Shown here: one piece after another, positions 1 to 64,000 of the stretch
Layout: every line of letters begins with the position of its first letter
How positions within the stretch are numbered: the stretch's first letter is position 1
Assembly: GCF_012184425.1 (NCBI RefSeq)
Contig: NZ_VTOW01000001.1
Coordinates: 806,001 to 870,000 of the forward strand
Direction: 5' to 3'
DNA: 64,000 bases
Origin: Candidatus Manganitrophus noduliformans
GTDB taxonomy: Bacteria; Nitrospirota; Nitrospiria; SBBL01; Manganitrophaceae
The notes under the pieces: model-generated
Told to the model about the DNA's origin: nothing
Databases searched by the model: none
What the model saw: only the letters and a program-made list of their open reading frames with translations
Translations under genes and position numbers: made by a program

Positions 1-63
1 GTTGTGACGGCCATGGGCTACAAATACGCAAAGCAGGTCACGATGATAACGAAGGAACGATGA
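1..63 (+). CDS. 3' end of a phage gene (partial)
   Basis: Frame 1 is open from the window edge and ends at TGA 61-63, giving the last 20 residues of a protein. Its stop overlaps the ATG of the next gene in an ATGA, the same tight coupling seen through the rest of this phage block, so it is probably the upstream structural gene of the operon. Too little is visible to assign a function. Confidence 0.5.
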   Translation, partial: VVTAMGYKYAKQVTMITKER

Positions 64-1586
64 AGAGAATCGCCGTCAAAAGGGTCGATACAGGCATTGT
101 CTCGAACAGTTCGGCGAGCAAGGTGGTCTGGTCGCGCGGGCGGAATGTGCGTTTCCGGCCTGGAAGCGTTTACAAAACACCTGGAAAAACCCTCCTTACG
201 ACCGTTCCTGCGGCCTTGTCGATCCGGGCGATGAAAACCTTCAAGGGCCATGACGGCGTGGTCAGAACGGTTGTAGCATGCGACAACAAGATATTTTCTT
301 ACACAGGCGGGTTCACAGAGCATGTAGAGATCACGCCGACGCCGGCGCCGACCGGAACGTCCTACGTGTGGCATTTCGAATTGATCGGGGGGATGTTGAT
401 CGTCTCGAACGGGTTTTCTCGCTGGAAGTGGCCGAATTATGCGGCGCCGTTGCAGGCTATGACCGGCGCGCCTGAGAAATTCGGAATGATGACCGTTTCG
501 AACAACCGGTTGATCGTCGGAAATATCACCGATGGGGGGAACGCTTATCCGGCTCGGGTGAAGTGGTCTCAGATCGGAAAGCCGGAAATCTTCACGATCG
601 ACAAAACCGGGAAGGGAGGCCGTCATGACCTGCTCGATCCCAACGGGAAGTCGGACGCGATCGAGATCCCGAAGGCGGCGACCCATCGCGGAAAGCGGAC
701 CATCATTTACACCGAGAGAAACATTTGGGCGCTGGATCCGGTTGAGTTCCCCCTGGACTACCGGCCTGAAATCATTGTTCCCGGCCTGGGGCTGCTGGCG
801 CCGAAAGCGCTCGTATCCTGGAAGGGGATCGATTACATCATGGGCCCGGACGATTTTTACATGATGGGATCGGGTGCGCCGGTTCCGTTCGGCTTCGATA
901 TTCGGCCGCTTTGCTTTAACAACTTGAACAAAGAAGTTGGTGTGATCAATACGGCGTTCGGGTTCGTGCTTCCTGAAACCCAGGAGATCGGCTTTGCCGT
1001 GCCGTCGAAGAATGCCACTGAGCCGGATACGATTTATCTCTACCACCTCGAATTGAAAAAATGGACACCGTTGAGCTGCAACTTTCTCTGCGTGAATGAC
1101 TCCCGGCAAGATCCGAATTACGGTGGCGCGTTCGGCGGCGGCGGATTTGGAGAGGGGGCGTTTGGTGGGGCCAATGACGTCAATCTTCTTCCCTACACCG
1201 TGGTCGGGAATATCCACGGCCAGATCCTCAAATTCGATGAGGGTTTCAACGACAACGGGGAGCCGATTACCGGCTATATCGAGTCGGGCGACATGGAAGG
1301 GGATTCCGCGTTTGTCTCAAAGGTCACTCATTCCGTAGCCGTTTATTTGAAAGAGCAAAGCGGAACGACTGAGCCGTTGATGATTCAGATCGGGGTAAGG
1401 GATTCGCTTTCGAAGCCTCTGAAATGGTCGATTCCGAAACCGTTTGCGGCCGGCATCGATGAACAGGCGGATATCACCGCGCGCGGAAAGTGGATGCGGA
1501 TTCGGTTTTACAGTGATCAAATGGATAGTCCATGGGAGCTTGAAGGGTACGAGCTTTTATATTCAAATGAGGAGGAGATCCGATGA
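60..1586 (+). CDS. Phage connector/tail structural protein, propeller-like
   Basis: A 508-residue protein. The N-terminus (VDTGIVSNSSASKVVWSRGRNVRF.., about residues 9-45) has the 'NVRF-PGS..KTPGK' character of podovirus head-completion or tail-nozzle proteins such as P22 gp10-like stabilisation proteins. Repeating beta-rich blades with aromatic/Gly turns follow, and a Gly-rich stretch (GGAFGGGGFGEGAFGG) lies near residues 355-372. There is no signal peptide. It starts at the ATG that overlaps the previous stop and overlaps the next ATG in ATGA. Position just before a fibre and virion proteins supports a structural role. The family assignment rests on general resemblance, not on a diagnostic motif. 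A T7 gp12-like nozzle is the main alternative. Confidence 0.5.
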   Translation: MKRIAVKRVDTGIVSNSSASKVVWSRGRNVRFRPGSVYKTPGKTLLTTVPAALSIRAMKTFKGHDGVVRTVVACDNKIFSYTGGFTEHVEITPTPAPTGTSYVWHFELIGGMLIVSNGFSRWKWPNYAAPLQAMTGAPEKFGMMTVSNNRLIVGNITDGGNAYPARVKWSQIGKPEIFTIDKTGKGGRHDLLDPNGKSDAIEIPKAATHRGKRTIIYTERNIWALDPVEFPLDYRPEIIVPGLGLLAPKALVSWKGIDYIMGPDDFYMMGSGAPVPFGFDIRPLCFNNLNKEVGVINTAFGFVLPETQEIGFAVPSKNATEPDTIYLYHLELKKWTPLSCNFLCVNDSRQDPNYGGAFGGGGFGEGAFGGANDVNLLPYTVVGNIHGQILKFDEGFNDNGEPITGYIESGDMEGDSAFVSKVTHSVAVYLKEQSGTTEPLMIQIGVRDSLSKPLKWSIPKPFAAGIDEQADITARGKWMRIRFYSDQMDSPWELEGYELLYSNEEEIR

Positions 1587-2911
1587 GACGATTAAAAACT
1601 TTAACTCTGATTGGTCTTCTGCTGGTTGCCTCCACGGTGGGCGCGGCGGTCTTTCCGACCCCCTGCAGTGCGACGAATCCGACGAACTGTAGCCGGGGAA
1701 CGTGGGGGCAGGAGCTTCGGGATTTCTTCGATGACACGTTTGATCTTCTGACTGGAAAGCTGGTCACCCCTTATACCGACACGGTGAACGTGGAGAAGTA
1801 TGCTTCGCTTGCGGCGGCGGTGACCGACATTGGATCGGCGACAAAGACATTGCTTATTCCGTCGAATCAGGCTTGTTCGACGGCGATTACCTTTCCATCT
1901 ACGTTGACAGTGGAGGTTACTGGGTCCGGCAAGATCACGAAATCTACCGGTTGTACGCTCACCTTCAACGCCCCGTTCGAGGCCCCGCTTAAGCAGGTGT
2001 TTTCCGGGTTTTCGGCTGGAGATGTGACGTTTGGAAGCGGGAGACAAGAACTTGTTTTTGCAAACTGGTTCGGGGCTTCATCGGCAGAGACAGCAGGAAA
2101 CAATGCGACTTACGTTAATACGGCGGTTTCAGCCGCAGGCGCAAATGCGCTTGTCGTCGTTCCGAGAGGAGTGAATTATACGACGACAGATGTTACGGCG
2201 ACCGGAAAAATCTTAGACCTTCATAACTCGCCCTATGGGTTCTATGTCATCGGTACGCAATCACGGTACTTCAATATCGATTTTAAGAGTTCGGGCGCGA
2301 CCCGTCCAGGCGTACTGAGGTTTGAGAACATAGACGCCGCGGCGCTGGATGTTGGGAGCGTGGTGACTCACTATGCTTCTGGCGCGCAGCAGGGATATTA
2401 CGGATTTGCCTGGCAGGGCGCTGCAACGACAGACGCCCGGTTTGAAATGGCATTGGCCGGGTCTGGAGATTCCGTCGAAGTGCTTAGGATCGTTCCGAAC
2501 CCGTTAGGGGTCGGTCATGCCTTTTTTCGCCTCGGTCCGGATTCCGCTCCGGCTCCTGGCGCAACGATGCACCTCATTGCCAATGGCGGTGATGAGGCGT
2601 CCGGCCTTCGCATTGAAAGGTCAAGCGCAGTTTCTAACCCGGCAAGGTATGGATGGACAATTGATTCTGACGGAAACCTTGAGCTTAACGAGACGGCTAT
2701 CGGTCTCCGGTTAGAAATCGAGAAAACTACCGGGCGAGTAAAAATACAGAATAAGTTACACATTCCTGTGGTAGCAACCGGAAGCCTTCCGGCAGCCGGA
2801 GCGGCTGAGGATGGGTCTGTTTTGATTGAAGATGCCGGAGCGGGGGATCGAAACATAATCTTTTATGCGGGCGGCCAAAGGTTCAGGATTGATGGTGGAT
2901 CACCCTTTTAA
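1583..2911 (+). CDS. Phage tail fibre/spike protein with N-terminal hydrophobic leader
   Basis: A 442-residue protein whose first 20 residues (MRRLKTLTLIGLLLVASTVG) look exactly like a Sec signal or anchor, which is unusual for a virion fibre. The body has the pattern of a right-handed beta-helix of the pectate-lyase type: 'VNVEKYASLAAAVTDIG..KTLLIPSN', then many short Val/Thr/Gly strands. The C-terminal part (LRIERSS.. to FRIDGGSPF) resembles trimeric fibre tips. It overlaps the upstream stop in ATGA and has GGAGG 7 bases before the start. A strong terminator follows, so the first structural transcript probably ends here. Receptor binding is inferred. The leader could mean it is a secreted host-modifying protein instead. 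Confidence 0.55.
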   Translation: MRRLKTLTLIGLLLVASTVGAAVFPTPCSATNPTNCSRGTWGQELRDFFDDTFDLLTGKLVTPYTDTVNVEKYASLAAAVTDIGSATKTLLIPSNQACSTAITFPSTLTVEVTGSGKITKSTGCTLTFNAPFEAPLKQVFSGFSAGDVTFGSGRQELVFANWFGASSAETAGNNATYVNTAVSAAGANALVVVPRGVNYTTTDVTATGKILDLHNSPYGFYVIGTQSRYFNIDFKSSGATRPGVLRFENIDAAALDVGSVVTHYASGAQQGYYGFAWQGAATTDARFEMALAGSGDSVEVLRIVPNPLGVGHAFFRLGPDSAPAPGATMHLIANGGDEASGLRIERSSAVSNPARYGWTIDSDGNLELNETAIGLRLEIEKTTGRVKIQNKLHIPVVATGSLPAAGAAEDGSVLIEDAGAGDRNIIFYAGGQRFRIDGGSPF

Positions 2912-2965
2912 ATGTTGTCCATCGCCTTGCGTCCTGCCATAATCTAGAAAAAAGGGCACCCTCAC

Positions 2966-3012
2966 AAAGGCCCCTTGGAAGCGGTTTATCTGCTTTCAGG
3001 GGGCCTTTTTTA
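2966..3012 (+). terminator. Rho-independent terminator
   Basis: A 9-bp perfect stem (AAAGGCCCC at 2966-2974, GGGGCCTTT at 3000-3008) has a 25-base loop and runs into TTTTT. It lies between the fibre gene and the GNAT gene and would separate those two transcripts. Confidence 0.8.
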
Positions 3013-3028
3013 TTTTGGAGAATGAGAA

Positions 3029-3514
3029 ATGGAAAACCAGGTCGGTATGATCAGAATGGCGGAAGTTGTTCCGCCTGAATCTCCCCAGCTTCACATCGAG
3101 CTCGCGGTGACGTTCCCGAAGGATAAATTCGATGCGATTTGGAGTGAGATCAAGCCATTTGTCGAAGAGCTGGCGGCGGCGTCCGCCGGCGAGTACGACG
3201 CCTATTCCGTCGCTCATGCGCTTCTTTTCGGCACTGCCCACCTCTACGTTGGCCGGTTGACGAATCCCGCGCGGACCTTCGTCGGTTATCTGCTGATCCG
3301 GTATGAACCGCAATCTTGTCACATCTGGCAGGCGTACATCGCTCCCGAGTTTAGGAAGACGAACGTTTTCCAGATGGGGGCCGATTACATCGAGCGAGAG
3401 TTTAAAAAGATGGGCGCCAAGCAGATTACCTTTTCCGCCACGCGGGAGTGGGGCGAAGTCATCGAGAAAATGGGCTTCACCCGCACCTACACGATTTGGA
3501 GGAAGTCGCTTTAA
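3029..3514 (+). CDS. GNAT-fold acetyltransferase-like protein
   Basis: A 161-residue protein with the layout of a GNAT enzyme: a central beta strand 'TFVGYLLIRYEPQSCHIWQAYIAPEFRK' (about residues 88-115) matching strands 4 and 5 and the start of the acetyl-CoA loop, then a helix and the C-terminal 'AKQITFSATREWGEVIEKMGFTRTYTIWRK' typical of GNAT strands 6 and 7. The usual Q/RxxGxG/A pyrophosphate loop is replaced by RKTNVFQMGAD, so activity is uncertain. GNAT-like proteins are common in podovirus structural clusters, sometimes as putative internal virion proteins. It follows a terminator, and its TAA overlaps the next ATG (TAATG). Substrate unknown. Confidence 0.6.
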   Translation: MENQVGMIRMAEVVPPESPQLHIELAVTFPKDKFDAIWSEIKPFVEELAAASAGEYDAYSVAHALLFGTAHLYVGRLTNPARTFVGYLLIRYEPQSCHIWQAYIAPEFRKTNVFQMGADYIEREFKKMGAKQITFSATREWGEVIEKMGFTRTYTIWRKSL

Positions 3515-4449
3515 TGGGATCTTCCGGGTCCGGATCTTCACAGCAGGTGACGAATCTATTTGTTGGGTTTGAGCCGGAGGTTTCAGAATACCTCAAGGCC
3601 ATGCGCGATTTGGTCAATTATTCGACAACGACGACAAAGCCGCAGTTTCGCCCTCCCCTGTTTACCATCCCGGCACAGACCTACGCGCTTCAAGACGCGA
3701 ACGAGCTGGAAGGCATCTCCCGGCTGGCAACACGATCCAGAGATGGAAGCCCGATCATCTCTGCCGGCGAAACCGTGCTTCGAAACACATTCGACGGTCT
3801 GAACCTTACCAATAATCCGAAGCTGGATGCGCTTTGGACGCGGCGAAAAGAAGAAGTGATTCAGGAGTGGGAGGAAGAGATCCTTCCCAGGATTCATTCG
3901 ATTGCCAATCTCAACGGCGGGTTCGGTTCTTCCGGTCATCATGTGATGCAGGCGAAAGAAGCCGAGAAGGTCATGAAGCGGCTGGTTCAAATCGCCTACG
4001 AGATTTACGGTCAGAATTATTTCGCGGAGCGGGCGATTCAGCAGGCGGCGCTCGGGCTCGGAATCGAGTACGGCACCCAGGATATTAAAGACGCGGAGAT
4101 GCTTCGTCAGGTGGGACTCTACAAGCGGGAGTATTCCCAGGGAGCGAGGGAGGACGCCTACAAGCGATCGATGGCCGAAATTGACATGGAGATCACCCGG
4201 CTGGAAGTGCTGGGTAACGCTATTCGGACCGTGATGGGGTCATACGTCACCCGGACGGAGCAACTTTTCTATCCGAGTAAGTTTGGGGAGATTGCCGGAA
4301 TCGCTCTGGCCGGAATGAGCTTGGCTGGATCGATCTACGGAAACGGCGGGTTCGGAAGTCCTTCGACGGGTCAAGCCGGAAGCCCGTCAAGTGGGCCGAC
4401 GCCCTCTTATTCTCCCGGGTCGGCCGTTCCAAGCTACCAGGTGGGGTAA
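3514..4449 (+). CDS. Phage virion protein, paralogue A (putative internal/ejection protein)
   Basis: A 311-residue protein. I chose ATG 3514 over upstream alternatives because it overlaps the previous stop (TAATG) and has GGAGG at a good distance. The sequence is mostly helical, with a Gly/Ala-rich hydrophobic segment near residues 255-275 (IAGIALAGMSLAGSIYG) and a Ser/Pro/Gly-rich tail. It is clearly related to the next gene: 'EGISRLATRSRDGS' matches 'EGIAKLNTRGRNGN', and 'QVGLYKREYSQGAREDAY' matches 'RAGIYQREYEQTKLDDAY'. Paired helical proteins with glycine-rich membrane segments next to tail genes fit podovirus ejection proteins. This is an inference from position and composition, and I know of no named family. 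Confidence 0.55.
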   Translation: MGSSGSGSSQQVTNLFVGFEPEVSEYLKAMRDLVNYSTTTTKPQFRPPLFTIPAQTYALQDANELEGISRLATRSRDGSPIISAGETVLRNTFDGLNLTNNPKLDALWTRRKEEVIQEWEEEILPRIHSIANLNGGFGSSGHHVMQAKEAEKVMKRLVQIAYEIYGQNYFAERAIQQAALGLGIEYGTQDIKDAEMLRQVGLYKREYSQGAREDAYKRSMAEIDMEITRLEVLGNAIRTVMGSYVTRTEQLFYPSKFGEIAGIALAGMSLAGSIYGNGGFGSPSTGQAGSPSSGPTPSYSPGSAVPSYQVG

Positions 4450-4452
4450 ATC

Positions 4453-5358
4453 ATGGGTGGATCAAAGGGACAAAGCACGGTCACTGTCGAGAAATGGCCT
4501 GCATTTCTTGAAGATACGGCAAACCCTTATTCCGTTCCCGGAATTTTGAATTTATACCTCGATGCTTCAAGAGAGGTCAGCGATTACTATGAGAGCGTTT
4601 TTCTTGGCGGTGTTTCTGTCTTTACGAACTTCGCCAAGATCATCGTCGCTCAAGCGGTTGAAGAGGCCGAAGGGATTGCAAAGCTAAACACCCGCGGAAG
4701 AAACGGAAATACCACGGTCACAAAGGCAAAGGCGCTCGTCACCGATGTGATCGGTGGGGATTACCTGGATGGATCCAGATCCGAGTTTCAGGAAGTCCTT
4801 ACCGATATCAATCAGAAGTCGGACGATGCCTTTGAAGACGATATTCGCTCGAAAGTGGGAGGCTCCCTTTATTTGATGGGAGATCCGGCGCCGGACAACC
4901 TGGCGGAAGAATTAACCTCCGGAACTTCTCAGAAATATCGGGACCGGCTGGTCGACCGCGCCTATGCCGACAATTATGGGGTTGAACGAAGGCATCAGCA
5001 TGACACGCTTTATCCTGGAAAGGATTACGCGATTCAAGACGTTTACGATGCGGAAGCCGTTCGCCGGGCCGGAATCTATCAGCGTGAATACGAGCAAACA
5101 AAGCTCGATGATGCTTACCGGGCGCAAATGGAGTACACCGCGAACAGAATCCGGGCTGAGGAGGTTTTTGGGAACGCGCTTCGTTCGATGGTGGGGGCGC
5201 AGCAGGCACATACCACACCATATTACAAGCCGAATCCGGCGGGGTCGATCCTCGGTGGTGCGTTGGTGGGGGCACAGGCCGGGTCTGTGCTGGGTCCGTG
5301 GGGAGCGGCCGGCGGTGCCGTGATCGGTGGAATCTTGGGATATGCGGGATCACAATAG
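4453..5358 (+). CDS. Phage virion protein, paralogue B with C-terminal glycine-zipper segment
   Basis: A 301-residue protein, a diverged tandem duplicate of the preceding gene. The two share the 'EGI..L.TR.R.G' block and the '(V/A)GIYxREYxQ..xDAY..xM...xxRxE.xxGNA.R' block at about residues 195-245. The C-terminus ends in a glycine zipper (GGALVGAQAGSVLGPWGAAGG.., about residues 263-298), a pattern seen in membrane-inserting or pore-forming segments. It begins 3 bases after the previous stop and is followed 8 bases later by the next gene. A role in DNA delivery through the envelope is inferred, not shown. Confidence 0.55.
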   Translation: MGGSKGQSTVTVEKWPAFLEDTANPYSVPGILNLYLDASREVSDYYESVFLGGVSVFTNFAKIIVAQAVEEAEGIAKLNTRGRNGNTTVTKAKALVTDVIGGDYLDGSRSEFQEVLTDINQKSDDAFEDDIRSKVGGSLYLMGDPAPDNLAEELTSGTSQKYRDRLVDRAYADNYGVERRHQHDTLYPGKDYAIQDVYDAEAVRRAGIYQREYEQTKLDDAYRAQMEYTANRIRAEEVFGNALRSMVGAQQAHTTPYYKPNPAGSILGGALVGAQAGSVLGPWGAAGGAVIGGILGYAGSQ

Positions 5359-5366
5359 GAGACGGC

Positions 5367-6797
5367 ATGGCACACGATGATATCCGGAAAGGGAACGGCT
5401 TGAGGATCAATTTCGGGGATCGTGTTTTATTCGAAGATCCTCCGTCAAAGCCGAATATAGCAGAGAGTATCTATCGGGACGAAGGAAGCCGCATCGAACC
5501 CGGCAATCCGAATCGAAGTGCCGTCACCCCTGTTTCGAATGCGATTACTGGACCGATTTACGGTCCGAAGAACATCGCCGAGGAGCGGGTTTCCCCGCGT
5601 CCCGGAATGACCTCGCCGCCACTTCCCGAGTGGCCAAATACCGCGGCGTCTGCCGTGTCTCCCCCCACATGGGAGCGCCGCGGTATTCCTACCATCCCTG
5701 CCGTTGATTCGGATGTGTCGACGCCTGATGTGGTCGCTTCTCCCGGACAGCCGCAAGGGCTCAAGACGCCTGAAGGAATGGGCCCCCCTGCGCCGGAAAG
5801 CGCAACCGCCAAATGGTTTAAGAACATGACGCCGGATCAGCGGACGGCGCTTCAACGGTCTCTTCTGGCGACCGGGCTTTCTTTGATGGCGTCTCAGCGA
5901 CCCTCCCGGTATCCGGTTTCGACTGTCTCTCAGGTCGGAGAGGCGGGGCTGACGGGGCTTGCCGTTTACGATCGAACCATGGCGCAAGCTGGCGAAGCAG
6001 CGGATCGCCGGACGCAACTTGGATTGCGGGAGCGTCAGGTCGCTACAGAAGAAGCGCGGCTTCGCCTGGCGGTTGATGAGGCGATGAGGAAGGCCGAATT
6101 CGAAAGCCCTGGAACGCCTGGGACGGTCGGATACTCGGAGCGGCCGACGTCGCTTCAACTCAATACCGGAGGGGTTCAGGAGCGGCCGGTAGCGACCCGC
6201 GGCGAGGGGGCTGGACCTCGAGCGCTTGGGTTGAATCTCGGAGCGCCGGAGGCGTCTTCCGGGGCGACCCGGCCGGAGAGAGGGTTGGTGGTCACCCCGG
6301 GAAAAGAGCCCGGTCAGGGGTATCGTGCGCGGGAGGCCGATATCCGGTATCGAAACGCGGTGACCGACAAGCTGCTTTCCGAAACAGGCGGAGAGATCTT
6401 CAAGTTGACACTGGAAGAGAAGCGCCTTGGGATCGAGAAGGCGAAAGCAGAGATCGGTAAGCTTCGCGCGGAAGCGGCCAAAATGCCGAAGTCTCAACGC
6501 GATTACCTCGAAGAGAAGGCGCAAGACGGATTTACGAAAGCCTATCTTGCGTACAAAAAGGAACATCCTGAGGACGAGGACGGCGCGATCGCGGCCGGAT
6601 TCAGCGTTTACAACTCCCTCTTTCGCATGGGGATGGGTGATCAGTTCATTCCGGGGGAGGAAACTGGATTCTGGCCCTTTAAAGGCCGGGAGCCTGGTCA
6701 GTGGGTATCTCCCCCGGCCGGCGCGAAGGATACCGGCCGCACCTCTGGCGGAAAGAAGGTTTATCAACTTCCTGACGGAAACTACTGGGTGCCCTGA
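5367..6797 (+). CDS. Phage protein of unknown function, Pro-rich N-half and coiled-coil C-half
   Basis: A 476-residue protein. ATG 5367 is preferred to the upstream in-frame start because it sits just after the previous stop with GGAGACGG in front. Residues 1-140 are Pro/Ser/Gly-rich and probably disordered. A short helical segment near 150-185 ([27 protein letters not shown]) is the likeliest folded or membrane-active part. Residues 345-410 are Lys/Glu-rich coiled coil ([27 protein letters not shown]). The C-terminus ends in a short '[15 protein letters not shown]' unit. The stop overlaps the ATG of the giant gene (TGATG), suggesting translational coupling. It may be a virion linker or internal protein. 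Confidence 0.5.
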
Positions 6798-9700
6798 TGC
6801 CGATCATCCCCAAGGATCAAATCCAATTTGACGAAACGGATGCCTCAGCGTCGCCTCCTGGCGGCCAAATCTACAAGCCTGACCAAATCCGTTTCGATGA
6901 TGAACCGGCCCAGGGAAAGGGGCTTTCCGTCGCCGGAGCGGGGCGTCCCGGCATCGGCCTGAAACCGGCCCACGAAACGCTTCCAGGGGCCGACGCAGAG
7001 ACAATGCGGGATCAGCCAGCGACTTGGGGCGAGACGTTAAAAGCGATTCCGGAATTGACCTACCAGGCTGGAAAAGAGGCGGTTGGCGGGATTGCCCAAA
7101 TGGTCGGCGAGGGCCGATCGACTCCCGATCCAATGGGCGGGATTGTGCTAAAGATCGCCGAGGAGTTAATGCCGGGCCTTAAAACCCCTCCCCCTCCTCG
7201 GGATGAAGCGATTTCCCAGTTCGGCGAGCGCCTGGGTGCGGAAGCAAGGGCGCGATCGGAAGAAATCACGCCGAAGAATCAGACCTTCTGGCAGAAAGCA
7301 ACCACACAGGCCGGTATTTCGCTTGGGAGCATGATTCCTGGGACTATCGCGTCGATCATTGCCGGAAACCCTGCGCCATTGGTGGGCTCCTTCGCTGCAC
7401 AAGAGGCAGGGCAGAGTTACAGTGAGGCACGGTCCAAGGGACTCCCGGAGGGTCAAGCGGCTCTGTACGCTCAATTAAATGGTGTGATCGAAGCGGGGAC
7501 CGAGTATCTTCCGGCGAAAGTGCTTTTTAAATCAGGTACAGGCCCTTTTAAAAGATTGCTGAATCTCTACGCCGCGGAACTCCCCGGTGAGAACATCGCC
7601 ACCTTAAGTCAATCCCTCAATGCCTACGTCAACGGATTGGATCCGAATCTAACCGGCGGGGAATTGATCGAGCGGATGAAGCTGACAACCGGGTCGACAA
7701 TGATTTCCGCCGGTGTTCAAGGTGGGATCTCCACGGTTGGAAATCGGATGGCTGGACGAAGGGGCCTTCCGGTTGAGGCACCCAAAGCGACCCCTCCCCC
7801 AACCGGAAAACCGCCCGCGTCTCCGACCGAACCTCCAACCTTCACCCCGACGCACATCCTTCCGGACGGCACGGTGACCCAAAAGGTTGAAGAGGGGGTG
7901 GTGGTCGACCGCCAAGGAAACCTTTATTCCGAAGAGGACGCCACCCCGACGCCGGGACAACGAAGACCGCCGGATACCAGCTTCCGCGCGCGCGACCTGT
8001 CAGAAATACCAGGTGAGACGCCGATCGGAAGGGGTTTGCCGGTTGAACCGGTTGCAGCTGCAAGCCCGGTTGAAGCGCCGACAGACGTCGACCTTCTGGT
8101 GCCGACCGATCAGCCGATACCGCCTCCTGGGCGGGGCCTTTCCCTGGAGACGCCTGAGGCGCTGGCTCCCAGGGTCGAAGCCGATTTGACGACCGGGCAG
8201 GTGATCGAGCAGCCCGAAGCCGTCCGACCGACACCGGTTGAGACGCCGCAGGTTGTTCCGGACGCTCCGACCGGTCCTATCTCCCCTGAAATCGAGCGCC
8301 CCAGGCCACAGCAAACCATTCCCTCGATTCGTCAGGAGGTCGAAGTTCTTGATGAGGAAGCGGAGGACATTCCCCAGCCGAAGGAGATGGACGAAAAGAG
8401 CCCGCTCGGATTGAAGGGGACCGACAAGAATACCTCGCTCGCCGCCTTTGTTCGTGCTGCAGGTGGCATCAACGAAACGCAGATGGCGGGGGATGTGCGT
8501 CAACGCTTCTCGATCCGGGAAGGATTCAACCTGGTCAACCGAAAAACAGGCCTTCCCCTCGATCGGCTTCGGCAAATGGCGGCGCAACATGGGTTCGTTC
8601 CGGAAGACTCCACCCCGGCCGACTTTCTTGAAGCGCTTCGTCGGGACGCCGACTCCCTTAAAGCGCTGGGGAAGGGATCCGTTTTCTCACGCTACTACTC
8701 GCCGGACCTTCCTGGGTTTGACTCGCCGGAAGCCAAGGCGTTCGAGCGCCGGACCGATATCAAGAAAAGAAAGATTGTCAATCGAATGACGCCGGAGGAG
8801 ATGAGAAAGGAACTCCTGACGAGCGCGAAGACTGGAATTCCGAATGATCGTGCCTACGAAGAGGCGATCGACAATACGACCGACAAGGGCCGTCCACATC
8901 GCCGCGACGTTCAGGCTATGATCGACATGGACGGGCTGAAATGGGTCAACGATAATTTGGGCCATGAAGCCGGAGACGCTTTTCTTCGCGCGATCGGCGA
9001 TGCGATTAAAGAATCTGAAATCGAGGGATACCATTTAAGCGGGGATGAGTTTGCCGCGCAATTCGATCGGGAAGTGGACGCTTATGCGAAGATGGAAATA
9101 TTGCGCGACGTTCTCAGAAATGGTATTGTAACCGTTGAGTATGCTGACGGGTCTTCTCGTCAGTTTAAAGGATTGGAGTTTTCCTATGGCGTCGGATCGG
9201 AAAGAACCGCAGCAGACACCGCCCTCTACTCCGACAAAGCAAGGCGAAGGGAATCCGGGGAGCGGGCAAAAACGTCCACCGAACCGCCTCCTTCCCTGGT
9301 TGAAATCACTCCCCCCGAATCCGGTGCGGATAACCGTGGAACTCCTGGGCCGCAAGACCGTGGTGGATCTGAAACCGAAACCGAAGACTTCCGATTAACT
9401 TCTCCCGAAGCACCCCCCGAAGAGCAACCTAAAGCGCCTACCGCCCAGCAGGGTGAAATGTTTCCTGGATCTGAGACGATGCAGACGGGCACCCGTCCGA
9501 TCATCGCCGAAGAAACCGGGGAATTTTTCAAACCGCTTGAGCCGGAAATTGAACAGCCTTCCCTCCTCGATCAAAAACTCGAAGAAGCACGCGAACAGGT
9601 TGACACCTCCCCCTCCGAAGCCCAAATTGAAGCCGGAAACTACCAAAAGGGACACCTCCGAATCAATGGTCTTGATATCTCAATAGAAAACCCGAAGGGT

Positions 9701-12700
9701 TCCACGCGGAACGTCGGCGGGAAATCCTTCAAGATGAACTTCGACTATGGGTATATCAAGGGAACGACCGGCGCCGACAAAGAGCATATCGACGTTTACC
9801 TCGGGCCCAACCTGGAATCGGAAAAGATCTTTGTCGTCAACCAGGTCGATCCCGATAAGAACAAATTTGATGAGCAAAAGGTCATGCTCGGATTCTCTTC
9901 CCCGGAAGAGGCCAAAACCGCCTACCTGAAACAGTACGACAATCCTGCCTTTTTCGGGTCAATGGTCGAAGTGAGTATGGAGGATTTCAAGGCGCGGATA
10001 AATGGCGGGGGGAAATTGATTGAACCGGCGGAGGTAATCAAGCTTCGAAAGCGGCTTTACGATGAGGGGGAGAAAAAGAAGCAGACGGGAAACCGGGAGC
10101 GGTTGAAAAACCTTCTCTCAGGCCGCGGTGGAATGATTGAAACCGATGCGGAGAGAAAAGCGCGGGAAGAAAAAAGCGCTTCCATTCAACAAGCGGAAGA
10201 GAGTAAGATAATTGCGTCGCCACAGGAGACAGCCGATGAGCCTGGATCAGTTCGGCCAACAAGCCAAAGCCCACTGGAAGGAACACCTTCCGAAGAAGTA
10301 TCGTCAACTCTCAGCAGCGGGGACGCTGGAGAAGGAACTTCTCGAAGCCCAAGAGAAGACGCACGACGAGATCAACCGTCTGATGACACAGGGGTTGACG
10401 TTCGACGAGGCCTGGGAGCTGACGAGGGAGAAATATCTTCTCCTTCCACCGGAGAAGGGGTAGCCCGAAACCAATCCCACCAAGGGAAGCCCGCCGGGTA
10501 CGACTACATTATCCGTCCGGAGATCGACAACCTCGAAGAGGGCGGGCCCAAAGGTAAGTTCAAGCGAAACCTCGACGCGCTCAAACTCCTTAAAAACATC
10601 GAAGCGGAAGGACGTCTTGCCACCCCGGAAGAACAGGCCGTTCTTGTCAAATATGTCGGTTGGGGCGGGATGCCGGCCGCCTTCAACGAATGGGGCGACT
10701 GGTCGGACGAGAACCGCCGTTTAAAAGAAGTCCTTACCGAGCAGGAATACGAGCAAGCGCGCGCAACCACACCGAACGCGCACTATACCTCTCCGGCAGT
10801 TATCGCGGGGATCTATAAGGCGCTGCAGCGTTTCGGATTCAATGGGGGGCGCGTCATTGAGCCGTCCATGGGGGTCGGTCACTTCTTCGGATTGATGCCG
10901 CAAGAGATGGCGGCGCGATCGACCCGGACCGGCGTTGAAATCGACTCTCTCACTGGCCGGATTGCTCGCCAACTCTACCAGACCGCCGACATTCGCATTC
11001 AGGGTTTTGAAGACACGAAGCTTCCGAACAACTTTTTCGATGTCGCCGTGGGTAATGTTCCTTTCGGCGATTTTAAAGTAAACGACCTTCCTTATAACAA
11101 ACATAATCTCTTCATCCACGATTACTTTTTCGTGAAGTCACTCGACAAGGTTCGTCCGGGTGGTGTGCTCGCCTTTATCACCTCCTCCGGCAGCATGAAC
11201 AGCGGCCGATCTGAGAAGATGCGCCGGTTGATGGCTGAACAAACAGAATTCATCGGCGCGATTCGTCTCCCCTCCTCGGCGTTCAAAAAGATCGCCAACA
11301 CCGAAGTCACAACCGATGTGATCTTTCTTCGAAAGCTTCTTCCTGGGGAGAAGCCGACCGGACCCGCCTGGATTGAATCGAAGGACAGCGATTTCAAGGG
11401 AGAGGGCGGGGTACCTCTTAGAAACAACGAATACTTCATCGCTCATCCCGAGATGATGCTGGGGAAGGTGACTGACGACAAATTACATCCGGGCCGGATG
11501 GGGTTGGCGCCGGACGGCCGCGATTTAACGCAGGCCATTGAGGAGGCGGTTTCCCGTCTTCCTGAGAACGTTTTTAGGGATGCTCCAAAGAAGACCGTTC
11601 AGGAAATTCTCGAAAGGCTTCCGGCTCCGGAGGATGTCAAACCCGGCGCGTTTACCCTCCAGGACGGAAAACTTTACATGGAGAAGGGCGGGCAGCTCGT
11701 CGCCCCCATGACGGCGACCGATCGGCCGATTGAGGGGGTGGCCGCCGAACGCGTTAAAGGGATGATCGCAATTCGGGATGCGGTTCGTGAAGTGATCCGC
11801 ACTCAGATGATGGAGTCTTCCGAAGAAAATATTCTTCGCACACGGAAGCAGTTAAATCAAACCTACGATCGATTCGTTAAAAAATACGGCTATATCAATT
11901 CACAGCCGAATAACGTGGTTTTCCGAAACGATCCGGATTACTACACCCTGGCCGCGCTCGAGAAGTGGGACAAAGAAGCGAAGACCGCGACCAAGGCGGA
12001 CATATTCAGCAAGCGGACCATCGAAAGAAACCTCCGTGCCAGCCGGGTCGATACCTCAAAAGAGGCGATGCTCGCTTCTTTAAACGAGATGGGCCGGCTT
12101 GATTTTGACCGAATGCGGGAGTTGACCGGAAAGAGCGACGCCGATCTTCAATCCGAGTTAAAGGGATTGATCTTTCTCAATCCGGAAGGAAGTTGGGAGT
12201 CCGCCGACGAGTACCTTTCCGGCAATGTGCGGGAGAAACTTAAGGCCGCGGAGGGGGCTGCTGCTGCAGATCCACGGTTTAAAGAAAATGTCGAAGCTCT
12301 CAAAGCGGTTCAGCCGGAAGAATTGACCGCCGGAAAGATCGATCTTCGCCTCGGTGCTTCCTGGGTGCCGCCGTCTGATGTGCGCGATTTTATAAAACAC
12401 CTTCTTGGGATCGATACCAGGGTCGGCTATTCGGCGGGGATGGCAACGTGGTCGGCTAATTTTGTCCGCGGAAATCTTGACTCAACCGCCAACCAAACCC
12501 AATACGGTACCTCTCGCTATTCCGGACTTTCTCTGATTCAGGATACGCTCAATCTGAAAACCGCGCGAGTCTATGACACCTTCCGGGAACCGGGTGGCGG
12601 GGAGAGATCCGTCCTTAACGAAAAAGAAACCCTAGCCGCACAGGAAAAACAGGAAGCGATCAAGCAAGCGTTTAAGAAGTGGGCGTTTGAGGATCAGGAA

Positions 12701-15700
12701 CGGGCCGAACGGCTGGTGAAGATTTACAACGAGCGGTTTAATTCCATTCGGACTCGGCAGTATGACGGCAGCCATTTAACCCTTCCTGGCGCTTCTCCTA
12801 TTATCCAGCTTCGCCCCCATCAGAAAGACGGAATCTGGAGAATCGTTCAATCCGGAAATACCCTCCTGGCGCACGTTGTTGGCGCTGGAAAGACCTTCAC
12901 GATGATCGGTGGGGCGATGGAGCTGCGCCGGCTGGGGATCGTTAAAAAGCCGGTTTTTGTCGTTCCGAACCATCTTGTCGGTGAGTGGGGAAATCAATTC
13001 CTTCGTCTCTATCCCGCCGCCAACATTTTGGTTACGACCAAAGCCGACTTCGAGAAGAAGAACCGTCAACGGCTGATGGGGAAGATCGCAACCGGTGATT
13101 GGGACGGGGTGATCGTCGCCCATAGCGCCTTTACGAAGCTTCCCGTCAGCGATGAAACAGTAATCGAATTCCTCGAACGGGAATTGACTGTATTGAGAGA
13201 TTTCCTCGAAGAGGCAAAGCGAGAAGCCGGTAAGAGCGGAAACCAGATCGTCAAGGAGTTGGAGAAAGCGAAAAAGCGTCTTGAGGCAAAAATAGATGCG
13301 CGCCATGACGCCATTAAAGCACGGGCCGATCGCGGGGTGAGTTTCGAAGAAACCGGGATCGACATGTTGTTGGTCGACGAAGCCGACCTTTTTAAAAATC
13401 TTTTCTTTCCCACCAAAATGACGCGCGTGGCCGGACTCGCTCGATCGGAGAGTGAACGCGCCTTTGATATGTATATTAAGACGCAGCTGATCAATAAACT
13501 CACAAACGGCCGCGGGATCGTCTTCGCCACCGGAACACCGGTCAGTAACACCATGGCTGAGGTGTTCACAATGCAACGGTATCTGCAGCCTCAAACCCTG
13601 GAAGGGCAGGGGCTCTCTCATTTCGATGCCTGGGCGTCTCAATTCGGCGATACGGTCACCGCTTTGGAGCAATCCCCAACTGGCGCCACTTTCCGCATGA
13701 ATACCCGGTTTGCCAAGTTTACCAACGTGCCCGAGCTCATGTCGATGTTCATGCAGACGATGGACCTGAAAAACCGGGAGATGCTGAACCTTCCGACCCC
13801 CAAGATCAAGGGTGGGAAACCGGAGATGGTCATCGCCAAGGCGACGAACGAATTGAGGCGGTTTGTCGAAATTCTGGAAAAACGTGGACAGGCGATCAAG
13901 GAAAGGAAGGTTAAGCCGGAAGAAGACAACATGCTCAAGATTACGGGTGACGGCAGGAAGGCCTCGCTCGATATTCGCCTGGTTCAGCCGATGGCGCCGG
14001 AAGCAAAATCCGGAAAGGTCAACCTTGCAATTCGAAACGTGGTCGATATTTGGGAAAAGACGGCCAACGTGAGGGGAGCGCAATTGGTCTTCCTGGATCT
14101 CTCCACCCCGAAAGGTCAAAAGGAGGCTGGCGATAAAGAAGCGCCGAAACCTCCCGCGTCGGAAGGGGTTGAAGAGGCTCCACTGAAAGACGAAGGAGAG
14201 GCGGATCGGGCGGTAGAAACCGCTGAGGAAGCGTCGCTTCGCGGATCGGTCTACAACGATATAAAGCGAAAACTGATTCTGCAGGGAATCCCGGAGAATG
14301 AAATCGCCTTCATCCACGATGCCGATACAGACGCAAAGAAAGAGCAACTCTTCAAGAATGTGAATTCCGGCAAGGTCCGGATTCTGATGGGATCAACCGA
14401 GAAGATGGGGGCCGGCACCAACGTTCAGGAGCGTCTTGTCGCTCTTCATCACCTGGATGCGCCGTGGCGACCGCGCGACCTTGAACAGAGAGAAGGCCGG
14501 ATCATCCGGCAGGGGAATAAACTCTACGAGGCCGACCCCGAGAATTTTCAGATTCAAATCTTCCGCTATGCGACCGAAGCGCCTTCTTTCGACCTGTATA
14601 TGTGGCAGCAACTTGAATCGAAAGCGAAGATGATCGCTCAGGTCATGAGTGGCCGCACCGACATTCGGGAAATCGAAGACATCGGGGATCAGTCGATTCG
14701 GTCGATCGAGGAGATGAAAGCGGCGACCTCCGGAAATCCCCTTCTTAAAGAAAAGGTGGAAGCCGATTTTGAAATCCGAAAACTCTCTCTGCTGAAATCC
14801 CAGCACGATGACGCGCAATTCCGGCTGCGCCGCCGGCTTTCTGAAATGGGAAGCGATATCCCCAGGGATAAGCGGAACCTTGAATTGCTCAAAGCGGATA
14901 TCGCCCATCGGGACAAAAACAAATCCGAAAAGTTCAAGATGGAGGTCGGCGGGAAGGTTTATACCGAACGAAAGGATGCCGGCGAGCAAATCGTCCGGAT
15001 CGGCGCCGGGTTGCAGGCCGATAAGAAGTATGATCAGTGGCAACCGATCGGACGGTACAACGGGTTTAATCTAGAGGTTGGGGCCTATGCTCTTGATATT
15101 TCCATCCGGATGAGCCGGCCGGGCGGGATGTATCATTATGCCAACGTAACGGATACCTTTCAGGGGACCATTGCCAGCATTGACGCCACTCTCCGCGGAA
15201 TGGAAGCAGCCCAGGAAAAGATCGAGCGCAGGATTGATAAAAACGAAAAAGACGTCGAGGAAGTTAAGAAAGAAATCGGAAAGCCCTTCGAGCAAGAGGA
15301 TCGGCTTAACAATCTGGTTGCGCGATCGGCCGAAATCGAAAAGATTTTAAAAACTCCCGTTCCGGAAGCACCGAAGACCGATGAACCGCAAGCGCCGGCC
15401 GAAGAGGGGGAGGCAGAGTTTTCGGTTGCCCGCGGCGCTTTTCGCCTGACAAACGATCAATACCGGAAGATCGTCGCCGACCTTCAACGGATCATCGCTC
15501 CCGGAAGCCGGGTCGTTCTGAAAGGTCAAATCACGGCCAATGCCGAAGGAAACGAGAAAGCCCTTGCCTCCTGGGGGATGGGTGATACTACCGGCGATAT
15601 CAGGCTGGCCGGCCTTCACCGGACCGTCCGGTTGGACAATGGTCAACTGGCCTCCCTGATTCAACTCTCCCTGCGCGACATGAACGAGGGTACCCCCTAT

Positions 15701-18619
15701 CATGAAGCGTGGCACTCCGTCGAAAACCTTCTTCTCTCCGACAAAGAGATTGAGACCCTGCGCGCTGCCTTCCCCGAAAAAGATTGGGTAGCGTCGACCG
15801 AGCGCACCGCGGACGCCTTCGCCGATTGGGTGGCGAAGAAGAAGATCGAAGCCCCGGGCCGGGTGCGGCTGCTCTTCCTGAAAATCCGGACCTTCTTCGA
15901 GAAGCTGAGAAACGCGCTCCGCGGCCGTGGGTTTAATTCTGTCGAAGTCCTCTTTGAAAAAGCCTTCGCTGGGGAGCTGCGGGATCGAACGACACGCGGC
16001 CAAGTTGGGGGAGAGAGTTTCTCTGTCAAAAAGTACAAAACCCCCGAAGAGGCGAAACAGGCGACCCTCGAAGCGCGGAAGGAGAAAGAGGAAAAGCGCA
16101 ACCTCAAAATCAAGCTGCGCGCCGCGGAGAAAGCATCGAAAGAAGGCTTCCGCGCGGGTGTCTCGGAGGAGCGCGCCAAAGCCAATGCCAAAATCGCCGA
16201 GATGAAGCGGGACCGGACGGCCATTGTCAATCGCCTGAAAAACACCTTCGCTGAAAAGTTGGAGGAAATCGGCCGGGTCCAGGAGTTGAAAGACCTGAAA
16301 GCCGACATTCTTACCCGAAACGTCGAATCGATCAAGCAGGAAATCGCCGACTACGCCAAGAAGCACCTTCCGATGGAAGCCCGCGGGGCGATGCTCTCGA
16401 ACGTGGCGAAGGCGAAAACTCACGCCGACCTGGTTCGCGCGTTCGCTCGGATCGATAAAATCGCCGAACAGGTGGAGAGAAAGGGGCTCATTGCCGAATT
16501 CAAAGACGTTCTGCAGCGAATCTCGGAGAGCAACACGATCGCCGTTCCCTACCGGAATCGAATCCGGGATCTTCTCTCGAGCCTCGAATTTTCAGAGGGC
16601 CGATACCGGCGCGCGAAAGCGCTGATGATCGACGGCGAAATGGATCCGGCCACCGAAGCGATGATGGAAGCGATGTCCGTTCTTGCGCGCCGGCCGCTCT
16701 CCGATTTATCGAATGATGAAATCCGGGCGATGCTGGAAGAAATCGTTCTGCTGGAAGAGCTGGGCCGGCAGGCCGAAATTACCAGAAAAGAGCTTTGGGA
16801 AGCCCGTAAAGAGGCGATTAAGGAAGCGGTGGTTTCCGGGACGGTCCCGATCGAGAAGCCCGAAGGAAAAGCCCTTGCCGCCGCCCAGCACATCGATTTG
16901 GCTGTCACTCCGATGGATGCCCTCATTGACCGGTTGGACGGGGGAAAGGGGTCGTATGACGGCGCCAACATGACCTATTTCAAAAAGCCGATCGATTCCG
17001 CCTGGGGGAAATTCCTCGATGCGATCGACCCGATCAAAAAACAGGCCTGGGAGAAAGCGGGAAAGCTGCAGCTGACGAACGAGGATTTCGAGCGGATCGG
17101 GATCTACGCCGCGGATCAACAGGAAGGGGGCCGGGAGAAGCTTTTAAACAACGGGTTAACCGAAGAGGAGATCGACGCGATTCAGCTCCGTCCTTCCGAA
17201 ATGGAATTCTACCAGTGGATGAGGAAGAAGCTCGATCTGCTGTGGCCGCGGATCGCAAAGATCATGGCCGACGTTTACGGAAAACCCTTTGGGAAGGTGA
17301 AGAACTATTTCAGCTTCATGACCGATTGGGAAAAGCTGACCGAGATGGAGGTGGTTTCCCGGTTGATCGAAGCGCCGGAGTATGCCCCTCGGACGAAACA
17401 CCCTGAAATGAGCTTTACAAAATCCAGGATCGGAGCCGGAAAGCAGAGGATCAAATTAAACGCCATGGAGATCTTCCTCCGCCATACCGAGAACGCCGAA
17501 TACCTTCTCAATATGGGACCGACCGTGAAAATGCTCTACGAGGTCGCCAACTCCAAGGAGTACGGAGCGGCCGCCGGCGATCGGGGGCAATCGCTGATGG
17601 TTCAGTGGTTGGATCTGATTGCGCGGAAGGGAGGCATTCAGGGGGACCGGCAGATTGCCATTCTCGACATTCTTCGTCGCAACGTGGGGGTGGCGACCAT
17701 GTCGTTTAAGGTCTCCTCGGCGCTGGTGCAGCCCTCCTCGATCGTCACCGGGGCGTCGATGATCGGCCGCTACGCCTTCACCGGCAGTATGGACGTGGCG
17801 ACGTCGAAGCGGTGGCGTGAATTTCTCACAAAGAATTTCCCGGAGATTAGAGACAGAGAAGCCGACGATCCGGCCTTTATGGAGCTGTCCGACCGGAAAT
17901 GGTTGGCCCGGATGACGAAGATCGGACTCGGACCCCTCAAAAAGCTGGACCTGTACGCCGCCTCTGCGATCACCGCCGGCGCCTACCGGAAATACCTCAA
18001 TGAGCACGGACAAACCCTGGATTTCGAGAAGCCGAACAAGGACGCCATTGCCTATGCCGAATTGATGCTGCGGCGCACCCAGGCCTCGATGTTCTTCAAG
18101 GATACCCCTCTGGCGATCTCCCGCGGCGCGCTGACGGGAAACCGATCACTCGATAAAGTGCTCTTCCAGTTTCAAAACTTCGCGCTGAATAACTGGAGCC
18201 TGATTCGCCATGATCTTTGGCGCGCCGGCATCCGGGAGCGTAATCCCGCCAAAGCGGTCCGAATCTTCACCTGGTTGACCCTGGCGACCCTCGCCGAGGT
18301 CGGACTTCGGGATCTGGCCGGGTTCCTGACGGGAATGGATGATGATGATCCAGTCGAAAAAGAAATGGTCCAAGAAGCATTGAACAAGGTTCCCTTCCTC
18401 TCTCATTTGGTTTCAGCGATCGTGTATCAGGATGTGCCGATCCCGGTTGTTTCTACGTTGATGCGAATCCCGAAAGGGATTGGAAGAATGTTGTTCGGCA
18501 AAGAGCCGGAGACGAAGGCGCGCGGCCTCGTCACGGCGGTAGAAGGAGCGGGGCGGGTGGCCGGGATTCCTGGGGCTGCTCAGGTGGGGCAAACAGCAAG
18601 GGAAGCGCTGTCGGATTAA
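6797..18619 (+). CDS. Giant 3,940-residue phage polyvalent protein (SGDEF, InPase-like, N6-adenine methylase, SF2 helicase, zincin)
   Basis: A single uninterrupted frame. Domains in order: two short 'DQIxFD' repeats (residues 8-34); Gly/Ala-rich hydrophobic helices about 165-215; a diguanylate-cyclase-like domain about 660-805 with [11 protein letters not shown] (D710, D712), GHEAGD and SGDEF at 748-752 but no RxxD inhibitory site; a phage inorganic-pyrophosphatase-like domain about 949-1070 ([13 protein letters not shown]); an adenine methylase about 1235-1500 with EPSMGVGHF near 1353 and GNVPFG at 1419-1424 in place of NPPY; a DarB-like SF2 helicase with GAGKT 2029-2033, DEAD 2194-2197 and QREGRIIRQ 2564-2572; a zincin with HEAWH 2969-2973; long Lys/Glu-rich helices about 3040-3150; C-terminal polyvalent-associated helical domains about 3520-3940. 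Such multi-domain proteins, known from phages and conjugative elements, are thought to be packaged and injected to counter host defence. Position beside virion genes fits that. Which domains are active is not known. Confidence 0.85.
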
Positions 18620-18634
18620 GGGGAGGGGAAAGGG

Positions 18635-18856
18635 ATGGAGGTGTCGCTCAACATTGGAACGATTTTAAGTGGTGTGCTTGTCGTCTTGTTGGCCTATGGA
18701 ATAAAGCTTCTTCTTGGCCTTGACAAGCAAATGTCACAGTTTGGACAGTGGACCGAATCTCACGATAAGCAAGACGATGAGCGCCACCTTGATTTGACGA
18801 AACGGATCGGCCGGATCGAGCAATCCAGAATGCAGGGCGGCGATGGGCTTCAATGA
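18635..18856 (+). CDS. Small single-span membrane protein, holin-like
   Basis: A 73-residue peptide with one strong membrane segment (residues 7-26, IGTILSGVLVVLLAYGIKLL) followed by a charged helix rich in His, Asp and Lys. This is the layout of small phage holins or spanin-like partners. It starts 15 bases after the giant gene with GGGGAGGGG upstream, and its TGA overlaps the next ATG. A lysis role is inferred. No endolysin is visible nearby, so it may instead be a virion membrane peptide. Confidence 0.5.
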   Translation: MEVSLNIGTILSGVLVVLLAYGIKLLLGLDKQMSQFGQWTESHDKQDDERHLDLTKRIGRIEQSRMQGGDGLQ

Positions 18857-19086
18857 TGATCGATGACAACGGCCGGCTGATAAAAAAACCGAAAGTTAAA
18901 ATCAAATGCCGCTGCTGTCAGTTCCACTTTTTTTCTTATCACACTATCCTCAATCAGATGTGTCGATCCTGCCTCAAGCATGGGGAATACTATAACCACC
19001 TGGAAGGGTGCCCCGTTGCGTTCGTGAGGAAAAAGCGGCTGAGGGAATGGTTAGAGAAGGAGAAGAGGAAAAGGAGGAGAGGTTAA
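18853..19086 (+). CDS. Small Cys-rich phage protein (probable zinc-binding)
   Basis: A 77-residue peptide. Paired cysteines 'KCRCCQFHFF' (about residues 18-22) and 'QMCRSCLKHGEYYNHLEGC' (about 36-53) could form one zinc site. The C-terminus is strongly basic (KKRLREWLEKEKRKRRRG). It is translationally coupled to the holin-like gene by an ATGA overlap and is the last phage-type gene before the tRNA-Lys. Nucleic-acid binding is plausible from the zinc-ribbon look and basic tail. Function unknown. Confidence 0.5.
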   Translation: MMIDDNGRLIKKPKVKIKCRCCQFHFFSYHTILNQMCRSCLKHGEYYNHLEGCPVAFVRKKRLREWLEKEKRKRRRG

Positions 19087-19149
19087 CCCTCTGCTTAACC
19101 CTCCCCCTTTTCCTCTTTGCGCTTTGCGGTGTAACTTATTGAAATTAAA

Positions 19150-19225
<76 letters not shown>

Positions 19226-19360
19226 TATTATATGTGGGGGCCTGTGCGGCAAAGGAAGAGAAAAGGTCCTCCAATGCCCCCACGCCCCGCGGCTCGGACA
19301 AGCTCAGCTTGATCCTCGCCTTTATTCTATTTCGAACGCTCGTATCTGCTTCAAATTGGA

Positions 19361-19437
19361 TGGTGCGCCTGAAGGGATTTGAACCCCTAACCTACGGCTC
19401 CGGAGGCCGACGCTCTATCCAATTGAGCTACAGGCGC
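19361..19437 (-). tRNA. tRNA-Arg (CCG)
   Basis: A 77-nt cloverleaf with acceptor GCGCCTG/CAGGCGC, discriminator A and encoded CCA. Anticodon loop CTCCGGA gives CCG. The bottom pair of the anticodon stem (27-43) appears to be a T-T mismatch. Confidence 0.92.
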
Positions 19438-19533
19438 AGGGAAACCGGAATCCTACCACAAAAGTAAATCGATATCAATCATCTCCTTCTTTCGAGCTAT
19501 TGTCAGATACAAAGATCGGACTTATATTGGAAC

Positions 19534-19564
19534 TGTAAGCTTGGTGACCATAAGCGAGCTTACA
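19534..19564 (+). promoter_or_regulatory. Inverted repeat ahead of the cupredoxin gene
   Basis: An 8-bp perfect inverted repeat, TGTAAGCT (19534-19541) and AGCTTACA (19557-19564), has a 15-base centre. It ends two bases before the AAGGAGGG ribosome-binding site (from 19566). It could be a repressor operator or an RNA hairpin affecting translation of the cupredoxin. No clear sigma-70 boxes are visible right around it. Confidence 0.4.
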
Positions 19565-19578
19565 GAAGGAGGGTTCAA

Positions 19579-19968
19579 GTGCGTCGTTTCATTTTTCTTT
19601 TCGCTCTTATATCTCTTATCGGAACAACCGCCTTGGTTGAGGCGAACATCAATAAAAAACATGTCCCCAAATATCCGAAGCTCGTCGATCAACGTCCCGA
19701 TGCGCCGAAACTGGTTGCGCGGGACGATTATTATTCTCCACGGTTTTTACAGGTCAGGGTCGTGGCCGGGAATGAGATTTCCCTGGTAAACAAAGGGGGC
19801 AATATCCACGGCCTCGTCATCCCGGCCTTATCACAAATCAACGTGATCCGGCCGGGGGAGTCGAAAATGATTCCGGTCGAAGAAGATGCAAAGCCGGGGA
19901 TGTATGACTTCTTCTGTCATCTTCATCCCAGGATGCGGGGAACAATCGAGATCCTGCCGAAAACCTAG
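19579..19968 (+). CDS. Secreted cupredoxin-domain protein
   Basis: A 129-residue protein starting at GTG 19579 behind a strong AAGGAGGG. Residues 1-22 (MRRFIFLFALISLIGTTALVEA) form a Sec signal peptide. The mature part has the cupredoxin signature: YSPRFLQVRVVAGNEISLVNKG.. with ligand H77 (NIHG), then C113, H116 and M119 in FCHLHPRM, a type-1 copper set. It probably works as a periplasmic electron carrier or copper-binding protein. The partner oxidase or reductase is not adjacent, because the gene stands alone between tRNA genes. The fold call is firm. The specific electron-transfer partner is unknown. Confidence 0.85.
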   Translation: MRRFIFLFALISLIGTTALVEANINKKHVPKYPKLVDQRPDAPKLVARDDYYSPRFLQVRVVAGNEISLVNKGGNIHGLVIPALSQINVIRPGESKMIPVEEDAKPGMYDFFCHLHPRMRGTIEILPKT

Positions 19969-19974
19969 CGGAGT

Positions 19975-20051
19975 TGGTGCGCCCAGAGAGATTCGAACTC
20001 CCGACCCCTTGGTTCGAAGCCAAGTGCTCTATCCAGCTGAGCTATGGGCGC
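19975..20051 (-). tRNA. tRNA-Arg (UCG)
   Basis: A 77-nt cloverleaf with acceptor GCGCCCA/TGGGCGC, encoded CCA, anticodon stem CTTGG/CCAAG and loop CTTCGAA, giving UCG. It lies 6 bases after the cupredoxin stop on the opposite strand. Confidence 0.95.
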
Positions 20052-20117
20052 AAAGAAGATCTATTTACCAGATGTGGGGGAGAGAAGCAAGGGCTTTCCT
20101 CGGGGGGTGATGTTCAT

Positions 20118-20148
20118 GTAGGGGCGACCCGTTGGGTCGCCCCTTTTT
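20118..20148 (+). terminator. Terminator-like palindrome of the GTAGGGGCG type
   Basis: GGGGCGACCC (20121-20130), a 3-base loop and GGGTCGCCCC (20134-20143) are followed by TTTTT on +. It could end + transcripts from the cupredoxin gene, and it also abuts the stop of the convergent DsrE gene. The outer GTAGGGGCG is shared with the palindrome at 44513-44540, so it may be a dispersed repeat that doubles as a terminator. Confidence 0.6.
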
Positions 20149-20728
20149 ATATGAATAGGGTGATGTCGGCGTCGGCGGCGTAGCTTAGAAAGGTCGCGGC
20201 GCCGACCGGCTCCGCCAATCCGTCGATCAATCCTTTCCGCTCGATTCCCATCATGTCCATTGTCATTTGACAGGGCCAGAGCTTCACGCCGCTCTCCCGC
20301 GCAAGATCAAGCAGCTCCGGAATCGAAACGATCTGTTTATTGGCAATGGTCTGCTTCATCATGATTGTCGCAAGCGCCGTCATGCCGGGAAGGGCCGAGA
20401 TGATATTCGGCATCGGCATCGGGGTCGCCGGATTTCCCAGCGGGACGAACCGAAGCGACTCGGCGGCCCCCTTCTTTAAAATATGCAAGCCGAAGAAGGT
20501 GAAGAAGAGGGCCGCCTCCATGTCGAGGGCGATCGCCGTGGTCGCCAGGATCAGCGGCGGATAGGCCGCCTCCAGCGTCCCTTTCGAAACGATCACCGCC
20601 AGCTTTTTCTTCCGCGCGGGTTGCTTCTCAAGAATCGACCCCAGTTTTGCCTCGATCCGCTCGTCAATCAACGATCGAAGCCGTTCTTCCAGCGCCGGGT
20701 CGATCCCTTCTTTTAACTTCTGTTCCAT
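20147..20728 (-). CDS. DsrE/DsrF/DrsH-like family protein
   Basis: A 193-residue protein. Residues 1-42 are a charged helix (EQKLKEGIDPALEERLRSLIDERIEAK). From about residue 43 the sequence matches the DrsE2-type sulfur-carrier-associated fold: 'KKLAVIVSKGTLEAAYPPLILATTAIALDMEAALFFTFFGL', then 'SIPELLDLARESGVKLWPCQMTMDMMG' with the single conserved Cys (about residue 154). These proteins are thought to pass persulfide sulfur with TusA-like partners, and a TusA gene lies 10 bases upstream on the same strand. Ribosome site AAGGAAC precedes the ATG. Substrate (thiosulfate, sulfane sulfur or another thiol) cannot be told from sequence. Confidence 0.8.
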   Translation of the reverse strand: MEQKLKEGIDPALEERLRSLIDERIEAKLGSILEKQPARKKKLAVIVSKGTLEAAYPPLILATTAIALDMEAALFFTFFGLHILKKGAAESLRFVPLGNPATPMPMPNIISALPGMTALATIMMKQTIANKQIVSIPELLDLARESGVKLWPCQMTMDMMGIERKGLIDGLAEPVGAATFLSYAADADITLFI

Positions 20729-20738
20729 CTGTTCCTTA

Positions 20739-20981
20739 TTATTTTGTTTTCCGGATGTAATAGGTATAGATCCCGTCGCTCTCTTTCATCGAGAGCAACG
20801 TGTGGCCTGTCTGCTGGGCGAAGGCGGCCATATCGGGTTTCGATCCTTTATCGGTGGCGATCATTTCCAAGACCTGTCCCACCTGGAGCGTTTCCATCGC
20901 CAATTTGGTTTTCAAAACCGGCATGGGGCACTTCATCCCTTTGCAATCGAGCACCTTGTCTGCTTTGATTTCAGCCGTCAT
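20739..20981 (-). CDS. tusA: TusA-family sulfurtransferase/carrier
   Basis: An 80-residue protein with the TusA signature 'LDCKGMKCPMPVLKTKLAMETL'. The catalytic Cys sits in CPMP (about residue 18), and the usual beta-alpha-beta core plus 'GQVLEMIATDKGSKPDMAAFAQQTGH' follows. It carries persulfide sulfur. With DsrE immediately downstream and a small unknown gene upstream, it is more likely part of a dissimilatory or sulfane-sulfur module than the tRNA-thiolation TusA, but this is inference. The symbol denotes the family. Confidence 0.85.
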   Translation of the reverse strand: MTAEIKADKVLDCKGMKCPMPVLKTKLAMETLQVGQVLEMIATDKGSKPDMAAFAQQTGHTLLSMKESDGIYTYYIRKTK

Positions 20982-21007
20982 CGATTATTAACTTCCATCA
21001 CAAACCA

Positions 21008-21307
21008 TTAAGCCGCCCAGCGGCGATCGTTTCTCCGCCGGTCCGTTGAAGTGGGGAGCTGCTCGCGCCGGCGGTCTCCCCGCCGCCGCTCTCCTCCGTT
21101 ATAGCCGAGGACGAGGTCTTGAAAGGTCTTCAGCTCGTCCCGGTTCAAAAGACGCTCCGGTTGTTCCGCGGAGAGGATCTTTTCGATTTGGTTGAAGGTT
21201 TGATAGATATAACTCTCGATCCGGTAAACGTCGGGCTGATTTTCAATCATCATCGCTTCCAATGCGAGAAGCGCCGTTACCTTGGGATGGATGGTTTCTG
21301 TCTGCAT
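21008..21307 (-). CDS. Conserved-looking small protein of unknown function
   Basis: A 99-residue protein, first gene of the TusA/DsrE operon, with an excellent AAGGAGG ribosome site before the ATG. Residues 1-70 are helical (KVTALLALEAMMIENQPDVYRIESYIYQTFNQIEKIL). Residues 72-98 are strongly basic and Arg-rich (GGERRRGDRRRE.., TDRRRNDRRW), as in many small proteins with an Arg-rich 'RRxxRR' tail. I do not recognise a family. Operon position links it to sulfur transfer only by association. Confidence 0.6.
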   Translation of the reverse strand: MQTETIHPKVTALLALEAMMIENQPDVYRIESYIYQTFNQIEKILSAEQPERLLNRDELKTFQDLVLGYNGGERRRGDRRREQLPTSTDRRRNDRRWAA

Positions 21308-21407
21308 TGTGATCTCCTCCTTATCTGAATCGGACGCATCCTGGAGAGTTGCTGCTATCTTGGGGCTTGAATAAAGCGGGGAATATATCGATAAATGCAG
21401 TTTTGGT

Positions 21408-21483
21408 TGGGGTGGATGAGGGGTTTCGAACCCCCAACCCCTGGATCCACAATCCAGTGCTCTACCCTTGAGCTACACCCACC
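21408..21483 (-). tRNA. tRNA-His (GUG)
   Basis: Cloverleaf with anticodon stem CTGGA/TCCAG and loop TTGTGGA giving GUG. The extra G at position -1 is encoded and pairs with C73, as expected for tRNA-His. CCA is encoded. Length 76 nt. Confidence 0.93.
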
Positions 21484-21599
21484 ACTCACCATGAAAAACG
21501 ATCGGATTATAACACAGAGATTCGGTGAAATAAAAGAGTTTAATTCCGAGAGACGAAATCAGCTTGCGCAAAAAAGAAGAGGCCTCTATAGTGAAAGGC

Positions 21600-23123
21600 A
21601 TGGCGCTTTTCGTCGATCATCTGTGGCGTAAAATCGATCAGAGCCGGGCGGCGTTTCCCTTCCTGGCCGCGCTGGAAACGCGTTTTCCGGAAGGGGAAAT
21701 TTACCTCGTCGGGGGGGCGGTCCGGGACCTTCTCCTGGGGCGCGAGACGAAAGATTTCGACTTTTTGGTCCGGGGGATTCCCGCCGAGAAGCTGAGAGAT
21801 TTTTTGAAGCTGCACGGCAAGGTCAACTGGGTCGGAAAGAATTTCGGGGTCTACAAATTCGCGCCGCACGGGGCGGTCCTGGAAGAGCAGATCGACATCG
21901 CCCTTCCCAGAACGGAGCGCGCTTTCTTGAAGGGGGGAGGAGGGCGCCGCGACTTTGAAGTGCAAAGCGATGCCGCCCTTCCCGTCGAGGAGGACCTCCG
22001 CCGGCGCGATTTCACCGTCAACGCCATCGCCGCCGATCTGAGGAAAAAGTCGCTGGTCGACCCCTTCGGCGGGGGGAACGATCTCAAAGCGGGCCTGCTC
22101 CGGGCGGTCGGCGATCCGGCGCAACGGTTTGCCGAAGATTCATCGAGACTCTTACGCGCCCTGCGCTTTGCCTGCCAGTTTCAATTTCGCTTCGAGGAGA
22201 AAACCTGGACGGCGCTGCGCGCCGCCATCGGCGCGCTCAATGCCAAACGGGAGGATGGGAGCGAGATCGTCCCACGCGAGATCATCGCGAAGGAGCTCAT
22301 CAAGGCGATCGTCTCCGATCCGGTCCGGGCGTTCGATCTCTGGGACGAGAGCGGCGCCTTCGCCGAGCTGATTCCGGAGCTGCTCCGGATGAAGGGATGT
22401 CCCCAGCCGGAGATCTATCACACCGAAGGAGACGTCTGGATCCACACCCGTTTGGCCCTCTCCGTTCTTGCCTCGCCCGTTTTCCAGGCGGAGTTTCAGC
22501 AGCCGTACGATGCGGAGACGGCGCTGGCGGTCCTCTTCCACGACATCGGAAAGCCGTATACCCTCCAGACGCCGGAGCGGGACGGGGTCGATCGGATCCG
22601 CTTCAACGGGCATGATCAAATCGGGGCGCGTCTCGCGCGCGAGATCGCGGCCCGTCTCAAGCTCTCGACCTTTACGAAAGGGAGCCGCTATCATGTGAAC
22701 GAGGAGGCGCTCGCCTGGCTGATCGAGAAACATCTGATCCTGGTCCAGGGAGAGGTCGATCAGATGCGCGCCGCCACGATCGAGAAACACTTTCTCAATC
22801 CGCAGCGGCCCGGACACAAACTTCTACATCTGATCTTCTGTGACGGGAGCGCCACGGTTCCGCCCTCCGGGAGCCCGCAATTGGTTTCGTATCGCCGGCT
22901 GCGGGAGCGGATCACCGGGATGGAAGCGATGGCCGCGTCGCGCGCGCGCATTCCGGCGCCGCTTCTCTCCGGAGAAGAGGTGATGGCGCTTTTGGGGATC
23001 CCCCCGGGGCCGGAGGTGGGAAGCGTTCTCGCTCTGGTTCGGGAAGAACAACTCTCCGGTCGGTTGACCGATCGAGAGGGAGCGATCGCCTTCCTGAAGA
23101 AGCAGCGGACCGGGCCGGCATGA
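21600..23123 (+). CDS. cca: CCA-adding enzyme / tRNA nucleotidyltransferase with HD domain
   Basis: About 507 residues from ATG 21600. In-frame TTG 21564 and GTG 21591 are alternatives, and no start has a convincing ribosome site. The N-terminal nucleotidyltransferase head carries 'YLVGGAVRDLLLGRETKDFDFLV' with the G-G-x9-DxD layout, followed by 'RRRDFTVNAIA' and the 'EDSSRLLRALRFACQFQF' tRNA-binding neck. A C-terminal HD phosphohydrolase domain has LFHDIGKP near residues 311-318. The protein repairs or adds the tRNA 3' CCA, or is a poly(A)-polymerase-type member. All visible tRNAs here encode CCA, so a repair role fits. The gene stands alone downstream of tRNA-His. Confidence 0.88.
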   Translation: MALFVDHLWRKIDQSRAAFPFLAALETRFPEGEIYLVGGAVRDLLLGRETKDFDFLVRGIPAEKLRDFLKLHGKVNWVGKNFGVYKFAPHGAVLEEQIDIALPRTERAFLKGGGGRRDFEVQSDAALPVEEDLRRRDFTVNAIAADLRKKSLVDPFGGGNDLKAGLLRAVGDPAQRFAEDSSRLLRALRFACQFQFRFEEKTWTALRAAIGALNAKREDGSEIVPREIIAKELIKAIVSDPVRAFDLWDESGAFAELIPELLRMKGCPQPEIYHTEGDVWIHTRLALSVLASPVFQAEFQQPYDAETALAVLFHDIGKPYTLQTPERDGVDRIRFNGHDQIGARLAREIAARLKLSTFTKGSRYHVNEEALAWLIEKHLILVQGEVDQMRAATIEKHFLNPQRPGHKLLHLIFCDGSATVPPSGSPQLVSYRRLRERITGMEAMAASRARIPAPLLSGEEVMALLGIPPGPEVGSVLALVREEQLSGRLTDREGAIAFLKKQRTGPA

Positions 23124-23179
23124 GCGCCGGAGGCCCTGAAATTCCTGCGGAATGGCCCGTCTTTCCGGGAGAAGAATCG

Positions 23180-23208
23180 TTGACATCCGAAAAGTCGAAT
23201 GTTACTAT
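23180..23208 (+). promoter_or_regulatory. Sigma-70 promoter for ileS-lspA
   Basis: TTGACA (23180-23185), a 17-base spacer and TACTAT (23203-23208), close to consensus. Predicted transcription starts near 23215, only about 8 bases before the ileS ATG at 23223, so the mRNA would be almost leaderless. Confidence 0.75.
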
Positions 23209-23222
23209 CGATCATCTTTCTT

Positions 23223-26111
23223 ATGGAAAATAAAGCCGATTATAAGCAGACCCTGAATCTTCCGAAGACCGATTTCCCGATGCGGGCCAACCTCACCCAG
23301 CGTGAAGTGGAACAGCTGGCGCGATGGGAAGAGAGCGGACTCTACCAGAAAGTGCTCCATGAGCGTGGGGGCCGGGAGAAGTACATCCTTCATGATGGGC
23401 CCCCCTACGCAAACGGTCATATCCACATCGGGCATGCCCTCAATAAAATCCTGAAAGACTTCGTCGTCAAATCAAGATCGATGAGCGGCGATGCCGCCCC
23501 CTACGTCCCCGGCTGGGACTGTCATGGCCTTCCGATCGAGCATCAGGTGTTGAAGGACCTCGGTCCGAAGAAGCAGGGGATGAGCAAGGGGGAGATCCGA
23601 AAGCGCTGCCGGGACTACGCCGACAAGTTCGTCAACATCCAGCGCGACGAGTTCAAGCGGCTCGGCGTCCTCGGCGACTGGGAGCATCCCTACCTGACGA
23701 TGACCCCCGACTACGAGGCGGCGATCGTCCGTGAGTTCGGGAAGGTTGTTGCGACCGGGGACGTCTATAAAGGAAAGAAGCCGGTCCTCTGGTGCCCGAA
23801 CGATGAGACGGCGCTCGCCGAGGCGGAGGTCGAATATGCCGATCATGCCTCGCCGTCGATCTATGTCAAATTCCCGGTCAAAGATCCGAAGGAAAAGTTT
23901 TCCATCCGCCCGGATGGACAGACGTCTGTTGCGATCTGGACGACGACCCCCTGGACCCTCGTCGCCAACCAGGCGATTGCGGTCCATCCGCATTTTCACT
24001 ATCGTCTTGTGAAGACACCCGCCGGGGATCTGATCTTGGCGCAGAACCTGATCGAAGCTTGCATGAAGGCGTTCGGTTTCGCCCCCGGTTCCTATGAAGT
24101 GGCTCCCGGGGGCTGGACCGGGAGCGAGCTTGAAGGAATCGTCTGCCGTCATCCATGGCTCGATCGCGACGCGCCGATCATTCTCGGCGAGCATGTCACC
24201 CTGGAGCAGGGGACCGGCTGCGTTCACACCGCCCCCGGTCACGGACAGGAAGACTACGAGGTCGGTCTCCGCTACGGACTGCCGGTCTATGCGCCGGTCG
24301 ATCATCGGGGCCGCTTCACGAATGAGGCGGGGGAGTTCGCCGGACAAAAAGTCTTCGAGGCCAACGAGGCGATCATCGCCCTTCTGAATCAGCGCGGGAC
24401 GCTCCTGAAGAAGGAGACGATCAGCCACTCCTATCCGCACTGCTGGCGCTGCAAGAATCCGGTGATCTTCCGCGCCACCGAGCAGTGGTTCATCTCGATG
24501 GAGAAACACCACCTGCGCGAGCGGGCGATCAAGGCGATCGAGCAGGAGATCCAGTGGATTCCGAAGTGGGGAAAAGACCGGATCTTGGGGATGATGCAGA
24601 GCCGTCCCGATTGGTGCATCTCGCGCCAGCGGGTCTGGGGGGTGCCGATCGTCGCCTTCGCCTGCCTCGACTGCAACGAGATTTTGGTCTCGAAGGAGAT
24701 CGCCGATTTTGTCGCCGATCTGATGGAGAAAGAGGGGGGGAGCGACGTCTGGTTTTCCAGGGCCGCCGCCGAACTCCTTCCGAAGGGGACCGCCTGCAAA
24801 AAATGCGGCGGGAGCCGCCTCCAGCAAGAGAACGATATTCTCGACGTCTGGTTCGAGTCGGGGGTGAGCCACGCCGCCGTTTTGAAAAATACGAGAAGGT
24901 GGCCGGAGCTGACCTGGCCGGCCGATCTTTATCTCGAAGGCTCCGACCAGCACCGCGGCTGGTTTCACAGCAGTCTGCTCGCGGCGCTCGAAACCGACGG
25001 CCGTCCCCCATATAAGGCGGTCCTCACCCACGGGTTCGTCGTCGACGGCGCCGGAAAGAAGATGTCGAAGTCGGCGGGGAATGTCGTCGCGCCGCAAGAG
25101 GTCATCAACAAATACGGCGCGGAGATTTTGCGCCTTTGGGTCTCGGCGACCGACTTCAGGGAAGATGTCCGGATCTCACAGGATATCCTCGTTCAGCTGG
25201 TCGAAGCGTATCGAAAGATCCGGAACACCTGCCGGTTCCTTCTCAGCAATCTCTATGATTTTCATCCTTCCGACGGACCGGTGGGCGAAGCCGATCTGCA
25301 GGAGATCGATCGATGGGCGCTCTATCGCCTTCAGATCCTCAACGAGAAAGTGCAGCGGGCCTATCGCGAGGCGGAGTTCCACACGATCTTCCATGCGTTG
25401 AATAATTTTTGCGCCGTCGATCTCTCCTCTTTTTATCTCGATATCTTGAAGGATCGACTCTATGCCTCTGCGGCCAAATCGCCCGAGCGGCGCGCGGCCC
25501 AATCGGTGCTGCTGGAAACGCTCACGACGCTGGTTCGTTTGATGGCGCCGGTTCTGTCGTTTACGGCGGAGGAGATTTGGGGGTATATGCCGGCCGATTT
25601 GAAAGAGAAGGAGAGTGTTCTTCTGACGACCTTCCCGACGGCCTTAAAAATGGGGCGGCCGCCGGAACAAAAATTTTCTGAAAAAGAGGAAAGTAATAAG
25701 ACATTTTTAGAAACATGGGGTAAACTTATCGAAGTTAGAGAAGAAGTATCCCGTCTCCTGGAACAACAACGCAGAGAAAAGAAAATCGGAAGCTCGCTTG
25801 AAGCCGGCGTCACCCTCTTCGCAAAAGAGGGGGAGCCGCTTTATCCGCTTCTCCAGGAGAAGAAAGCGTTTCTCTCAACCCTTTTTATCGTCTCGCAGGT
25901 CGATCTTCTCCCGTGGGAGAGAAAGCCGGAAGGTGTATCGACCGTTCAAATGAAGGAAGCGTCCCTTGCAATTCAGGTTCAACCGGCTCGGGGAGCAAAA
26001 TGTGAACGCTGTTGGATCTATCGAGAGGACGTCGGGGCCGATGCCGGTTATCCGACCCTCTGCGGGCGATGTGCCGGAGTGGTGGGTGCCGATGCTGCTG
26101 GGCCAAATTAA
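23223..26111 (+). CDS. ileS: Isoleucyl-tRNA synthetase
   Basis: A 962-residue class-I aminoacyl-tRNA synthetase charging tRNA-Ile. HIGH is at residues 68-71 and KMSKS at 613-617. The editing (CP1) domain contains '[16 protein letters not shown]', and a C-terminal zinc site is formed by C927-x2-C930 and C947-x2-C950. The start at 23223 gives [21 protein letters not shown], which lines up with the usual IleS N-terminus. The upstream ATG 23199 would lie inside the promoter. There is no clear Shine-Dalgarno. The last 20 bases overlap lspA, a common ileS-lspA operon. Confidence 0.97.
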
Positions 26112-26610
26112 GCTTATTTTCTTGACATTGATCGGGGGCGGGACTATCATTCTGGATCAAATTACCAAGCTTCTTATTCAAAATGCCTTTCGTCTTCATG
26201 AATCCGTGGTTGTGATTCAAGACTTTTTTTCTCTGACCTACATCCGAAATCCGGGAGCCGCCTTCGGTTTATTCGCGGATCAGAGTGCCGGCTTCCGATC
26301 GATCTTCTTCCTTGTCGTCTCCATTGTGGCCCTTTCCATTCTCCTTTATTTTCTCGCGCAGACCCCCAAAGAAGATAAATCGAGCTTGGTTGCAATCTCC
26401 CTTTTGTTCGGCGGGGCGATCGGCAACCTGATCGATCGCGTTCGGATGGGAGAGGTGGTCGACTTTCTCGATTTTTATGTCGGCCAATTCCACTGGCCTG
26501 CGTTTAATGTCGCAGATTCGGCGATTACAATCGGAATCTCACTGCTGATGTTCAATCTCTTTTGGCTCAAAAAAGAGATTCCGACGGCCAATCTCAGAGG
26601 TTGTGAATGA
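26092..26610 (+). CDS. lspA: Lipoprotein signal peptidase (signal peptidase II)
   Basis: A 172-residue inner-membrane aspartyl protease that removes lipoprotein signal peptides. It has four hydrophobic spans, the '[10 protein letters not shown]' block, and the two catalytic aspartates D115 (GNLIDRVR) and D142 (NVADSAI). The start is ATG 26092 inside the end of ileS, with GGAG upstream. A longer in-frame extension is just the ileS-overlapping frame. Co-transcribed with ileS. Confidence 0.95.
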
Positions 26611-26762
26611 AGGACGGACCGGCGGCCTCGCCGGTCGGAAATAGAGAAGAGAAGCGATAGGGTCAGATCGATCGAAAAGAAAGATGCCGCCCAGATTCCT
26701 CGAAGCGAGGGGGCCGATCGAATGAAAAAGCGCCAGGAGGTTTTCGAGGGAGTTCGATCCGT

Positions 26763-27677
26763 ATGCGGAAAGAATCAGAGAAGTTCGTAAATAAGGCGGT
26801 CATGGCGTTGGACCGGGGAAACTGGCTGTTGGCCGTGCAATTCCTCAAGAAGGTCCTCGCCGCCGATCCAAACCACCTCCCGGCCTATCACGAGCTGGCC
26901 GATATCTATCTCCACCTCGGTCATTTCGACGCCGCGCTGGAAGTGATTCAAAGAGCGGTCCAAGTCTTCCCGCAAGACTATCAGAGCAGCTTTATTCTCG
27001 CCAACATTCTCCTCGTGCAGAACAAACCGGATCAAGCGCTCGGCATCTATCGGCGGCTGGAGAAGCTCCGGTGTGACGAGCAGGAGGTGACCGATCTCTT
27101 CTTCAACATCGCCTTAGCGTATCACGCGAAGAACCAAATGGCCCGGGCCCTTCGGTACCTTCGACAGGCGCTTGATGAAGATACCGCCTATACGGAAGCG
27201 TATGAGCTGATGGGGAAGATCCTCTTTGAGCGGAAGGATCTGCCCGGCGCCAAACAGGCGTTCGAGAAGATCATCGATATCGATCCGGGGCATCTGAATG
27301 CGCACCACATGCTCGGCATCATCTATTCAAAAGAATTGAAATGGGACGACGCGATCGGCGAGTGGAAGACGGTCCTCAATTTGGCGCCCGAAACGGACGA
27401 GGCGATGCGCGAGCTCGGCTGGGCGTTCAACATGATCGGCGAGGAGGAAGAGGCGGTCAGCTTCCTTCGGAAAGCGCTTGAAGTCAACCCGCAGAATATT
27501 CAGGCCCGGATCGATCTCGGCGCCGTCTTCATGGGGCAGATGCAATTTAAAGAGGCGATTGCCGAGTGGGAGTGGGTTCGCCAATATGATCCGAACAATA
27601 AACTCATCCACAAGTTTTTGTCCCAAGCCCGCCTGTACGAGAAAAAAATGAAACAGGAGAAAAAAGGAGAACGGTGA
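26763..27677 (+). CDS. TPR-repeat protein
   Basis: A 304-residue soluble protein built almost wholly of tetratricopeptide repeats (about eight), e.g. 'NHLPAYHELADIYLHLGHFDAALEVIQRA' and 'NIQARIDLGAVFMGQMQFKEAIAEWEWV'. There is no signal peptide or membrane span. It probably works as a protein-protein scaffold. GAGGGAG precedes the ATG. The gene lies between lspA and rluD on the same strand, with about 150 bases before it that show no feature I can name. Specific partner unknown. Confidence 0.8.
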   Translation: MRKESEKFVNKAVMALDRGNWLLAVQFLKKVLAADPNHLPAYHELADIYLHLGHFDAALEVIQRAVQVFPQDYQSSFILANILLVQNKPDQALGIYRRLEKLRCDEQEVTDLFFNIALAYHAKNQMARALRYLRQALDEDTAYTEAYELMGKILFERKDLPGAKQAFEKIIDIDPGHLNAHHMLGIIYSKELKWDDAIGEWKTVLNLAPETDEAMRELGWAFNMIGEEEEAVSFLRKALEVNPQNIQARIDLGAVFMGQMQFKEAIAEWEWVRQYDPNNKLIHKFLSQARLYEKKMKQEKKGER

Positions 27678-27720
27678 CTCCCCAAAGCACCTTTTGAGGA
27701 GCCGTTTGGAGTCGCACTGC

Positions 27721-28725
27721 ATGTCCTTTTCCCCTCCCCCCTCTTTGGTGGTCTCATCCCAGACCCCCCCCGAACGGATCGATCTCTATCTGATCAGAAG
27801 GGGTATTTCTCTTTCCCGATCCCGGATTCAAAAGCTGATCGAGGAGGGTCAGATTCTTGTCAACGGCCATCCGATCCGGGCCAGCTATCGGGTTCGCGAA
27901 GGGGACCGGATCGATTTACAGATTCCCCCCCCCGCTCCGTTGGAGCTGATCCCGGAAGAAGTTCCGCTCGATGTTCTCTATGAGGATGACGTGCTCCTCG
28001 TCATTAATAAAGAAGCGGGGATGGTGGTTCATCCCGCCCCCGGTCACGATCGGGGAACGCTGGTTCATGCCCTCCTCCATCACTGTCGGGCCCTTCCGGG
28101 AATCGGGGGGAGGGAAAGACCTGGAATCGTTCACCGGTTGGATAAAGAGACCTCCGGCGTGTTGGTCGTCGCAAAGACCGACCAAGCGCATCAACGCCTC
28201 TCGAAACAATTCAAGCAGCATACGATTGATCGGCGTTATTTGACGATTGTTTCCGGGAAAGTGGCGAAGAATTCCGGCAAGATTCAGCTTTCGATCGGCC
28301 GGGATCGGATCGATCGAAAAAAAATCTCCGCCCGAACCGCCCGCCCGCGCGAGGCGGAGACGCACTACGCCGTTCGGGAGCGCTTCCGAATCGCCACGCT
28401 GTTGGAGGTCTATCCTCAGACGGGGCGGACGCATCAGATTCGGGTCCACATGGCCCATCTCGGGCATCCTGTGGTGGGGGATAAAATTTACGGCGGCCGG
28501 ACGGCGCGGATGTTCGAGATCAACGTGGAGCGGCAGATGCTCCATGCGGAGCGGCTCGGTTTTGTTCATCCGACGACCGGCGAGCCGATGATTTTCACCG
28601 CATCGATGCCGGCCGATATGCAGGCCCTCCTCTTAGCGCTTCGCGCAGAGAAGGAGAGCCAGGGGGCTTCTTCTACCGGGATGAGCGGGGCGGGTGGGAA
28701 GGGTCGTCGCGGCGCTGGAGGGTGA
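27721..28725 (+). CDS. rluD: 23S rRNA pseudouridine synthase, RluD family
   Basis: A 334-residue protein. An N-terminal S4 RNA-binding domain (IDLYLIRRGISLSRSRIQKLIEEGQILVNG) is followed by the pseudouridine synthase domain with the catalytic Asp D141 in HRLDKETSG and the 'YPQTGRTHQIRVHMAHLGHPVVGD' motif. The start is ATG 27721 with GGAG 9 bases upstream rather than TTG 27694. It modifies helix-69-type uridines in 23S rRNA if a true RluD. The last 53 bases overlap the convergent receiver gene. The Gly/Lys-rich C-terminal tail (GMSGAGGKGRRGAGG) lies wholly in that overlap. Confidence 0.92.
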   Translation: MSFSPPPSLVVSSQTPPERIDLYLIRRGISLSRSRIQKLIEEGQILVNGHPIRASYRVREGDRIDLQIPPPAPLELIPEEVPLDVLYEDDVLLVINKEAGMVVHPAPGHDRGTLVHALLHHCRALPGIGGRERPGIVHRLDKETSGVLVVAKTDQAHQRLSKQFKQHTIDRRYLTIVSGKVAKNSGKIQLSIGRDRIDRKKISARTARPREAETHYAVRERFRIATLLEVYPQTGRTHQIRVHMAHLGHPVVGDKIYGGRTARMFEINVERQMLHAERLGFVHPTTGEPMIFTASMPADMQALLLALRAEKESQGASSTGMSGAGGKGRRGAGG

Positions 28726-29107
28726 GATCGATCTGCCGCGCGATGTAAACCGGATCAAGCGGCGGAAGGATGAGACGCTCCGCCTTTAATTCATGGCAGT
28801 AACTCCGGGTCACCTGCACCGGGAGCGGATGATCACAGAAAAGAAAAACGGGGACCGATCCGATCCGACGCTCCTCCCGCAATTGTCTGCATACCTCGTA
28901 GCCGCTTGGCTCTCCCGGAATCAACAGATCGATCAGAATTAAGTTGATCGGAAACCAAGCGACCGCGAAGCGCACCTCCGCCGGCGTCCGGCATTCGAAA
29001 ATCAGAAAGCCGCTCTTCCGAAGCTCCCCCTTGATCGGGAGGAGATTCGGCGACGATTCGAAAAACAACAACGATCTCTCGTGGCGTTTAATCGGGGTTC
29101 CATCCAT
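28673..29107 (-). CDS. Single-domain response-regulator receiver protein
   Basis: A 144-residue protein spanning one receiver fold: 'SLLFFESSPNLLPIKGELRKSGFLIFEC' (strand 1/helix 1), phosphoacceptor-type Asp in 'PINLILIDLLIPGEPSGYEVCRQL', and 'VPVFLFCDHPLPVQVTRSYCHELKAERLILPPLDPVYI' for strands 4-5. The N-terminal acidic pair is FES rather than DD, and the T/S and K positions are not standard (C-D-H, L-P-P), so it may not be phosphorylated normally. No output domain and no neighbouring kinase. The 3' end overlaps rluD by 53 bases, tail to tail. Confidence 0.7.
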   Translation of the reverse strand: MDGTPIKRHERSLLFFESSPNLLPIKGELRKSGFLIFECRTPAEVRFAVAWFPINLILIDLLIPGEPSGYEVCRQLREERRIGSVPVFLFCDHPLPVQVTRSYCHELKAERLILPPLDPVYIARQIDLTLQRRDDPSHPPRSSR

Positions 29108-29137
29108 AAAAGGGATTGTCTTTTCTACAGAGCTATG

Positions 29138-29377
29138 CTAATGATAAAAATGTTTCGCGCGATCGCGCCAAATTTCAGTTACCTCTTTCTGAAGAATGGA
29201 TGCAATGAAGTTTCGAATCCGTTTCGAACGGGCCCGGTTAAAAATAATTTGGTGCACGGCCGACTGGGTGACGCCGAGCGAGCGGGCAATGCGCGTCTGT
29301 GTCCAGCCCCGCCGTTTCAGCTCAAAACAGATTTTCAGGCCGCGTTCTCTCTTTTTTTGAGAAAAGGACTTATGAAT
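29138..29377 (-). CDS. Small HTH DNA-binding protein with no standard start codon
   Basis: Reading the minus strand back from TAG (29138-29140) gives a clean 79-residue frame containing 'FELKRRGWTQTRIARSLGVTQSAVHQII', a textbook helix-turn-helix, with basic flanks (SQKKRERGLK, NRARSKRIRNFIA). The frame has no ATG, GTG or TTG before it closes upstream. The best candidate is ATT 29375-29377, about 7 bases after a GGGAGAG ribosome-like site. It may start at ATT, or be a decayed regulator. It is divergent from the S24-type repressor 66 bases away, an arrangement like a phage Cro/Ner-repressor switch. Confidence 0.55.
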   Translation of the reverse strand: MHKSFSQKKRERGLKICFELKRRGWTQTRIARSLGVTQSAVHQIIFNRARSKRIRNFIASILQKEVTEIWRDRAKHFYH

Positions 29378-29421
29378 ATTAGTGCTCTCCCGATTAAGAT
29401 TGTAGAATCATCCTTAGTTTA

Positions 29422-29466
29422 ATTCGTTAAAGCGACATTGTCAATGAGAAAATTCGCTAAGGCGAC
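29422..29466. promoter_or_regulatory. Operator-like direct repeats between divergent regulators
   Basis: ATTCGTTAAAGCGACA (29422-29437) and ATTCGCTAAGGCGACA (29451-29466) match at 14 of 16 positions, 29 bases apart. The second copy begins 4 bases inside the S24-type repressor gene. Autoregulatory binding by one or both neighbouring HTH proteins is a reasonable guess. No good -35/-10 pair could be assigned. Confidence 0.4.
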
Positions 29467-30127
29467 AGAGATCAACAAGCGCGTGAAGCAGATCCGAGAG
29501 CGGATCGGGCTGACTCAAAAGGAGTTCGCGGCGCAAATCGGGGTTTCCCGCAGCTTTCTCTCGGAAATCGAGGCGGGAAAGGTCAAGCCGTCCGTCGAGG
29601 CGCTGATCGGGATCGTGACCCGCTTTCAGATCGATCCGCATTGGCTCCTGATCGGCGCGGCCGGGGAGCGGCCGGCCGAGTTTGTCGCCGTGGAGTCCGC
29701 TTCCGGATACGCTTCTCCCCCGGAGAAGCAGAGCGCCTATCCCACCGTCCCGCTCCTCGATGATCGCGCCGTCTCGGGTTCTCCTCATCCGATCTCCGAG
29801 GCCGACATTGCCGCTTATCTTCCGGTGTGGGGGACGATCTTTCAGAAGGGGATGTTCTGTTTCTACCTTCGCGACGACGCCATGTCGCCGCTTCTGCGGC
29901 AGGGAGCCCTGGTCGGCGCGATTCCAATTTCGACGCCGTCGAAAAAATGGGAGGGGAAACTGGTGGTCCTCTGGCCGGCGAAAGGGGGGATGATGGTTCG
30001 GCGGTTTCGAATCGACCAGAAATATTTTATTTTTGAAGCGGAGAATAAAAATTATTCGGTGATTTATCTGGAACGATCGACGCGGCCGGTCCTCTTCAGC
30101 GTCGACTGGTGGTGGCAGAGTCAATAG
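29444..30127 (+). CDS. XRE-family transcriptional regulator with S24/LexA-like C-terminal domain
   Basis: About 227 residues from ATG 29444 (TTG 29438 is also in frame). An N-terminal Cro/CI-type HTH spans residues 13-66 (KQIRERIGLTQKEFAAQIGVSRSFLSEIEAGKVKPSVEAL). The C-terminal part about residues 100-215 resembles S24 peptidases: 'YLRDDAMSPLLRQGALVGAIP' carries the nucleophile-type Ser, but the partner Lys of the LexA 'VKR' motif is Arg (MMVRRF). Self-cleavage is therefore doubtful, and the domain may only dimerise or sense. Probably represses itself and the divergent small HTH gene. Prophage- or island-type regulator by appearance. Confidence 0.8.
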   Translation: MRKFAKATEINKRVKQIRERIGLTQKEFAAQIGVSRSFLSEIEAGKVKPSVEALIGIVTRFQIDPHWLLIGAAGERPAEFVAVESASGYASPPEKQSAYPTVPLLDDRAVSGSPHPISEADIAAYLPVWGTIFQKGMFCFYLRDDAMSPLLRQGALVGAIPISTPSKKWEGKLVVLWPAKGGMMVRRFRIDQKYFIFEAENKNYSVIYLERSTRPVLFSVDWWWQSQ

Positions 30128-30214
30128 AGGATGCGCCTGGGCGTGGAAGCGCGCGCCCCAATGTCATCTACCAGACATATATATCTCCATCGGAAGTTTT
30201 TCATCGCAAGGTGC

Positions 30215-30244
30215 TTGACTTTTAAATTTTAACTCACGTATACT
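30215..30244 (+). promoter_or_regulatory. Sigma-70 promoter for the small XRE gene
   Basis: TTGACT (30215-30220), an 18-base spacer, then TATACT (30239-30244), in an AT-rich stretch. Predicted transcription start near 30251, about 94 bases before the ATG at 30345. Confidence 0.65.
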
Positions 30245-30344
30245 TTTAGAAAATAGAAAGTGGTATCCCGCCTCTGGATGTAGAACCATCCATAGTATTT
30301 ATTCAACCATAAAGAGATCATCGATCATGAGAAGGGGGTCAACA

Positions 30345-30626
30345 ATGGAAAAAGTATCTCCGCAAAAAGTCGGCGAGCGGATCAGAGCGGTGCGCGGCAA
30401 CAGAACTCAAACCGAGTTTGCAAAAGCGCTCGGGGTGAAGAAACAAAACTACATCAGTCGATATGAACGAGGACGCATTCCCTCTCCGGATCTTTTGGTC
30501 CGTATCGCCGAGATGGGAAGGGTGAGCATCGACTGGCTGCTCACCGGAAAGAAGGGCGCGGGGCGCGCGACGCCTCCCCAGGCGGCCCGAGGAGCTCGGA
30601 GCCTGCGTCAGGCCAAGAGAAAGTAG
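30345..30626 (+). CDS. Small XRE-family HTH regulator
   Basis: A 93-residue protein. Residues 6-68 form an XRE HTH: 'GERIRAVRGNRTQTEFAKALGVKKQNYISRYERGRIPSPDLLVRIAEMG'. The tail is Arg/Lys/Ala-rich and probably disordered. ATG 30345 has GAAGGGGG in front, so it is preferred to ATG 30327. It has its own promoter and a large hairpin downstream. The target is unknown. Position after the S24-type regulator suggests one regulatory locus. Confidence 0.75.
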   Translation: MEKVSPQKVGERIRAVRGNRTQTEFAKALGVKKQNYISRYERGRIPSPDLLVRIAEMGRVSIDWLLTGKKGAGRATPPQAARGARSLRQAKRK

Positions 30627-30661
30627 CTCTTCTTCCGCGCAACTTCTGTCAGCCTGCTTAC

Positions 30662-30704
30662 GGTCGATCCGCCTCGGATCGAAAACCGCCGAGGCGGATC
30701 GACC
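30662..30704. repeat. Long hairpin (16-bp perfect inverted repeat)
   Basis: Arms GGTCGATCCGCCTCGG (30662-30677) and its exact complement (30689-30704) surround an 11-base loop. It may end transcription of the XRE gene factor-dependently, since no T-run follows, or be a dispersed palindrome. The rest of 30627-30871 shows nothing I can name. Confidence 0.6.
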
Positions 30705-30871
30705 TTGAATTTGAGCGATCTACGACGGTTCGGACAATTCTCCCCGATTCCAGAATAATCTTCTTCCGCCTCTGCGGAAGGTCATCCGCTTGCCGCGATG
30801 AGCGGCCGATTCTTTCAAAAATCCCCAGTATAAACCAACAGATGATGAGCGGCTTGTCGATGACAAAGACA

Positions 30872-30901
30872 TTGACAGGCCCGGATTTTGTTCTATATAC
30901 T
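30872..30901 (+). promoter_or_regulatory. Sigma-70 promoter for ilvE
   Basis: TTGACA (30872-30877), an 18-base spacer and TATACT (30896-30901). The GTG start of ilvE lies 41 bases beyond the -10. Confidence 0.75.
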
Positions 30902-30941
30902 CCATCAGGTAAAAAGATCTGATTTGACGAAAGGAGAAGGT

Positions 30942-31856
30942 GTGCTGAAAGAGACCCCCTTTATTTGGATGGATGGAAAACTGGTTCCCTGGAAAGAGGC
31001 GACCGTCCATGTGCTGACCCACAGCCTTCATTACGGTCTGGCCGTTTTTGAAGGGATCCGTTGCTACAAGGGGAACTCGGGCACGGCCGTGTTCCGATTG
31101 GCGGAACATGTCGAGCGTCTTTTCGGATCGGCTCACATCGTTCGGATGAAGATCCCTTTTGCCCAAAAGGAGATTGAGCAGGCGATTGTTGAAACCGTTC
31201 GTGTCAATCGTTTGGAAGAAGGTTATATCCGTCCGCTGGCCTATATCGGCTACGGGGAGATGGGGCTTTATGTGAAGGAAAATCCCATTCGTCTCTCGAT
31301 CGCCGCCTGGCCCTGGGGGACGTATCTTGGGGAAGAGGGGATCCGACGCGGCATTCGGGTCGCCGTCTCTTCCTTTGCAAGGCACCATGTGAACATCAGC
31401 ATGACCCGCGCGAAGGTCGCCGGTTATTACGTCAATTCTCAACTGGCGAAACGAGAAGCGAAGGAAGCCGGTTATGATGAAGCGGTTCTTCTCGACACCG
31501 AAGGGTTCGTTGCAGAGGGGCCGGGGGAGAATATCTTCATCGTTCGAAAAGGGGTTTTGAAGACGACGCCGCTGACTTCGATCCTTGAAGGAATCACACG
31601 GGACACGATCATGCAATTGGCCCATGAACGGAAGATCAAAGTCGTTCAAGAGCGGTTCACGCGCGACGACCTCTACTTGGCCGACGAAGCATTTTTTACG
31701 GGAACAGCCGCCGAGGTGACGCCGATCCGTGAAGTGGACGGTCGAACGATCGGCAAGGGGGAGCCGGGACCGGTGACGCTTGAGCTTCAAAAGGCCTTCT
31801 TTGATATCGTCCGCGGCAAAGAGAAGGCCCATCCGGAATGGCTGACCTTCGTATAA
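30942..31856 (+). CDS. ilvE: Branched-chain amino-acid aminotransferase
   Basis: A 304-residue fold-type IV PLP enzyme making Val, Leu and Ile from their 2-oxoacids. Visible features: 'LHYGLAVFEGIRCYKG' near residues 28-43, PLP lysine K158 in 'SMTRAKVAGYYVNSQLAK', 'EGPGENIFIV', and the C-terminal 'TGTAAEVTPIREVDGR'. GTG 30942 is chosen because AAGGAG lies 5 bases upstream. Earlier in-frame codons overlap the promoter. Monocistronic by context, with a convergent gene 15 bases after its stop. Confidence 0.95.
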   Translation: MLKETPFIWMDGKLVPWKEATVHVLTHSLHYGLAVFEGIRCYKGNSGTAVFRLAEHVERLFGSAHIVRMKIPFAQKEIEQAIVETVRVNRLEEGYIRPLAYIGYGEMGLYVKENPIRLSIAAWPWGTYLGEEGIRRGIRVAVSSFARHHVNISMTRAKVAGYYVNSQLAKREAKEAGYDEAVLLDTEGFVAEGPGENIFIVRKGVLKTTPLTSILEGITRDTIMQLAHERKIKVVQERFTRDDLYLADEAFFTGTAAEVTPIREVDGRTIGKGEPGPVTLELQKAFFDIVRGKEKAHPEWLTFV

Positions 31857-31871
31857 CCACCACCCGACCGC

Positions 31872-32252
31872 CTAATACCTGCTTGGATCGGCTCCAATCG
31901 CGACGATGCTGCAGGTGTCCCGAATTTCAAGTCCTAGAGCGCGTCCTTTCCGAATCAATTCCTCGCTTTCAGAGCCGGGATTCAGATAAACGATCCGCAT
32001 TCCCTCTTTTTGCCCCACCTCTTCGATGACCTTCAGCCCGATCGATGAGGGAATATAAAAGCTGGCAAGCGCAACCTGGTCGGGAATCTCTAGAACCGAT
32101 CGATAGACCGGTCGTCCTTCGATCTCTTTTTCAGAAGGATGGACCGGGAAGACGTGATATCCCTTCTCCATAAAGGCCCGAACCGCCTTATTCCCAAATT
32201 TTGCGCGGTGGCGGGAGGCTCCTACTATTGCAATTTTCTTTTCCTCTTCCAT
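31872..32252 (-). CDS. CoA-binding domain protein (YccU-like)
   Basis: A 126-residue Rossmann-type CoA_binding protein: 'KKIAIVGASRHRAKFGNKAVRAFMEKGYHVFPVHPSEKEIEGRPVYRSV' and 'VIEEVGQKEGMRIVYLNPGSESEELIRKGRALGLEI'. It matches the stand-alone family related to the N-domain of succinyl-CoA synthetase alpha. It lacks the catalytic His domain, so it probably binds CoA or a nucleotide in a regulatory role. It is convergent with ilvE and divergent from the TMTC-like gene. Confidence 0.85.
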   Translation of the reverse strand: MEEEKKIAIVGASRHRAKFGNKAVRAFMEKGYHVFPVHPSEKEIEGRPVYRSVLEIPDQVALASFYIPSSIGLKVIEEVGQKEGMRIVYLNPGSESEELIRKGRALGLEIRDTCSIVAIGADPSRY

Positions 32253-32332
32253 GGTTTTCCTTTATTTTCTCTTCCTTGACAAGTAACCAGAGTTGGGGTA
32301 TCCCTAAATTACATGACGTAGGGAACACTAGC

Positions 32333-34675
32333 ATGGCGCGGCATTTCACACTCTCTCTCCCGACATTTTCCGGTTTTGTTTTTAGACGGTGGCTTCTTTG
32401 GCTGCTTCCCGTTTTTACCCTCCTGATTTATTCAAACACATGGGATGCGAGTTTTCATCTGGATGATGATATCAACATCGTCGAGAACCGGGCGATCCGG
32501 ATCAAAAGCCTCGATCTCTCAAGCTTGATCCAGGCGGGATTCCGAAGTCCTTTGCCGAACCGATTTGTCGCGAACATGTCGTTTGCATTGAACTATTATT
32601 TTGGGGGACTTCACGTTTTCGGATACCACTGGATCAACACGCTGATCCATCTCGGCGCGGCTTTGCTGCTCTATTTTTTCCTTTATCAGACCTTTTTGCT
32701 CCAACGGCTGCGCCGATCGATCTCCTTTCCCGGCGAGGCGGCGGCCGTCGCCGCCCTTCTTTGGGCGATCCATCCCATTCAGACTCAGTCGGTAACGTAT
32801 ATTGTACAACGGATGACCAGCCTCTCCGCTTTTTTTTACCTGCTTGCCTTTGTCCTCTATCTACAAGGTAGAAAGGGGATGGAAGCGAAGCGGCTTTCCG
32901 GTTTCCAATCGCGGTCCGGTTATTGGTATCTCGGCTCCGGACTGGCCGCCTTGTTGAGTTTCGGGAGCAAAGAGACGGCGATTACCCTTCCGATGATGAT
33001 CGTCCTTTATGACTTTCTTTTTTTCACCGGCGAAGATCGGAAGAGGGTTAAAAAGGCCGTTCCAATTTATCTGGCGCTGTGGATTGGAACAGGTCTGATC
33101 GCACTCCTTTATCTTTGGGGGGCGACAGGCGCGTTCGGCGCGCTTCAAGAAGGGGTTTCGAAGCAGTATGGTGTCGATTATATCCCTTGGGATCTTCGGT
33201 TAATGACCGGCGCGCGGGTCCTGGTCTATTATCTTTCCCTGCTTTTTTTCCCGCATCCGTCCCGCCTGAATTTGGACTATGATTTTCCGCTCTCCTATTC
33301 ACTCTTGAATCCGCCGACCACCCTCCTTTCGGCCGTTGTATTGATCGGGCTCCTCTTCTTCGCCGCTGTTTCCTGGAAGAAAAAGCCCCTTCTCGTTTTT
33401 TTCGTTTTTTGGTATTTTGGAAATCTTCTGCTCGAATCGACTGTTTTACAGCTCGATTTGGTGTTCGAGCACCGTCTTTATCTTCCGTCCGTCGCTTTTT
33501 TTGTCTGCATCACCCTCGGATTACTCCGATGGGCATCGGCTCCCGCTCCGGAATGGGTCTCCATTTTTATTTCCCTTCTCCTGGCCGGTCTGATTTCCGT
33601 TCAGGCATTCTGGACGTTTGAACGGAACCAGGTCTGGAGAGAGGAGATCACCCTCTGGCAAGATACCATATCGAAATCTCCCCGGAAAGCCCGCCCCTAT
33701 GAGGCGCTCGGAGCGGCCTTCGCCGAACAAGGGCGGTTCGATGAGGCCATTCAGGTTTTCCTGACAGCGTTGCGGTTGAACGAAAAGGATGCCAAGGTCC
33801 ATACCAATTTGGGGGTCGCTTATTACAAGAAGGGAAAAATAGAACAGGCGATTTCGGAATTAAAAAGGGCGATTGAAATCAACAAACGGGACGCACTGGC
33901 CTATTACAACTTGGCCAATATTTTTACCGACCGGGAAAGATGGGATGACGCGATCGAGGCTTACGAAAAAGCGATCGAGATCCTTCCAGACAAGACGATG
34001 ATTCGACATAATCTCGCGTACGCGTTGAATCGAAAGGGGATGCGTCAGGAGGCCATTCACGAATATTTGGAAGCGATCCGACAAGAAAATGATCTGGTTG
34101 AAAGCCACAAGAACCTTGCGGCGCTATATCTCCAGGAAGAGCAGATCGGCGAGGCGCTGCACCATTATCAGGAGGCCGCCCGGATCCGACCGGAGGACCC
34201 TGCCATCCATCGCGTAATGGGCTCCCTCTATAAAAAACAGAAACTGTTCGATCTGGCGCTGCGGGAGTTTGAAAAAGCGGCCCAGCTTGCCCCGAGCCCC
34301 ACGACCTACTATCAACTCGGGACGGTTTTGGATCAGAAAAAAGAGTGGAGAGAGGCCATTCGGGCCTATCAAAAGGCCATAGAGCTAAATCCCAAAATGG
34401 TGGAGGCATACATCAACCTCGGGGTCGATTATCAGAAGGAGAATCAGCTCGAATTCTCTATGAAGGCCTTTCTCGAAGCGATGCGGCTTCAGCCGGAATT
34501 GGCCGAGGCCCATAATAACCTCGGCTATCTTTATCAGCAGAAAGGTCTTGTTGATCTCGCCCGCCTTGAATACCAGCTGGCATTACGGTTCCGTCCCCAG
34601 TGGGACCTCCCCCGAATCAACCTGATGCAGCTTCAGTCGCCGATTCAAGAAGTCACACTCCAGCCCGGACAATAG
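32333..34675 (+). CDS. TMTC-like membrane protein: GT-C glycosyltransferase-type domain plus TPRs
   Basis: A 780-residue protein from ATG 32333. Residues 1-445 hold about ten membrane spans, with the luminal/periplasmic acidic motif 'DASFHLDDDINIVEN' after the first span and 'AIHPIQTQSVTYIVQRMTSLSAFFYL', hallmarks of the TMTC/DUF1736 class related to GT-C glycosyltransferases (polyprenyl-sugar donors). Residues about 470-770 form eight or so TPRs ('AKVHTNLGVAYYKKGKIEQAISELKRAIEI'). A role in protein O-glycosylation is likely by family, but donor and acceptor are unknown. The upstream in-frame extension overlaps the divergent gene and was not used. Confidence 0.8.
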   Translation: MARHFTLSLPTFSGFVFRRWLLWLLPVFTLLIYSNTWDASFHLDDDINIVENRAIRIKSLDLSSLIQAGFRSPLPNRFVANMSFALNYYFGGLHVFGYHWINTLIHLGAALLLYFFLYQTFLLQRLRRSISFPGEAAAVAALLWAIHPIQTQSVTYIVQRMTSLSAFFYLLAFVLYLQGRKGMEAKRLSGFQSRSGYWYLGSGLAALLSFGSKETAITLPMMIVLYDFLFFTGEDRKRVKKAVPIYLALWIGTGLIALLYLWGATGAFGALQEGVSKQYGVDYIPWDLRLMTGARVLVYYLSLLFFPHPSRLNLDYDFPLSYSLLNPPTTLLSAVVLIGLLFFAAVSWKKKPLLVFFVFWYFGNLLLESTVLQLDLVFEHRLYLPSVAFFVCITLGLLRWASAPAPEWVSIFISLLLAGLISVQAFWTFERNQVWREEITLWQDTISKSPRKARPYEALGAAFAEQGRFDEAIQVFLTALRLNEKDAKVHTNLGVAYYKKGKIEQAISELKRAIEINKRDALAYYNLANIFTDRERWDDAIEAYEKAIEILPDKTMIRHNLAYALNRKGMRQEAIHEYLEAIRQENDLVESHKNLAALYLQEEQIGEALHHYQEAARIRPEDPAIHRVMGSLYKKQKLFDLALREFEKAAQLAPSPTTYYQLGTVLDQKKEWREAIRAYQKAIELNPKMVEAYINLGVDYQKENQLEFSMKAFLEAMRLQPELAEAHNNLGYLYQQKGLVDLARLEYQLALRFRPQWDLPRINLMQLQSPIQEVTLQPGQ

Positions 34676-34871
34676 TATAAATCAGTCGACGGCAACGATT
34701 CCGAAAGGAATCTTTTGTGCAATCGTATGCAATCGGGTTGCATCATTTCGTGGAATATCCCACGGAAACTCTATGTCTGCCGCCGAAAGGAGTCATTTAA
34801 ATTGTTCTTTCAAGACGGTCTCGGATTTGCAAAAAAAGCGTTCCGTTGTTGGAATGATTGGGGCGGATCCG
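34676..34871 (+). other. Leader/intergenic region before the transglycosylase gene
   Basis: About 195 bases. It contains two direct TGCAATCG copies, the second overlapping a small inverted repeat (ATGCAA-5-TTGCAT), and a CGTGG/CCACG hairpin further on. No riboswitch consensus that I know fits. An alternative in-frame ATG at 34773 would make part of this coding. Confidence 0.3.
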
Positions 34872-35597
34872 ATGTCGGTAAAGCAAAGGTACAGGCGATA
34901 TTGGATATTAACCGGAACACTCGGGTTCTTTCTTTTTCACCCTTTCTCATCCGACGTCTCCCTGTCGGACCCGCACAACATGCCGCTCCACCTGCCGGCG
35001 GATCCTGTTCCTCATGAAGGTTCAGCAAAGCAAGGTTCTCCCCATTCTGAGGGCGGACATTTCCGGAAAGAGAAGAAAATCTTCGAGATTCTCTCCGGAT
35101 TTGAAACCGGGCTCGATAAACATCAGGAGAAGAAGCTGGCGAGCTTCATTCATCAGGAAAGCCGCCGGTACGGGTTTGATCCCGAGCTGATCGTCGCCGT
35201 GATCTCTACGGAAAGTTCATTTTATAATTGGGCGATCTCTCCCAAGGGGGCCGTCGGATTGATGCAGCTGATTCCGACGACCGGGAAAGAAGTCGCGGAG
35301 AGAAACGATATCGTCTGGCACGGGAAAGATCTTTTATTCGATCCGTTCTTGAATATTCGCCTCGGTATTCACTATTTATGGATGCTCTATCTAAAATTTG
35401 GAGACATCCATATTGCCCTGACCGCGTACAATTATGGTCCCGGAAAGGTGGTCCGGTGGTTGAAAGCAGGCCAAAAAATACCGACGAATTATTCGGAAAA
35501 AGTGCTCGACTACTATCAAAAGTTTTTGAATTTAGGGGGGAGTGGAAAAAATGTTCCTGAAAAGGACCGGCCGGTTCAGATGGCGCGCCGTTCCTAA
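34872..35597 (+). CDS. Lytic transglycosylase (SLT domain), membrane-anchored
   Basis: About 241 residues from ATG 34872 (ATG 34854 and 34773 are in-frame alternatives). An N-terminal anchor or signal (YWILTGTLGFFLFHPF) precedes a linker and a goose-lysozyme-type SLT domain. Catalytic Glu E114 lies in 'VISTESSFYNWAISPKGAVGLMQL', followed by 'DPFLNIRLGIHYLWML' and 'ALTAYNYGPGKV'. It cleaves murein strands in the periplasm to give anhydro-muropeptides, for wall turnover or insertion of envelope machines. It stands alone after the TMTC-like gene. Confidence 0.9.
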   Translation: MSVKQRYRRYWILTGTLGFFLFHPFSSDVSLSDPHNMPLHLPADPVPHEGSAKQGSPHSEGGHFRKEKKIFEILSGFETGLDKHQEKKLASFIHQESRRYGFDPELIVAVISTESSFYNWAISPKGAVGLMQLIPTTGKEVAERNDIVWHGKDLLFDPFLNIRLGIHYLWMLYLKFGDIHIALTAYNYGPGKVVRWLKAGQKIPTNYSEKVLDYYQKFLNLGGSGKNVPEKDRPVQMARRS

Positions 35598-35600
35598 AGC

Positions 35601-35885
35601 CTAGAGCTTTTTATAGAACGGCGACGGCATTTCGGTAATGATCATTCCTTCTTGCGCCGGCGTTCTGCAGGCCCGTTCGGTCACCGTTTCTCCCTCCGGA
35701 CCCAACTTGAAGCTCACCGTACAATTTTTGCATTCCCCATTCCAGCAAAATTTATTGGAAAAGCGAATCAGTCCCATCTCCTGGAAGATCCAGATGAGGT
35801 TGTCCTCCTGGACATGACAAACTTTTCCTTGAAGGGTTATCTGTAGTGTCACGGGGCCGCTTTGAGGGGAGGGGGTCGGTTCCAT
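35601..35885 (-). CDS. Small 2Fe-2S ferredoxin-like protein
   Basis: A 94-residue protein from ATG 35885 (a longer in-frame start would overlap nth and was not used). A beta-grasp start 'VTLQITLQGKVCHVQEDNLIWIFQEMGLI' precedes the cluster motif 'CWNGECKNC' (C-x4-C-x2-C) and the distant fourth Cys in 'RACRTPA', the plant/bacterial-type [2Fe-2S] pattern. It probably acts as a soluble electron carrier. The stop is 4 bases from the convergent transglycosylase stop, and nth lies upstream on the same strand. Confidence 0.75.
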   Translation of the reverse strand: MEPTPSPQSGPVTLQITLQGKVCHVQEDNLIWIFQEMGLIRFSNKFCWNGECKNCTVSFKLGPEGETVTERACRTPAQEGMIITEMPSPFYKKL

Positions 35886-35926
35886 ACGTTCTTCGAGTCT
35901 ATCATAGAATGAGAGAAAGTAAAGAC

Positions 35927-36586
35927 TCAACGCTTTTTCTCGACGCCCACCTGCTTGCAATAGGGAGAAATCTCGCATCGGCTGCAGATCGGCGAGATCG
36001 GTTTGCAGATGAACTGCCCATAGGGGACGAGGAGATCGTTATAAATGATCCAGTAACGCTTGGGAAGTTTTTCCCGGAGGGCCGTTTCGCTCTCTTCAGG
36101 ACTCTTCGTCCGGATATAGCCGATCCGGTTTGAGATCCGATGAACATGTGTATCGACGCAGATCCCCGGCTTCCGAAAGGCCGCGGTCACGACGAGATTG
36201 GCCGTTTTCCTCCCGACGCCGGGGAGGGTGAGCAGGGCATCGATGGAATCGGGAACATGGCCGTCGAATTTCTCCATCAGGTCGCGGCAAATCCCGAGAA
36301 TTTGCTGGGTTTTGTTCCTGTAAAAAGAGACGGGATAGATCGCCGACTCAATCTGAGCGGCCCGCAGGCAGCGCATCCGGCCGGGTGTCGCGGCCAATTG
36401 GAAGAGACGGGCCGAGGCGGCCTCGGTCGTTTCATCCCGCGTTCGCAGGCTCAGAAGACAGGAGATTAAGACCCGAAAGGGATCTTGGGTCCGCTGCGCG
36501 ATCAGGCCGACCGCCGGCGTTTTCAACCGGCGCACCTCTTTTTTCAGGATCGCCATGATCGGATGAATGGAATCGGCCGTGATCAT
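35927..36586 (-). CDS. nth: Endonuclease III (DNA glycosylase/AP lyase)
   Basis: A 219-residue base-excision-repair enzyme removing oxidised pyrimidines. It has the helix-hairpin-helix 'LPGVGRKTANLVV' with the catalytic Lys, the catalytic Asp in 'VDTHVHRISNRIGY', and a C-terminal [4Fe-4S] loop C-x6-C-x2-C-x5-C (CKPISPICSRCEISPYC). Length is normal. Divergent from the polyprenyl synthase gene. Confidence 0.96.
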   Translation of the reverse strand: MITADSIHPIMAILKKEVRRLKTPAVGLIAQRTQDPFRVLISCLLSLRTRDETTEAASARLFQLAATPGRMRCLRAAQIESAIYPVSFYRNKTQQILGICRDLMEKFDGHVPDSIDALLTLPGVGRKTANLVVTAAFRKPGICVDTHVHRISNRIGYIRTKSPEESETALREKLPKRYWIIYNDLLVPYGQFICKPISPICSRCEISPYCKQVGVEKKR

Positions 36587-36655
36587 GATCTGAAAATAAC
36601 ATAAGCTTTCTTGAGATGCAATTCTCCCGGTTTCGGACCTAAAATCGTTTTTAGC

Positions 36656-36684
36656 TTGACTTAGGTTGTGGCTTAGCCTACTAT
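36656..36684 (+). promoter_or_regulatory. Sigma-70 promoter for the polyprenyl synthase gene
   Basis: TTGACT (36656-36661), a 17-base spacer and TACTAT (36679-36684), followed by a T-rich stretch. The start codon lies about 40 bases downstream. Confidence 0.7.
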
Positions 36685-36730
36685 TTTTTTACACTCAACT
36701 TTATTCCTCTTTAGGTCAGATGCGGTGGAG

Positions 36731-37699
36731 ATGGATCAGGTCTGGTCCAATTATAAAGAAGCCCTCGACGAGGTCGAAGAGCAGATCAAAAAGGGCCTCG
36801 ATTCCGAGGTCACGCTCATCAACAAAGTCGCCTACCATATCTTGAGCAGCGGCGGCAAGCGGATTCGCCCCCTCCTCTTAATCATCAGCGCCCAGCTTTG
36901 CCAATCGGTCGATAAACGCCATATCCACCTGGCCGGGATGGTCGAGTTCATCCACACGGCGACACTTTTGCACGACGATGTTTTGGACAATGCGGAGGTC
37001 CGCCGCGGTATCCCCGCCGCCCGCCTTCTCTGGGGAAACCAAGCGAGTATTCTGGTCGGAGATTATCTCTATACCCTGGCCGTCTGCCAGGCGGTGAAGA
37101 TGGAGAATTTTGAGATCAACTATCTTCTCTCCACCACCTGCCGGAGAATGTCCGAAGGGGAAACGCTTCAATTGGTTCACAGCCGCGATCTTGATTTGAC
37201 CGAAGCGACTTATCTCCAGATCATCGAATACAAAACGGCGGCGCTCCTGTCCGCCGCTTGCAAATTGGGGGGGATTATCGGGAATGAATCGGATGAGAAA
37301 AAGGAGGCGCTTTCCCGGTATGGCCGGAATTTGGGAATCGCCTTCCAAGTGGCGGATGATACCCTCGATTATGTCGCCGATCGGGCGCGCCTCGGAAAAT
37401 CTCCGGGGAAAGATATCAAAGAAGGAAAGGTGACCCTCCCGCTCCTTCATCTGCTTCAACATTGTTCTTCAAAAGACAAAAGAGAGCTCAAGAAGGTTAT
37501 CAAGAAGGCCGCCCTTCTCAAGAGAGATCTCTCTTTCGTGACCGGATTGATGGAGCAATACGGCTCCATCGCGTATGCCCGTAAAAAAGCGCAAGATTAT
37601 GCCAACCGCGCGAAGAGCGATCTTTCTATTTTTAGCGACTCCCTCCATCGCCAAGCCCTCTGCACCGTCGCCGACTACGTTGTCCGAAGAGATCACTGA
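36731..37699 (+). CDS. Long-chain polyprenyl diphosphate synthase
   Basis: A 322-residue trans-prenyltransferase extending allylic diphosphates with IPP, likely making the quinone side chain (IspB-like). First Asp-rich motif HDDVLD (D82, D83, D86) and second DDTLD (D209-D213) bind Mg-diphosphate. 'SGGKRIRPLLL' is the IPP-binding start. There are no bulky aromatics just before the first motif, which suits a long product. GTG 36725 is an alternative start two codons earlier. A glycosyltransferase gene follows after 39 bases. Confidence 0.92.
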   Translation: MDQVWSNYKEALDEVEEQIKKGLDSEVTLINKVAYHILSSGGKRIRPLLLIISAQLCQSVDKRHIHLAGMVEFIHTATLLHDDVLDNAEVRRGIPAARLLWGNQASILVGDYLYTLAVCQAVKMENFEINYLLSTTCRRMSEGETLQLVHSRDLDLTEATYLQIIEYKTAALLSAACKLGGIIGNESDEKKEALSRYGRNLGIAFQVADDTLDYVADRARLGKSPGKDIKEGKVTLPLLHLLQHCSSKDKRELKKVIKKAALLKRDLSFVTGLMEQYGSIAYARKKAQDYANRAKSDLSIFSDSLHRQALCTVADYVVRRDH

Positions 37700-37738
37700 T
37701 CGCTTCCCGATCGTGTTTTTCTTCTCGTATTTCCTTCA

Positions 37739-38443
37739 ATGAAAAAAACTTCCATCGTCATCCCGGTGCTTAACGAAGAAGAGGCGCTCCGCCGGACGCT
37801 CGATCGATTGGAGCAATTCACAGAGGTCGAGATGATCGTCGTCGATGGAGGGAGCACCGATGAAACGGTGCCCCTCCTTCAAGCCTGGTCTGATCGGCAT
37901 TCCACCCAAACGCGGAGTGTCCTTTATGGTGAACGAGGCCGGGCGCGGCAGATGAACGCCGGGGCGGAGCGGGCCACGGGAGAGATCCTCCTTTTTCTCC
38001 ATGCCGACTCCCTCCTTCCTGCAGGAGCGATCGATGCGGTTGCGGAAGCGGTCCGCTCGCCTGCCGTGGCCGGCGGCGCATTTCGATTGAAGATCGATTC
38101 CGAGGCTTTCTTTTTAAGAATCGTCGAGAAGCTGGCGAATCTGAGGTCCCGGTTTCTCAAACTCCCTTATGGCGACCAGGGGATCTTTGTTCGAAGGGAT
38201 CTCTTCGAACGTTTGGGGGGATATGCAGAGTTGCCTCTCATGGAAGATGTCGATTTCATCCGCCGTTTGAAGAGGGAGGGGGAAGTCGTCCTGCTCGCGG
38301 AGGAGATCGCGACCTCTCCCCGGCGGTGGCTCCGGGAGGGGATTTATTACGTCACTCTTCGCAATCTTGTTTTGTTGGCTCTCTATTTCGGAGGCGTTTC
38401 CCCCGGAAGGTTGGCGCGATGGTATCCCTTCGGAAAGAAGTAA
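37739..38443 (+). CDS. Family-2 glycosyltransferase (TIGR04283-like)
   Basis: A 234-residue GT-A enzyme: 'SIVIPVLNEEEALRRTL', 'VEMIVVDGGSTDET', and 'GEILLFLHADSLLP' with the metal-binding HAD in place of DxD, then 'LPYGDQGIFVRRDLFERLGGYAELPLMEDVDF'. This matches the short glycosyltransferases often found with rSAM/selenodomain proteins, though none is adjacent here. The acceptor is unknown. A C-terminal hydrophobic stretch (YYVTLRNLVLLALYFGG) may touch the membrane. Confidence 0.85.
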   Translation: MKKTSIVIPVLNEEEALRRTLDRLEQFTEVEMIVVDGGSTDETVPLLQAWSDRHSTQTRSVLYGERGRARQMNAGAERATGEILLFLHADSLLPAGAIDAVAEAVRSPAVAGGAFRLKIDSEAFFLRIVEKLANLRSRFLKLPYGDQGIFVRRDLFERLGGYAELPLMEDVDFIRRLKREGEVVLLAEEIATSPRRWLREGIYYVTLRNLVLLALYFGGVSPGRLARWYPFGKK

Positions 38444-38495
38444 GCGGCCCTGGTCCGGCCATCAGCGCGCTCGCCGCAGATCTCTACGAAGCGGC

Positions 38496-38975
38496 CTAGG
38501 CCGCCTTGGGTCTCGAGAACTTCCCGAACAGGGCGACCTGGGGAGAGACCAGCCGGCGGTAGTCGTCTATCGACATCGTGACGATCTCTGTGTGGCTTCC
38601 CGCCTCAAAATAGAATTTGTCGTACTGGGCAAGCCGTTCATCGAGGTAGACGGGAACGTGATAGAGATTGCCGAAGGGGGGCATGGCGCCGACGTCACAA
38701 TCGGGAAAGATGTTTTTAAACTCCTCCTCCGTCGCGAGGCGGACCTGTTTGCTCCCGAGTATCGTCTCCAGTCGGCCGATGTCGATCAGTTCATGGGCCG
38801 GCAGGACGCACATCACCAACCGATCTCCCGCCTTCACCATCACGACCTTCCCGAGCCGTTTTCCCGTCTTGTGGAGTGTCGCCGCAATTTCTTGAGAAGT
38901 GTACGCCTCCGGATGGGCCGTCACCTCATAGGGAACCTGATTCTCATCCAAGTAGTTCTTTAATGTCGGGCTCAT
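38496..38975 (-). CDS. YbaK/EbsC-type aminoacyl-tRNA deacylase
   Basis: A 159-residue editing-domain protein: 'YLDENQVPYEVTAHPEAYTSQEIAATLHKTGKRLGKVVMVK' with the conserved Lys, and 'DVGAMPPFGNLYHVPVYLD' with the family's GxxPPFG loop. It hydrolyses mischarged aminoacyl-tRNA in trans (ProXp/YbaK class). Specificity cannot be told. A strong AGGAGGTGAT ribosome site precedes the ATG. Confidence 0.88.
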   Translation of the reverse strand: MSPTLKNYLDENQVPYEVTAHPEAYTSQEIAATLHKTGKRLGKVVMVKAGDRLVMCVLPAHELIDIGRLETILGSKQVRLATEEEFKNIFPDCDVGAMPPFGNLYHVPVYLDERLAQYDKFYFEAGSHTEIVTMSIDDYRRLVSPQVALFGKFSRPKAA

Positions 38976-39084
38976 AGATAATCACCTCCTTTTTTTATTC
39001 TAGCCAATCCGTTTTGGGTGATTCAAGCATCGTTAAAGGGCGATGAGGAAAATAAGAATCTGAGGAGGATGAAGACGAAGCAAA

Positions 39085-40851
39085 TTAGGAGGTCTCTTGT
39101 TCCGGGAGGGAGGCTTCCGCCCCGACTATTTTGAGCGTGTAGAGGTGATAATAGAGCCCCCGCCGCTCGATCAGCTCCGGATGGGTCCCCTGTTCGGCCA
39201 GGCATCCTTTGTTCAAGACCAAGATCCGGTCGGCCTTTTGGATGGTCGTCAGCCGATGGGCGATCACAAAGGTTGTTTTTCCCGCCATCAGTCTTTCCAA
39301 TGCCTCTTGAACGAACAACTCCGATTCATTATCGAGATAGGCGGTCGCCTCGTCCAAGATCAGCAGCCGGGGATTTTTCAAAAAGGCGCGGGCAATCGCG
39401 ATCCGCTGGCGTTGGCCTCCCGAGAGGGTCAGGCCCTTCTCGCCGACCTGCGTCTGGTATCCGTGAGGGAAAGCGGTGATGAAATCGTGCGCGTGCGCGG
39501 CGCGGGAGGCGGCGAGCAGCTCCGCCTCGGTCGCGTCCGGTTTTCCGTAGAGGATATTCTCGCGCAGCGTCCCCCCGAAGAGGATGACCTCCTGCGGAAC
39601 GAAGGCGATCTGGTCGTAATAACTTTTGATTGTGACCTCCTTCAGCGGACGGCCGTCCACCTCGATTGATCCGGAGACCGGATCGTAGAAGCGGTGAAGG
39701 AGGTGGATCAGGGTGCTCTTGCCGGCGCCGCTGGGGCCGATGAGGGCGACTTTTTCTCCCGGTTGAACGGCAAAGGAAATTTCCTGCAACACCGGTTGAT
39801 CGGCTAGATAATGGAATGAGACCTCCCTGAACCGGACCTCCCCCCGAATCGGCGGAAGCGGCCGGGCGTTCGGGGCGTCGGTCACCAGCGGTTTGGTATC
39901 GAGAATTTCGAAGACCCGTTGGCTCGACCCTAATCCTTCCTGCAGCTGCGAGAAGAGGCGGGCAAAACTCCCGATTGGTCCGGTGATGATCATCGCATAA
40001 ATGATAAAGGCGATGATTTCCCCCGGCGTGATTTTTCCGAGAAGAATCTCCCGCGCGCCGTACCAGAGGATTCCGGCCGCCGCGCTGAACCCCAAAAAAA
40101 TCATGACCGGGCCGAAAGCGGCCGAGATCCGGAGCCGCGCCAGGGTGACGGCCAGTGTCTTTTCGATCTGCCGTGAAAATCGGATCTGCTCATACGACTC
40201 TCGGCCGAATGATTTGATCGTCCGGATGCCGGAGATCATCTCCTCCATCAGGGTGGTGGTGTCGGCCAGATGGTCCTGCACCGAGATTGAAAATTGCTTC
40301 AACCGCTTCCCCATCCATCGGGCGATCGCGACCACGATCGGAATTAAAAGGAGAACCAGGAATGTAAGCCGCCAGTTCATATAGAGGAGAATGGCGACGC
40401 CGCCGATCAAGGTCAATGCCTGCCGGGTGAGGTTCACCGGCATCTCCGTCGAGAGGGTCTGAATGACCGCCAGATCATTGGTTAATCGAGAGAGGAGTTC
40501 TCCCGTCCTCCGTCGGGTGAAGAAGGAGAGGGAGAGGGTTTGAAGGTGCGAGAAGAGGGAGGCTCGAAGCTCCGCCAAGACCCGTTGGCCGACCGCTCCG
40601 AGAAGATAGTTATGGCCGAACGAAAAGAAGGCTTGGATCAGAAAGAGGGAGATCAGGCCGAGCAAGAGGGTCAGCGTCACCATTTGGCGGTCGACCAAGA
40701 TCGAATCGACCTGTCGGCGAACGATCCAGGGAAGGCCCAGGCTGATGAGTGAGGATAAGAGGAGAAAGAAGGTCGCCAGCGCCATCGTCCCCCAATGCGG
40801 GCGGGTAAAACCGAGGATGCGGCGGAGAGAAGGATTGCTTTGAATCTGCAC
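39085..40851 (-). CDS. ABC exporter, fused membrane and ATPase domains (MsbA/multidrug type)
   Basis: A 588-residue half-transporter that should work as a homodimer. Six spans lie in residues 20-310. The ATPase carries Walker A 'GPSGAGKST' near residue 370, signature 'LSGGQRQRIAIARAF' near 474, Walker B 'LLILDEATAYLD' near 494, and the H-loop in 'FVIAHRL'. Lipid flippase or drug export are the family's roles. Substrate unknown. A small membrane-protein gene precedes it by 51 bases and may be co-transcribed. Confidence 0.93.
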   Translation of the reverse strand: MQIQSNPSLRRILGFTRPHWGTMALATFFLLLSSLISLGLPWIVRRQVDSILVDRQMVTLTLLLGLISLFLIQAFFSFGHNYLLGAVGQRVLAELRASLFSHLQTLSLSFFTRRRTGELLSRLTNDLAVIQTLSTEMPVNLTRQALTLIGGVAILLYMNWRLTFLVLLLIPIVVAIARWMGKRLKQFSISVQDHLADTTTLMEEMISGIRTIKSFGRESYEQIRFSRQIEKTLAVTLARLRISAAFGPVMIFLGFSAAAGILWYGAREILLGKITPGEIIAFIIYAMIITGPIGSFARLFSQLQEGLGSSQRVFEILDTKPLVTDAPNARPLPPIRGEVRFREVSFHYLADQPVLQEISFAVQPGEKVALIGPSGAGKSTLIHLLHRFYDPVSGSIEVDGRPLKEVTIKSYYDQIAFVPQEVILFGGTLRENILYGKPDATEAELLAASRAAHAHDFITAFPHGYQTQVGEKGLTLSGGQRQRIAIARAFLKNPRLLILDEATAYLDNESELFVQEALERLMAGKTTFVIAHRLTTIQKADRILVLNKGCLAEQGTHPELIERRGLYYHLYTLKIVGAEASLPEQETS

Positions 40852-40902
40852 GGGGCGAGCCTTTATCGAATCGGATCAACGGCGGGCAGGAGGATTCGGT
40901 TC

Positions 40903-41304
40903 TTATCTCCTCTCTTTTGCTTGTTGGATGCTCTTTCGGGTCAGACTCCCGATGATAATGATGGGAGCGGCGGGGAAGAGAAGAACCCGGACGAGGTCGA
41001 TGAAGAAGATTTCGTAGCCGGCGCGGAGGCGGACCAGTTTGACCATGCTCGGATGGTATTCGATTCTCCCCTCGTTGAGGGCGTCCGTGACGATTTTGTT
41101 CTGGCTGTTTTCAACCTGCGCCTCGGTGGGATCGACGCTGCTGCTGACGAGGGCTTCATACCGGGGCGGGTTCCAGGCGTATCCGGCGAGGGCAAGAATC
41201 AGAGAGAGAACGACCCCGACCGCCCAGAGAGCGCCCAGATCTTTTTTATCAACGACCGCTTCCCGGGTTGGAACCTGAATTTGTTGCTCCACATGTTGTT
41301 GCAT
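40903..41304 (-). CDS. Small two-span membrane protein of unknown function
   Basis: A 133-residue protein with hydrophobic spans at about residues 27-44 (LWAVGVVLSLILALAGYA) and 102-120 (IDLVRVLLFPAAPIIIIGSL), separated by a soluble Glu/Asn-rich loop. AGGAAAA precedes the ATG. It lies upstream of the ABC exporter on the same strand. I do not recognise a family. Confidence 0.65.
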   Translation of the reverse strand: MQQHVEQQIQVPTREAVVDKKDLGALWAVGVVLSLILALAGYAWNPPRYEALVSSSVDPTEAQVENSQNKIVTDALNEGRIEYHPSMVKLVRLRAGYEIFFIDLVRVLLFPAAPIIIIGSLTRKSIQQAKERR

Positions 41305-41384
41305 AGTTATTTTCCTGGGTTATTAAGTGAATGTGGAGACATATCATAACGGGGTCTGGAGAAAAAAACAAGGGGTTGTCTCAT

Positions 41385-42131
41385 CTATACCATCCGTGCC
41401 ACCGTAGCGACGATCACCTCCCGCGCCCCGCCCTTCAGGAGGATCTTTGACCCTTCCCGCAGGGTGGCGCCGGTGGTGTAGACGTCATCCACCAGCAGGA
41501 TGCGCTTTCCTTCGATCGGCGCCGGATCCGATAGATGAAAAGCCCGCCGGACGTTCTGCGCCCGCTCTCTCCGCGAAAGACCGACCTGGGGGAGGGTGTC
41601 CCGGGAGCGGTTCAACGCGTCGATCAGGAGCGGAACCCGGGTGAGACAGGCGATTCTCTGCGCCAGCAGGAGCGATTGGTTGAACTCCCGCGTTCGAAGT
41701 CGGGCCGGATGCAGCGGGACGGCCGCCACCAGATCAAACTGAACGGGTGTCAGCCTTTCCATGATCAGATCTGCCAATGGGGCGGCCAGGGAAGTCTGCT
41801 TTTGGTATTTGAAGCGTTGTATCGCATCGGCGAGGATTCCTTCATAGGGGTAGGGGGTAAAGGCGCGCGAGAAGGCCGGGAGATCTTCCCGGCACTCCGC
41901 GCAATAGTGGTCGGGGCTGTGTGAAAGGGCCGAGGACGAAGGGAATGGGGTCGCGCAAACGGGGCATTGGGGCCCTGTCAACGGCCGGATCGTTTCCCAG
42001 CAGCCGGGGCAATAAGGGAGGTCCGATCTTTCATCTGAAATCGGGAGATCGCAATGACTGCAGGCGCGGGGATAAATTAAATCGAGGAGCTTCCTCAAAA
42101 AACGGGACCGACGGTCAGCGATGCCGGGCAT
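41385..42131 (-). CDS. comF: ComF-family phosphoribosyltransferase-like protein
   Basis: A 248-residue protein. N-terminal double zinc ribbon: 'CSHCDLPISDERSDLPYCPGCW' and 'GPQCPVCATPF..CAEC'. A C-terminal type-I PRTase fold carries 'LLVDDVYTTGATLREGSKIL', the PRPP-binding loop. ComF is tied to DNA uptake in competent bacteria and is widespread. Its first 17 bases overlap the vanZ-like gene. Other competence genes are not nearby. Confidence 0.9.
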   Translation of the reverse strand: MPGIADRRSRFLRKLLDLIYPRACSHCDLPISDERSDLPYCPGCWETIRPLTGPQCPVCATPFPSSSALSHSPDHYCAECREDLPAFSRAFTPYPYEGILADAIQRFKYQKQTSLAAPLADLIMERLTPVQFDLVAAVPLHPARLRTREFNQSLLLAQRIACLTRVPLLIDALNRSRDTLPQVGLSRRERAQNVRRAFHLSDPAPIEGKRILLVDDVYTTGATLREGSKILLKGGAREVIVATVARMV

Positions 42132-42708
42132 AATAAATCACCCCCGCGGCGCCGGAGAGGACGCCGGTGCTCAGAATGATCAGCAGCATCTTCCAAAAAG
42201 AGAGGGTTCCTCCCTTTAAAACGATCAGCACCATGATTGCGGAGAAAACACCCCAGGCGAACCACCAGCCGAAAAATTTGGCCCGAAGGGCTGAGATTTC
42301 GCCGCGGAAAAGACTCCAGAGCCCGACTCCCAAGGCCGCGCCGAAGGTATCGATGCCGACATCTTGAAAGGTGCCGGTGCGGGAGAGGACAAATCCCTGG
42401 TGAAACTCGTCGATCCCGGCATAAACGACGCAGATGCCGACGGCGCCGAGAGCCGCCCGCCACGACCAGCCCTGTTTACCTTGTTTGAGGGCATAAAGCC
42501 ATAAGATCGAGAGAATGGCGTATTCCACCACATGCGCCAACTTTCGGATGGCGATCAACGTGATGACCAGGTTTCTTCGGGAGATCTCGGGAGCAAAAAT
42601 TTTAATGAAGGGAGCGATAAAGGCGTTGGTATTGTCCATCGATCCGACATCGGTGGAGAAGAGGAACATCAACCCCATCCAAAGCATCGGGCCGAGGAAA
42701 TATTTCAT
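42115..42708 (-). CDS. VanZ-like family membrane protein
   Basis: A 197-residue protein with about five hydrophobic spans and the VanZ-like core 'RKLAHVVEYAILSILWLYAL..DEFHQGFVLSRTGTFQDVGIDTFGAALG'. Family function is poorly known (teicoplanin resistance in the namesake, otherwise unclear). Its start overlaps the end of the upstream gene by 4 bases, and its end overlaps comF, so the three form one operon. Confidence 0.85.
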   Translation of the reverse strand: MKYFLGPMLWMGLMFLFSTDVGSMDNTNAFIAPFIKIFAPEISRRNLVITLIAIRKLAHVVEYAILSILWLYALKQGKQGWSWRAALGAVGICVVYAGIDEFHQGFVLSRTGTFQDVGIDTFGAALGVGLWSLFRGEISALRAKFFGWWFAWGVFSAIMVLIVLKGGTLSFWKMLLIILSTGVLSGAAGVIYYARHR

Positions 42709-43319
42709 GGCGATTGAGGGGCGGTCTCGATCGGTTCATCGAAGAGGACCAGCCGGATGAGTTTTCGAGAAATATCGGAGATGATCATCGTTTGCTGAGA
42801 GATCGTGAAAGAAAAAGAAAGATCGAGCGTCTGCATGATCTCCGCGATGTCGTTGCCGAACTTGAACGCGGGCGCCAATCGCGGATCCTCGAAGTTGGGA
42901 TTGCGATAGGTGAGATAGTCGATGAAGCTGTCTTTGGAAGGAAGGGCCCGGTAGATCTCGTAATGAACGGCATCGGTGAGCGCCGATGGAATGGGGGAGT
43001 CGGGATACTGTTCGGAAAGCTCATTAAATAAAGCGACGAGCATGAGGCCCGTCAGCTTGCGTAGGATTGCCGACTTCTTTGAATCGTCGATCTGATCGAC
43101 GACCTTGCTTCCAAACCGGGCATCGTAATTGCGGATCTGCTCCTGAAGGACTTTCATAAAGAGGTAATCGGCTCCTTGGCGGACCGTCTCCCCCATCTTG
43201 GGAAGAAGGGTGATGATCTCTTCGATTTTGGGGTCGAGTGTTCCTTGGTTTCGACGGAGTGATTTTACGGCGGGATTGGCGGTCGGTTTACGCTGGAATA
43301 AGGCATCAAGCCAGCCCAA
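42705..43319 (-). CDS. Unknown protein, possible operon leader of vanZ-comF
   Basis: A 204-residue soluble protein with no membrane span or Cys cluster. It is mostly helical (KIEEIITLLPKMGETVRQGADYLFMKVLQEQIRNYDARFG), with a more beta-rich C-terminus (SFSFTISQQTMIISDISRKLIRLVLF). I do not recognise a domain. The overlap with the vanZ-like gene suggests co-translation. The 160 bases upstream contain nothing assignable on this strand. Confidence 0.6.
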   Translation of the reverse strand: MGWLDALFQRKPTANPAVKSLRRNQGTLDPKIEEIITLLPKMGETVRQGADYLFMKVLQEQIRNYDARFGSKVVDQIDDSKKSAILRKLTGLMLVALFNELSEQYPDSPIPSALTDAVHYEIYRALPSKDSFIDYLTYRNPNFEDPRLAPAFKFGNDIAEIMQTLDLSFSFTISQQTMIISDISRKLIRLVLFDEPIETAPQSP

Positions 43320-43482
43320 GGTTTTCTCCCATCGTTAGAGAATTCGTCCGTACTATACAGGAATCATCGAAATCGGGCAAGTCTTTGAGCCGGATCGGGC
43401 GGGAGATCATCGTGAACGCTTAGCGATCCGGCGTGCATCCGATCGAAGCCCGCGGCAGAGTGAAAATGGAAGGGAGTTCACC

Positions 43483-43511
43483 TTGACAATTCGGGTCGAA
43501 TTCCCTAGAAT
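43483..43511 (+). promoter_or_regulatory. Sigma-70 promoter for tadA
   Basis: TTGACA (43483-43488), a 17-base spacer and TAGAAT (43506-43511), with the ATG 36 bases downstream. Confidence 0.7.
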
Positions 43512-43546
43512 CCACCGGATGGTCCTCACAATTCAACCTCACTTGC

Positions 43547-44020
43547 ATGCGCCCCACTGATCAGGATGAGCTGTACATGCGGCTGGCCCTGAAGGCTGCG
43601 GAAGCGGCCTTCGCCGAAGGGGAAGTTCCGGTCGGCGCCGTCCTGGTCGGCAAGGATGCAACCATAACCGCTTACAACCTGAAAGAGCGCCGGCATGATC
43701 CGACGGCACATGCCGAGATGCTGGTCCTCCGGAAAGGGGGAGAGATGTGGGGGCGCTGGCGGTTGGGCGGGACCCTTTATGTGACGTTGGAGCCCTGCGC
43801 CATGTGTGCCGGGGCCTTGATCCAGGCCCGGATCGATCGCCTGGTCTACGGCGCGGCCGATCCCAAGGCCGGCGCCTGCGGGTCGGTGATCGAAGTGGCG
43901 CGGGAGCCTCGGTTCAACCATCGGATGGAGGTGCTCGGCGGGGTTCTCTCGGGTGAGTCGGAACATCTGCTCCAGCGTTTTTTCGATCGTCTGCGGGGCC
44001 GAGAGATCGTTAAACGTTAG
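43547..44020 (+). CDS. tadA: tRNA-specific adenosine deaminase
   Basis: A 157-residue zinc deaminase converting A34 to inosine in tRNA-Arg(ACG). Zinc and proton-shuttle residues are H55 and E57 in HAE and C84/C87 in PCAMC. 'EGEVPVGAVLV' and 'KAGACGSVIEV' are also family hallmarks. Length normal. It has its own promoter. The two tRNA-Arg genes in this window have CCG and UCG anticodons, so its substrate tRNA lies elsewhere. Confidence 0.95.
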   Translation: MRPTDQDELYMRLALKAAEAAFAEGEVPVGAVLVGKDATITAYNLKERRHDPTAHAEMLVLRKGGEMWGRWRLGGTLYVTLEPCAMCAGALIQARIDRLVYGAADPKAGACGSVIEVAREPRFNHRMEVLGGVLSGESEHLLQRFFDRLRGREIVKR

Positions 44021-44086
44021 TCGTTATTCGTTAATGTGGTTCTGCCGACCGTTTGACGAATAACGTTTAACGCGTAACGAATAACG
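44009..44086. repeat. Cluster of CGTTATTCGT repeats after tadA
   Basis: CGTTATTCGT (44022-44031) recurs inverted as ACGAATAACG at 44056-44065 and again at 44077-44086, the last copy ending on the first base of tRNA-Ser. The first pair can form a 10-bp stem, reinforced by GTTAAA/TTTAAC. It may end tadA transcription or be a small mobile repeat. Confidence 0.5.
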
Positions 44087-44177
44087 GAGAGATGGCCGAG
44101 TTCGGTTGAAGGCGTCTGACTCGAAATCAGATGTGGGGGTAACTCCACCGGGGGTTCGAATCCCTCTCTCTCCGCCA
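44086..44177 (+). tRNA. tRNA-Ser (CGA)
   Basis: A 92-nt class-II tRNA with acceptor GGAGAGA/TCTCTCC, discriminator G and encoded CCA. Anticodon stem TCTGA/TCAGA with loop CTCGAAA gives CGA. Long variable arm present. Confidence 0.94.
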
Positions 44178-44184
44178 GTTCAAT

Positions 44185-44229
44185 CGCGGTCAGCACGCAG
44201 CGTCATATTAAAAATAAGTGCTGACCGCG
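44185..44229. repeat. 12-bp perfect inverted repeat between the tRNA-Ser genes
   Basis: CGCGGTCAGCAC (44185-44196) and GTGCTGACCGCG (44218-44229) are exact complements around a 21-base AT-rich loop. It could be a processing hairpin in a two-tRNA transcript or an inserted palindrome. Confidence 0.6.
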
Positions 44230-44252
44230 GATAATTCAAAGTTTTAATCTCC

Positions 44253-44345
44253 GGAGAGATGTCCGAGCGGCTGAAGGAGCACGACTGGAAATCGTGTAGG
44301 CGGCCAAAAGTCGCCTCGGGGGTTCAAATCCCCCTCTCTCCGCCA
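44253..44345 (+). tRNA. tRNA-Ser (GGA)
   Basis: A 93-nt class-II tRNA with the same acceptor as its neighbour, encoded CCA, and anticodon stem CACGA/TCGTG with loop CTGGAAA giving GGA. Confidence 0.94.
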
Positions 44346-44362
44346 ATTTATTCCACAAAGAT

Positions 44363-44487
44363 GTGCTTGATGGAGGGACCGGGCCCTGTGCAATAGGAAC
44401 CTATGAACCCCGCCAGGTCCGGAAGGAAGCAACGGTAAATAGGCCCTCCTATGTGCCGCAGGTTCACCTGGTCTCTCCATCAAACAC
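44363..44487 (+). ncRNA. ffs: Signal recognition particle RNA, small bacterial type (4.5S)
   Basis: The universally conserved domain-IV core is present (CCAGGTCCGGAAGGAAGCA, within 44416-44436), with its symmetric and asymmetric loops. The ends (TTGATGGAG and CTCCATCAA) pair to close one long rod. Length about 115-125 nt. It binds Ffh for co-translational targeting. Position between tRNA-Ser and dnaX is common in bacteria. Exact ends are estimated from pairing. Confidence 0.93.
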
Positions 44488-44512
44488 ATCTTTACGGCGC
44501 AGATTTATATGC

Positions 44513-44540
44513 GTAGGGGCGTATTGCAATACGCCCCTAC
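44513..44540. repeat. 28-bp perfect palindrome (GTAGGGGCG family)
   Basis: A perfect 14+14 palindrome starting GTAGGGGCGTATTG. It shares its outer nine bases with the hairpin at 20118-20143. It sits between the SRP RNA and dnaX, so it could terminate or insulate. No T-run follows. Confidence 0.6.
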
Positions 44541-44575
44541 TTCAACGTCCAGATCGTCGGGGGATCATCGGTCAC

Positions 44576-46216
44576 ATGGCGAGCGATTATCAGGTATCGG
44601 CAAGAAAGTGGCGACCGCAGACCTTTGAAGAGGTCATCGGTCAGCGCCATGTGGCGACCACCCTGATCAATGCCGTTTCCCGGGGGAAGGTTGCGCAGGC
44701 CTATCTCTTCTCCGGAATCAGGGGGGTCGGCAAAACGACCATGGCCCGGCTGCTTGCCAAGGCGCTGAACTGCGCCACACCGCAGGGGGCGAGCCCTTGC
44801 AATCAGTGCGATTCGTGCCGGGAGATCACCGAGGGGCGTTCGGTCGATGTGGTTGAGATCGACGGCGCGTCGAACACCGGGGTGGATGATGTCCGCGAAC
44901 TGCGCGAGAAGGTGAAGTACCTTCCGCTTCGCGGGAAATTGAAAATTTACATCATCGATGAAGTGCATATGCTCTCGAATGCCGCCTTTAATGCGCTGCT
45001 AAAAACGCTCGAAGAGCCGCCGCTTCATTTGGTCTTTATTTTCGCCACGACCGAATCCCACAAAATTCCGGCGACGATTCTCTCCCGCTGTCAGCATTTT
45101 GTTTTCCGCCGGATCTCGCGACAAGAGATCATCGCACAGCTGCAGCGCGTGGCGGATGAGCGGAAGGTCCGCTTCGCCGAGCGGGGCTTGGTCCTCATCG
45201 CAAAAGCGGCCGAGGGGAGCATGCGGGATGCATTGAGTCTTCTCGATCAGGCGATCTCTTATGGCGGTCAAGAGGTCAGCGAAGAGGATCTCTTTACCCT
45301 TCTTGGACGGATGGGGGAGGCGCGGTTTCACTCCTTGGTTCGGGCGATCCACGATCGGAATGCCTCCGCGGCGCTGGGGTTGGCGAGAGAGATCGCCGAT
45401 CAGGGATATGACCTCCGGCAGTTCCTGGCCGACTGGCTGGAGCATCTGCGGCACCTGATCGTCGCGCGCAATGTAGAAGGAGCCGAGGCCTGGATCGATC
45501 TTCCAAAAGAGGAGATCGATGAGATCCGCGCGGAAGCGGCCCTCTTTACCGATGAAGAGCTGCAACGCCTTTTCTCCCTCTTTGCCCGCCTTCAGGGTGA
45601 GATTCGCACCGCGCCGCATCCGCATCTTCTCTTCGAGGTTGCCTTGATGAAGGGGATTTCACTGGCCCATCTTCAGCCGGTGGAGAAAATTCTGGAGCGG
45701 CTGGAAACGTTGGGAGGGGGAGGTTCTCCAGCCCCTCCGGTAAACGTCGTTCCGTCGAAAGTGCCGGAAAAAGGAGCCCCTGCGTCCCCTTCCATTCAAA
45801 GAGCTCAGGAGGTCCCAAGGCCTGCGTCTTCTCCGACCCCCTCCGATAAAAAGAAGGTATGGCTGCAGGTGATCTCGGAAATTAAGGAAAAGCGGCCGAG
45901 TCTCGGATCGTTTTTAGAGCAGGGAACCCTCTTGGAAATCACAGAGCAAAGGGTTAAGATAGGCTATTCGGAGTCGTTTTTAATCCCGCTGATTCAAAAA
46001 GAAGAGAATCAGAAATTAATGAGCGCTTTGTTCAAGACCCATTTCCAAAGGGAAATGGCCTTGGAGCTGGTTGATTTGCATGGGGCGGCGGTCTCCTCCC
46101 CTCCTTCCGGGAAGGACACCACGCAGCATTTACCGACACCGCATCCCTTCGTCCAAGAGGCGCTGCGGGTGCTGGGGGGAGAGGTGATCGAGACCAAGCA
46201 AGGGAAGATATTCTGA
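44576..46216 (+). CDS. dnaX: DNA polymerase III tau/gamma subunit
   Basis: A 546-residue clamp-loader ATPase. Walker A GVGKTT at residues 50-55, four zinc cysteines in 'CATPQGASPCNQCDSC' (about 66-82), 'VHMLSNAAFNALLKTLEEPP' (Walker B/sensor region) and the SRC motif in 'ILSRCQHF'. A Pro/Ser-rich linker from about 385 leads to a C-terminal tau-like domain. ATG 44576 yields the standard MASDYQVSARKWRPQTF start. Longer in-frame readings would run through the SRP RNA. First gene of dnaX-ybaB-recR. Confidence 0.96.
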   Translation: MASDYQVSARKWRPQTFEEVIGQRHVATTLINAVSRGKVAQAYLFSGIRGVGKTTMARLLAKALNCATPQGASPCNQCDSCREITEGRSVDVVEIDGASNTGVDDVRELREKVKYLPLRGKLKIYIIDEVHMLSNAAFNALLKTLEEPPLHLVFIFATTESHKIPATILSRCQHFVFRRISRQEIIAQLQRVADERKVRFAERGLVLIAKAAEGSMRDALSLLDQAISYGGQEVSEEDLFTLLGRMGEARFHSLVRAIHDRNASAALGLAREIADQGYDLRQFLADWLEHLRHLIVARNVEGAEAWIDLPKEEIDEIRAEAALFTDEELQRLFSLFARLQGEIRTAPHPHLLFEVALMKGISLAHLQPVEKILERLETLGGGGSPAPPVNVVPSKVPEKGAPASPSIQRAQEVPRPASSPTPSDKKKVWLQVISEIKEKRPSLGSFLEQGTLLEITEQRVKIGYSESFLIPLIQKEENQKLMSALFKTHFQREMALELVDLHGAAVSSPPSGKDTTQHLPTPHPFVQEALRVLGGEVIETKQGKIF

Positions 46217-46228
46217 TGAGGAGTGATC

Positions 46229-46549
46229 ATGTCGAATAAAAAAATGCTCGGGGATATCATGAAGCAGGCGCAGGCGCTCCAGGAGCGGATGGCGAAGCTT
46301 CAGGAAGAGGCGGCGAAGAAGACGGTCGAGGCCTCTTCCGGAGGGGGGATGGTGACGGTGAAGGTGAGCGGGAGACAACAGGTTCTGTCGGTCGCGATCG
46401 ACCCCGAGATCATCAAGTCGGGGGATGTCGAGATGCTTCAAGACCTCATCATGGCCGCCGTCAACGAAGGGCTTCGAAAGAGCCAAGAGCTGATGGCAGA
46501 AGAAATGAAAGGAATGACCGGGGGGTTAAACATTCCGGGATTGTTTTAA
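46229..46549 (+). CDS. ybaB: YbaB/EbfC nucleoid-associated protein
   Basis: A 106-residue DNA-binding dimer: 'MLGDIMKQAQALQERMAKLQEEAAKKTVEASSGGGMVTVKVSGRQQVLSVAIDPE'. GAGGAG precedes ATG 46229 (GTG 46223 is in frame too). Standard dnaX-ybaB-recR neighbour. Confidence 0.94.
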   Translation: MSNKKMLGDIMKQAQALQERMAKLQEEAAKKTVEASSGGGMVTVKVSGRQQVLSVAIDPEIIKSGDVEMLQDLIMAAVNEGLRKSQELMAEEMKGMTGGLNIPGLF

Positions 46550-46643
46550 ATTTAGGAGAGATAGGGTGTGGGGCATCGCGCACCTGGTGTGAAGAGCTGG
46601 AATCGACAGAGTTCTTCCGGACGCGGGCCCGCATAAAAAATAG

Positions 46644-47243
46644 ATGGACCAGAAGGGAAGATTCGCATATTTAATTGAACAGCTGATGGAACTCCCCGGC
46701 GTCGGAAGGAAATCGGCGCAGCGGATGGCTTTTTACATCTTAAAGATGCCGGCCGAATCGGCAAAAAAAATCGGCCAGGCGATTATCGACGTCAAAGACA
46801 TGCTCTCCTTTTGTAAGATCTGCAATAATATTTCAGAAGGGGAAATCTGTGCCATCTGCGCCAGCCCCAATCGGGACAGTCAAAGGGTGGTTGTTGTGGA
46901 AGAGCCGAGCACCCTTTATGCGATCGAGAGAACGGGAGAATATAAAGGGCTCTACCACGTCTTGCTCGGTGCCCTTTCTCCTTTATCGGAGACGAACGGC
47001 ACGGAGCTCACCATCAAAAATCTCATCGAACGGCTTGAAAAGGGAGGGATTTCGGAGGTCATTATCGCCACCAACCCCAACATCGAAGGGGAAGCGACCG
47101 CCATTTACCTGACCCGCCTCATCAAGCCGCTCCACATCAAGGTCACCCGGATTGCCTGCGGTATTCCCGTCGGTGTCGATCTGGAATATGCCGACGAAGT
47201 GACCCTCGCCAAATCGCTCGAAGGCCGGCGCGAGATCGGATAA
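46644..47243 (+). CDS. recR: Recombination protein RecR
   Basis: A 199-residue protein of the RecFOR gap-repair pathway. Helix-hairpin-helix 'LPGVGRKSAQRMAFYIL', zinc finger 'CKICNNISEGEICAICASPNRD', then a Toprim domain ('VVVVEEPSTLYAIERTGEYKGLYHVL', 'IIATNPNIEGEATAIYL'). It ends 8 bases before the promoter of the for operon. Confidence 0.96.
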   Translation: MDQKGRFAYLIEQLMELPGVGRKSAQRMAFYILKMPAESAKKIGQAIIDVKDMLSFCKICNNISEGEICAICASPNRDSQRVVVVEEPSTLYAIERTGEYKGLYHVLLGALSPLSETNGTELTIKNLIERLEKGGISEVIIATNPNIEGEATAIYLTRLIKPLHIKVTRIACGIPVGVDLEYADEVTLAKSLEGRREIG

Positions 47244-47250
47244 AATTCCC

Positions 47251-47280
47251 TTGACGAGTTAAATAGGGGTATGTTATCTT
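47251..47280 (+). promoter_or_regulatory. Promoter for the 2-oxoacid oxidoreductase operon
   Basis: TTGACG (47251-47256), an 18-base spacer and TATCTT (47275-47280). TTATCT with a 17-base spacer is equivalent. It predicts a leader of about 150 bases containing the strong hairpin at 47335. Confidence 0.6.
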
Positions 47281-47334
47281 TTAAAAATACCTTCTGGCGT
47301 TATTATTTGTATTTTCAGAAGTTTTTAGGATTTT

Positions 47335-47366
47335 GAAGAGGCCTGCAGAAAACTGCAGGCCTCTTC
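47335..47366 (+). promoter_or_regulatory. Strong leader hairpin of the for operon
   Basis: GAAGAGGCCTGCAG (47335-47348), loop AAAA and the exact complement (47353-47366): a 14-bp perfect stem. No T-run follows (GGCCCGAATGG), so it is not a simple terminator. It may stabilise the 5' end of this long, highly expressed mRNA or bind a regulator. It lies 67 bases before the first ATG. Confidence 0.55.
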
Positions 47367-47433
47367 GGCCCGAATGGGCAAATAGGCTCTTTCTATTCGC
47401 CGGTTTATCAGATTCTCAAAGGGAGTTCTACTG

Positions 47434-48060
47434 ATGCCAAAATATCGCGTCTTACCGGGTCCGGAAGCTTTCTTGCCCCCTTCAGCTGCCTGCGCGGGTG
47501 TCGTCCTTCCCGACCCGGGCCAGGGCCACATTCATGGAGAGATTGTCCACGAAGATATCGCAATGGAGGAGGCCGCTAAGCAGCTCTTGACGGCGAAGGT
47601 GCCGACGATCTTTCCCGGTCCGCTGGTTCTTTGGAACTGGAATGAGAAGGCGGCCAAAAAAGCGACCGCGATCAAGGCCCTCTATGATGAACTCAAATCT
47701 CATAACGCCGGGGCGTTGCTGATTCCGATGCCCGACTACCGGCCGAAGTACCCCAAGATTAATCCTGAAGTCGAAATTAACCCCAACCATCCAAATCTGA
47801 CCATCTGGCATAATAAAATCGATGCATGCATGTTTGTCGGCGTCCACTGTCACCAGGCAAATCTCTCCCTGAAGATTATCCGGGGGGGAACCAATTGTTA
47901 TACGATTGCGATGTGCGCCCAAGCAGGCCATGAAGATGCAATGCTCTCCTTCCGTGATGCGACGCCCGATAAAATCTGGAAGTTGGTGGAGGTGGTTCGG
48001 AAGGCGAAGGCATCCGGTGTTTACGCAAGCCGGGGCGGGGTGGCCGTTTCAAAAGCTTAA
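47434..48060 (+). CDS. forD: 2-oxoacid:ferredoxin oxidoreductase, delta subunit (ForD-type)
   Basis: A 208-residue protein, first gene of a five-gene operon in the D-A-B-G-E order known from Hydrogenobacter-type 2-oxoglutarate/pyruvate:ferredoxin oxidoreductases. Its character ('IFPGPLVLWNWNEKAAKKATAIKALYDELKSHNAGALLIPMPDYRPKYPKINPE', 'MFVGVHCHQANLSLKIIRGGTNCYT') matches the unusual delta subunit of that five-subunit type, which is not the ferredoxin-like delta of archaeal enzymes. It probably helps assemble or stabilise the complex. AAAGGGAG precedes the ATG. Substrate (2-oxoglutarate versus pyruvate) is not decided by this gene. Confidence 0.8.
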   Translation: MPKYRVLPGPEAFLPPSAACAGVVLPDPGQGHIHGEIVHEDIAMEEAAKQLLTAKVPTIFPGPLVLWNWNEKAAKKATAIKALYDELKSHNAGALLIPMPDYRPKYPKINPEVEINPNHPNLTIWHNKIDACMFVGVHCHQANLSLKIIRGGTNCYTIAMCAQAGHEDAMLSFRDATPDKIWKLVEVVRKAKASGVYASRGGVAVSKA

Positions 48061-48098
48061 AAGTGGTAAGACCCTAAATCCTATAAGGAGGGGACCCA

Positions 48099-49298
48099 AT
48101 GGAAGCGAATACGATCATCGGTACCGTAAATAAGAAGGGCCAGAAAATTGTTGAGCCGGAGTACCTCTTTTTTGAAGCCCCTCGGCAGCAGTATTTCATG
48201 ACAGGGAGCGAGGTCGTTCGAGAGGCGATCCGTCGGGCAAGCGTCGATATCTCTGTGGCCTATCCGATCACCCCTCAGAGCGAGGCGGCGGCGATGGTCG
48301 GCGATCTCTATGTGGAAGGTTATGTCGGGGATTATTTCCGAGGAGAGAGCGAATTCGCCGTGATGTCGCAGTGCGCCGGCGCCTCCTTCGGTGGAGCGCG
48401 CGTCTTCACGACTACCTCGGGACCGGGAACCCTCCGTGCTTATGAGAATTTCCCGATGTGGGCTGGCTCCCGTCTCCCGATCCTGATCAACGTGATGGTC
48501 CGGGGGATCAACTCTCCCCTCAACATTCAGCCGGACACGCTCGAGCTCGGGATGATTCTCGATACCGGGATGCTCATCTGGCACGCGGAGACCGCTCAGG
48601 AGCTTTTGGATTATCTCCTCAAAGGTTATATCGTTGCAGAAGAGCCCGATGTTCATCTCCCGATCGCTGTTGTCATCGACGGATTTTTCGTCAGCCATAC
48701 CAAAGATATGGTCATGATCCCTTCGGCCGATTTGGCGCTTCCTCCCTACAACCCATACCGCTCCCCGGTGCCTTGCATGGATATGGAAGTTCCGCCGGTC
48801 CGGATGATGCGGGATCCCTTCGTGATGAAGAGCAACTACATCAGCTATGCGACGCATGCAAGCTGGCAGCAGGAGATCCGCGCCGCCATCGAACGGTCCA
48901 GGAAGCACACCATCCGTCTAATCGGGGGATTGATCGAGGAAGAAAACAGCGATGCGGATATCTTGATTGTTTCGTCGGGGACCGCCGTAGCGCAAGGGCG
49001 GGAGGCGATTCGTCTCTTGGCGGAGGAGGGAATCCGCGTTGGGATCGTGAAAGTGAAGACCCTGCGTCCGTTCCCCCATGAAGAGATTCGTCAGGCGACA
49101 AAGAATGCCAAATTGATTTTTGTGCCGGAGTTCAACGTGGTCGGGTGGATGGCGCGCGAGATCAAAGCGGTTATTCCTGATAACCACCGCGTTATCGAAG
49201 GGCCGCATGTGGCCGGCGGTATGACGATGCCCCCTGAAGTGATCGTGGAAGAGATTAAAAAAGTGCTGGCCGGTAAAAAGGAGGTGGTCCGTGGGTAA
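48099..49298 (+). CDS. forA: 2-oxoacid:ferredoxin oxidoreductase, alpha subunit
   Basis: A 399-residue alpha subunit: 'MTGSEVVREAIRRASVDISVAYPITPQSEAAAMVGDLY' with the family's YPITPQSE motif, 'GESEFAVMSQCAGASFGGARVFTTTSGPGTLRAYE', and a C-terminal transketolase-like part 'VSSGTAVAQGREAIRLLAEEGIRVGIVKVKTLRPFP'. Together with beta it forms the TPP active site that reductively carboxylates acyl-CoA in the reverse TCA cycle (or oxidises 2-oxoacids). A strong AAGGAGG lies upstream. Its end overlaps forB by 8 bases. Confidence 0.93.
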   Translation: MEANTIIGTVNKKGQKIVEPEYLFFEAPRQQYFMTGSEVVREAIRRASVDISVAYPITPQSEAAAMVGDLYVEGYVGDYFRGESEFAVMSQCAGASFGGARVFTTTSGPGTLRAYENFPMWAGSRLPILINVMVRGINSPLNIQPDTLELGMILDTGMLIWHAETAQELLDYLLKGYIVAEEPDVHLPIAVVIDGFFVSHTKDMVMIPSADLALPPYNPYRSPVPCMDMEVPPVRMMRDPFVMKSNYISYATHASWQQEIRAAIERSRKHTIRLIGGLIEEENSDADILIVSSGTAVAQGREAIRLLAEEGIRVGIVKVKTLRPFPHEEIRQATKNAKLIFVPEFNVVGWMAREIKAVIPDNHRVIEGPHVAGGMTMPPEVIVEEIKKVLAGKKEVVRG

Positions 49299-50181
49299 AG
49301 AGAAGATTAAAATTTGCGATGAATTTTATGACATCATGCCTCCCGAGTATCGCGAGCTGGTTGACAGCGCGACGTATGGCAAAGAGGGACGCGGCTGGAA
49401 AGATGTCGGGGTTGCCAAGGAGCTGATCGAGGAGCATTCGCTATGTGCGGGATGTCCCGAATCGATCGCCTTCCGGTATGTTTTGGCCTGTCTCCCGAAC
49501 CCGGAAGATACTGTGATGGTCGGCTCCACCGGTTGCACCAGCCTGGTCTTCCCCCATGTGGCCGTTCACAATATTCACTCCTTGTTTGGAAACCAAAACG
49601 CCGTCGCCTCAGGTCTAAAGCGCGCCCTCGCTCACCGCTTTCCCGGAAAGATAAAGGATGTGGTGGTTCTGGCCGGTGACGGCGCCACGGTCGACATCGG
49701 GCTCGATATGACCCTTCAGTCATGGTTCCGTCAGGAGAAGTTCGTGACGATCTGCTTCGACAACGAGCTCTACGCCAATACCGGCGGTCAGGAGAGCGGA
49801 TTGATGCAGAAGGGGTTTGTCTCCAAGATGGCCCCCGCCGGAAAGAAGTTTGACAAGGTCAAACTCCCGGAGATTGCCCAGGAGTCGGGCTGTCACTATG
49901 TTGCGACACTCACGGTCAGCAAGCCGAACCGCGTGGAGAAGGCGATTCGCCAAGCGGTCCTGATTGCCCGCGAAGTCGGCCCGACCTATATCCAGCTCTA
50001 CACGCCATGTATCCTTGAGATCGGAAAGCAGGCGATGGAAGGACTCCAGGAGATGAGAGACTCCGAAGGCCCCAATGAGCGGTTCGCCTTCAAAGAGTAT
50101 ATCTCCGAGGAAGCGAAAGCCTACTTGGCAAGTTTGGAGAAGGAAAAGAAACCCGCGGCGATCTCGTCGACCCAAGCATAA
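49291..50181 (+). CDS. forB: 2-oxoacid:ferredoxin oxidoreductase, beta subunit (TPP-binding)
   Basis: A 296-residue TPP-binding subunit. Cluster cysteines 'CAGCPES' near residue 53; TPP/Mg motif 'GDGATVDIGLDMTLQSWFRQEKFVTICFDNELYANTGGQESG' (GDG to N..YANTGGQ). GTG start with AAGGAGG inside the end of forA, overlapping it by 8 bases. 'GSTGCTS' and 'GNQNAVASGLKRAL' are standard for the family. Pyruvate and 2-oxoglutarate enzymes are hard to tell apart by eye. Confidence 0.93.
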   Translation: MGKEKIKICDEFYDIMPPEYRELVDSATYGKEGRGWKDVGVAKELIEEHSLCAGCPESIAFRYVLACLPNPEDTVMVGSTGCTSLVFPHVAVHNIHSLFGNQNAVASGLKRALAHRFPGKIKDVVVLAGDGATVDIGLDMTLQSWFRQEKFVTICFDNELYANTGGQESGLMQKGFVSKMAPAGKKFDKVKLPEIAQESGCHYVATLTVSKPNRVEKAIRQAVLIAREVGPTYIQLYTPCILEIGKQAMEGLQEMRDSEGPNERFAFKEYISEEAKAYLASLEKEKKPAAISSTQA

Positions 50182-50191
50182 GGAGTCAGCC

Positions 50192-50878
50192 ATGAGAAAG
50201 CGCGTTAATATTCGGATGTCCGGTTTGGGGGGTCAGGGAGTGGTGACCTCCGCCCATGTCTTGGCGACGGCGGCTTCCAAAGAGGGAAAACATGCGATTT
50301 CAAATCCCTTCTTTGGCGCTGAAAAGAGAATGGCTCCGGCCGAAAGTTATGTCCGGATCGCCGGCGAGCGGATCTATGATCGGGGCGAGTTGGTTTATCC
50401 CGACGTGATCATGGTCTTCCATCCCCAGGTGATCACCCTCGGAAAGTGCTACACGATGCCGTTCTACTCGGGAATCAAGGCGGGCGGTATTTTGATGATC
50501 AACTCGGATGAGCCGATTCCCCTGTCTGATGATGATCTCTCCTTCTTGGACAAACAGAACGTTCCCATTTTCACCGTTCCGGCGACGACCTTGGCGGTCG
50601 AAATTGCGGGGACGGAGTTGGCCACAAACATGGCGATGCTCGGCGCGTTGATGGGAGCGACCCGGATCGTCGCGATGGAAGCGATGGAAGCGGCGCTGCA
50701 AGATCGGTTCGGTAAGAAGTATGTCGCATCCGGAGGAACGGCCACGTTGGATGAGGCAATCAAGAAGAAGTTCGCCAAGAAAGAGCAGCTTTTGGCGAAG
50801 AATATGGAAACGATCCGAAAGGGTTTTGATCTCGGTGTCGCCTGGGCTGAAACAATCAAGACCCCCATGTTGGTCTAA
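50192..50878 (+). CDS. forG: 2-oxoacid:ferredoxin oxidoreductase, gamma subunit
   Basis: A 228-residue gamma subunit: 'NIRMSGLGGQGVVTSAHVLATAASKEGKHAISNPFFGAEKRMAPAESYVRI', the typical GxGGQG start and the R/GxPxxxxVR region, then 'ATTLAVEIAGTELATNMAMLGALMGATRIV'. It is thought to bind CoA. ATG 50192 has AAGGAGTC upstream. A longer in-frame reading would run back into forB. Confidence 0.92.
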   Translation: MRKRVNIRMSGLGGQGVVTSAHVLATAASKEGKHAISNPFFGAEKRMAPAESYVRIAGERIYDRGELVYPDVIMVFHPQVITLGKCYTMPFYSGIKAGGILMINSDEPIPLSDDDLSFLDKQNVPIFTVPATTLAVEIAGTELATNMAMLGALMGATRIVAMEAMEAALQDRFGKKYVASGGTATLDEAIKKKFAKKEQLLAKNMETIRKGFDLGVAWAETIKTPMLV

Positions 50879-50901
50879 GGTACAACGGAGGAAGTGACTC
50901 G

Positions 50902-51114
50902 ATGTATGCAGTTGCCGAAGTAGTTGACGAAGCGTGTGTCGCCCACAAGGGATGCCGGTTGTGTATTATGTACTGCCCGGAGGCCGATACGATTCTCTTT
51001 GATAAAACAAAAAAGGTCGCGGTGGTTGTCGAGCAGCGTTGCAAGGGGTGTGAGCTCTGCGTGGTCGTCTGTTCTGCGGCAAAACACAATGCCATCCGAC
51101 TTGTTCATCGATAA
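50902..51114 (+). CDS. forE: 2-oxoacid:ferredoxin oxidoreductase, epsilon subunit (2x[4Fe-4S] ferredoxin-like)
   Basis: A 70-residue small subunit with two cluster motifs: C-x5-C-x2-C-x3-CP (CVAHKGCRLCIMYCP) and 'CKGCELCVVVC'. Spacing in the first motif is unusual, as in the small ferredoxin subunit of five-subunit enzymes. It passes electrons between the TPP subunits and external low-potential ferredoxin. CGGAGG precedes the ATG, and a strong terminator ends the operon 17 bases later. Confidence 0.88.
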   Translation: MYAVAEVVDEACVAHKGCRLCIMYCPEADTILFDKTKKVAVVVEQRCKGCELCVVVCSAAKHNAIRLVHR

Positions 51115-51131
51115 CGCTTGACCTCGTTTTA

Positions 51132-51165
51132 AAAACCCCATCGTTTCTCAGCGATGGGGTTTTTT
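51132..51165 (+). terminator. Terminator of the for operon
   Basis: AAAACCCCATCG (51132-51143), an 8-base loop and CGATGGGGTTTT (51152-51163) followed by more T's. A classic intrinsic terminator. Confidence 0.9.
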
Positions 51166-51219
51166 GTTATATTTTGTTATAATGCGCCTTTCAGCCTTTT
51201 AAACGAATCAGGAGGAACT

Positions 51220-51480
51220 ATGTCGAGCAAAGTCAAGGAATCGTTGGCCAATGTAATCGGGGCGATGGAGCTTTTGAATAAAAATTTCGAGGATCAAATA
51301 GAAACGCTTCGGCAGAACGGCAAAGATGAGGAAGAGCTGCAGAAGCTCGTCAAAGGCGCCATGGCGATGAAAGATGCCAGCGGAATCTACCTCTCCTGGG
51401 CCAACCATTTTATCGAGCGGCTTGTCCAAACGGAGGGACTGGAGCCGGAAGACGAGGAATCGATCATCGTCGAGGAATAA
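51220..51480 (+). CDS. Small acidic protein of unknown function
   Basis: An 86-residue acidic helical protein (SSKVKESLANVIGAMELLNKNFEDQIETLRQNGKDEEELQKLVKGAMAMKDASGIYLSWANHFIERL) ending in a Glu/Asp-rich tail (EGLEPEDEESIIVEE). ATG 51220 has a perfect AGGAGG upstream. It may share a transcript with the roadblock gene 130 bases on. No family recognised. Confidence 0.6.
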   Translation: MSSKVKESLANVIGAMELLNKNFEDQIETLRQNGKDEEELQKLVKGAMAMKDASGIYLSWANHFIERLVQTEGLEPEDEESIIVEE

Positions 51481-51610
51481 ACTTTCCTTAAGGAATTTGA
51501 TCAGCCTTCGCTCTTTCCCATCAAAAATCGCCTGCCAACATTGCGCAAAAGTGGACTCCGTGGTATAAAATAATGTGTTCGGAGAAGCGCACCCCGCCCA
51601 GGATAGGTCG

Positions 51611-52102
51611 ATGCCCGATTCCGGTTTGGTCATGTACGAGGAAGAGTTTAAGCAGGTTGATGCGGAGCTCTCAAAGCTGCATCAACTGGCGAACGCCAAA
51701 GTCACCTTCCTTGTAGATAAAAATGGACAACTCATCGCAAGCGTCGGAGAGACCCAAAATCTCGATACGACGTCGCTTGCCTCTCTCACGGCGGGAAATA
51801 TCGCCGCGACGGGGGGAATGGCAAAGCTCCTCGGCGAGAAAGAATTCTCCATCCTCTTCCATGAAGGGGAGAGAGATAATGTCCATATCTCCCTGATCGG
51901 CGATCGGGTGATTTTGGTGGTTGTCTTCGATCAACGTTCCTCATTGGGTCTGGTTCGTTTGCGGGTGAAGAAGAGCTCCGAAGTCTTCACGCAAATCTTC
52001 TCGAAAATTATCGATAAAGTAGAGAAAGAAAAAGAAACCAAAAACAGCAGATCTCCCTTTGCGGAAATTACGGAAGATGACATTGACCGGTTGTTCGGGT
52101 GA
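51611..52102 (+). CDS. Roadblock/LC7-domain protein (MglB-like)
   Basis: About 163 residues from ATG 51611 (ATG 51632 is also possible). The roadblock fold is visible: 'LHQLANAKVTFLVDKNGQLIASVGETQNLDTTSLASLTAGNIAATGGMAKLLGEKEFSILFHEGERDNVHISLIGDRVILVVVF', with a Lys/Glu-rich C-terminal helix ('KKSSEVFTQIFSKIIDKVEKEKE'). Such proteins act as GAPs or partners for MglA GTPases, whose gene follows 89 bases downstream. It also has the longer C-terminal tail seen in many non-Myxococcus MglB homologues. Confidence 0.85.
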   Translation: MPDSGLVMYEEEFKQVDAELSKLHQLANAKVTFLVDKNGQLIASVGETQNLDTTSLASLTAGNIAATGGMAKLLGEKEFSILFHEGERDNVHISLIGDRVILVVVFDQRSSLGLVRLRVKKSSEVFTQIFSKIIDKVEKEKETKNSRSPFAEITEDDIDRLFG

Positions 52103-52191
52103 TTTTCCCGTGAGCGCCGTCGGCTCCTCGCGGTGTGTTATCGATCTTCCAACGCGCTGCATCATGACTGATCATTCGTTAAGGACTCAGC

Positions 52192-52779
52192 ATGTCGTTT
52201 ATTAATTACTCGGCCCGTGAGATCAACTGCAAGATCGTCTACTACGGCCCCGGTCTGTGCGGAAAGACCACCAATCTGATCTACATCTACAAAAAGACGA
52301 ATCCCGACAGCAAAGGAAAGATGATCTCGCTTGCCACCGAAACCGAGCGGACCCTCTTCTTCGATTTTCTCCCGTTGGCGCTGGGAAACATTAAAGGCTT
52401 CAAGGTCCGGTTCCACCTCTATACCGTTCCCGGGCAGGTCTTTTACGATGCAAGCAGAAAGCTGATTTTGCGGGGGGTCGACGGGGTCATCTTCGTCGCC
52501 GATTCTCAGGTGGAACGGATGGAAGCGAACATCGAGAGCATGGAAAATCTTCGGAAGAATCTAAAGGACCAGGGGCTGAATCTGGATGCCATGCCCTTTA
52601 TCATCCAATACAATAAGCGCGATCTCCCGAATGTGGTCCCCATCGAAGAGCTCAATCGCGTTCTCAATCCCCGGAACGTTCCCTCCTACGAAGCGGTCGC
52701 CGCCACCGGAAAAGGGGTGTTCGACACGCTCAAAGAGCTTGCCAAGCTGGTCATCATGGAATTAAAGAAGAAGGCCTAG
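52192..52779 (+). CDS. mglA: MglA-family small GTPase
   Basis: A 195-residue Ras-like GTPase: P-loop GPGLCGKT (residues 19-26), '[29 protein letters not shown]' (G3 region, with PGQ), and the G4 motif NKRD in 'QYNKRDLP'. It controls cell polarity and surface motility in Myxococcus. Here with its roadblock partner it may set poles for pili or gliding, though no pilus genes are in the window. Its TAG interlocks with the stop of the convergent meaB gene (CTAG). Confidence 0.94.
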
Positions 52780-53681
52780 CCTCTCCGTTTCAACCACGAC
52801 TGAATCAACCGATACGGATCCCGCTTTCGAAGAAGAACGGCCTCGACCGCCCGCTCGTCAAAAGAAGCCTGCAGAACCGTCTGCCCGATTTCTTCTCTCA
52901 GCAGGGTGCGAAGCTCCTCCATGATGAAGCTTTTGCGCTTTGCACCGTGCGTCTCTATTTTAGAGAGCTGTTTTCCGATCTCGGAAAGGAGGGCCGGAAG
53001 GCCTTCTCCTTTTTCCGCGGCGATCTTCAAAATCGGCCGATCGGGGATCATCTCCTTGAGCTGATAGTAGAGTTGCTGCGATTCCTTCAAGTCCCCTTTG
53101 TTCACAACAAGGATGTCCCCAATTTCGAGAAGACCCGCCTTCATCAGCTGCACCTCGTCCCCCATGCCGGGGGAGAGGACCAGGACCACCACATCGGCCA
53201 GATCGGCGATCTCCACCTCGTCTTGGCCGACGCCGACCGTCTCAATCAGAATCCGCTCTTTACCCATCGCATCGAGAATATGAATCGCGTTAAAGAGAGC
53301 GGGGCTGATTCCGCCCCAGGCGCCGCGGGTGGCGAGACTTCGAATAAAAACCTCGCGGTCGAGGAAATGAGGATGCATCCGGAGGCGGTCGCCCAGAATC
53401 GCTCCGCCGGAGAAGGGGCTGGTCGGATCGACCGCCAAGACGCCGACCGATCGCTTCTCTTTACGGAGCGCGGTAATCAATTGGTTGATCAGGGTGCTCT
53501 TTCCGGCCCCGGCCGGACCGGTGATCCCGATGAGGTTGGCATTTCCGGTATGACGGAAGAGAGTCTTCAAAAGGGGAATCGCGGTGGGATCTTGATTCTC
53601 AACGAGGGTGAGAAGACGGGAGGCCGATCGGACATCCCCCTCTAAGATCTTCCGAACCCAGGCCTCTCGATTTTTCACTCG
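52776..53681 (-). CDS. meaB: MeaB/ArgK-family P-loop GTPase (methylmalonyl-CoA mutase chaperone)
   Basis: A 301-residue G3E GTPase: '[18 protein letters not shown]' (P-loop), '[24 protein letters not shown]' and '[31 protein letters not shown]'. It protects B12-dependent acyl-CoA mutases. No mutase gene is in the window. I used GTG 53681 (GGAG upstream) rather than ATG 53795, whose extension would overlap the next gene and looks non-coding. Confidence 0.9.
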
Positions 53682-53718
53682 AACTCCGGGGTCCCCAAGG
53701 AGCCTGCTCCTTGGGGCG

Positions 53719-54861
53719 TCACTGGAGGAGGGTTTTTGCAATGACCCTCCTCTGAATCTCAGAGGTTCCTTCGCCGATCTCGCAGAGCTTGGCATCGCGG
53801 AAGTAGCGCTCCACCGGATAATCTTTCAGATAGCCGGAGCCGCCGTGGATCTGGATCGCCTCGGTCGTCGCCCGCATGGCGACTTCGGACGCGAAGAGCT
53901 TCGCCTCCGAGGCGGCCTGCTTGTGCTCTTCCCCCGCGTCTTTGAGAAGCGCGGCCCGATAGACGAGAAGCCGCGCGGCGTCGATCTCGGTCGCCATGTC
54001 GGAGAGCTTCCACTGGATCGATTGGAAGTCGCCGATCGGCCGGCCGAACTGCTCTCGCTCTTTGGCATATTTGATCGAATCTTCCAGCGCGGCGCGCGCG
54101 AGACCCACCGACAACCCGCCGATGCCGATCCGGCCCCCGTCGAGAATCTGGATAACGTCTTGGAAGCCGTGATGGAGGGTCCCGATCAGGTTCTCTTTCG
54201 GAATTTTGAGCTGATCGAAATGAAGCGCCGCCGTGTCGGAGGCCCGAACGCCGAGCTTCTTTTCAACTTTTCCAACGACCAGGCCGGGGGTTCCCCTCTC
54301 AACGACGAAGGCGGAGATCCCCTCCGCCCCCTTGCCTGGATCGGTCGAGGCCATGATCACATAAACACCCGCGACCGACCCCTGTGTGATAAAAAGCTTG
54401 CTTCCGTTGATCACCCAGTGATCCCCCTCCAGGGTCGCCCTCGTCTGCATCGCCGCCGCGTCGGAGCCCGATCCCGGCTCGGTCAGAGCCCAGGCGCCGA
54501 GTTTCTCCCCTTTGGCCAGCGGAACGACATATTTCTGCCGCTGCGCTTCATTCCCGAAGCGGTAGAGGTGCATCGTGCAGAGGGAGTTGTGCGAGGCGAC
54601 GATCAGCGCCGTCGCCCCATCGATGCGAGCGATCTCTTCCAGAATGATCGCCACCTCCATGGCGCCGAGGCCCGCCCCGCCGTACTCTTCCGGGATGGCG
54701 ATCCCAAGGAGTTTGAGCGCCGCCAGCTTCGGGATCAGCTCGTGCGGGAACGCGCACGATTCATCCCGCTCCGCCGCGCCCGGCGCGATCTCGACGGCGG
54801 CGAACTCCCGGATCGTCTGCTGAAGAAGTTTTTGCTCTTCGGTCAAATCAAAATCGATCAT
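53719..54861 (-). CDS. Acyl-CoA dehydrogenase
   Basis: A 380-residue FAD enzyme oxidising acyl-CoA to enoyl-CoA. Motifs: '[22 protein letters not shown]' (FAD/substrate site), '[39 protein letters not shown]' with the Glu position of the short/medium-chain class. Near meaB, which may link it to branched or odd-chain acyl-CoA breakdown. The gene pair is on minus, 37 bases apart. Confidence 0.94.
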
Positions 54862-54892
54862 CTTTCATCCTTACCGATCCGGTCGGCCGATG

Positions 54893-55747
54893 TTAGCCAA
54901 ACAGAACGCCGGCTTCGAGGACCTCATACTTGACCGCATTTTTTCCGCTCTTTTTGACCGAGTACATTAAACGATCGGCCCTTTTGATGATTTCTTCCAC
55001 TTTGTCCGGTAGGAGAAGAAAGGTGATGACCCCGATGCTGAAGGTCACCGGCCAGTTGTTCTCTTGCATCAATTTAAGAAGCTCTCTTCGGATCTTTTCA
55101 ATGACCCCTTGGGCCGACGCAGGGGTGGTCTCAGGCAGGAGAATGGCGAATTCGTCTCCCCCCATCCGCGCGACCTGGTCGGTTGCGCGCAGATGCTTCC
55201 GGGTCGCCTCGGCTACCTTTTGCAAGACCAGGTCGCCGACATCATGTCCGAAGCGATCATTGACCTCTTTGAAATGGTCCAGATCCATAAAGCCGACCGT
55301 CAAAGGGCGGCGGTAGCGCCGGGCTCGATTCACTTCGTGCTCAAGCTTTTCGTGAAAACTCCTCCGGTTGGCGGCCTGGGTCAGGGGGTCGGTCCTGGAG
55401 AGCTCTTTTTCATATTCGAGCGCGGTTTTTAACACACCCAGAATATGCGAGACGATCAAGAAAAAGCCGAGGCGGGCGAGCATGTTCCAGTAGGGGATCA
55501 GCGGATGAGAATAGAGGTGGCCGGCGCTTGTATCCGCGATCAGCCAGGTAATCGCGCTTGCAATCGAAAAGAGGGCCCCCTTCCACCTGCCCAGGAACCA
55601 AGCGATCATCGAGATGGGGATCAAGTAAAAAATCGAAAAGGCGACCTCAGGGCCGGTGAGATGATCGAGGAACCCAAAGAGGACAACGAGGAGAAATCCG
55701 AGCGTCAGTAGAAAGGAAGTCGATCGTTTTTCTAAAAATAGGATCAC
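54893..55747 (-). CDS. Membrane diguanylate cyclase (GGDEF)
   Basis: A 284-residue protein. Residues 8-110 hold about four membrane spans. A GGDEF domain follows from about 120: 'DPLTQAANRRSFHEKLEHEV', 'VGFMDLDHFKEVNDRFGHDVGDLVLQ', and GGDEF at 196-200. It makes cyclic di-GMP from two GTP, presumably in response to something sensed by the membrane part. The I-site position before GGDEF reads 'RATDQVARMGGDEF', with RxxD present (RATD), so product inhibition is likely. Confidence 0.93.
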   Translation of the reverse strand: MILFLEKRSTSFLLTLGFLLVVLFGFLDHLTGPEVAFSIFYLIPISMIAWFLGRWKGALFSIASAITWLIADTSAGHLYSHPLIPYWNMLARLGFFLIVSHILGVLKTALEYEKELSRTDPLTQAANRRSFHEKLEHEVNRARRYRRPLTVGFMDLDHFKEVNDRFGHDVGDLVLQKVAEATRKHLRATDQVARMGGDEFAILLPETTPASAQGVIEKIRRELLKLMQENNWPVTFSIGVITFLLLPDKVEEIIKRADRLMYSVKKSGKNAVKYEVLEAGVLFG

Positions 55748-55776
55748 TTTATGAATGGGTTTTTCCTCCCTCGAAC

Positions 55777-56259
55777 TTACTCCTTCGGGACGAAGTAAAC
55801 GTCGGTCGCTTTAAATTTGCTGTTCCGAAGAAACTGCGCCTGCACCGGCATGCCGATCCGCGCCTGATCGGGCTCCACGCCGACCAGCCGGGAGAGGAAG
55901 AGGGTGTCGATCCCGCGAAACTCCACCAGGATCAGCGTGAACGGCGTCTCTTTCAAAAAGGCCTCGCCGCCGAAGTAGCAGGTGGTGTGGGTGTGGACTT
56001 TCCCTTCGAGCGGCAGCGCAATCCAATCGGTCTTGGCGCCGCACTCCATGCAGTGGGCGCGGGGGGTGGCGTATTTCCTCTTGCATTTTTTGCAGGCGCT
56101 CCCGAGGAGCTTTCCTTTCGAAAGTCCGTCGAAGAAGGGGGAGTCTTGGGCATAGGAGTGGATGTAGTCGATTTCGTAGTGCCACTTCATGATAATTGGA
56201 TCGGTTTTGTAGAGGATGGTTCCTTCGTCTGTTTCCGGAAGCCGGACTTTTTTGGCCAT
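55777..56259 (-). CDS. Zn-ribbon OB-fold protein (DUF35)
   Basis: A 160-residue protein. The N-terminal rubredoxin-type ribbon 'CKKCKRKYATPRAHCMECGAKTDW' is followed by an OB domain ('LPLEGKVHTHTTCYFGGEAFLKETPFTLILVEFRGIDTLFLSRLVG'). These usually partner a thiolase-like enzyme of acyl-CoA metabolism, but none is adjacent. ATG 56259 (GGAGAGACCC upstream) is used instead of a longer reading. Confidence 0.88.
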   Translation of the reverse strand: MAKKVRLPETDEGTILYKTDPIIMKWHYEIDYIHSYAQDSPFFDGLSKGKLLGSACKKCKRKYATPRAHCMECGAKTDWIALPLEGKVHTHTTCYFGGEAFLKETPFTLILVEFRGIDTLFLSRLVGVEPDQARIGMPVQAQFLRNSKFKATDVYFVPKE

Positions 56260-56369
56260 GGGTCTCTCCAAAAGCGGGGCGGTTGAAGTGATCGATAGGA
56301 AATAGTTTACTTTGGATTCAATCTTTCTGCAAGGCGGGAGATGAGATGGGCCCCAAGCGTCGCTTATAG

Positions 56370-56912
56370 TCAAATTTGTAGATCTGGCCCTGTTTGTTTC
56401 TTTATGTTACGAATACGAGCCGTGAATGAATTGGGGTCTTCGTTGAGTTTCAGACAGATCACTTCCTCAATCGCATCAATTGGGATTGGCCCCGGATAAC
56501 CCGCTTCCACGTATGGCACCACCATATCACGCCACATCTTCTCCTCTTTCCATTGCGTCCAGTCGATGAGGGAAGCGTGGATGTACGGCTTCAACAGAAG
56601 AATAGCGATCCCTTCGCTCGGCGGGCGAGCTGGCTGAAACGGAGAGCAGCGATTTCGAAAATCTCTGATCTGGTCGGTCGGCGCAGCGCGGTAGTCGAAA
56701 ACGGAGACGCAGTTGCGCTTGCGGAAGAACGCATTAGGCACGTGCCCGAAGGTTGTTGACAGATGGCCGTCGGGATTCGGCCTTATTTCAGCGTCAGCCA
56801 GGATGGTGTCCAGATACAGCAGCTTCGTGACGTGAAAGACGCGGCCTTCAAGCGCGGATGCGATGTCATCGAGCGATTCCGTTTCACTCCGGATGTGTGT
56901 TGTTCTCTTCAC
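56370..56912 (-). CDS. Orphan protein with a possible ADP-ribosyltransferase-like N-terminus
   Basis: A 180-residue protein starting at GTG 56912. The opening 'GRVFHVTKLLYLDTILADAEIRPNPDGHLSTTFG' recalls the 'xYHxT...L..IL..g.I' start of DarT/ART-fold proteins, and 'FDYRAAPTDQIRDFRNRC' and 'IDWTQWKEEKMWRDMVVPYVEAGYPGPIPIDAIEEVICLKL' resemble later parts of small phage- or island-borne proteins. The match is too weak to claim activity. It is the first gene of the accessory region. Confidence 0.45.
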   Translation of the reverse strand: MKRTTHIRSETESLDDIASALEGRVFHVTKLLYLDTILADAEIRPNPDGHLSTTFGHVPNAFFRKRNCVSVFDYRAAPTDQIRDFRNRCSPFQPARPPSEGIAILLLKPYIHASLIDWTQWKEEKMWRDMVVPYVEAGYPGPIPIDAIEEVICLKLNEDPNSFTARIRNIKKQTGPDLQI

Positions 56913-56990
56913 CGCTGCGTGTCCATGCGAGCTAACGCTACAGCTAACCGGCGAACGCTGTTCGCGCGTCCGAGTTCAGCGCCGTGTTCG

Positions 56991-57063
56991 AAAACAGGGA
57001 CAGACACTATTTATCAACTGAGAGGCTAATGAAAACCAAACAAATAGTGTCTGTCCCTGTTTT
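56991..57063. repeat. 22-bp perfect inverted repeat with GGGACAGACACTATTT arms
   Basis: Arms at 56991-57012 and 57042-57063 are exact complements of 22 bases each, with 29 bases between. The core GGGACAGACACTATTT recurs as inverted pairs beside REP-type transposase genes in many bacterial genomes, as far as I recall. No transposase is visible here, so it is probably a non-autonomous REP/BIME-like element. Nothing else is recognisable in 56913-57161 except a weak attC-like hairpin discussed under findings. Confidence 0.7.
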
Positions 57064-57161
57064 TCTGTTTTATGGTCGTGAATCCTCCAGGATTGTTTCT
57101 CGACAAGATACCACGCGGAATACTTTATTAGAATACATAAAATGAGTTTTTCAACATCCTG

Positions 57162-57566
57162 CTAGGGCTGCGGATGCTGCCAGCTCTTGTAGACTACCTC
57201 GATGCTGTAGCTATCGGGATCCAAAACGTTGGCAGCGTAGTAGCGCGGGTCGTAGTAGAGACGGGCGCCCGGCTTACCGTTGTCGGTGGCGCCGGCCGAG
57301 ATAGCCGCGGCGTAGAACGCATCCACCTCCGCCTCGCTCTTGGCGACAAACCCGACATGAACCGCCCGGGCATCGGCGCTGCCGTGCCGCAGCCAGAAAA
57401 ACACACGGCCGTCGCGACCGAAGCCCTTCAGGTCCGGATGGCCCTCGGGGCCGTTGGCGCCGTCGTAGTCGACGGCATGGCGAATGCCGAGTGGGGCCAG
57501 GGCCCTCTCGTAGAACTCGATCGATCGGTCCAGATCGCTGACTGACACAAAAACGTGATCCAACAT
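57162..57566 (-). CDS. VOC (glyoxalase/dioxygenase superfamily) protein
   Basis: A 134-residue protein: 'LDHVFVSVSDLDRSIEFYERALAPLGI', 'VFFWLRHGSADARAVHVGFVAKSEAEVDAFYAAAISAGATDNG', and 'YYDPRYYAANVLDPDSYSIEVVYKSW'. Metal ligands H in the first motif and E in the last fit a typical VOC site. Substrate unknown. Often carried as an accessory gene. Confidence 0.9.
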   Translation of the reverse strand: MLDHVFVSVSDLDRSIEFYERALAPLGIRHAVDYDGANGPEGHPDLKGFGRDGRVFFWLRHGSADARAVHVGFVAKSEAEVDAFYAAAISAGATDNGKPGARLYYDPRYYAANVLDPDSYSIEVVYKSWQHPQP

Positions 57567-57906
57567 TGCGGTTACCTCAGCTCAGCTCGAATTGACCAAA
57601 TTGTCCGCGTGTCCCGCGCGACGTTCTCGCCTATTCCTACCTGTGACGTGCGCAGCCTGTCGTTATGGTGTCGCATATTTACTTTTGACTTCCACGGAAT
57701 CGCTTCACCTTTCTTGCGGTTTCTTTGATCTTCGGCTGCCCTGCAGCGTCGCTTCTGCTCGTTGCACTTCAGCTCACTTGCAAAGGTATTCGGATTATTG
57801 ACCCTCGATGGCTGCGCCATTCTCCCCGGCTCAATCCATACCCACGACTCACAACCGTCTATGGTCACATGTTAAGGGCTGACCCCCATTGTTTCACGTT
57901 TAGGGT
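57567..57906. other. Intergenic stretch without a supportable gene
   Basis: About 340 bases. A 98-codon minus-strand frame lies here, but its composition (RCRAAEDQRNRKKGEA) and lack of a ribosome site look random. No tRNA, terminator or clean repeat was seen. Confidence 0.4.
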
Positions 57907-59301
57907 TTATATTGCTTTTTGTAATAAGTTAAGGGAATCCGGGAACTCAGGTGTCTTGTCCACTGTTGGGGTTGGAGCTGTTTCGAGGCTTTTAAGTAAG
58001 GCAAGAGTTTCTCGGTACTCCTTAGCTTCGGCAAGACTGACCATCTCAATTTTAAGTCCCTTGCTTAGAATAAATTTCTCAACCTCTGAAAGAGAAACTC
58101 TAAAAAACTCTCTTTTTAGATTTATGCGATTTACTCTTTTATTGGCGAAGATGGAGTGAATTTCTGCCTCCAGAGCCGGAGCATCCTCCGTGTAAACCAT
58201 GGCGTGCACATCGAATCCAAAGGGTACAGAGGCATCACCTAATTCACGCACTCTTTCCATCGGATCAAGGCGCCTTGTCATTCCGATCTTGAGAATTTCT
58301 TCACCAAGCGAGCCCATATTTGAGATAACATACAAATAGCCACAACGAGTTTGCTGAGCCATAGACATCGCTCTTTGTTTGGTTTCTTCTGCTTTCTCGA
58401 TCTGTTTTTCTAAGAGAAGTATTTTCTCATTAAGATCTGCCAGCTCTTTTCCTGTAGCGGAAGCAACTTCAGCGCGTGCCTTATCGAGCGACTTCTGATA
58501 TCGGAGTTCGTCTTGCTCTGCTTCCCGTTGCGCTTTCTCGAACTCCCACTGTGCCTTTTCCTCTTCTCTCAAGCGCTCCCGAATAGCACGTTGTTCTTCT
58601 TGCTCCTGATATTTTTTCTCTTCTAGTTCGTATTCAAGGCGAAGTTCATCGAGGCACACTTTTAAATACTCTGACGTGATAGACATCTTCATGATAGATC
58701 CGAGATCATTGATTGCTTCAAAGGCCTTTTTTATTCTTTCCTCCATTTTGGTAACATTATTCCATCGAACCCTTGCAATTGCAGCCTCTGTTTCGCCGTT
58801 GAAAGCACGAAGCATCAGTTTAGTGTACTGTTTAGTCATGCGGGCACCTTCCTTTTTGCTACCGCCCACATTCCATTCGACCAAACAGTCTGTAGCCTTT
58901 CCTTCCTTAATTAGGCGTTTCCGCTCAGCACGTGCAGCCTCTAGACGGGTTCTGTATCCTTCTGAAGTTTGAAAGCTAAAGTGAGGGTTGTAAACTCCAA
59001 ACGAGATGTCCTCAGCATGCTCTTCAAGTAAAGAGAGTTCCTTCTTTAGTCGGTCAAAAATTTGCTTTGCTCTACTGTATTCCTCGGCAAGAGCTAGCCG
59101 AGTATGCTCGTGCTTCGTGCGTGCGTCCTCCTCATTCTTTTTAAGTTGTGCAAGAGATGCTTTTTGGGCTTCTACTTCAGATTCTATATCTATTATTTTA
59201 GCGAAGCGATTCTTGAGGGCTTGATTTGCAAGAAAAAACCGCATTGAGAAACCTATCGAAAAAAGAGCTACTCCTATCGAGGCGCCAACGATTAAGTTCA
59301 T
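57907..59301 (-). CDS. Membrane-anchored coiled-coil protein with T5orf172 (GIY-YIG-like) domain, DUF4041-type
   Basis: A 464-residue protein. One N-terminal span (VGASIGVALFSIGFSMRFFL), then a coiled coil (about 28-100), a DUF4041-like middle (YNPHFSFQTSEGYRTRLEAARAERKRLIKEGKA), a second long coiled coil (about 225-310), and at about 317-410 the T5orf172/Mug113 GIY-YIG relative: 'CGYLYVISNMGSLGEEILKIGMTRRLDPMERVRELG' and 'ALEAEIHSIFANKRVNRINLKREFF'. Such proteins occur on phages and defence islands, and the nuclease-like domain may cut DNA. AAGGAGG precedes the ATG. Base composition is more AT-rich than the core genome. Confidence 0.85.
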   Translation of the reverse strand: MNLIVGASIGVALFSIGFSMRFFLANQALKNRFAKIIDIESEVEAQKASLAQLKKNEEDARTKHEHTRLALAEEYSRAKQIFDRLKKELSLLEEHAEDISFGVYNPHFSFQTSEGYRTRLEAARAERKRLIKEGKATDCLVEWNVGGSKKEGARMTKQYTKLMLRAFNGETEAAIARVRWNNVTKMEERIKKAFEAINDLGSIMKMSITSEYLKVCLDELRLEYELEEKKYQEQEEQRAIRERLREEEKAQWEFEKAQREAEQDELRYQKSLDKARAEVASATGKELADLNEKILLLEKQIEKAEETKQRAMSMAQQTRCGYLYVISNMGSLGEEILKIGMTRRLDPMERVRELGDASVPFGFDVHAMVYTEDAPALEAEIHSIFANKRVNRINLKREFFRVSLSEVEKFILSKGLKIEMVSLAEAKEYRETLALLKSLETAPTPTVDKTPEFPDSLNLLQKAI

Positions 59302-59485
59302 CTGTCCCTCCTTAAATCAAAAAAGAAAAAAAATCCATCTCCTTTCCTCTTGTCCCACGGATAAAACCGGGACACATCCCAAATAATCAACGGCTCTTTC
59401 GCGGCCGGCTACGGGGCCTTAAGGGAAGACTTCGCTCCAACATCTTTTCCACTATCTTCACGAATGCCTCGCCACCCAAGGACCT

Positions 59486-59515
59486 CCCGGTTTTCGTATG
59501 GGAATCGAAACCGGG
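59486..59515. repeat. Imperfect hairpin in the gap before the DUF4041 gene
   Basis: CCCGGTTTTCG (59486-59496) and CGAAACCGGG (59506-59515) pair with one bulged T. It sits between the lipoprotein gene and the DUF4041 gene and may end the upstream transcript, though no T-run is present on minus. Confidence 0.35.
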
Positions 59516-59576
59516 AAACAGGATGAACCTAGCCCGAAATCCTGCCACGTCCGGTGCAATGATGGGGTATAAGGTT

Positions 59577-60038
59577 TCACCTCTTTCCCCTCACAACGTT
59601 GGCAGTGCCTGCAATTTCAACAAGCTTTACATATAGTATGTTTTCGATTCTCTCAATTTCCGTTTTGATTCCAGGGGAATCAACTGGAGCGCCTATATTA
59701 ATGGCCAAATTCCGATAGTAATCGCTGGGAGGAGTGGTTTCTTTAAAACTGAAGAGTATGGTCAGGTACGTATTCTTTTCCGTATCTATAGCTTCCCTTA
59801 CATATCGGTTCAGTGTATAGCAGTCAACAAATGTGGAGTAGTCAACGCAATGAACCTTTTCTTCGCCCCATGCGACGTAGCCCTCGTTCAAAATCAACGC
59901 TTTGATGGAATTCACATCAGCCTTAGGATATCTCCAGGAAAACAGCTCTTTATTAGGAGGATCCTTCAGCAGCAAGGCACATCCAAAGAAGGAGAGAACC
60001 ATGGCAACCACGGCAAGTTTCAGAAGATTCGTCCGCAT
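59577..60038 (-). CDS. Putative lipoprotein of unknown function
   Basis: A 153-residue protein. N-terminal lipoprotein signal with lipobox 'SFFGCALL' (Cys about residue 20), then a globular part with two further Cys (VHCVDYSTFVDCY) that may form a disulfide. No known domain recognised. Downstream of the TPR-CSD gene on the same strand, 182 bases away. Confidence 0.65.
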   Translation of the reverse strand: MRTNLLKLAVVAMVLSFFGCALLLKDPPNKELFSWRYPKADVNSIKALILNEGYVAWGEEKVHCVDYSTFVDCYTLNRYVREAIDTEKNTYLTILFSFKETTPPSDYYRNLAINIGAPVDSPGIKTEIERIENILYVKLVEIAGTANVVRGKR

Positions 60039-60220
60039 TGTCTATTCACGTATGCCTCAATTCCGGGGACACCATACTCAATTCAGTTTTTGCTTCGGTC
60101 CCGGTAAAAATACGGCCCAATCCCTTTTCAAGCTTGGCTACAAATCCTTCGGCCCTCAGAGGTTGCCCTGTCCGCTCATGAAGGCGAAGCACTTCCATCT
60201 GATAATGTGGAACGGCTTTC

Positions 60221-61525
60221 TTATGCGGATCGGATATTGACAGCTTTCCATGATTCCTTTTGCTTCTTCTTATCAAGAGAAGGGATTGCATCAAAGACAA
60301 GGCTCGCTCCATCGGTGATGCCTTTGGGCAAGTCGCTCTTTAAACAGAAATACGAGTTGCCATTAGCTGAAGAAATAAAGCTGAATGGTCTTTCAGAATG
60401 ACCTAATATAAGTTTGCCTTGGAGTGTCTGCTTAATTTTTTTGCTTCTGATGGATTGTGCGCGAGGATCATCCTGTACCCCAATTGTACGAAACCAGAAA
60501 GTCCTGCATTTCCTTAGAGAATCTTTAAGGTTAGTAGGAGAAATCTGTTCCGACCCTTCGTTGCCTAAATTTGAAAGAGCTATTTCAATTGAACGAGGTA
60601 TTGACCATCCCTGTTCCTCCCTAACGTACTTGCACAAGAGCAGGTGATTTCTTGCATCTTCTCTTAGCTTCAACTCACTACAAAGAAATCCGATGTCGGA
60701 AAAGAGAGAAACAAGCGACTCAAGCTTTTTATGGGAGACAGCGGCTCTACACATCAGGCGCAGAGCGTCTTCAAGTTTTCCGAGTTCTCGCATGACTTGG
60801 GCATGTTCATGAAGGATCCACCAATCTGGCTTCCCGGTACTACAAATGGCGCTGTAAATTTTTTCAGCGTCGGCTAATCTTGTTAAGCGGACAGTAGCAA
60901 GAGCTTCTAGGCGTTTGAAGAACTTGCTTTGGCGGGGAAAACGACTAATCGCAACTTGGGCGAGTGAAATCGCTTGCTCTTTGTCGCCGGTCTCTACCAT
61001 GGAGCGGATCCGATAATTATTCCATATGGCCTGATCGCACCAGCCTTCCTTACCCTGAGCATCCTTCATCGGTTCCATAGACAATTCATCCGGATTCACT
61101 CTGTCAAGCCATTGCGAAATGATCTCCCACCTACTGTAAGACTTTGCTGCTTTTAGGACCTGACGTGCTATGCGCCATTTTGTTGCGTTCTCCTTGGGCT
61201 TCAGTGCGAGAATGGATTCTGCAACCGACACTGTTTCTTCTATTGATGCTGATTCGTCAAGTTTTTCGAGCTTGCCCTGAATCAGAGTCCAGATCACCTC
61301 ATTTCTGCACCAATCGAATGCTCTGTGCCGCTGTAGTGTTTCAGTGCAAAGTGGTAAGGCTTCCTCAAACAAGCCTAATTTTCTTAAACAATGGAGCAGA
61401 CCTGCCGCGGTAAATGAGTCGAAATAGTCCTTGGACAATTCTCGATATAGGACAAGCGCCTCTTGGTACTGCCCGCTCTTCCTGAGTTCATTTGCTTCCC
61501 GACTTTTATCAAAATGATGACTCAT
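60221..61525 (-). CDS. TPR protein with C-terminal cold-shock-like domain
   Basis: A 434-residue protein. TPR-type helices fill about residues 1-330 ('EANELRKSGQYQEALVLYRELSKDYFDSFTAAGLLHCLRKLGLFEEALPL', 'DAEKIYSAICSTGKPDWWILHEHAQVMRELGKLEDALRLMCRAAV'). The last 70 residues have the OB-fold rhythm of a cold-shock domain: 'GKLILGHSERPFSFISSANGNSYFCLKSDLPKGITDGASLVFDAIPS..WKAVNI', matching G-x-V, FGFI, FxHxSDL and GxxVxF, though RNP motifs are degenerate. The domain suggests single-stranded RNA/DNA binding. It starts 28 bases after the RnlA-RNase HIII gene, so the two are likely co-expressed and may work as effector and regulator. Confidence 0.7.
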   Translation of the reverse strand: MSHHFDKSREANELRKSGQYQEALVLYRELSKDYFDSFTAAGLLHCLRKLGLFEEALPLCTETLQRHRAFDWCRNEVIWTLIQGKLEKLDESASIEETVSVAESILALKPKENATKWRIARQVLKAAKSYSRWEIISQWLDRVNPDELSMEPMKDAQGKEGWCDQAIWNNYRIRSMVETGDKEQAISLAQVAISRFPRQSKFFKRLEALATVRLTRLADAEKIYSAICSTGKPDWWILHEHAQVMRELGKLEDALRLMCRAAVSHKKLESLVSLFSDIGFLCSELKLREDARNHLLLCKYVREEQGWSIPRSIEIALSNLGNEGSEQISPTNLKDSLRKCRTFWFRTIGVQDDPRAQSIRSKKIKQTLQGKLILGHSERPFSFISSANGNSYFCLKSDLPKGITDGASLVFDAIPSLDKKKQKESWKAVNIRSA

Positions 61526-61553
61526 AGGATCGTCAACTTTAGGTTTATCACGA

Positions 61554-63392
61554 TTACTTTTGCAGCTTCTCCGTAGTTTTAAAATGCAGCTTTGCGCATT
61601 TAGCTAGGGTGGTCGTTCCGTATTTTTCAATAAAGCGCTTACCCACAGCCTCAACTTCAGCTGAAGCGCCTTTAGGAAAAGTGATACCAAATTCTCTACT
61701 TAGTTCCGCCAAGCGCAATAGGAATGCTTCACGCGCGAGAACGGATGCAGCTGCTACGGCAGTGTACTGCTCCGCCTTAGGCATTTGGAGTAGTTCAATA
61801 CCTTTTCCCTTGTCCAACAGTGCTTTCTTGATATAGGATTCATCTCCGAATTGGTCAGCGATAGCTTTTGTGCAGTCTACCCCATGGAGTATATTCTCGA
61901 TTGATCGAGCGTGTCCCCATGCAAGCAGTTTGTTCAAGTTGCCGATCTTCGCATATAGCTCATTGTATTTCTCAGGGCCAACCGTCACCACGGAATACTG
62001 TGTCTTGCTAAGATAAGACCGAATCATTTCGGCGAACTCGTGAATGCGATTATCGGAGATTTTTTTGCTATCTCGAACGCCGGCATCAGCAAGTTTTTTC
62101 TCGGTAACTGGGTCAAGAAACACACCTGCGACAACTAGTGGACCAAAGTAGTCTCCCTTGCCAGATTCATCCGTTCCTATGTAGCCGTTGTGTTCCGGGC
62201 TCTTTGCCTCTACATGAACGGCACTCGATATAGATTGTTTGGTGGATGGCTTTTGGGGAAGATTCTGGTCTGTATAGCCATATTTGACGAGAATGTTATA
62301 AGCATCCTTCATGCAGGACTTAATTTCACCGATCCTATTTTTTGCATCACTTAATGAGCGGACAGAGATGATGCCCTGCTCAGCAACAGGATCGGAGTGC
62401 ATTTCCTTGCACCTGATGCCATCCCATATCGAAATTAGTTTCTCTATCACGTACCCGGATCGGAGTTTGTCTTTAATATATTTCTCAAATTTCCTATTCC
62501 GGAGAGCATTTCCTATTTTTGATATATTCGGATCGTCTCTATATTCTTCTAGTGTAAAGAACTTTTTTTCAATCATCAGTTTAATTACAAAACCTTCAAA
62601 AACTTTCGCATAGATCGCAACAAGAAAGTTGTATTCTGGAAGCGTTTTGGACTGACCCTCTAAAATCTCTGTAAGGGCATCTCCAGTAATAAACGATTGT
62701 TGATCATTCTTAGAAAGGTAATGAAAGTATTCATTAGGTTTTGCTTCTGCGGCAGCGAGCGCCTTTTCGAGTACACCGCTATCTTTGATGATTTCGTTCT
62801 GAACCATTTCCTGGCTGCCTTCGGGTACGTAAAGCAATGCTCGCTCTTCGGGAGAAAGCGGTTTTATCTCATCGATAATGTCAACAACTCGATCTACCAG
62901 ATCAGAATAGCCGCCTTGCAGTAATAAAGTACCTGTGGAAAATTGAGTAATCGTGAGCTCATTTCCGTCAAAGAGGATTTTTACGAGATAATCCATATGG
63001 CTTTGCTTGGGATATTCCGTCAAAGTAAATTTTTCTACGTTGAGAGAATCCTTAATTGCTTGTCGTGCGTTCTTGTCCGCTACTGTAATTGATGCGTGGA
63101 TTGGAATGAGTTTCGCGCTGGGGCTCTTGGTCGATGAAAGAAGCTTCATAAGAGATGTTTTCTTATCCTCGGGCATTTTTTCAATAACGATCTTCGACGA
63201 TAGACCCCTCTTACGGTTATAGTACAACACGATTGCTATCGCTTGGTTGTCCGCTGTGCCATGAAGTTTGAGGCCTGTGCCCTGGTTCACTTCCTCTTCG
63301 CCCGTAATGACTATGCCGATTTGCTCACAAGCTGCTCTAAGTTCTGAGGGAGCTGAACTAACGGGACGAACAAACTCGATCGAAGAAGCCAT
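61554..63392 (-). CDS. RnlA-like HEPN ribonuclease fused to RNase HIII
   Basis: A 612-residue fusion. Residues about 10-75 and 90-175 look like two TBP-like alpha-beta repeats, as in the N-terminal half of RnlA (RNase LS) and the TBP-like domain of RNase HIII. Residues about 215-385 form a HEPN-type helical domain with the catalytic-type Rx4H motif R327-H332 (IRCKEMHSDP). Residues about 402-612 are an RNase HIII catalytic domain: 'YIGTDESGKGDYFGPLVVAGVF' (D408, E409), 'VRDSKKIS' and 'AEQYTAVAAASVLARE'. It could cut RNA by the HEPN part and RNA-DNA hybrids by the RNase H part. AAGGAGATAC precedes the ATG. No RnlB-type antitoxin gene is adjacent. The RnlA call rests on motif and layout. Confidence 0.75.
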   Translation of the reverse strand: MASSIEFVRPVSSAPSELRAACEQIGIVITGEEEVNQGTGLKLHGTADNQAIAIVLYYNRKRGLSSKIVIEKMPEDKKTSLMKLLSSTKSPSAKLIPIHASITVADKNARQAIKDSLNVEKFTLTEYPKQSHMDYLVKILFDGNELTITQFSTGTLLLQGGYSDLVDRVVDIIDEIKPLSPEERALLYVPEGSQEMVQNEIIKDSGVLEKALAAAEAKPNEYFHYLSKNDQQSFITGDALTEILEGQSKTLPEYNFLVAIYAKVFEGFVIKLMIEKKFFTLEEYRDDPNISKIGNALRNRKFEKYIKDKLRSGYVIEKLISIWDGIRCKEMHSDPVAEQGIISVRSLSDAKNRIGEIKSCMKDAYNILVKYGYTDQNLPQKPSTKQSISSAVHVEAKSPEHNGYIGTDESGKGDYFGPLVVAGVFLDPVTEKKLADAGVRDSKKISDNRIHEFAEMIRSYLSKTQYSVVTVGPEKYNELYAKIGNLNKLLAWGHARSIENILHGVDCTKAIADQFGDESYIKKALLDKGKGIELLQMPKAEQYTAVAAASVLAREAFLLRLAELSREFGITFPKGASAEVEAVGKRFIEKYGTTTLAKCAKLHFKTTEKLQK

Positions 63393-63515
63393 TTTCTTTG
63401 TATCTCCTTAATGGGTGTCCCATTTTGTCTCTTTTTTACCTCGTACGGTTTCTACCCTCTTGGCTGATACTACTTTCAGCCTGTCTCAATCGCCGACTCA
63501 CCGTTGAATAATATC

Positions 63516-64000
63516 TCAATCAAGATGTTTGAGAACGACATAGGAAATACCGATATTACTCGCATCGGTGACCTTGAAGCGCGCCCCCTTGAATCCAAAG
63601 GTCTCTCCTTCTGAGAAGTCGTAGGTTACCTCTTGTGAATAGGCCGGCCGTGCAAAATCGTCCTTGAACTCCCGATATAGCAACTTGATAGAGTTGCCTG
63701 ATCGTCCATTGTAGATCAATTCCTTTCTGAAACTGCCTTGTTCCCATTCAACTTTGGTTGCAGTGATGTACTTGATTGAAGGATCCGGCTCTGCTACTGG
63801 CAGATCCGAGAACGGCGAGTGATAATAATACGCAGGAGGTTTATCCTGCCCCTGGACCAATATCCCGCCACGAATGATGGGTTTTTGTTTTGAGAAGAGC
63901 TCTCGAATATCTCCTGTATTTTCCAATGTAGGAGGCGTAAGTGATTGGTAGAACACGCCGGAACCATCCTCTGTGTAACCTGCTGCCACTAGTTTTCCAA
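63516..64000 (-). CDS. Unknown protein, 5' end beyond the window (partial)
   Basis: The frame ends at 63516 and stays open to the window edge, so the N-terminus is missing. GTG 63987-63989 is a possible internal start, but the preceding codons (..GGA AAA CTA) continue open. The visible part is beta-rich with aromatics ('AYYYHSPFSDLPVAEPDPSIKYITATKVEWEQGSFRKELIY', 'TYDFSEGETFGFKGARFKV'), like many exported or lipoprotein domains. No family recognised. About 120 bases separate it from the RnlA-RNase HIII gene. Confidence 0.5.
   Translation of the reverse strand, partial: GKLVAAGYTEDGSGVFYQSLTPPTLENTGDIRELFSKQKPIIRGGILVQGQDKPPAYYYHSPFSDLPVAEPDPSIKYITATKVEWEQGSFRKELIYNGRSGNSIKLLYREFKDDFARPAYSQEVTYDFSEGETFGFKGARFKVTDASNIGISYVVLKHLD

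Follow-up and report, generated by a model that had tools for sequence, protein, structure and literature searches.

The 3,940-residue protein encoded in a 64,000-nucleotide window of Candidatus Manganitrophus noduliformans (contig NZ_VTOW01000001.1, positions 806,001 to 870,000) belongs to the phage polyvalent proteins described in 2017 (Iyer et al. 2017, PMC5512222) and is DarB-like. Several unrelated enzymatic domains, whose catalytic motifs look intact, are combined in a single polypeptide, and the gene lies among the late virion genes of a prophage. We consider it likely that this giant comes from a temperate phage of the short-tailed type, in which it would be the largest of the internal (ejection) proteins and would carry enzymes against host defences as built-in cargo. 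Judged from sequence and homologues, its packaging in the virion is well supported, and it is probably injected with the DNA to block host defences; we infer its ejection, all its enzymatic activities and all its targets.

Gene and prophage context

As the earlier note had claimed, one plus-strand frame of 3,940 codons with 0 internal stops holds five catalytic-type domains: GGDEF, inorganic pyrophosphatase (InPase), DarB-type adenine methylase, SWI2/SNF2-like SF2 helicase and zincin (HExxH...E) (Table 1). That list stands, but two end modules of the podophage internal-protein-cassette giant type had been missed. The protein had also been called very large; its size is ordinary, and exceptional length is ruled out by 48 of the 144 complete homologous frames (giant included) that reach at least 3,940 aa, with a maximum of 5,553 aa. 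Searches of viral and genome contigs with exact peptide patterns of the protein did not find close relatives. Minus-strand ORFs inside the gene were left out of the gene set.

A 65-kb prophage, bounded by a 47-bp repeat in tRNA-Lys, has the giant gene as its last large gene. Its proposed position among virion genes was borne out, given that the prophage ends were located and that terminase, portal, major head protein and structural genes lie upstream on the same strand. In the sequence TGATG, the stop codon of the preceding gene and the ATG of the giant gene share nucleotides, and translation of the giant is coupled to that of the virion operon. The preceding gene encodes 476 aa from ATG 5367 or 499 aa from GTG 5298, and an HMM search with the 476-aa protein gave no match. 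In size and order, this protein and the 301-aa protein before it fit the medium and small ejection proteins of the Bbp10/PHROG 9880 type, with homology weak or absent. The succession of head-closure/structural gene, acetyltransferase, one or two virion proteins and giant is common to the prophage, JC1, SopranoGao and LASTA, and in VvAW1 a "DNA ejection" gene lies two genes upstream of the giant. The host possesses LptD and therefore has an outer membrane.

Table 1. Features of the giant gene and its surroundings (window coordinates)
Feature	Position	Strand	Basis or remark
Virion structural protein	60..1586	+	PHROG 3287, 5.8e-41
GNAT-like acetyltransferase	3029..3514	+	Syntenic with acetyltransferase of JC1, SopranoGao, LASTA, Itty13
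301-aa protein, C-terminal glycine zipper, candidate small ejection protein	4453..5358	+	Weak PHROG 4287 "DNA ejection protein", E 4e-4
Gene immediately upstream of giant, candidate tunnel-type ejection protein	5367..6797	+	Position, overlap with giant gene, synteny with JC1 gp68
Whole polyvalent protein gene, 3,940 aa	6797..18619	+	ATG to TAA; TGATG overlap with upstream stop
N-terminal motif copy 1, residues 3-16	6803..6844	+	Candidate virion-targeting signal
N-terminal motif copy 2, residues 25-38	6869..6910	+	Candidate virion-targeting signal
N-terminal ejection-type module, residues 111-317	7127..7747	+	blastp and HMM matches to Vibrio podophage gp18, BPP-1 Bbp10
GGDEF diguanylate cyclase, residues 656-835	8762..9301	+	Motifs GHEAGD...SGDEF...DK...GER
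Type I InPase-like, residues 941-1068	9617..10000	+	Pfam PF18823, family alignment, PDB 9b41 portal fusion
GWGG, GXGU motif of LPD36, residues 1288-1291	10658..10669	+	Sequence against motif described in PMC5512222
DNA adenine methylase, residues 1303-1514	10703..11338	+	Motif IV NVPF at 1420-1423, as P1 DarB
SWI2/SNF2-like SF2 helicase, residues 2003-2573	12803..14515	+	Walker A, DEAD, TGT/SNT, QREGR motifs present
Zincin metallopeptidase, about residues 2880-3030	15434..15886	+	HEAWH 2969-2973 (15701-15715); HExxH and Glu conserved, spacing from helicase identical
C-terminal ejection-type module, residues 3246-3940	16532..18616	+	All-helical by prediction, hydrophobic near 3817-3890
attR, 47-bp perfect repeat within tRNA-Lys	19150..19196		Partner attL at G000:C1:760206, beside tyrosine integrase

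Enzymatic domains

LPD36 with its GXGU motif, adenine methylase and SWI2/SNF2 follow one another in the order of DarB-like antirestriction proteins, and residues 1112-3209 match PHROG 10089 "DarB-like antirestriction" with 1928 bits. By HMM, the helicase parts (residues 2003-2573) exceed their cut-offs (Helicase_C 26.1, ResIII 25.4 bits), and the methylase is matched by Eco57I at residues 1405-1490 with 23.6 bits, just below the cut-off of 25.3. The dyad is 40-44% identical to the DarB-like giants of SopranoGao, Itty13, Pavtok and VvAW1, with conserved motifs. A broken methylase (NVPF for NPPF) was ruled out, given that NVPF also occurs in P1 DarB and gut phages. Some dyad homologues are located in conjugative-type elements, and the dyad alone is therefore no proof of a virion role. 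The shielding of phage DNA would be consistent with DarB by analogy; protection against type I restriction, acting in cis on phage DNA, is established for P1 DarB only.

The InPase scored 153 bits (PF18823, cut-off 26.8), and its conserved acidic motif reads DKEHID, with Glu, against DKDHID, with Asp, in most family members. The GGDEF domain (residues 678-758 by HMM) is above the family cut-offs of Pfam (39.9 bits, cut-off 23.8) and TIGR00254 (40.9, cut-off 37.4), with catalytic and base-contact residues present. It belongs to a phage GGDEF lineage with 63 other large viral frames; among these 64 frames of at least 800 aa the equivalents of D327, K442 and R446 are found in 64, 60 and 61, respectively. 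A recent capture from the host was ruled out, the highest score among the 47 other GGDEF domains of the host being 41 bits, versus 98.6 for the viral domain L041.

It is rather doubtful that this domain has ceased to make c-di-GMP and instead binds it or makes another nucleotide. SGDEF in place of GGDEF, L for F in the DxDxFK motif and the replacement of the D344 equivalent in 10 of the 64 relatives point in that direction, but the giant retains the equivalents of D327, K332, N335, D344, D370, E371, K442 and R446, and cyclases with a degenerate first glycine can be active (AGDEF, PMC3974145). Since the catalytic residues are retained, the change in host signalling proposed in the earlier note would be plausible for an injected GGDEF domain.

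For the zincin, HExxH and a downstream Glu are invariant in an alignment of 19 sequences whose homologues were picked for HExxH at the same spacing. Predicted helices carry both HExxH and this third ligand, the Glu lying on the following helix, as in zincin-like MPTases. The segment had no Pfam match of its own, two of the 19 members matched MPTase-PolyVal (best E 0.0098), and a fold search of the region gave no significant match, its results being dominated by coiled coils and the model being weak there (pLDDT about 55). The degradation of host proteins, as claimed previously, is not supported, and processing of the polyprotein itself appears as likely or likelier (Iyer et al. 2017, PMC5512222). 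A role as an injected effector against host proteins would agree with the use of zincins in other conflict systems and is an option listed by Iyer et al.; we nevertheless regard it as unlikely, given that the self-processing of P1 DdrB is the only direct precedent and that domain release is favoured by the same authors (PMC5512222). Because the cuts made by zincins of polyvalent proteins can precede, accompany or follow delivery, the protein may be injected whole or in parts.

Packaging and delivery

That the protein is packaged and probably injected, as the earlier note proposed, is well supported by homology, by the coupling to the virion operon and by ejection-protein-like ends, and it may enter the cell whole. 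In purified virions of phage JC1, the homologue gp69 (4,515 aa) had the second-best score by mass spectrometry with 51 unique peptides, and gp64 and gp68 from the same operon are also virion proteins (PMC9144972). P1 DarB is a head protein with about 40 copies per virion, and its first 30 residues are enough for capsid targeting (PMC9024508). Early expression and absence from virions, a pattern that would speak against packaging, is thus not seen for DarB-type homologues; GGDEF alone goes halfway towards it in phage YuA, where a stand-alone GGDEF gene (gp44) lies upstream of the terminase genes.

Both ends of the giant resemble a Bbp10-type giant in colinear arrangement (hhalign probability 97.7, E 2e-12 for the N-terminus; 96.9, E 1.7e-10 for the C-terminus), with control values of 0.1 for the dyad and 0.1-0.2 for shuffled C-termini. 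The N-terminal module has a hydrophobic stretch near residues 170-203. Given that tblastn of the C-terminus against phages gave no match at 1e-5, its homology needed profile methods; its predicted structure (pLDDT 50) was too poor for a fold search. Bbp10 is assigned to a "structural protein cassette" in its database record, and its ejection is putative. The enzymes of the giant thus look like cargo within an ejection protein resembling T7 gp16 or N4 vRNAP. A short duplicated N-terminal motif is enriched among these giants, with the enrichment replicated out of sample, and is a candidate capsid-targeting signal. In this prophage, the motif DRVLFED is suggestively shared by the giant's N-terminus and the upstream gene; such sharing was not observed in 15 further phages.

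A structural role is possible for large internal proteins, and the modules differ widely among relatives, as would be expected if the giant stayed in the head and acted only there or on release, with enzyme domains outside the dyad as decayed passengers. We consider this improbable, because the GGDEF, the dyad and the zincin keep their catalytic residues in homologues that share only 20-45% identity, which decayed passengers would not do. More improbable still is a protein made in the lysogen as a resident defence or superinfection-exclusion factor without injection. Action of resident polyvalent proteins against rival elements has been suggested (Iyer et al.), and the gene is situated at the prophage edge, but translational coupling to the virion operon predicts late expression, and homologues were found in virions.

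For an ejection protein with enzymatic cargo, we hypothesize the following course. The giant would be loaded into the procapsid, possibly via the duplicated N-terminal motif, and would exit at infection together with the two smaller products of the genes just before its own. As has been proposed for T7 gp16, the hydrophobic modules at its N- and C-terminus would hold it at the inner membrane, and its middle part with the enzymes could thus reach the cytoplasm during DNA entry. There, the LPD36-methylase-SNF2 dyad may ride the entering DNA and guard it against type I-like restriction like P1 DarB, the GGDEF domain may give a short c-di-GMP pulse, the InPase may remove pyrophosphate or split a defence nucleotide, and the zincin may cut the polyprotein into separate units. 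A wider and more tentative proposal, to which we give somewhat less than an even chance, is that the dedicated phage GGDEF lineage rides as ejection-protein cargo, loaded into capsids via the duplicated extreme-N-terminal motif, and that many phages would thereby deliver a ready diguanylate cyclase with their DNA and cause a c-di-GMP pulse at entry.

Relation to known systems

What is known of polyvalent counter-defence proteins comes mainly from domain surveys, and for podophage ejection proteins it comes mainly from the structures of T7, P22 and N4; the giant joins these two fields. Such giant polyvalent proteins were known already, and what our analysis shows in addition is a putative delivery protein that itself carries enzymes, including a conserved GGDEF domain for c-di-GMP. 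Enzymes carried as cargo between two ejection modules, if this reading holds, would offer a concrete route of giants to the cytoplasm and a topology that can be tested. The conserved GGDEF lineage makes injected second-messenger synthesis by phages directly testable, and the duplicated motif is a candidate signal to load foreign proteins into capsids.

The Acetonema longum prophage protein WP_004096050.1 is likewise a giant joining GGDEF, SWI2/SNF2, adenine methylase and zincin, but has an ART domain, and the part of its description drawn on here does not mention InPase or Bbp10-type ends (Iyer et al. 2017, PMC5512222). P1 DarB shares the methylase-SNF2 dyad with NVPF and is a head protein believed to enter the cell, whereas it has 2,255 aa without GGDEF or InPase, belongs to a contractile-tailed phage, and its identity of about 31% to the giant is limited to the methylase part. 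Burkholderia phage JC1 gp69 and the Bcep22-like giants have a 35% identical dyad, a position at the end of the virion operon, a downstream HExxH and proven presence in virions; gp69 differs in its greater length and in giving no GGDEF or InPase match. The IMG/VR frame L278 (IMGVR_UViG_3300012964_000033) has GGDEF, InPase and dyad, in this order, within a single frame of 4,419 aa or more, together with a duplicated N-terminal motif, but its C-terminus is incomplete, and HExxH and a Bbp10-type N-terminus were not detected. Bordetella phage BPP-1 Bbp10 and its Vibrio podophage homologues (PHROG 9880) have colinear N- and C-terminal modules, but are about 2,050 aa long without dyad or InPase; some relatives on this chassis carry GGDEF (L295, L305, L312). 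By analogy only, the giant resembles N4 virion RNA polymerase and T7 gp16, each the largest of three ejection proteins and each bringing an enzyme or a DNA-binding hub into the cytoplasm; two smaller proteins are ejected together with the N4 polymerase, which has about 3,500 aa (PMC12633501).

The giant frame and its place in a prophage

The giant polyvalent protein is confirmed as a single frame without internal stops over 3,940 codons, and the five domains that an earlier note had claimed in it are all present, as found with Pfam, PHROG 10089 and an HExxH motif (see the table). It is a DarB-like phage polyvalent protein, an already known kind. In a comparison with 15 relatives, the methylase motifs were kept, with NVPF standing for NPPF as in P1 DarB, and the helicase retained Walker A, DEAD and the QREGR motif. 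A GWGG corresponds to the GXGU motif of LPD36, located ahead of the methylase according to Iyer et al. (PMC5512222). By this motif retention, the domains look functional. The pyrophosphatase-like domain (InPase) matched the portal-fused phage type (PDB 9b41); removal of pyrophosphate and attack on a signal nucleotide are both candidate roles.

Features of the giant, its prophage and the neighbouring host DNA (G000:C1, contig NZ_VTOW01000001.1, with the window at 806001-870000; L003 and L004, stretches of the same contig)
Feature	Position	Strand	Basis or remark
Giant gene	window 6797-18619	+	3,940 codons, ATG to TAA
Doubled N-terminal motif	residues 3-16 and 25-38 (window 6803-6910)		near copies
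Hydrophobic stretches	residues 170-203 and 3817-3890		
GGDEF	residues 678-758		Pfam
InPase	residues 941-1068		Pfam
PHROG 10089 match	residues 1112-3209		'DarB-like antirestriction', 1928 bits
LPD36 motif GWGG	residues 1288-1291		
Eco57I-type methylase	residues 1405-1490		Pfam, score slightly below family cut-off
Helicase halves	residues 2003-2088 and 2500-2573		Pfam
HEAWH	residues 2969-2973		HExxH of the putative zincin
Gene directly upstream	window 5367-6797		
Two short frames	window 18635-19090		
Repeat copies	window 19150; G000:C1:760206		47 bp, perfect
Putative HsdS and HsdR	L004:1092-5470 (G000:C1:753092-757470)		read from sequence
Two apparent orphan methylases	L003:6176-7505		FCGAGG motif / DPPYG
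Pentapeptide-repeat-like protein	L004:11722-12501		ADLRSANL repeats

The two repeat copies, one in the 3' half of a tRNA-Lys and the other adjoining a tyrosine integrase and a CI-like repressor, delimit a prophage of ~65.0 kb, in which the giant gene is the final large gene ahead of attR. Terminase, portal, major head protein and structural genes lie upstream on the same strand. Since the giant's ATG overlaps the stop codon of the upstream gene (TGATG), its translation should be coupled to the virion operon. The PF18823 InPase turned up in just one other genome among 147 related ones and in none of the five from the host's genus, the pattern that a mobile element would give.

The host carries LptD and thus an outer membrane, and has 47 GGDEF domains besides that of the giant. 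Putative HsdS and HsdR frames lie outside the prophage, ~3 kb past attL, so that the host may hold type I restriction of the kind countered by DarB. Two apparent orphan DNA methylases were seen in the early region of the prophage, and a pentapeptide-repeat-like protein near its left end. Two short frames separate the giant gene from attR, and one of them has a single hydrophobic N-terminal segment. Downstream of the giant gene, where JC1 and SopranoGao have a lysis gene, none was recognised.

Relatives, probable packaging and the putative zincin

The methylase-helicase dyad was found by tblastn in 123 phage records, at best with 37-45% identity. Described earlier as very large, the giant is not special in length, which is matched or exceeded in 48 of 144 complete relatives. 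The order of structural protein, acetyltransferase, one or two virion proteins and giant is common to JC1, SopranoGao and LASTA. The best grounds for packaging come from homologues: 51 unique peptides of JC1 gp69 (4,515 aa) were identified in CsCl-purified virions, where gp64 and gp68 from that operon were found too (PMC9144972), and P1 DarB is a head protein whose first 30 residues send a reporter into the capsid (PMC9024508). The giant is very probably packaged. The dyad likely protects phage DNA. The earlier interpretation, in which the injected protein also degrades host proteins and changes host signalling, is partly supported.

As a separate observation, a 4,065-aa open DarB-like frame occurs in Pseudomonas phage Itty13 (NC_070969, 161-11419), whose record instead places three large hypothetical proteins on the opposite strand, probably wrongly.

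Many of the giant's own giant-sized relatives carry an HExxH 360-430 residues C-terminal of the helicase. In an alignment of 19 sequences, with relatives picked for this spacing, HExxH and a downstream Glu were invariant, a three-ligand zincin pattern; profile and fold searches of this region of the giant gave no confirming match. The putative zincin has about an even chance of processing the giant itself, and the proposed cleavage of host proteins ranks below this as unlikely.

A phage GGDEF lineage

The giant's GGDEF is nearer to viral domains (98.6 bits to viral locus L041) than to any host domain (<=41 bits). An IMG/VR search with three such domains as queries returned 75 loci, and 64 frames of >=800 aa, the giant included, carry the phage GGDEF. 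Residues outside the search patterns were conserved (equivalents of D327 in 64/64, K442 in 60/64 and R446 in 61/64), and the specificity residue D344 was kept in 54/64. The AGDEF of VCA0965 is active, so activity can survive replacement of the first G (PMC3974145). Judged from sequence, the domain is probably an active cyclase; a physiologically relevant pulse at entry is conceivable, if somewhat doubtful. In YuA, GGDEF is a stand-alone gene next to an anti-restriction gene and ahead of the terminase genes, which makes early expression an alternative route for the same enzyme.

Among the 63 other GGDEF frames, InPase was also present in 13 and the dyad in five. One of them, L278, shares the giant's order of GGDEF, InPase and dyad, hence this architecture is not unique. 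The body, or chassis, of Bbp10-type giants matched in 14 of the 63, almost full-length in some; L295, L305 and L312 are podophage giants of 2,065-2,271 aa with the phage GGDEF in an otherwise complete chassis. Iyer et al. describe GGDEF as 'not very widespread' among polyvalent proteins (PMC5512222); in the larger IMG/VR collection it is recurrent cargo, and this conserved cyclase lineage is worth following.

Ends of the giant and known ejection proteins

The N-terminal near copies, 14 residues each, share DQI(Q/R)FD(E/D). Phage-specific doubled motifs of 7-15 residues, differing in sequence (FDAAVAG in BPP-1), were also seen right at the N-terminus in BPP-1 Bbp10, L065, L086, L090, L100, L215, L277, L319 and L323. 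After clustering of N-termini, self-repeats (p up to 0.025) occurred in 13/44 N-termini versus 12/252 control windows (odds ratio 8.4, p 4e-6), and another set of GGDEF-bearing giants, independent of the first, gave 15/40 versus 11/160 (8.1, p 5e-6); as the first ATG was taken as start and giants are partly dependent, p-values serve as guides. The P1 precedent suggests that this motif, worth following, may be a capsid-targeting signal, which is a guess. The gene directly upstream has a similar DRVLFED at residue 18; such sharing was found in 0/15 other phages.

Neither end of the giant matched a Pfam family. PHROG 9880, the family of BPP-1 Bbp10 and Vibrio podophage giants, matched both, the N-terminus weakly (0.0064) and the C-terminus at 7e-10. 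Residues 111-317 matched Vibrio 1.021 gp18 (1e-17), with the C-terminus colinear. Against an alignment of ~43 Bbp10-type proteins, hhalign scored the N-terminus at 97.7% (E 2e-12) and residues 3246-3798 at 96.9% (E 1.7e-10), versus 0.1% for the dyad as control and 0.1-0.2% for shuffled C-termini.

In the structural cassette of BPP-1, the genes ahead of Bbp10 encode an 'internal virion protein' and a transglycosylase; where three ejection proteins occur, the largest takes this position. Two hydrophobic regions are proposed to take T7 gp16 across the inner membrane, with a DNA-binding hub between them in the cytoplasm (PMC8954989), and N4 ejects an RNA polymerase of 3,500 residues along with two smaller proteins (PMC12633501). 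Like gp16, the giant has a central part, here bearing the enzymes, flanked by two hydrophobic stretches. By this analogy we favour a gp16-like ejection, in which the enzyme-bearing middle would reach the cytoplasmic side; such giants are worth following as ejection proteins that carry enzymatic cargo.

Follow-up and report, generated by a model that had tools for sequence, protein, structure and literature searches.

A phage-type GGDEF domain, predicted to be a diguanylate cyclase without product feedback, in a DarB-like prophage protein of Candidatus Manganitrophus noduliformans

The window analysed here is a 64,000-nucleotide stretch of Candidatus Manganitrophus noduliformans DNA (contig NZ_VTOW01000001.1, positions 806,001 to 870,000), and its first ~18.6 kb form the right-hand part of a prophage in which a 3,940-residue DarB-like polyvalent protein carries a GGDEF domain. 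We put the chance a little above even that this domain is a feedback-free diguanylate cyclase which, borne on a DarB-like virion protein, would be injected with the phage DNA and make c-di-GMP early in infection. That explanation rests on the predicted fold, the retention of catalytic residues, purifying selection, the absence of an RxxD site, the DarB-like setting and a position in the ejection module. GGDEF domains in polyvalent phage proteins have been known since 2017, and the one found here belongs to a distinct phage-only branch. As judged from its sequence and a structural model, the window's domain is a real and probably active phage-type diguanylate cyclase of a kind already described.

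The GGDEF domain and the protein that houses it

The prophage features are as follows, with coordinates in the window.
60–1586, + strand: virion structural protein (phrog_3287, E 5.8e-41)
3448–6797, + strand: three ORFs directly 5′ of the giant ORF (3448–4449, 4453–5358, 5298–6797), in the ejection-protein position (synteny in relatives)
6797–18619, + strand: DarB-like polyvalent protein housing the GGDEF domain (3,940 aa, stop-free reading frame)
7217–7726, + strand: N-terminal segment, residues 141–310, common to other polyvalent proteins (HMM iteration; 21 of 72 large GGDEF ORFs)
8744–9292, + strand: phage-type GGDEF domain, residues ~650–832 (Pfam, clade HMM, AlphaFold model of 8714–9307)
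8924–8977, + strand: [18 protein letters not shown] block, residues 710–727, with predicted metal, phosphate and guanine contacts (conservation; roles by homology)
9038–9052, + strand: SGDEF motif, residues 748–752 (conservation in the branch)
9617–10000, + strand: InPase domain PF18823, residues 941–1068 (Pfam, E 4.3e-45)
10505–11464, + strand: DNA methylase half of the DarB dyad, residues 1237–1556 (Pfam, PHROGs, HMM iteration)
12779–14698, + strand: SNF2/SF2 helicase half of the DarB dyad, residues 1995–2634 (Pfam, PHROGs, HMM iteration)
15701–15715, + strand: HEAWH, a zincin-like HExxH motif, residues 2969–2973 (no Pfam match)

The Pfam GGDEF profile matches residues 678–758 with an E-value of 4.7e-10 and 39.9 bits against a curated cut-off of 23.8, and translation of the ORF places D710, D712, the W716[11 protein letters not shown]727 block and S748-GDEF-752 exactly where the first-pass annotation had put them. 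That annotation located the domain at 8776–9260; a domain is indeed present there, and its extent is wider than proposed, covering residues ~650–832 (8744–9292). The residues D710, K715, N718, D727, D750 and E751 are all present, and we take their roles in binding metal, phosphate and guanine, those of the 710–727 block and the PleD numbering alike, from homology to PleD-type enzymes. The family hallmarks are thus kept apart from the first glycine, as had been noted: the window reads SGDEF in place of an exact GG[DE]EF, a family criterion that is not strictly defining. The variant is compatible with membership of the cyclase family because (G/S/A)G(D/E)EF is proposed in the literature on active enzymes, in the part consulted (PMC3974145).

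An AlphaFold model of 8714–9307, built from 73 sequences, has a pLDDT of 90.8 and a pTM of 0.83, and its best PDB matches by both Foldseek and VIA are diguanylate cyclases, with VIA Z-scores of 17.1 against 3ign, 16.2 against PleD and 16.0 against GTP-bound PA0861 (5xgd; rmsd 2.5 over 147 residues). The structural comparison with active GGDEF enzymes that the first-pass annotation called for, and which might have returned a structure lacking the GTP pocket, therefore gives a predicted model with the cyclase fold (Z up to 17). The domain match is far beyond chance, as confidence in the predicted fold is high and relatives at 27–45% identity retain the same residues. The canonical enzymes PleD, WspR, SiaD and DgcR read GG[DE]EF, and the modelled domain resembles them in fold and catalytic residues.

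The GGDEF, InPase, methylase and helicase domains are unrelated effector domains in a single polypeptide, as in polyvalent proteins generally, and the methylase–helicase dyad lies in a match to phrog_10089 (DarB-like antirestriction) that covers residues 1112–3209 with 1928 bits, the Eco57I-type methylase scoring slightly below its Pfam family cut-off. HExxH is kept in 34 of the 38 regions equivalent to the HEAWH region, across 34 loci, and by analogy with Iyer et al. 2017 this region is a possible candidate for a self-processing peptidase.

Catalytic residues are retained across a phage-only branch

Only two relatives came from the initial viral-contig search, and an alignment with YuA-type proteins as query raised the number to 103, of which 80 were used. 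The 86 domains were reduced to 77 below 90% identity by dropping nine near-duplicates before counting, and the fragment L072 was left out of the tree and of the seven-residue count (n = 76). The cellular outgroup consists of 80 of the 545 matches from a scan of genome contigs (79 of them in the tree); these domains score 40–87 bits with the branch profile and are therefore taken as ordinary cellular cyclases. Host domains came from 20 stretches of the 47 host matches, 19 of which gave a row. In the resulting tree of 174 rows (76 phage, 79 cellular and 19 host), built by a quick method with SH-aLRT and no bootstrap, all 76 phage rows fall together on one side of a single branch (SH-aLRT 97), apart from the 98 cellular and host domains. 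The branch profile gives the prophage domain 221 bits in the window's genome, where the best of 45 other matches reaches 71.8, and within the host's phylum it finds a carrier in this genome only (1 of 395 at E 1e-25), with at most eight candidates scored per genome so that some may be missed.

Among the 77 non-redundant relatives D710, N718, D719 and G726 are each invariant, K715 is present in 73 and D727 in 68, and in the 76 sequences that reach the motif G749, D750 and E751 are always found and S748 in 66. Of these 76, 64 have all seven residues checked (D710, K715, N718, D727, G749, D750 and E751), and the other 12, a point against the injected-cyclase explanation, lack K715 or D727. Because the scan patterns demand some of these letters, conservation was assessed in the sequences that each pattern had left out: GDE is present in 22 of 22 readable members of the 23 outside the GDEF-pattern selection (one is gapped), D710/N718/D719 in all 27 outside the LKW-pattern selection, and S748 in 39 of 48 readable among the 50 found by a pattern blind to that position. 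The dN/dS ratio is 0.11–0.35 in polyvalent pairs with measurable dS, with a median of 0.34 over 23 pairs, from both polyvalent and stand-alone proteins, whose dS lies between 0.1 and 2, a set of non-independent pairs that includes near-copies. The domain is thus under purifying selection, and its catalytic residues are retained across the branch.

These counts bear on whether the domain still makes a nucleotide at all. Active enzymes with SGDEF are on record (ECA3270, PMC3974145; MbaA in vivo, PMC8079147), and so are an A to S change that abolished the activity of VCA0965 (PMC3974145) and a purified MbaA cytoplasmic domain that had no cyclase activity in vitro (PMC8079147), so that a serine at the first motif position gives no guarantee of activity. 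Degenerate GGDEF domains with other roles are also known, by the same partial account (PMC3974145), and the domain could accordingly have lost its product and serve the giant protein as a switch that binds GTP, as a means of dimerisation or as a structural spacer; we regard this as rather unlikely, given that D750 and E751 are found in 76 of 76 relatives, D710 and N718 in 77 of 77, and G749–E751 in every readable unselected sequence.

Serine occupies the first motif position in only 4 of 77 readable cellular rows, a pattern having read that letter in 77 of the 80 cellular rows and 16 of the 19 from the host, with a few doubtful readings. The first-pass annotation reported no RxxD inhibitory site, and this is borne out by E and I at positions 739 and 742; RxxD lies five residues before the motif in 1 of the 77 phage sequences (L010), as against 35 of the 77 cellular and 14 of the 16 host domains that were readable. 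S748 without RxxD is therefore the norm of the branch and not a sign of decay, and decay of a captured host gene was rejected on the grounds that S748 is typical and that the branch is separate from the 19 host and 79 other cellular domains. A role as c-di-GMP receptor through the I-site was likewise rejected as unlikely, because 76 of 77 relatives have no RxxD and neither has the window's domain.

Two further elements are specific to the branch, RR.D...R before the cyclase core (window 8747–8770) and G.R..RG..P after it (9257–9286). The latter occurs in 58 of 76 phage rows and in 0 of 99 cellular ones, which, with the RxxD of many cellular cyclase domains, sets the branch apart from them. The window's own copy is without the second R and the G of this element. 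Its domain further differs from the rest of the branch at 684 (D, where R or K prevails) and 826 (T, where R prevails), which counts against the injected-cyclase explanation.

Gene setting and delivery

The branch unites polyvalent proteins of metagenomic phages with gp44 of Pseudomonas phage YuA, a stand-alone protein, and its relatives in Bordetella phages. Annotated phages carry stand-alone genes (of the 49 records matching a second query, 39 are from Pseudomonas and 8 from Bordetella phages), and no polyvalent GGDEF fusion was seen among the annotated phage matches listed, 60 of 96 with the window's query plus those of the second; the weaker named records among the 96 are ordinary cyclases by annotation. 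YuA gp44 and the GGDEF proteins of Vojvodinavirus (Bordetella phage) share with the window's domain the same branch, SGDEF or AGDEF, the LKW-ND block, the C-terminal G.R..RG..P and the lack of RxxD, but unlike it they are encoded outside the virion module, as stand-alone proteins of ~156 aa. In its record YuA gp44 is given a 'putative role in host cell conversion', and its gene adjoins an antirestriction gene. Such relatives suit an alternative that we consider unlikely, namely that c-di-GMP would be made mainly where the domain is expressed, late in infection or in the lysogen, and would act on the biofilm, motility and receptors of the producing cell, in lysogenic conversion or superinfection exclusion. 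Lysogens of LK3, a phage encoding a GGDEF protein, form more biofilm, an effect described for the whole phage (PMC8471281). On the other side, 72 of the 77 non-redundant members lie in ORFs of at least 600 aa, from metagenomic viruses and this prophage, a count that favours proteins of the same type as the query, and virions are known to contain a DarB-like homologue (PMC9144972).

The GGDEF domain is an optional cassette of DarB-type loci, present in 5 of 85 such (methylase) loci, in one of them as a GGDEF of another type, and in 1 of 80 InPase loci. Five relatives without GGDEF share residues 175–320, overlapping the N-terminal segment listed above, together with the DarB body, and the intervening ~370–490 residues, versus ~820 in the window, contain no GGDEF or InPase match. 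InPase was found in 18 of the 72 large GGDEF ORFs; of 70 DarB-type ORFs with an uncut N-terminus one has both domains, one GGDEF only, eight InPase only and 60 neither. The idea that InPase removes pyrophosphate made by the cyclase was not supported by these data (Fisher p 0.24, with little power). In L292 a DarB-type ORF of 3,760 aa contains a different GGDEF domain reading GGEEF (52 bits), perhaps an independent capture.

Genes for a terminase, a portal/head-tail adaptor, a major head protein, a primase/helicase and a DNA methylase lie upstream in the same genome, and the terminase, portal/head-tail adaptor and major head protein genes, with the virion protein at 60–1586, link the giant ORF to packaging and late genes. 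The ORF at 4453–5358 has a weak match to phrog_4287, a family of DNA ejection proteins (E 3.8e-4). The start of the GGDEF gene is no more than 50 bases from the end of the upstream ORF in 52 of the 60 loci listed (of 63, with mechanically called ORFs). Of ten upstream proteins from five loci, 3 match nothing; the family matches of the others include tail and internal virion proteins for L047, a DNA ejection protein for L039 and a tail protein for L080. The order in L047 is tail tubular-type proteins (phrog_394, phrog_376), an internal virion protein (phrog_418), an endolysin-type protein and then the GGDEF protein, a position held in T7 by gp16, a large ejection protein.

The first-pass annotation spoke of a phage virion-type protein, and the protein kind is in fact known from virions: JC1 gp69, the DarB-like homologue of 4515 aa from Bcep22-like podoviruses, was detected in purified virions with 51 unique peptides, according to the part of the report consulted (PMC9144972). 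The window's DarB body is 34.8% identical to that of JC1 over 80% of 2101 residues, and the two share the methylase–helicase body; unlike the window, the Bcep22-like phages are without a GGDEF counterpart in our searches, in that no Burkholderia record is among the 96 GGDEF matches. Given the ejection-type position, the presence of JC1 gp69 in virions and the homology to JC1, injection of the window's protein with the phage DNA is likely by analogy.

A weak GNAT acetyltransferase-like ORF, below the Pfam cut-off, lies among the late genes (3029–3514, + strand), and a prophage-region protein of the phosphoadenosine phosphosulfate reductase family (phrog_424) is seen at 3323–4159 of L187. The genes inspected beyond ~19 kb are those of an ordinary host chromosome (tRNAs, cupredoxin, IleRS and others), among them three host tRNA genes (Lys, Arg, Arg) at 19150–20051 (− strand) right past the right end of the prophage. 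No exact 16-base word is shared between 18620–19600 and the 40 kb upstream that could mark an attachment site, and those 40 kb contain no tRNA; the left end of the prophage was not found.

Proposed action and comparison with known systems

Under the injected-cyclase explanation, the DarB-like polyvalent protein with its GGDEF domain would be packaged in the virion and enter a new host alongside the DNA, the cyclase domain would be released from the giant protein, perhaps by the HExxH part, and two copies would pair and convert GTP to c-di-GMP early in infection, insensitive to the product. The likeliest purpose, in our opinion, would be to shift host physiology or nucleotide signalling in favour of the phage during entry.

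N718 and D727 of the window form a guanine-type pair, and c-di-GMP is therefore the expected product. In nine of the 77 relatives, all with GDEF, D727 is replaced by N (L013, L022, L059, L064, L075 and L079) or T (L065, L078 and L084), a possible change in nucleotide specificity. A serine at this base-reading position (Ser348 in the Geobacter enzyme) marks the Hypr enzymes that make cGAMP, and the Ser/Thr types reportedly use GGDE[F/Y] only (PMC6456294). These nine relatives favour a reading in which another cyclic dinucleotide such as cGAMP is made and feeds or jams a CBASS-like defence; with the guanine-type pair in the window, D727 included, we hold this to be very unlikely.

The first-pass annotation knew of no description of GGDEF domains in polyvalent proteins; this did not hold, as Iyer et al. 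2017 described them in phages and proposed interference with host nucleotide responses (PMC5512222). Their example from an Acetonema longum prophage, WP_004096050.1, has GGDEF, SNF2, methylase, peptidase and ART domains (PMC5512222), and so resembles the window's giant protein in combining GGDEF with a SNF2 ATPase, an adenine methylase and a peptidase, and in the role proposed; it differs, by the part of the published description available, in that ART is named there and InPase is not. The limited literature searched, in part as excerpts, yielded no report of an experimental test of a phage polyvalent GGDEF domain.

The destruction or sequestration of cyclic nucleotides by phages is well established. 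The injection by a phage of an enzyme that makes them is only a prediction from 2017, and this locus and its relatives turn it into a testable family, with a sharply defined phage-only branch, intact active sites, a small domain and cultured members (YuA and Bordetella CN2). If active, the domain would give a pulse of second messenger in early infection without a feedback brake. A bolder proposal, which we think distinctly unlikely, is that tailed phages have evolved a branch of second-messenger synthases of their own, with SGDEF, the C-terminal element and no product inhibition, carried both as injected cargo fused to antirestriction machinery and as a stand-alone gene (in YuA beside an antirestriction gene), that would flood the cyclic-dinucleotide sensing of the new host so that its defence or lifestyle switches are mis-set, with the few T or N members perhaps making a different dinucleotide.

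The host genome has 48 GGDEF matches including that of the prophage, and the 47 others count against the added value of an injected copy. One of them lies in the window itself, at 54896–55747 on the − strand, and is a diguanylate cyclase of the ordinary host kind (GGDEF E 3.1e-44).
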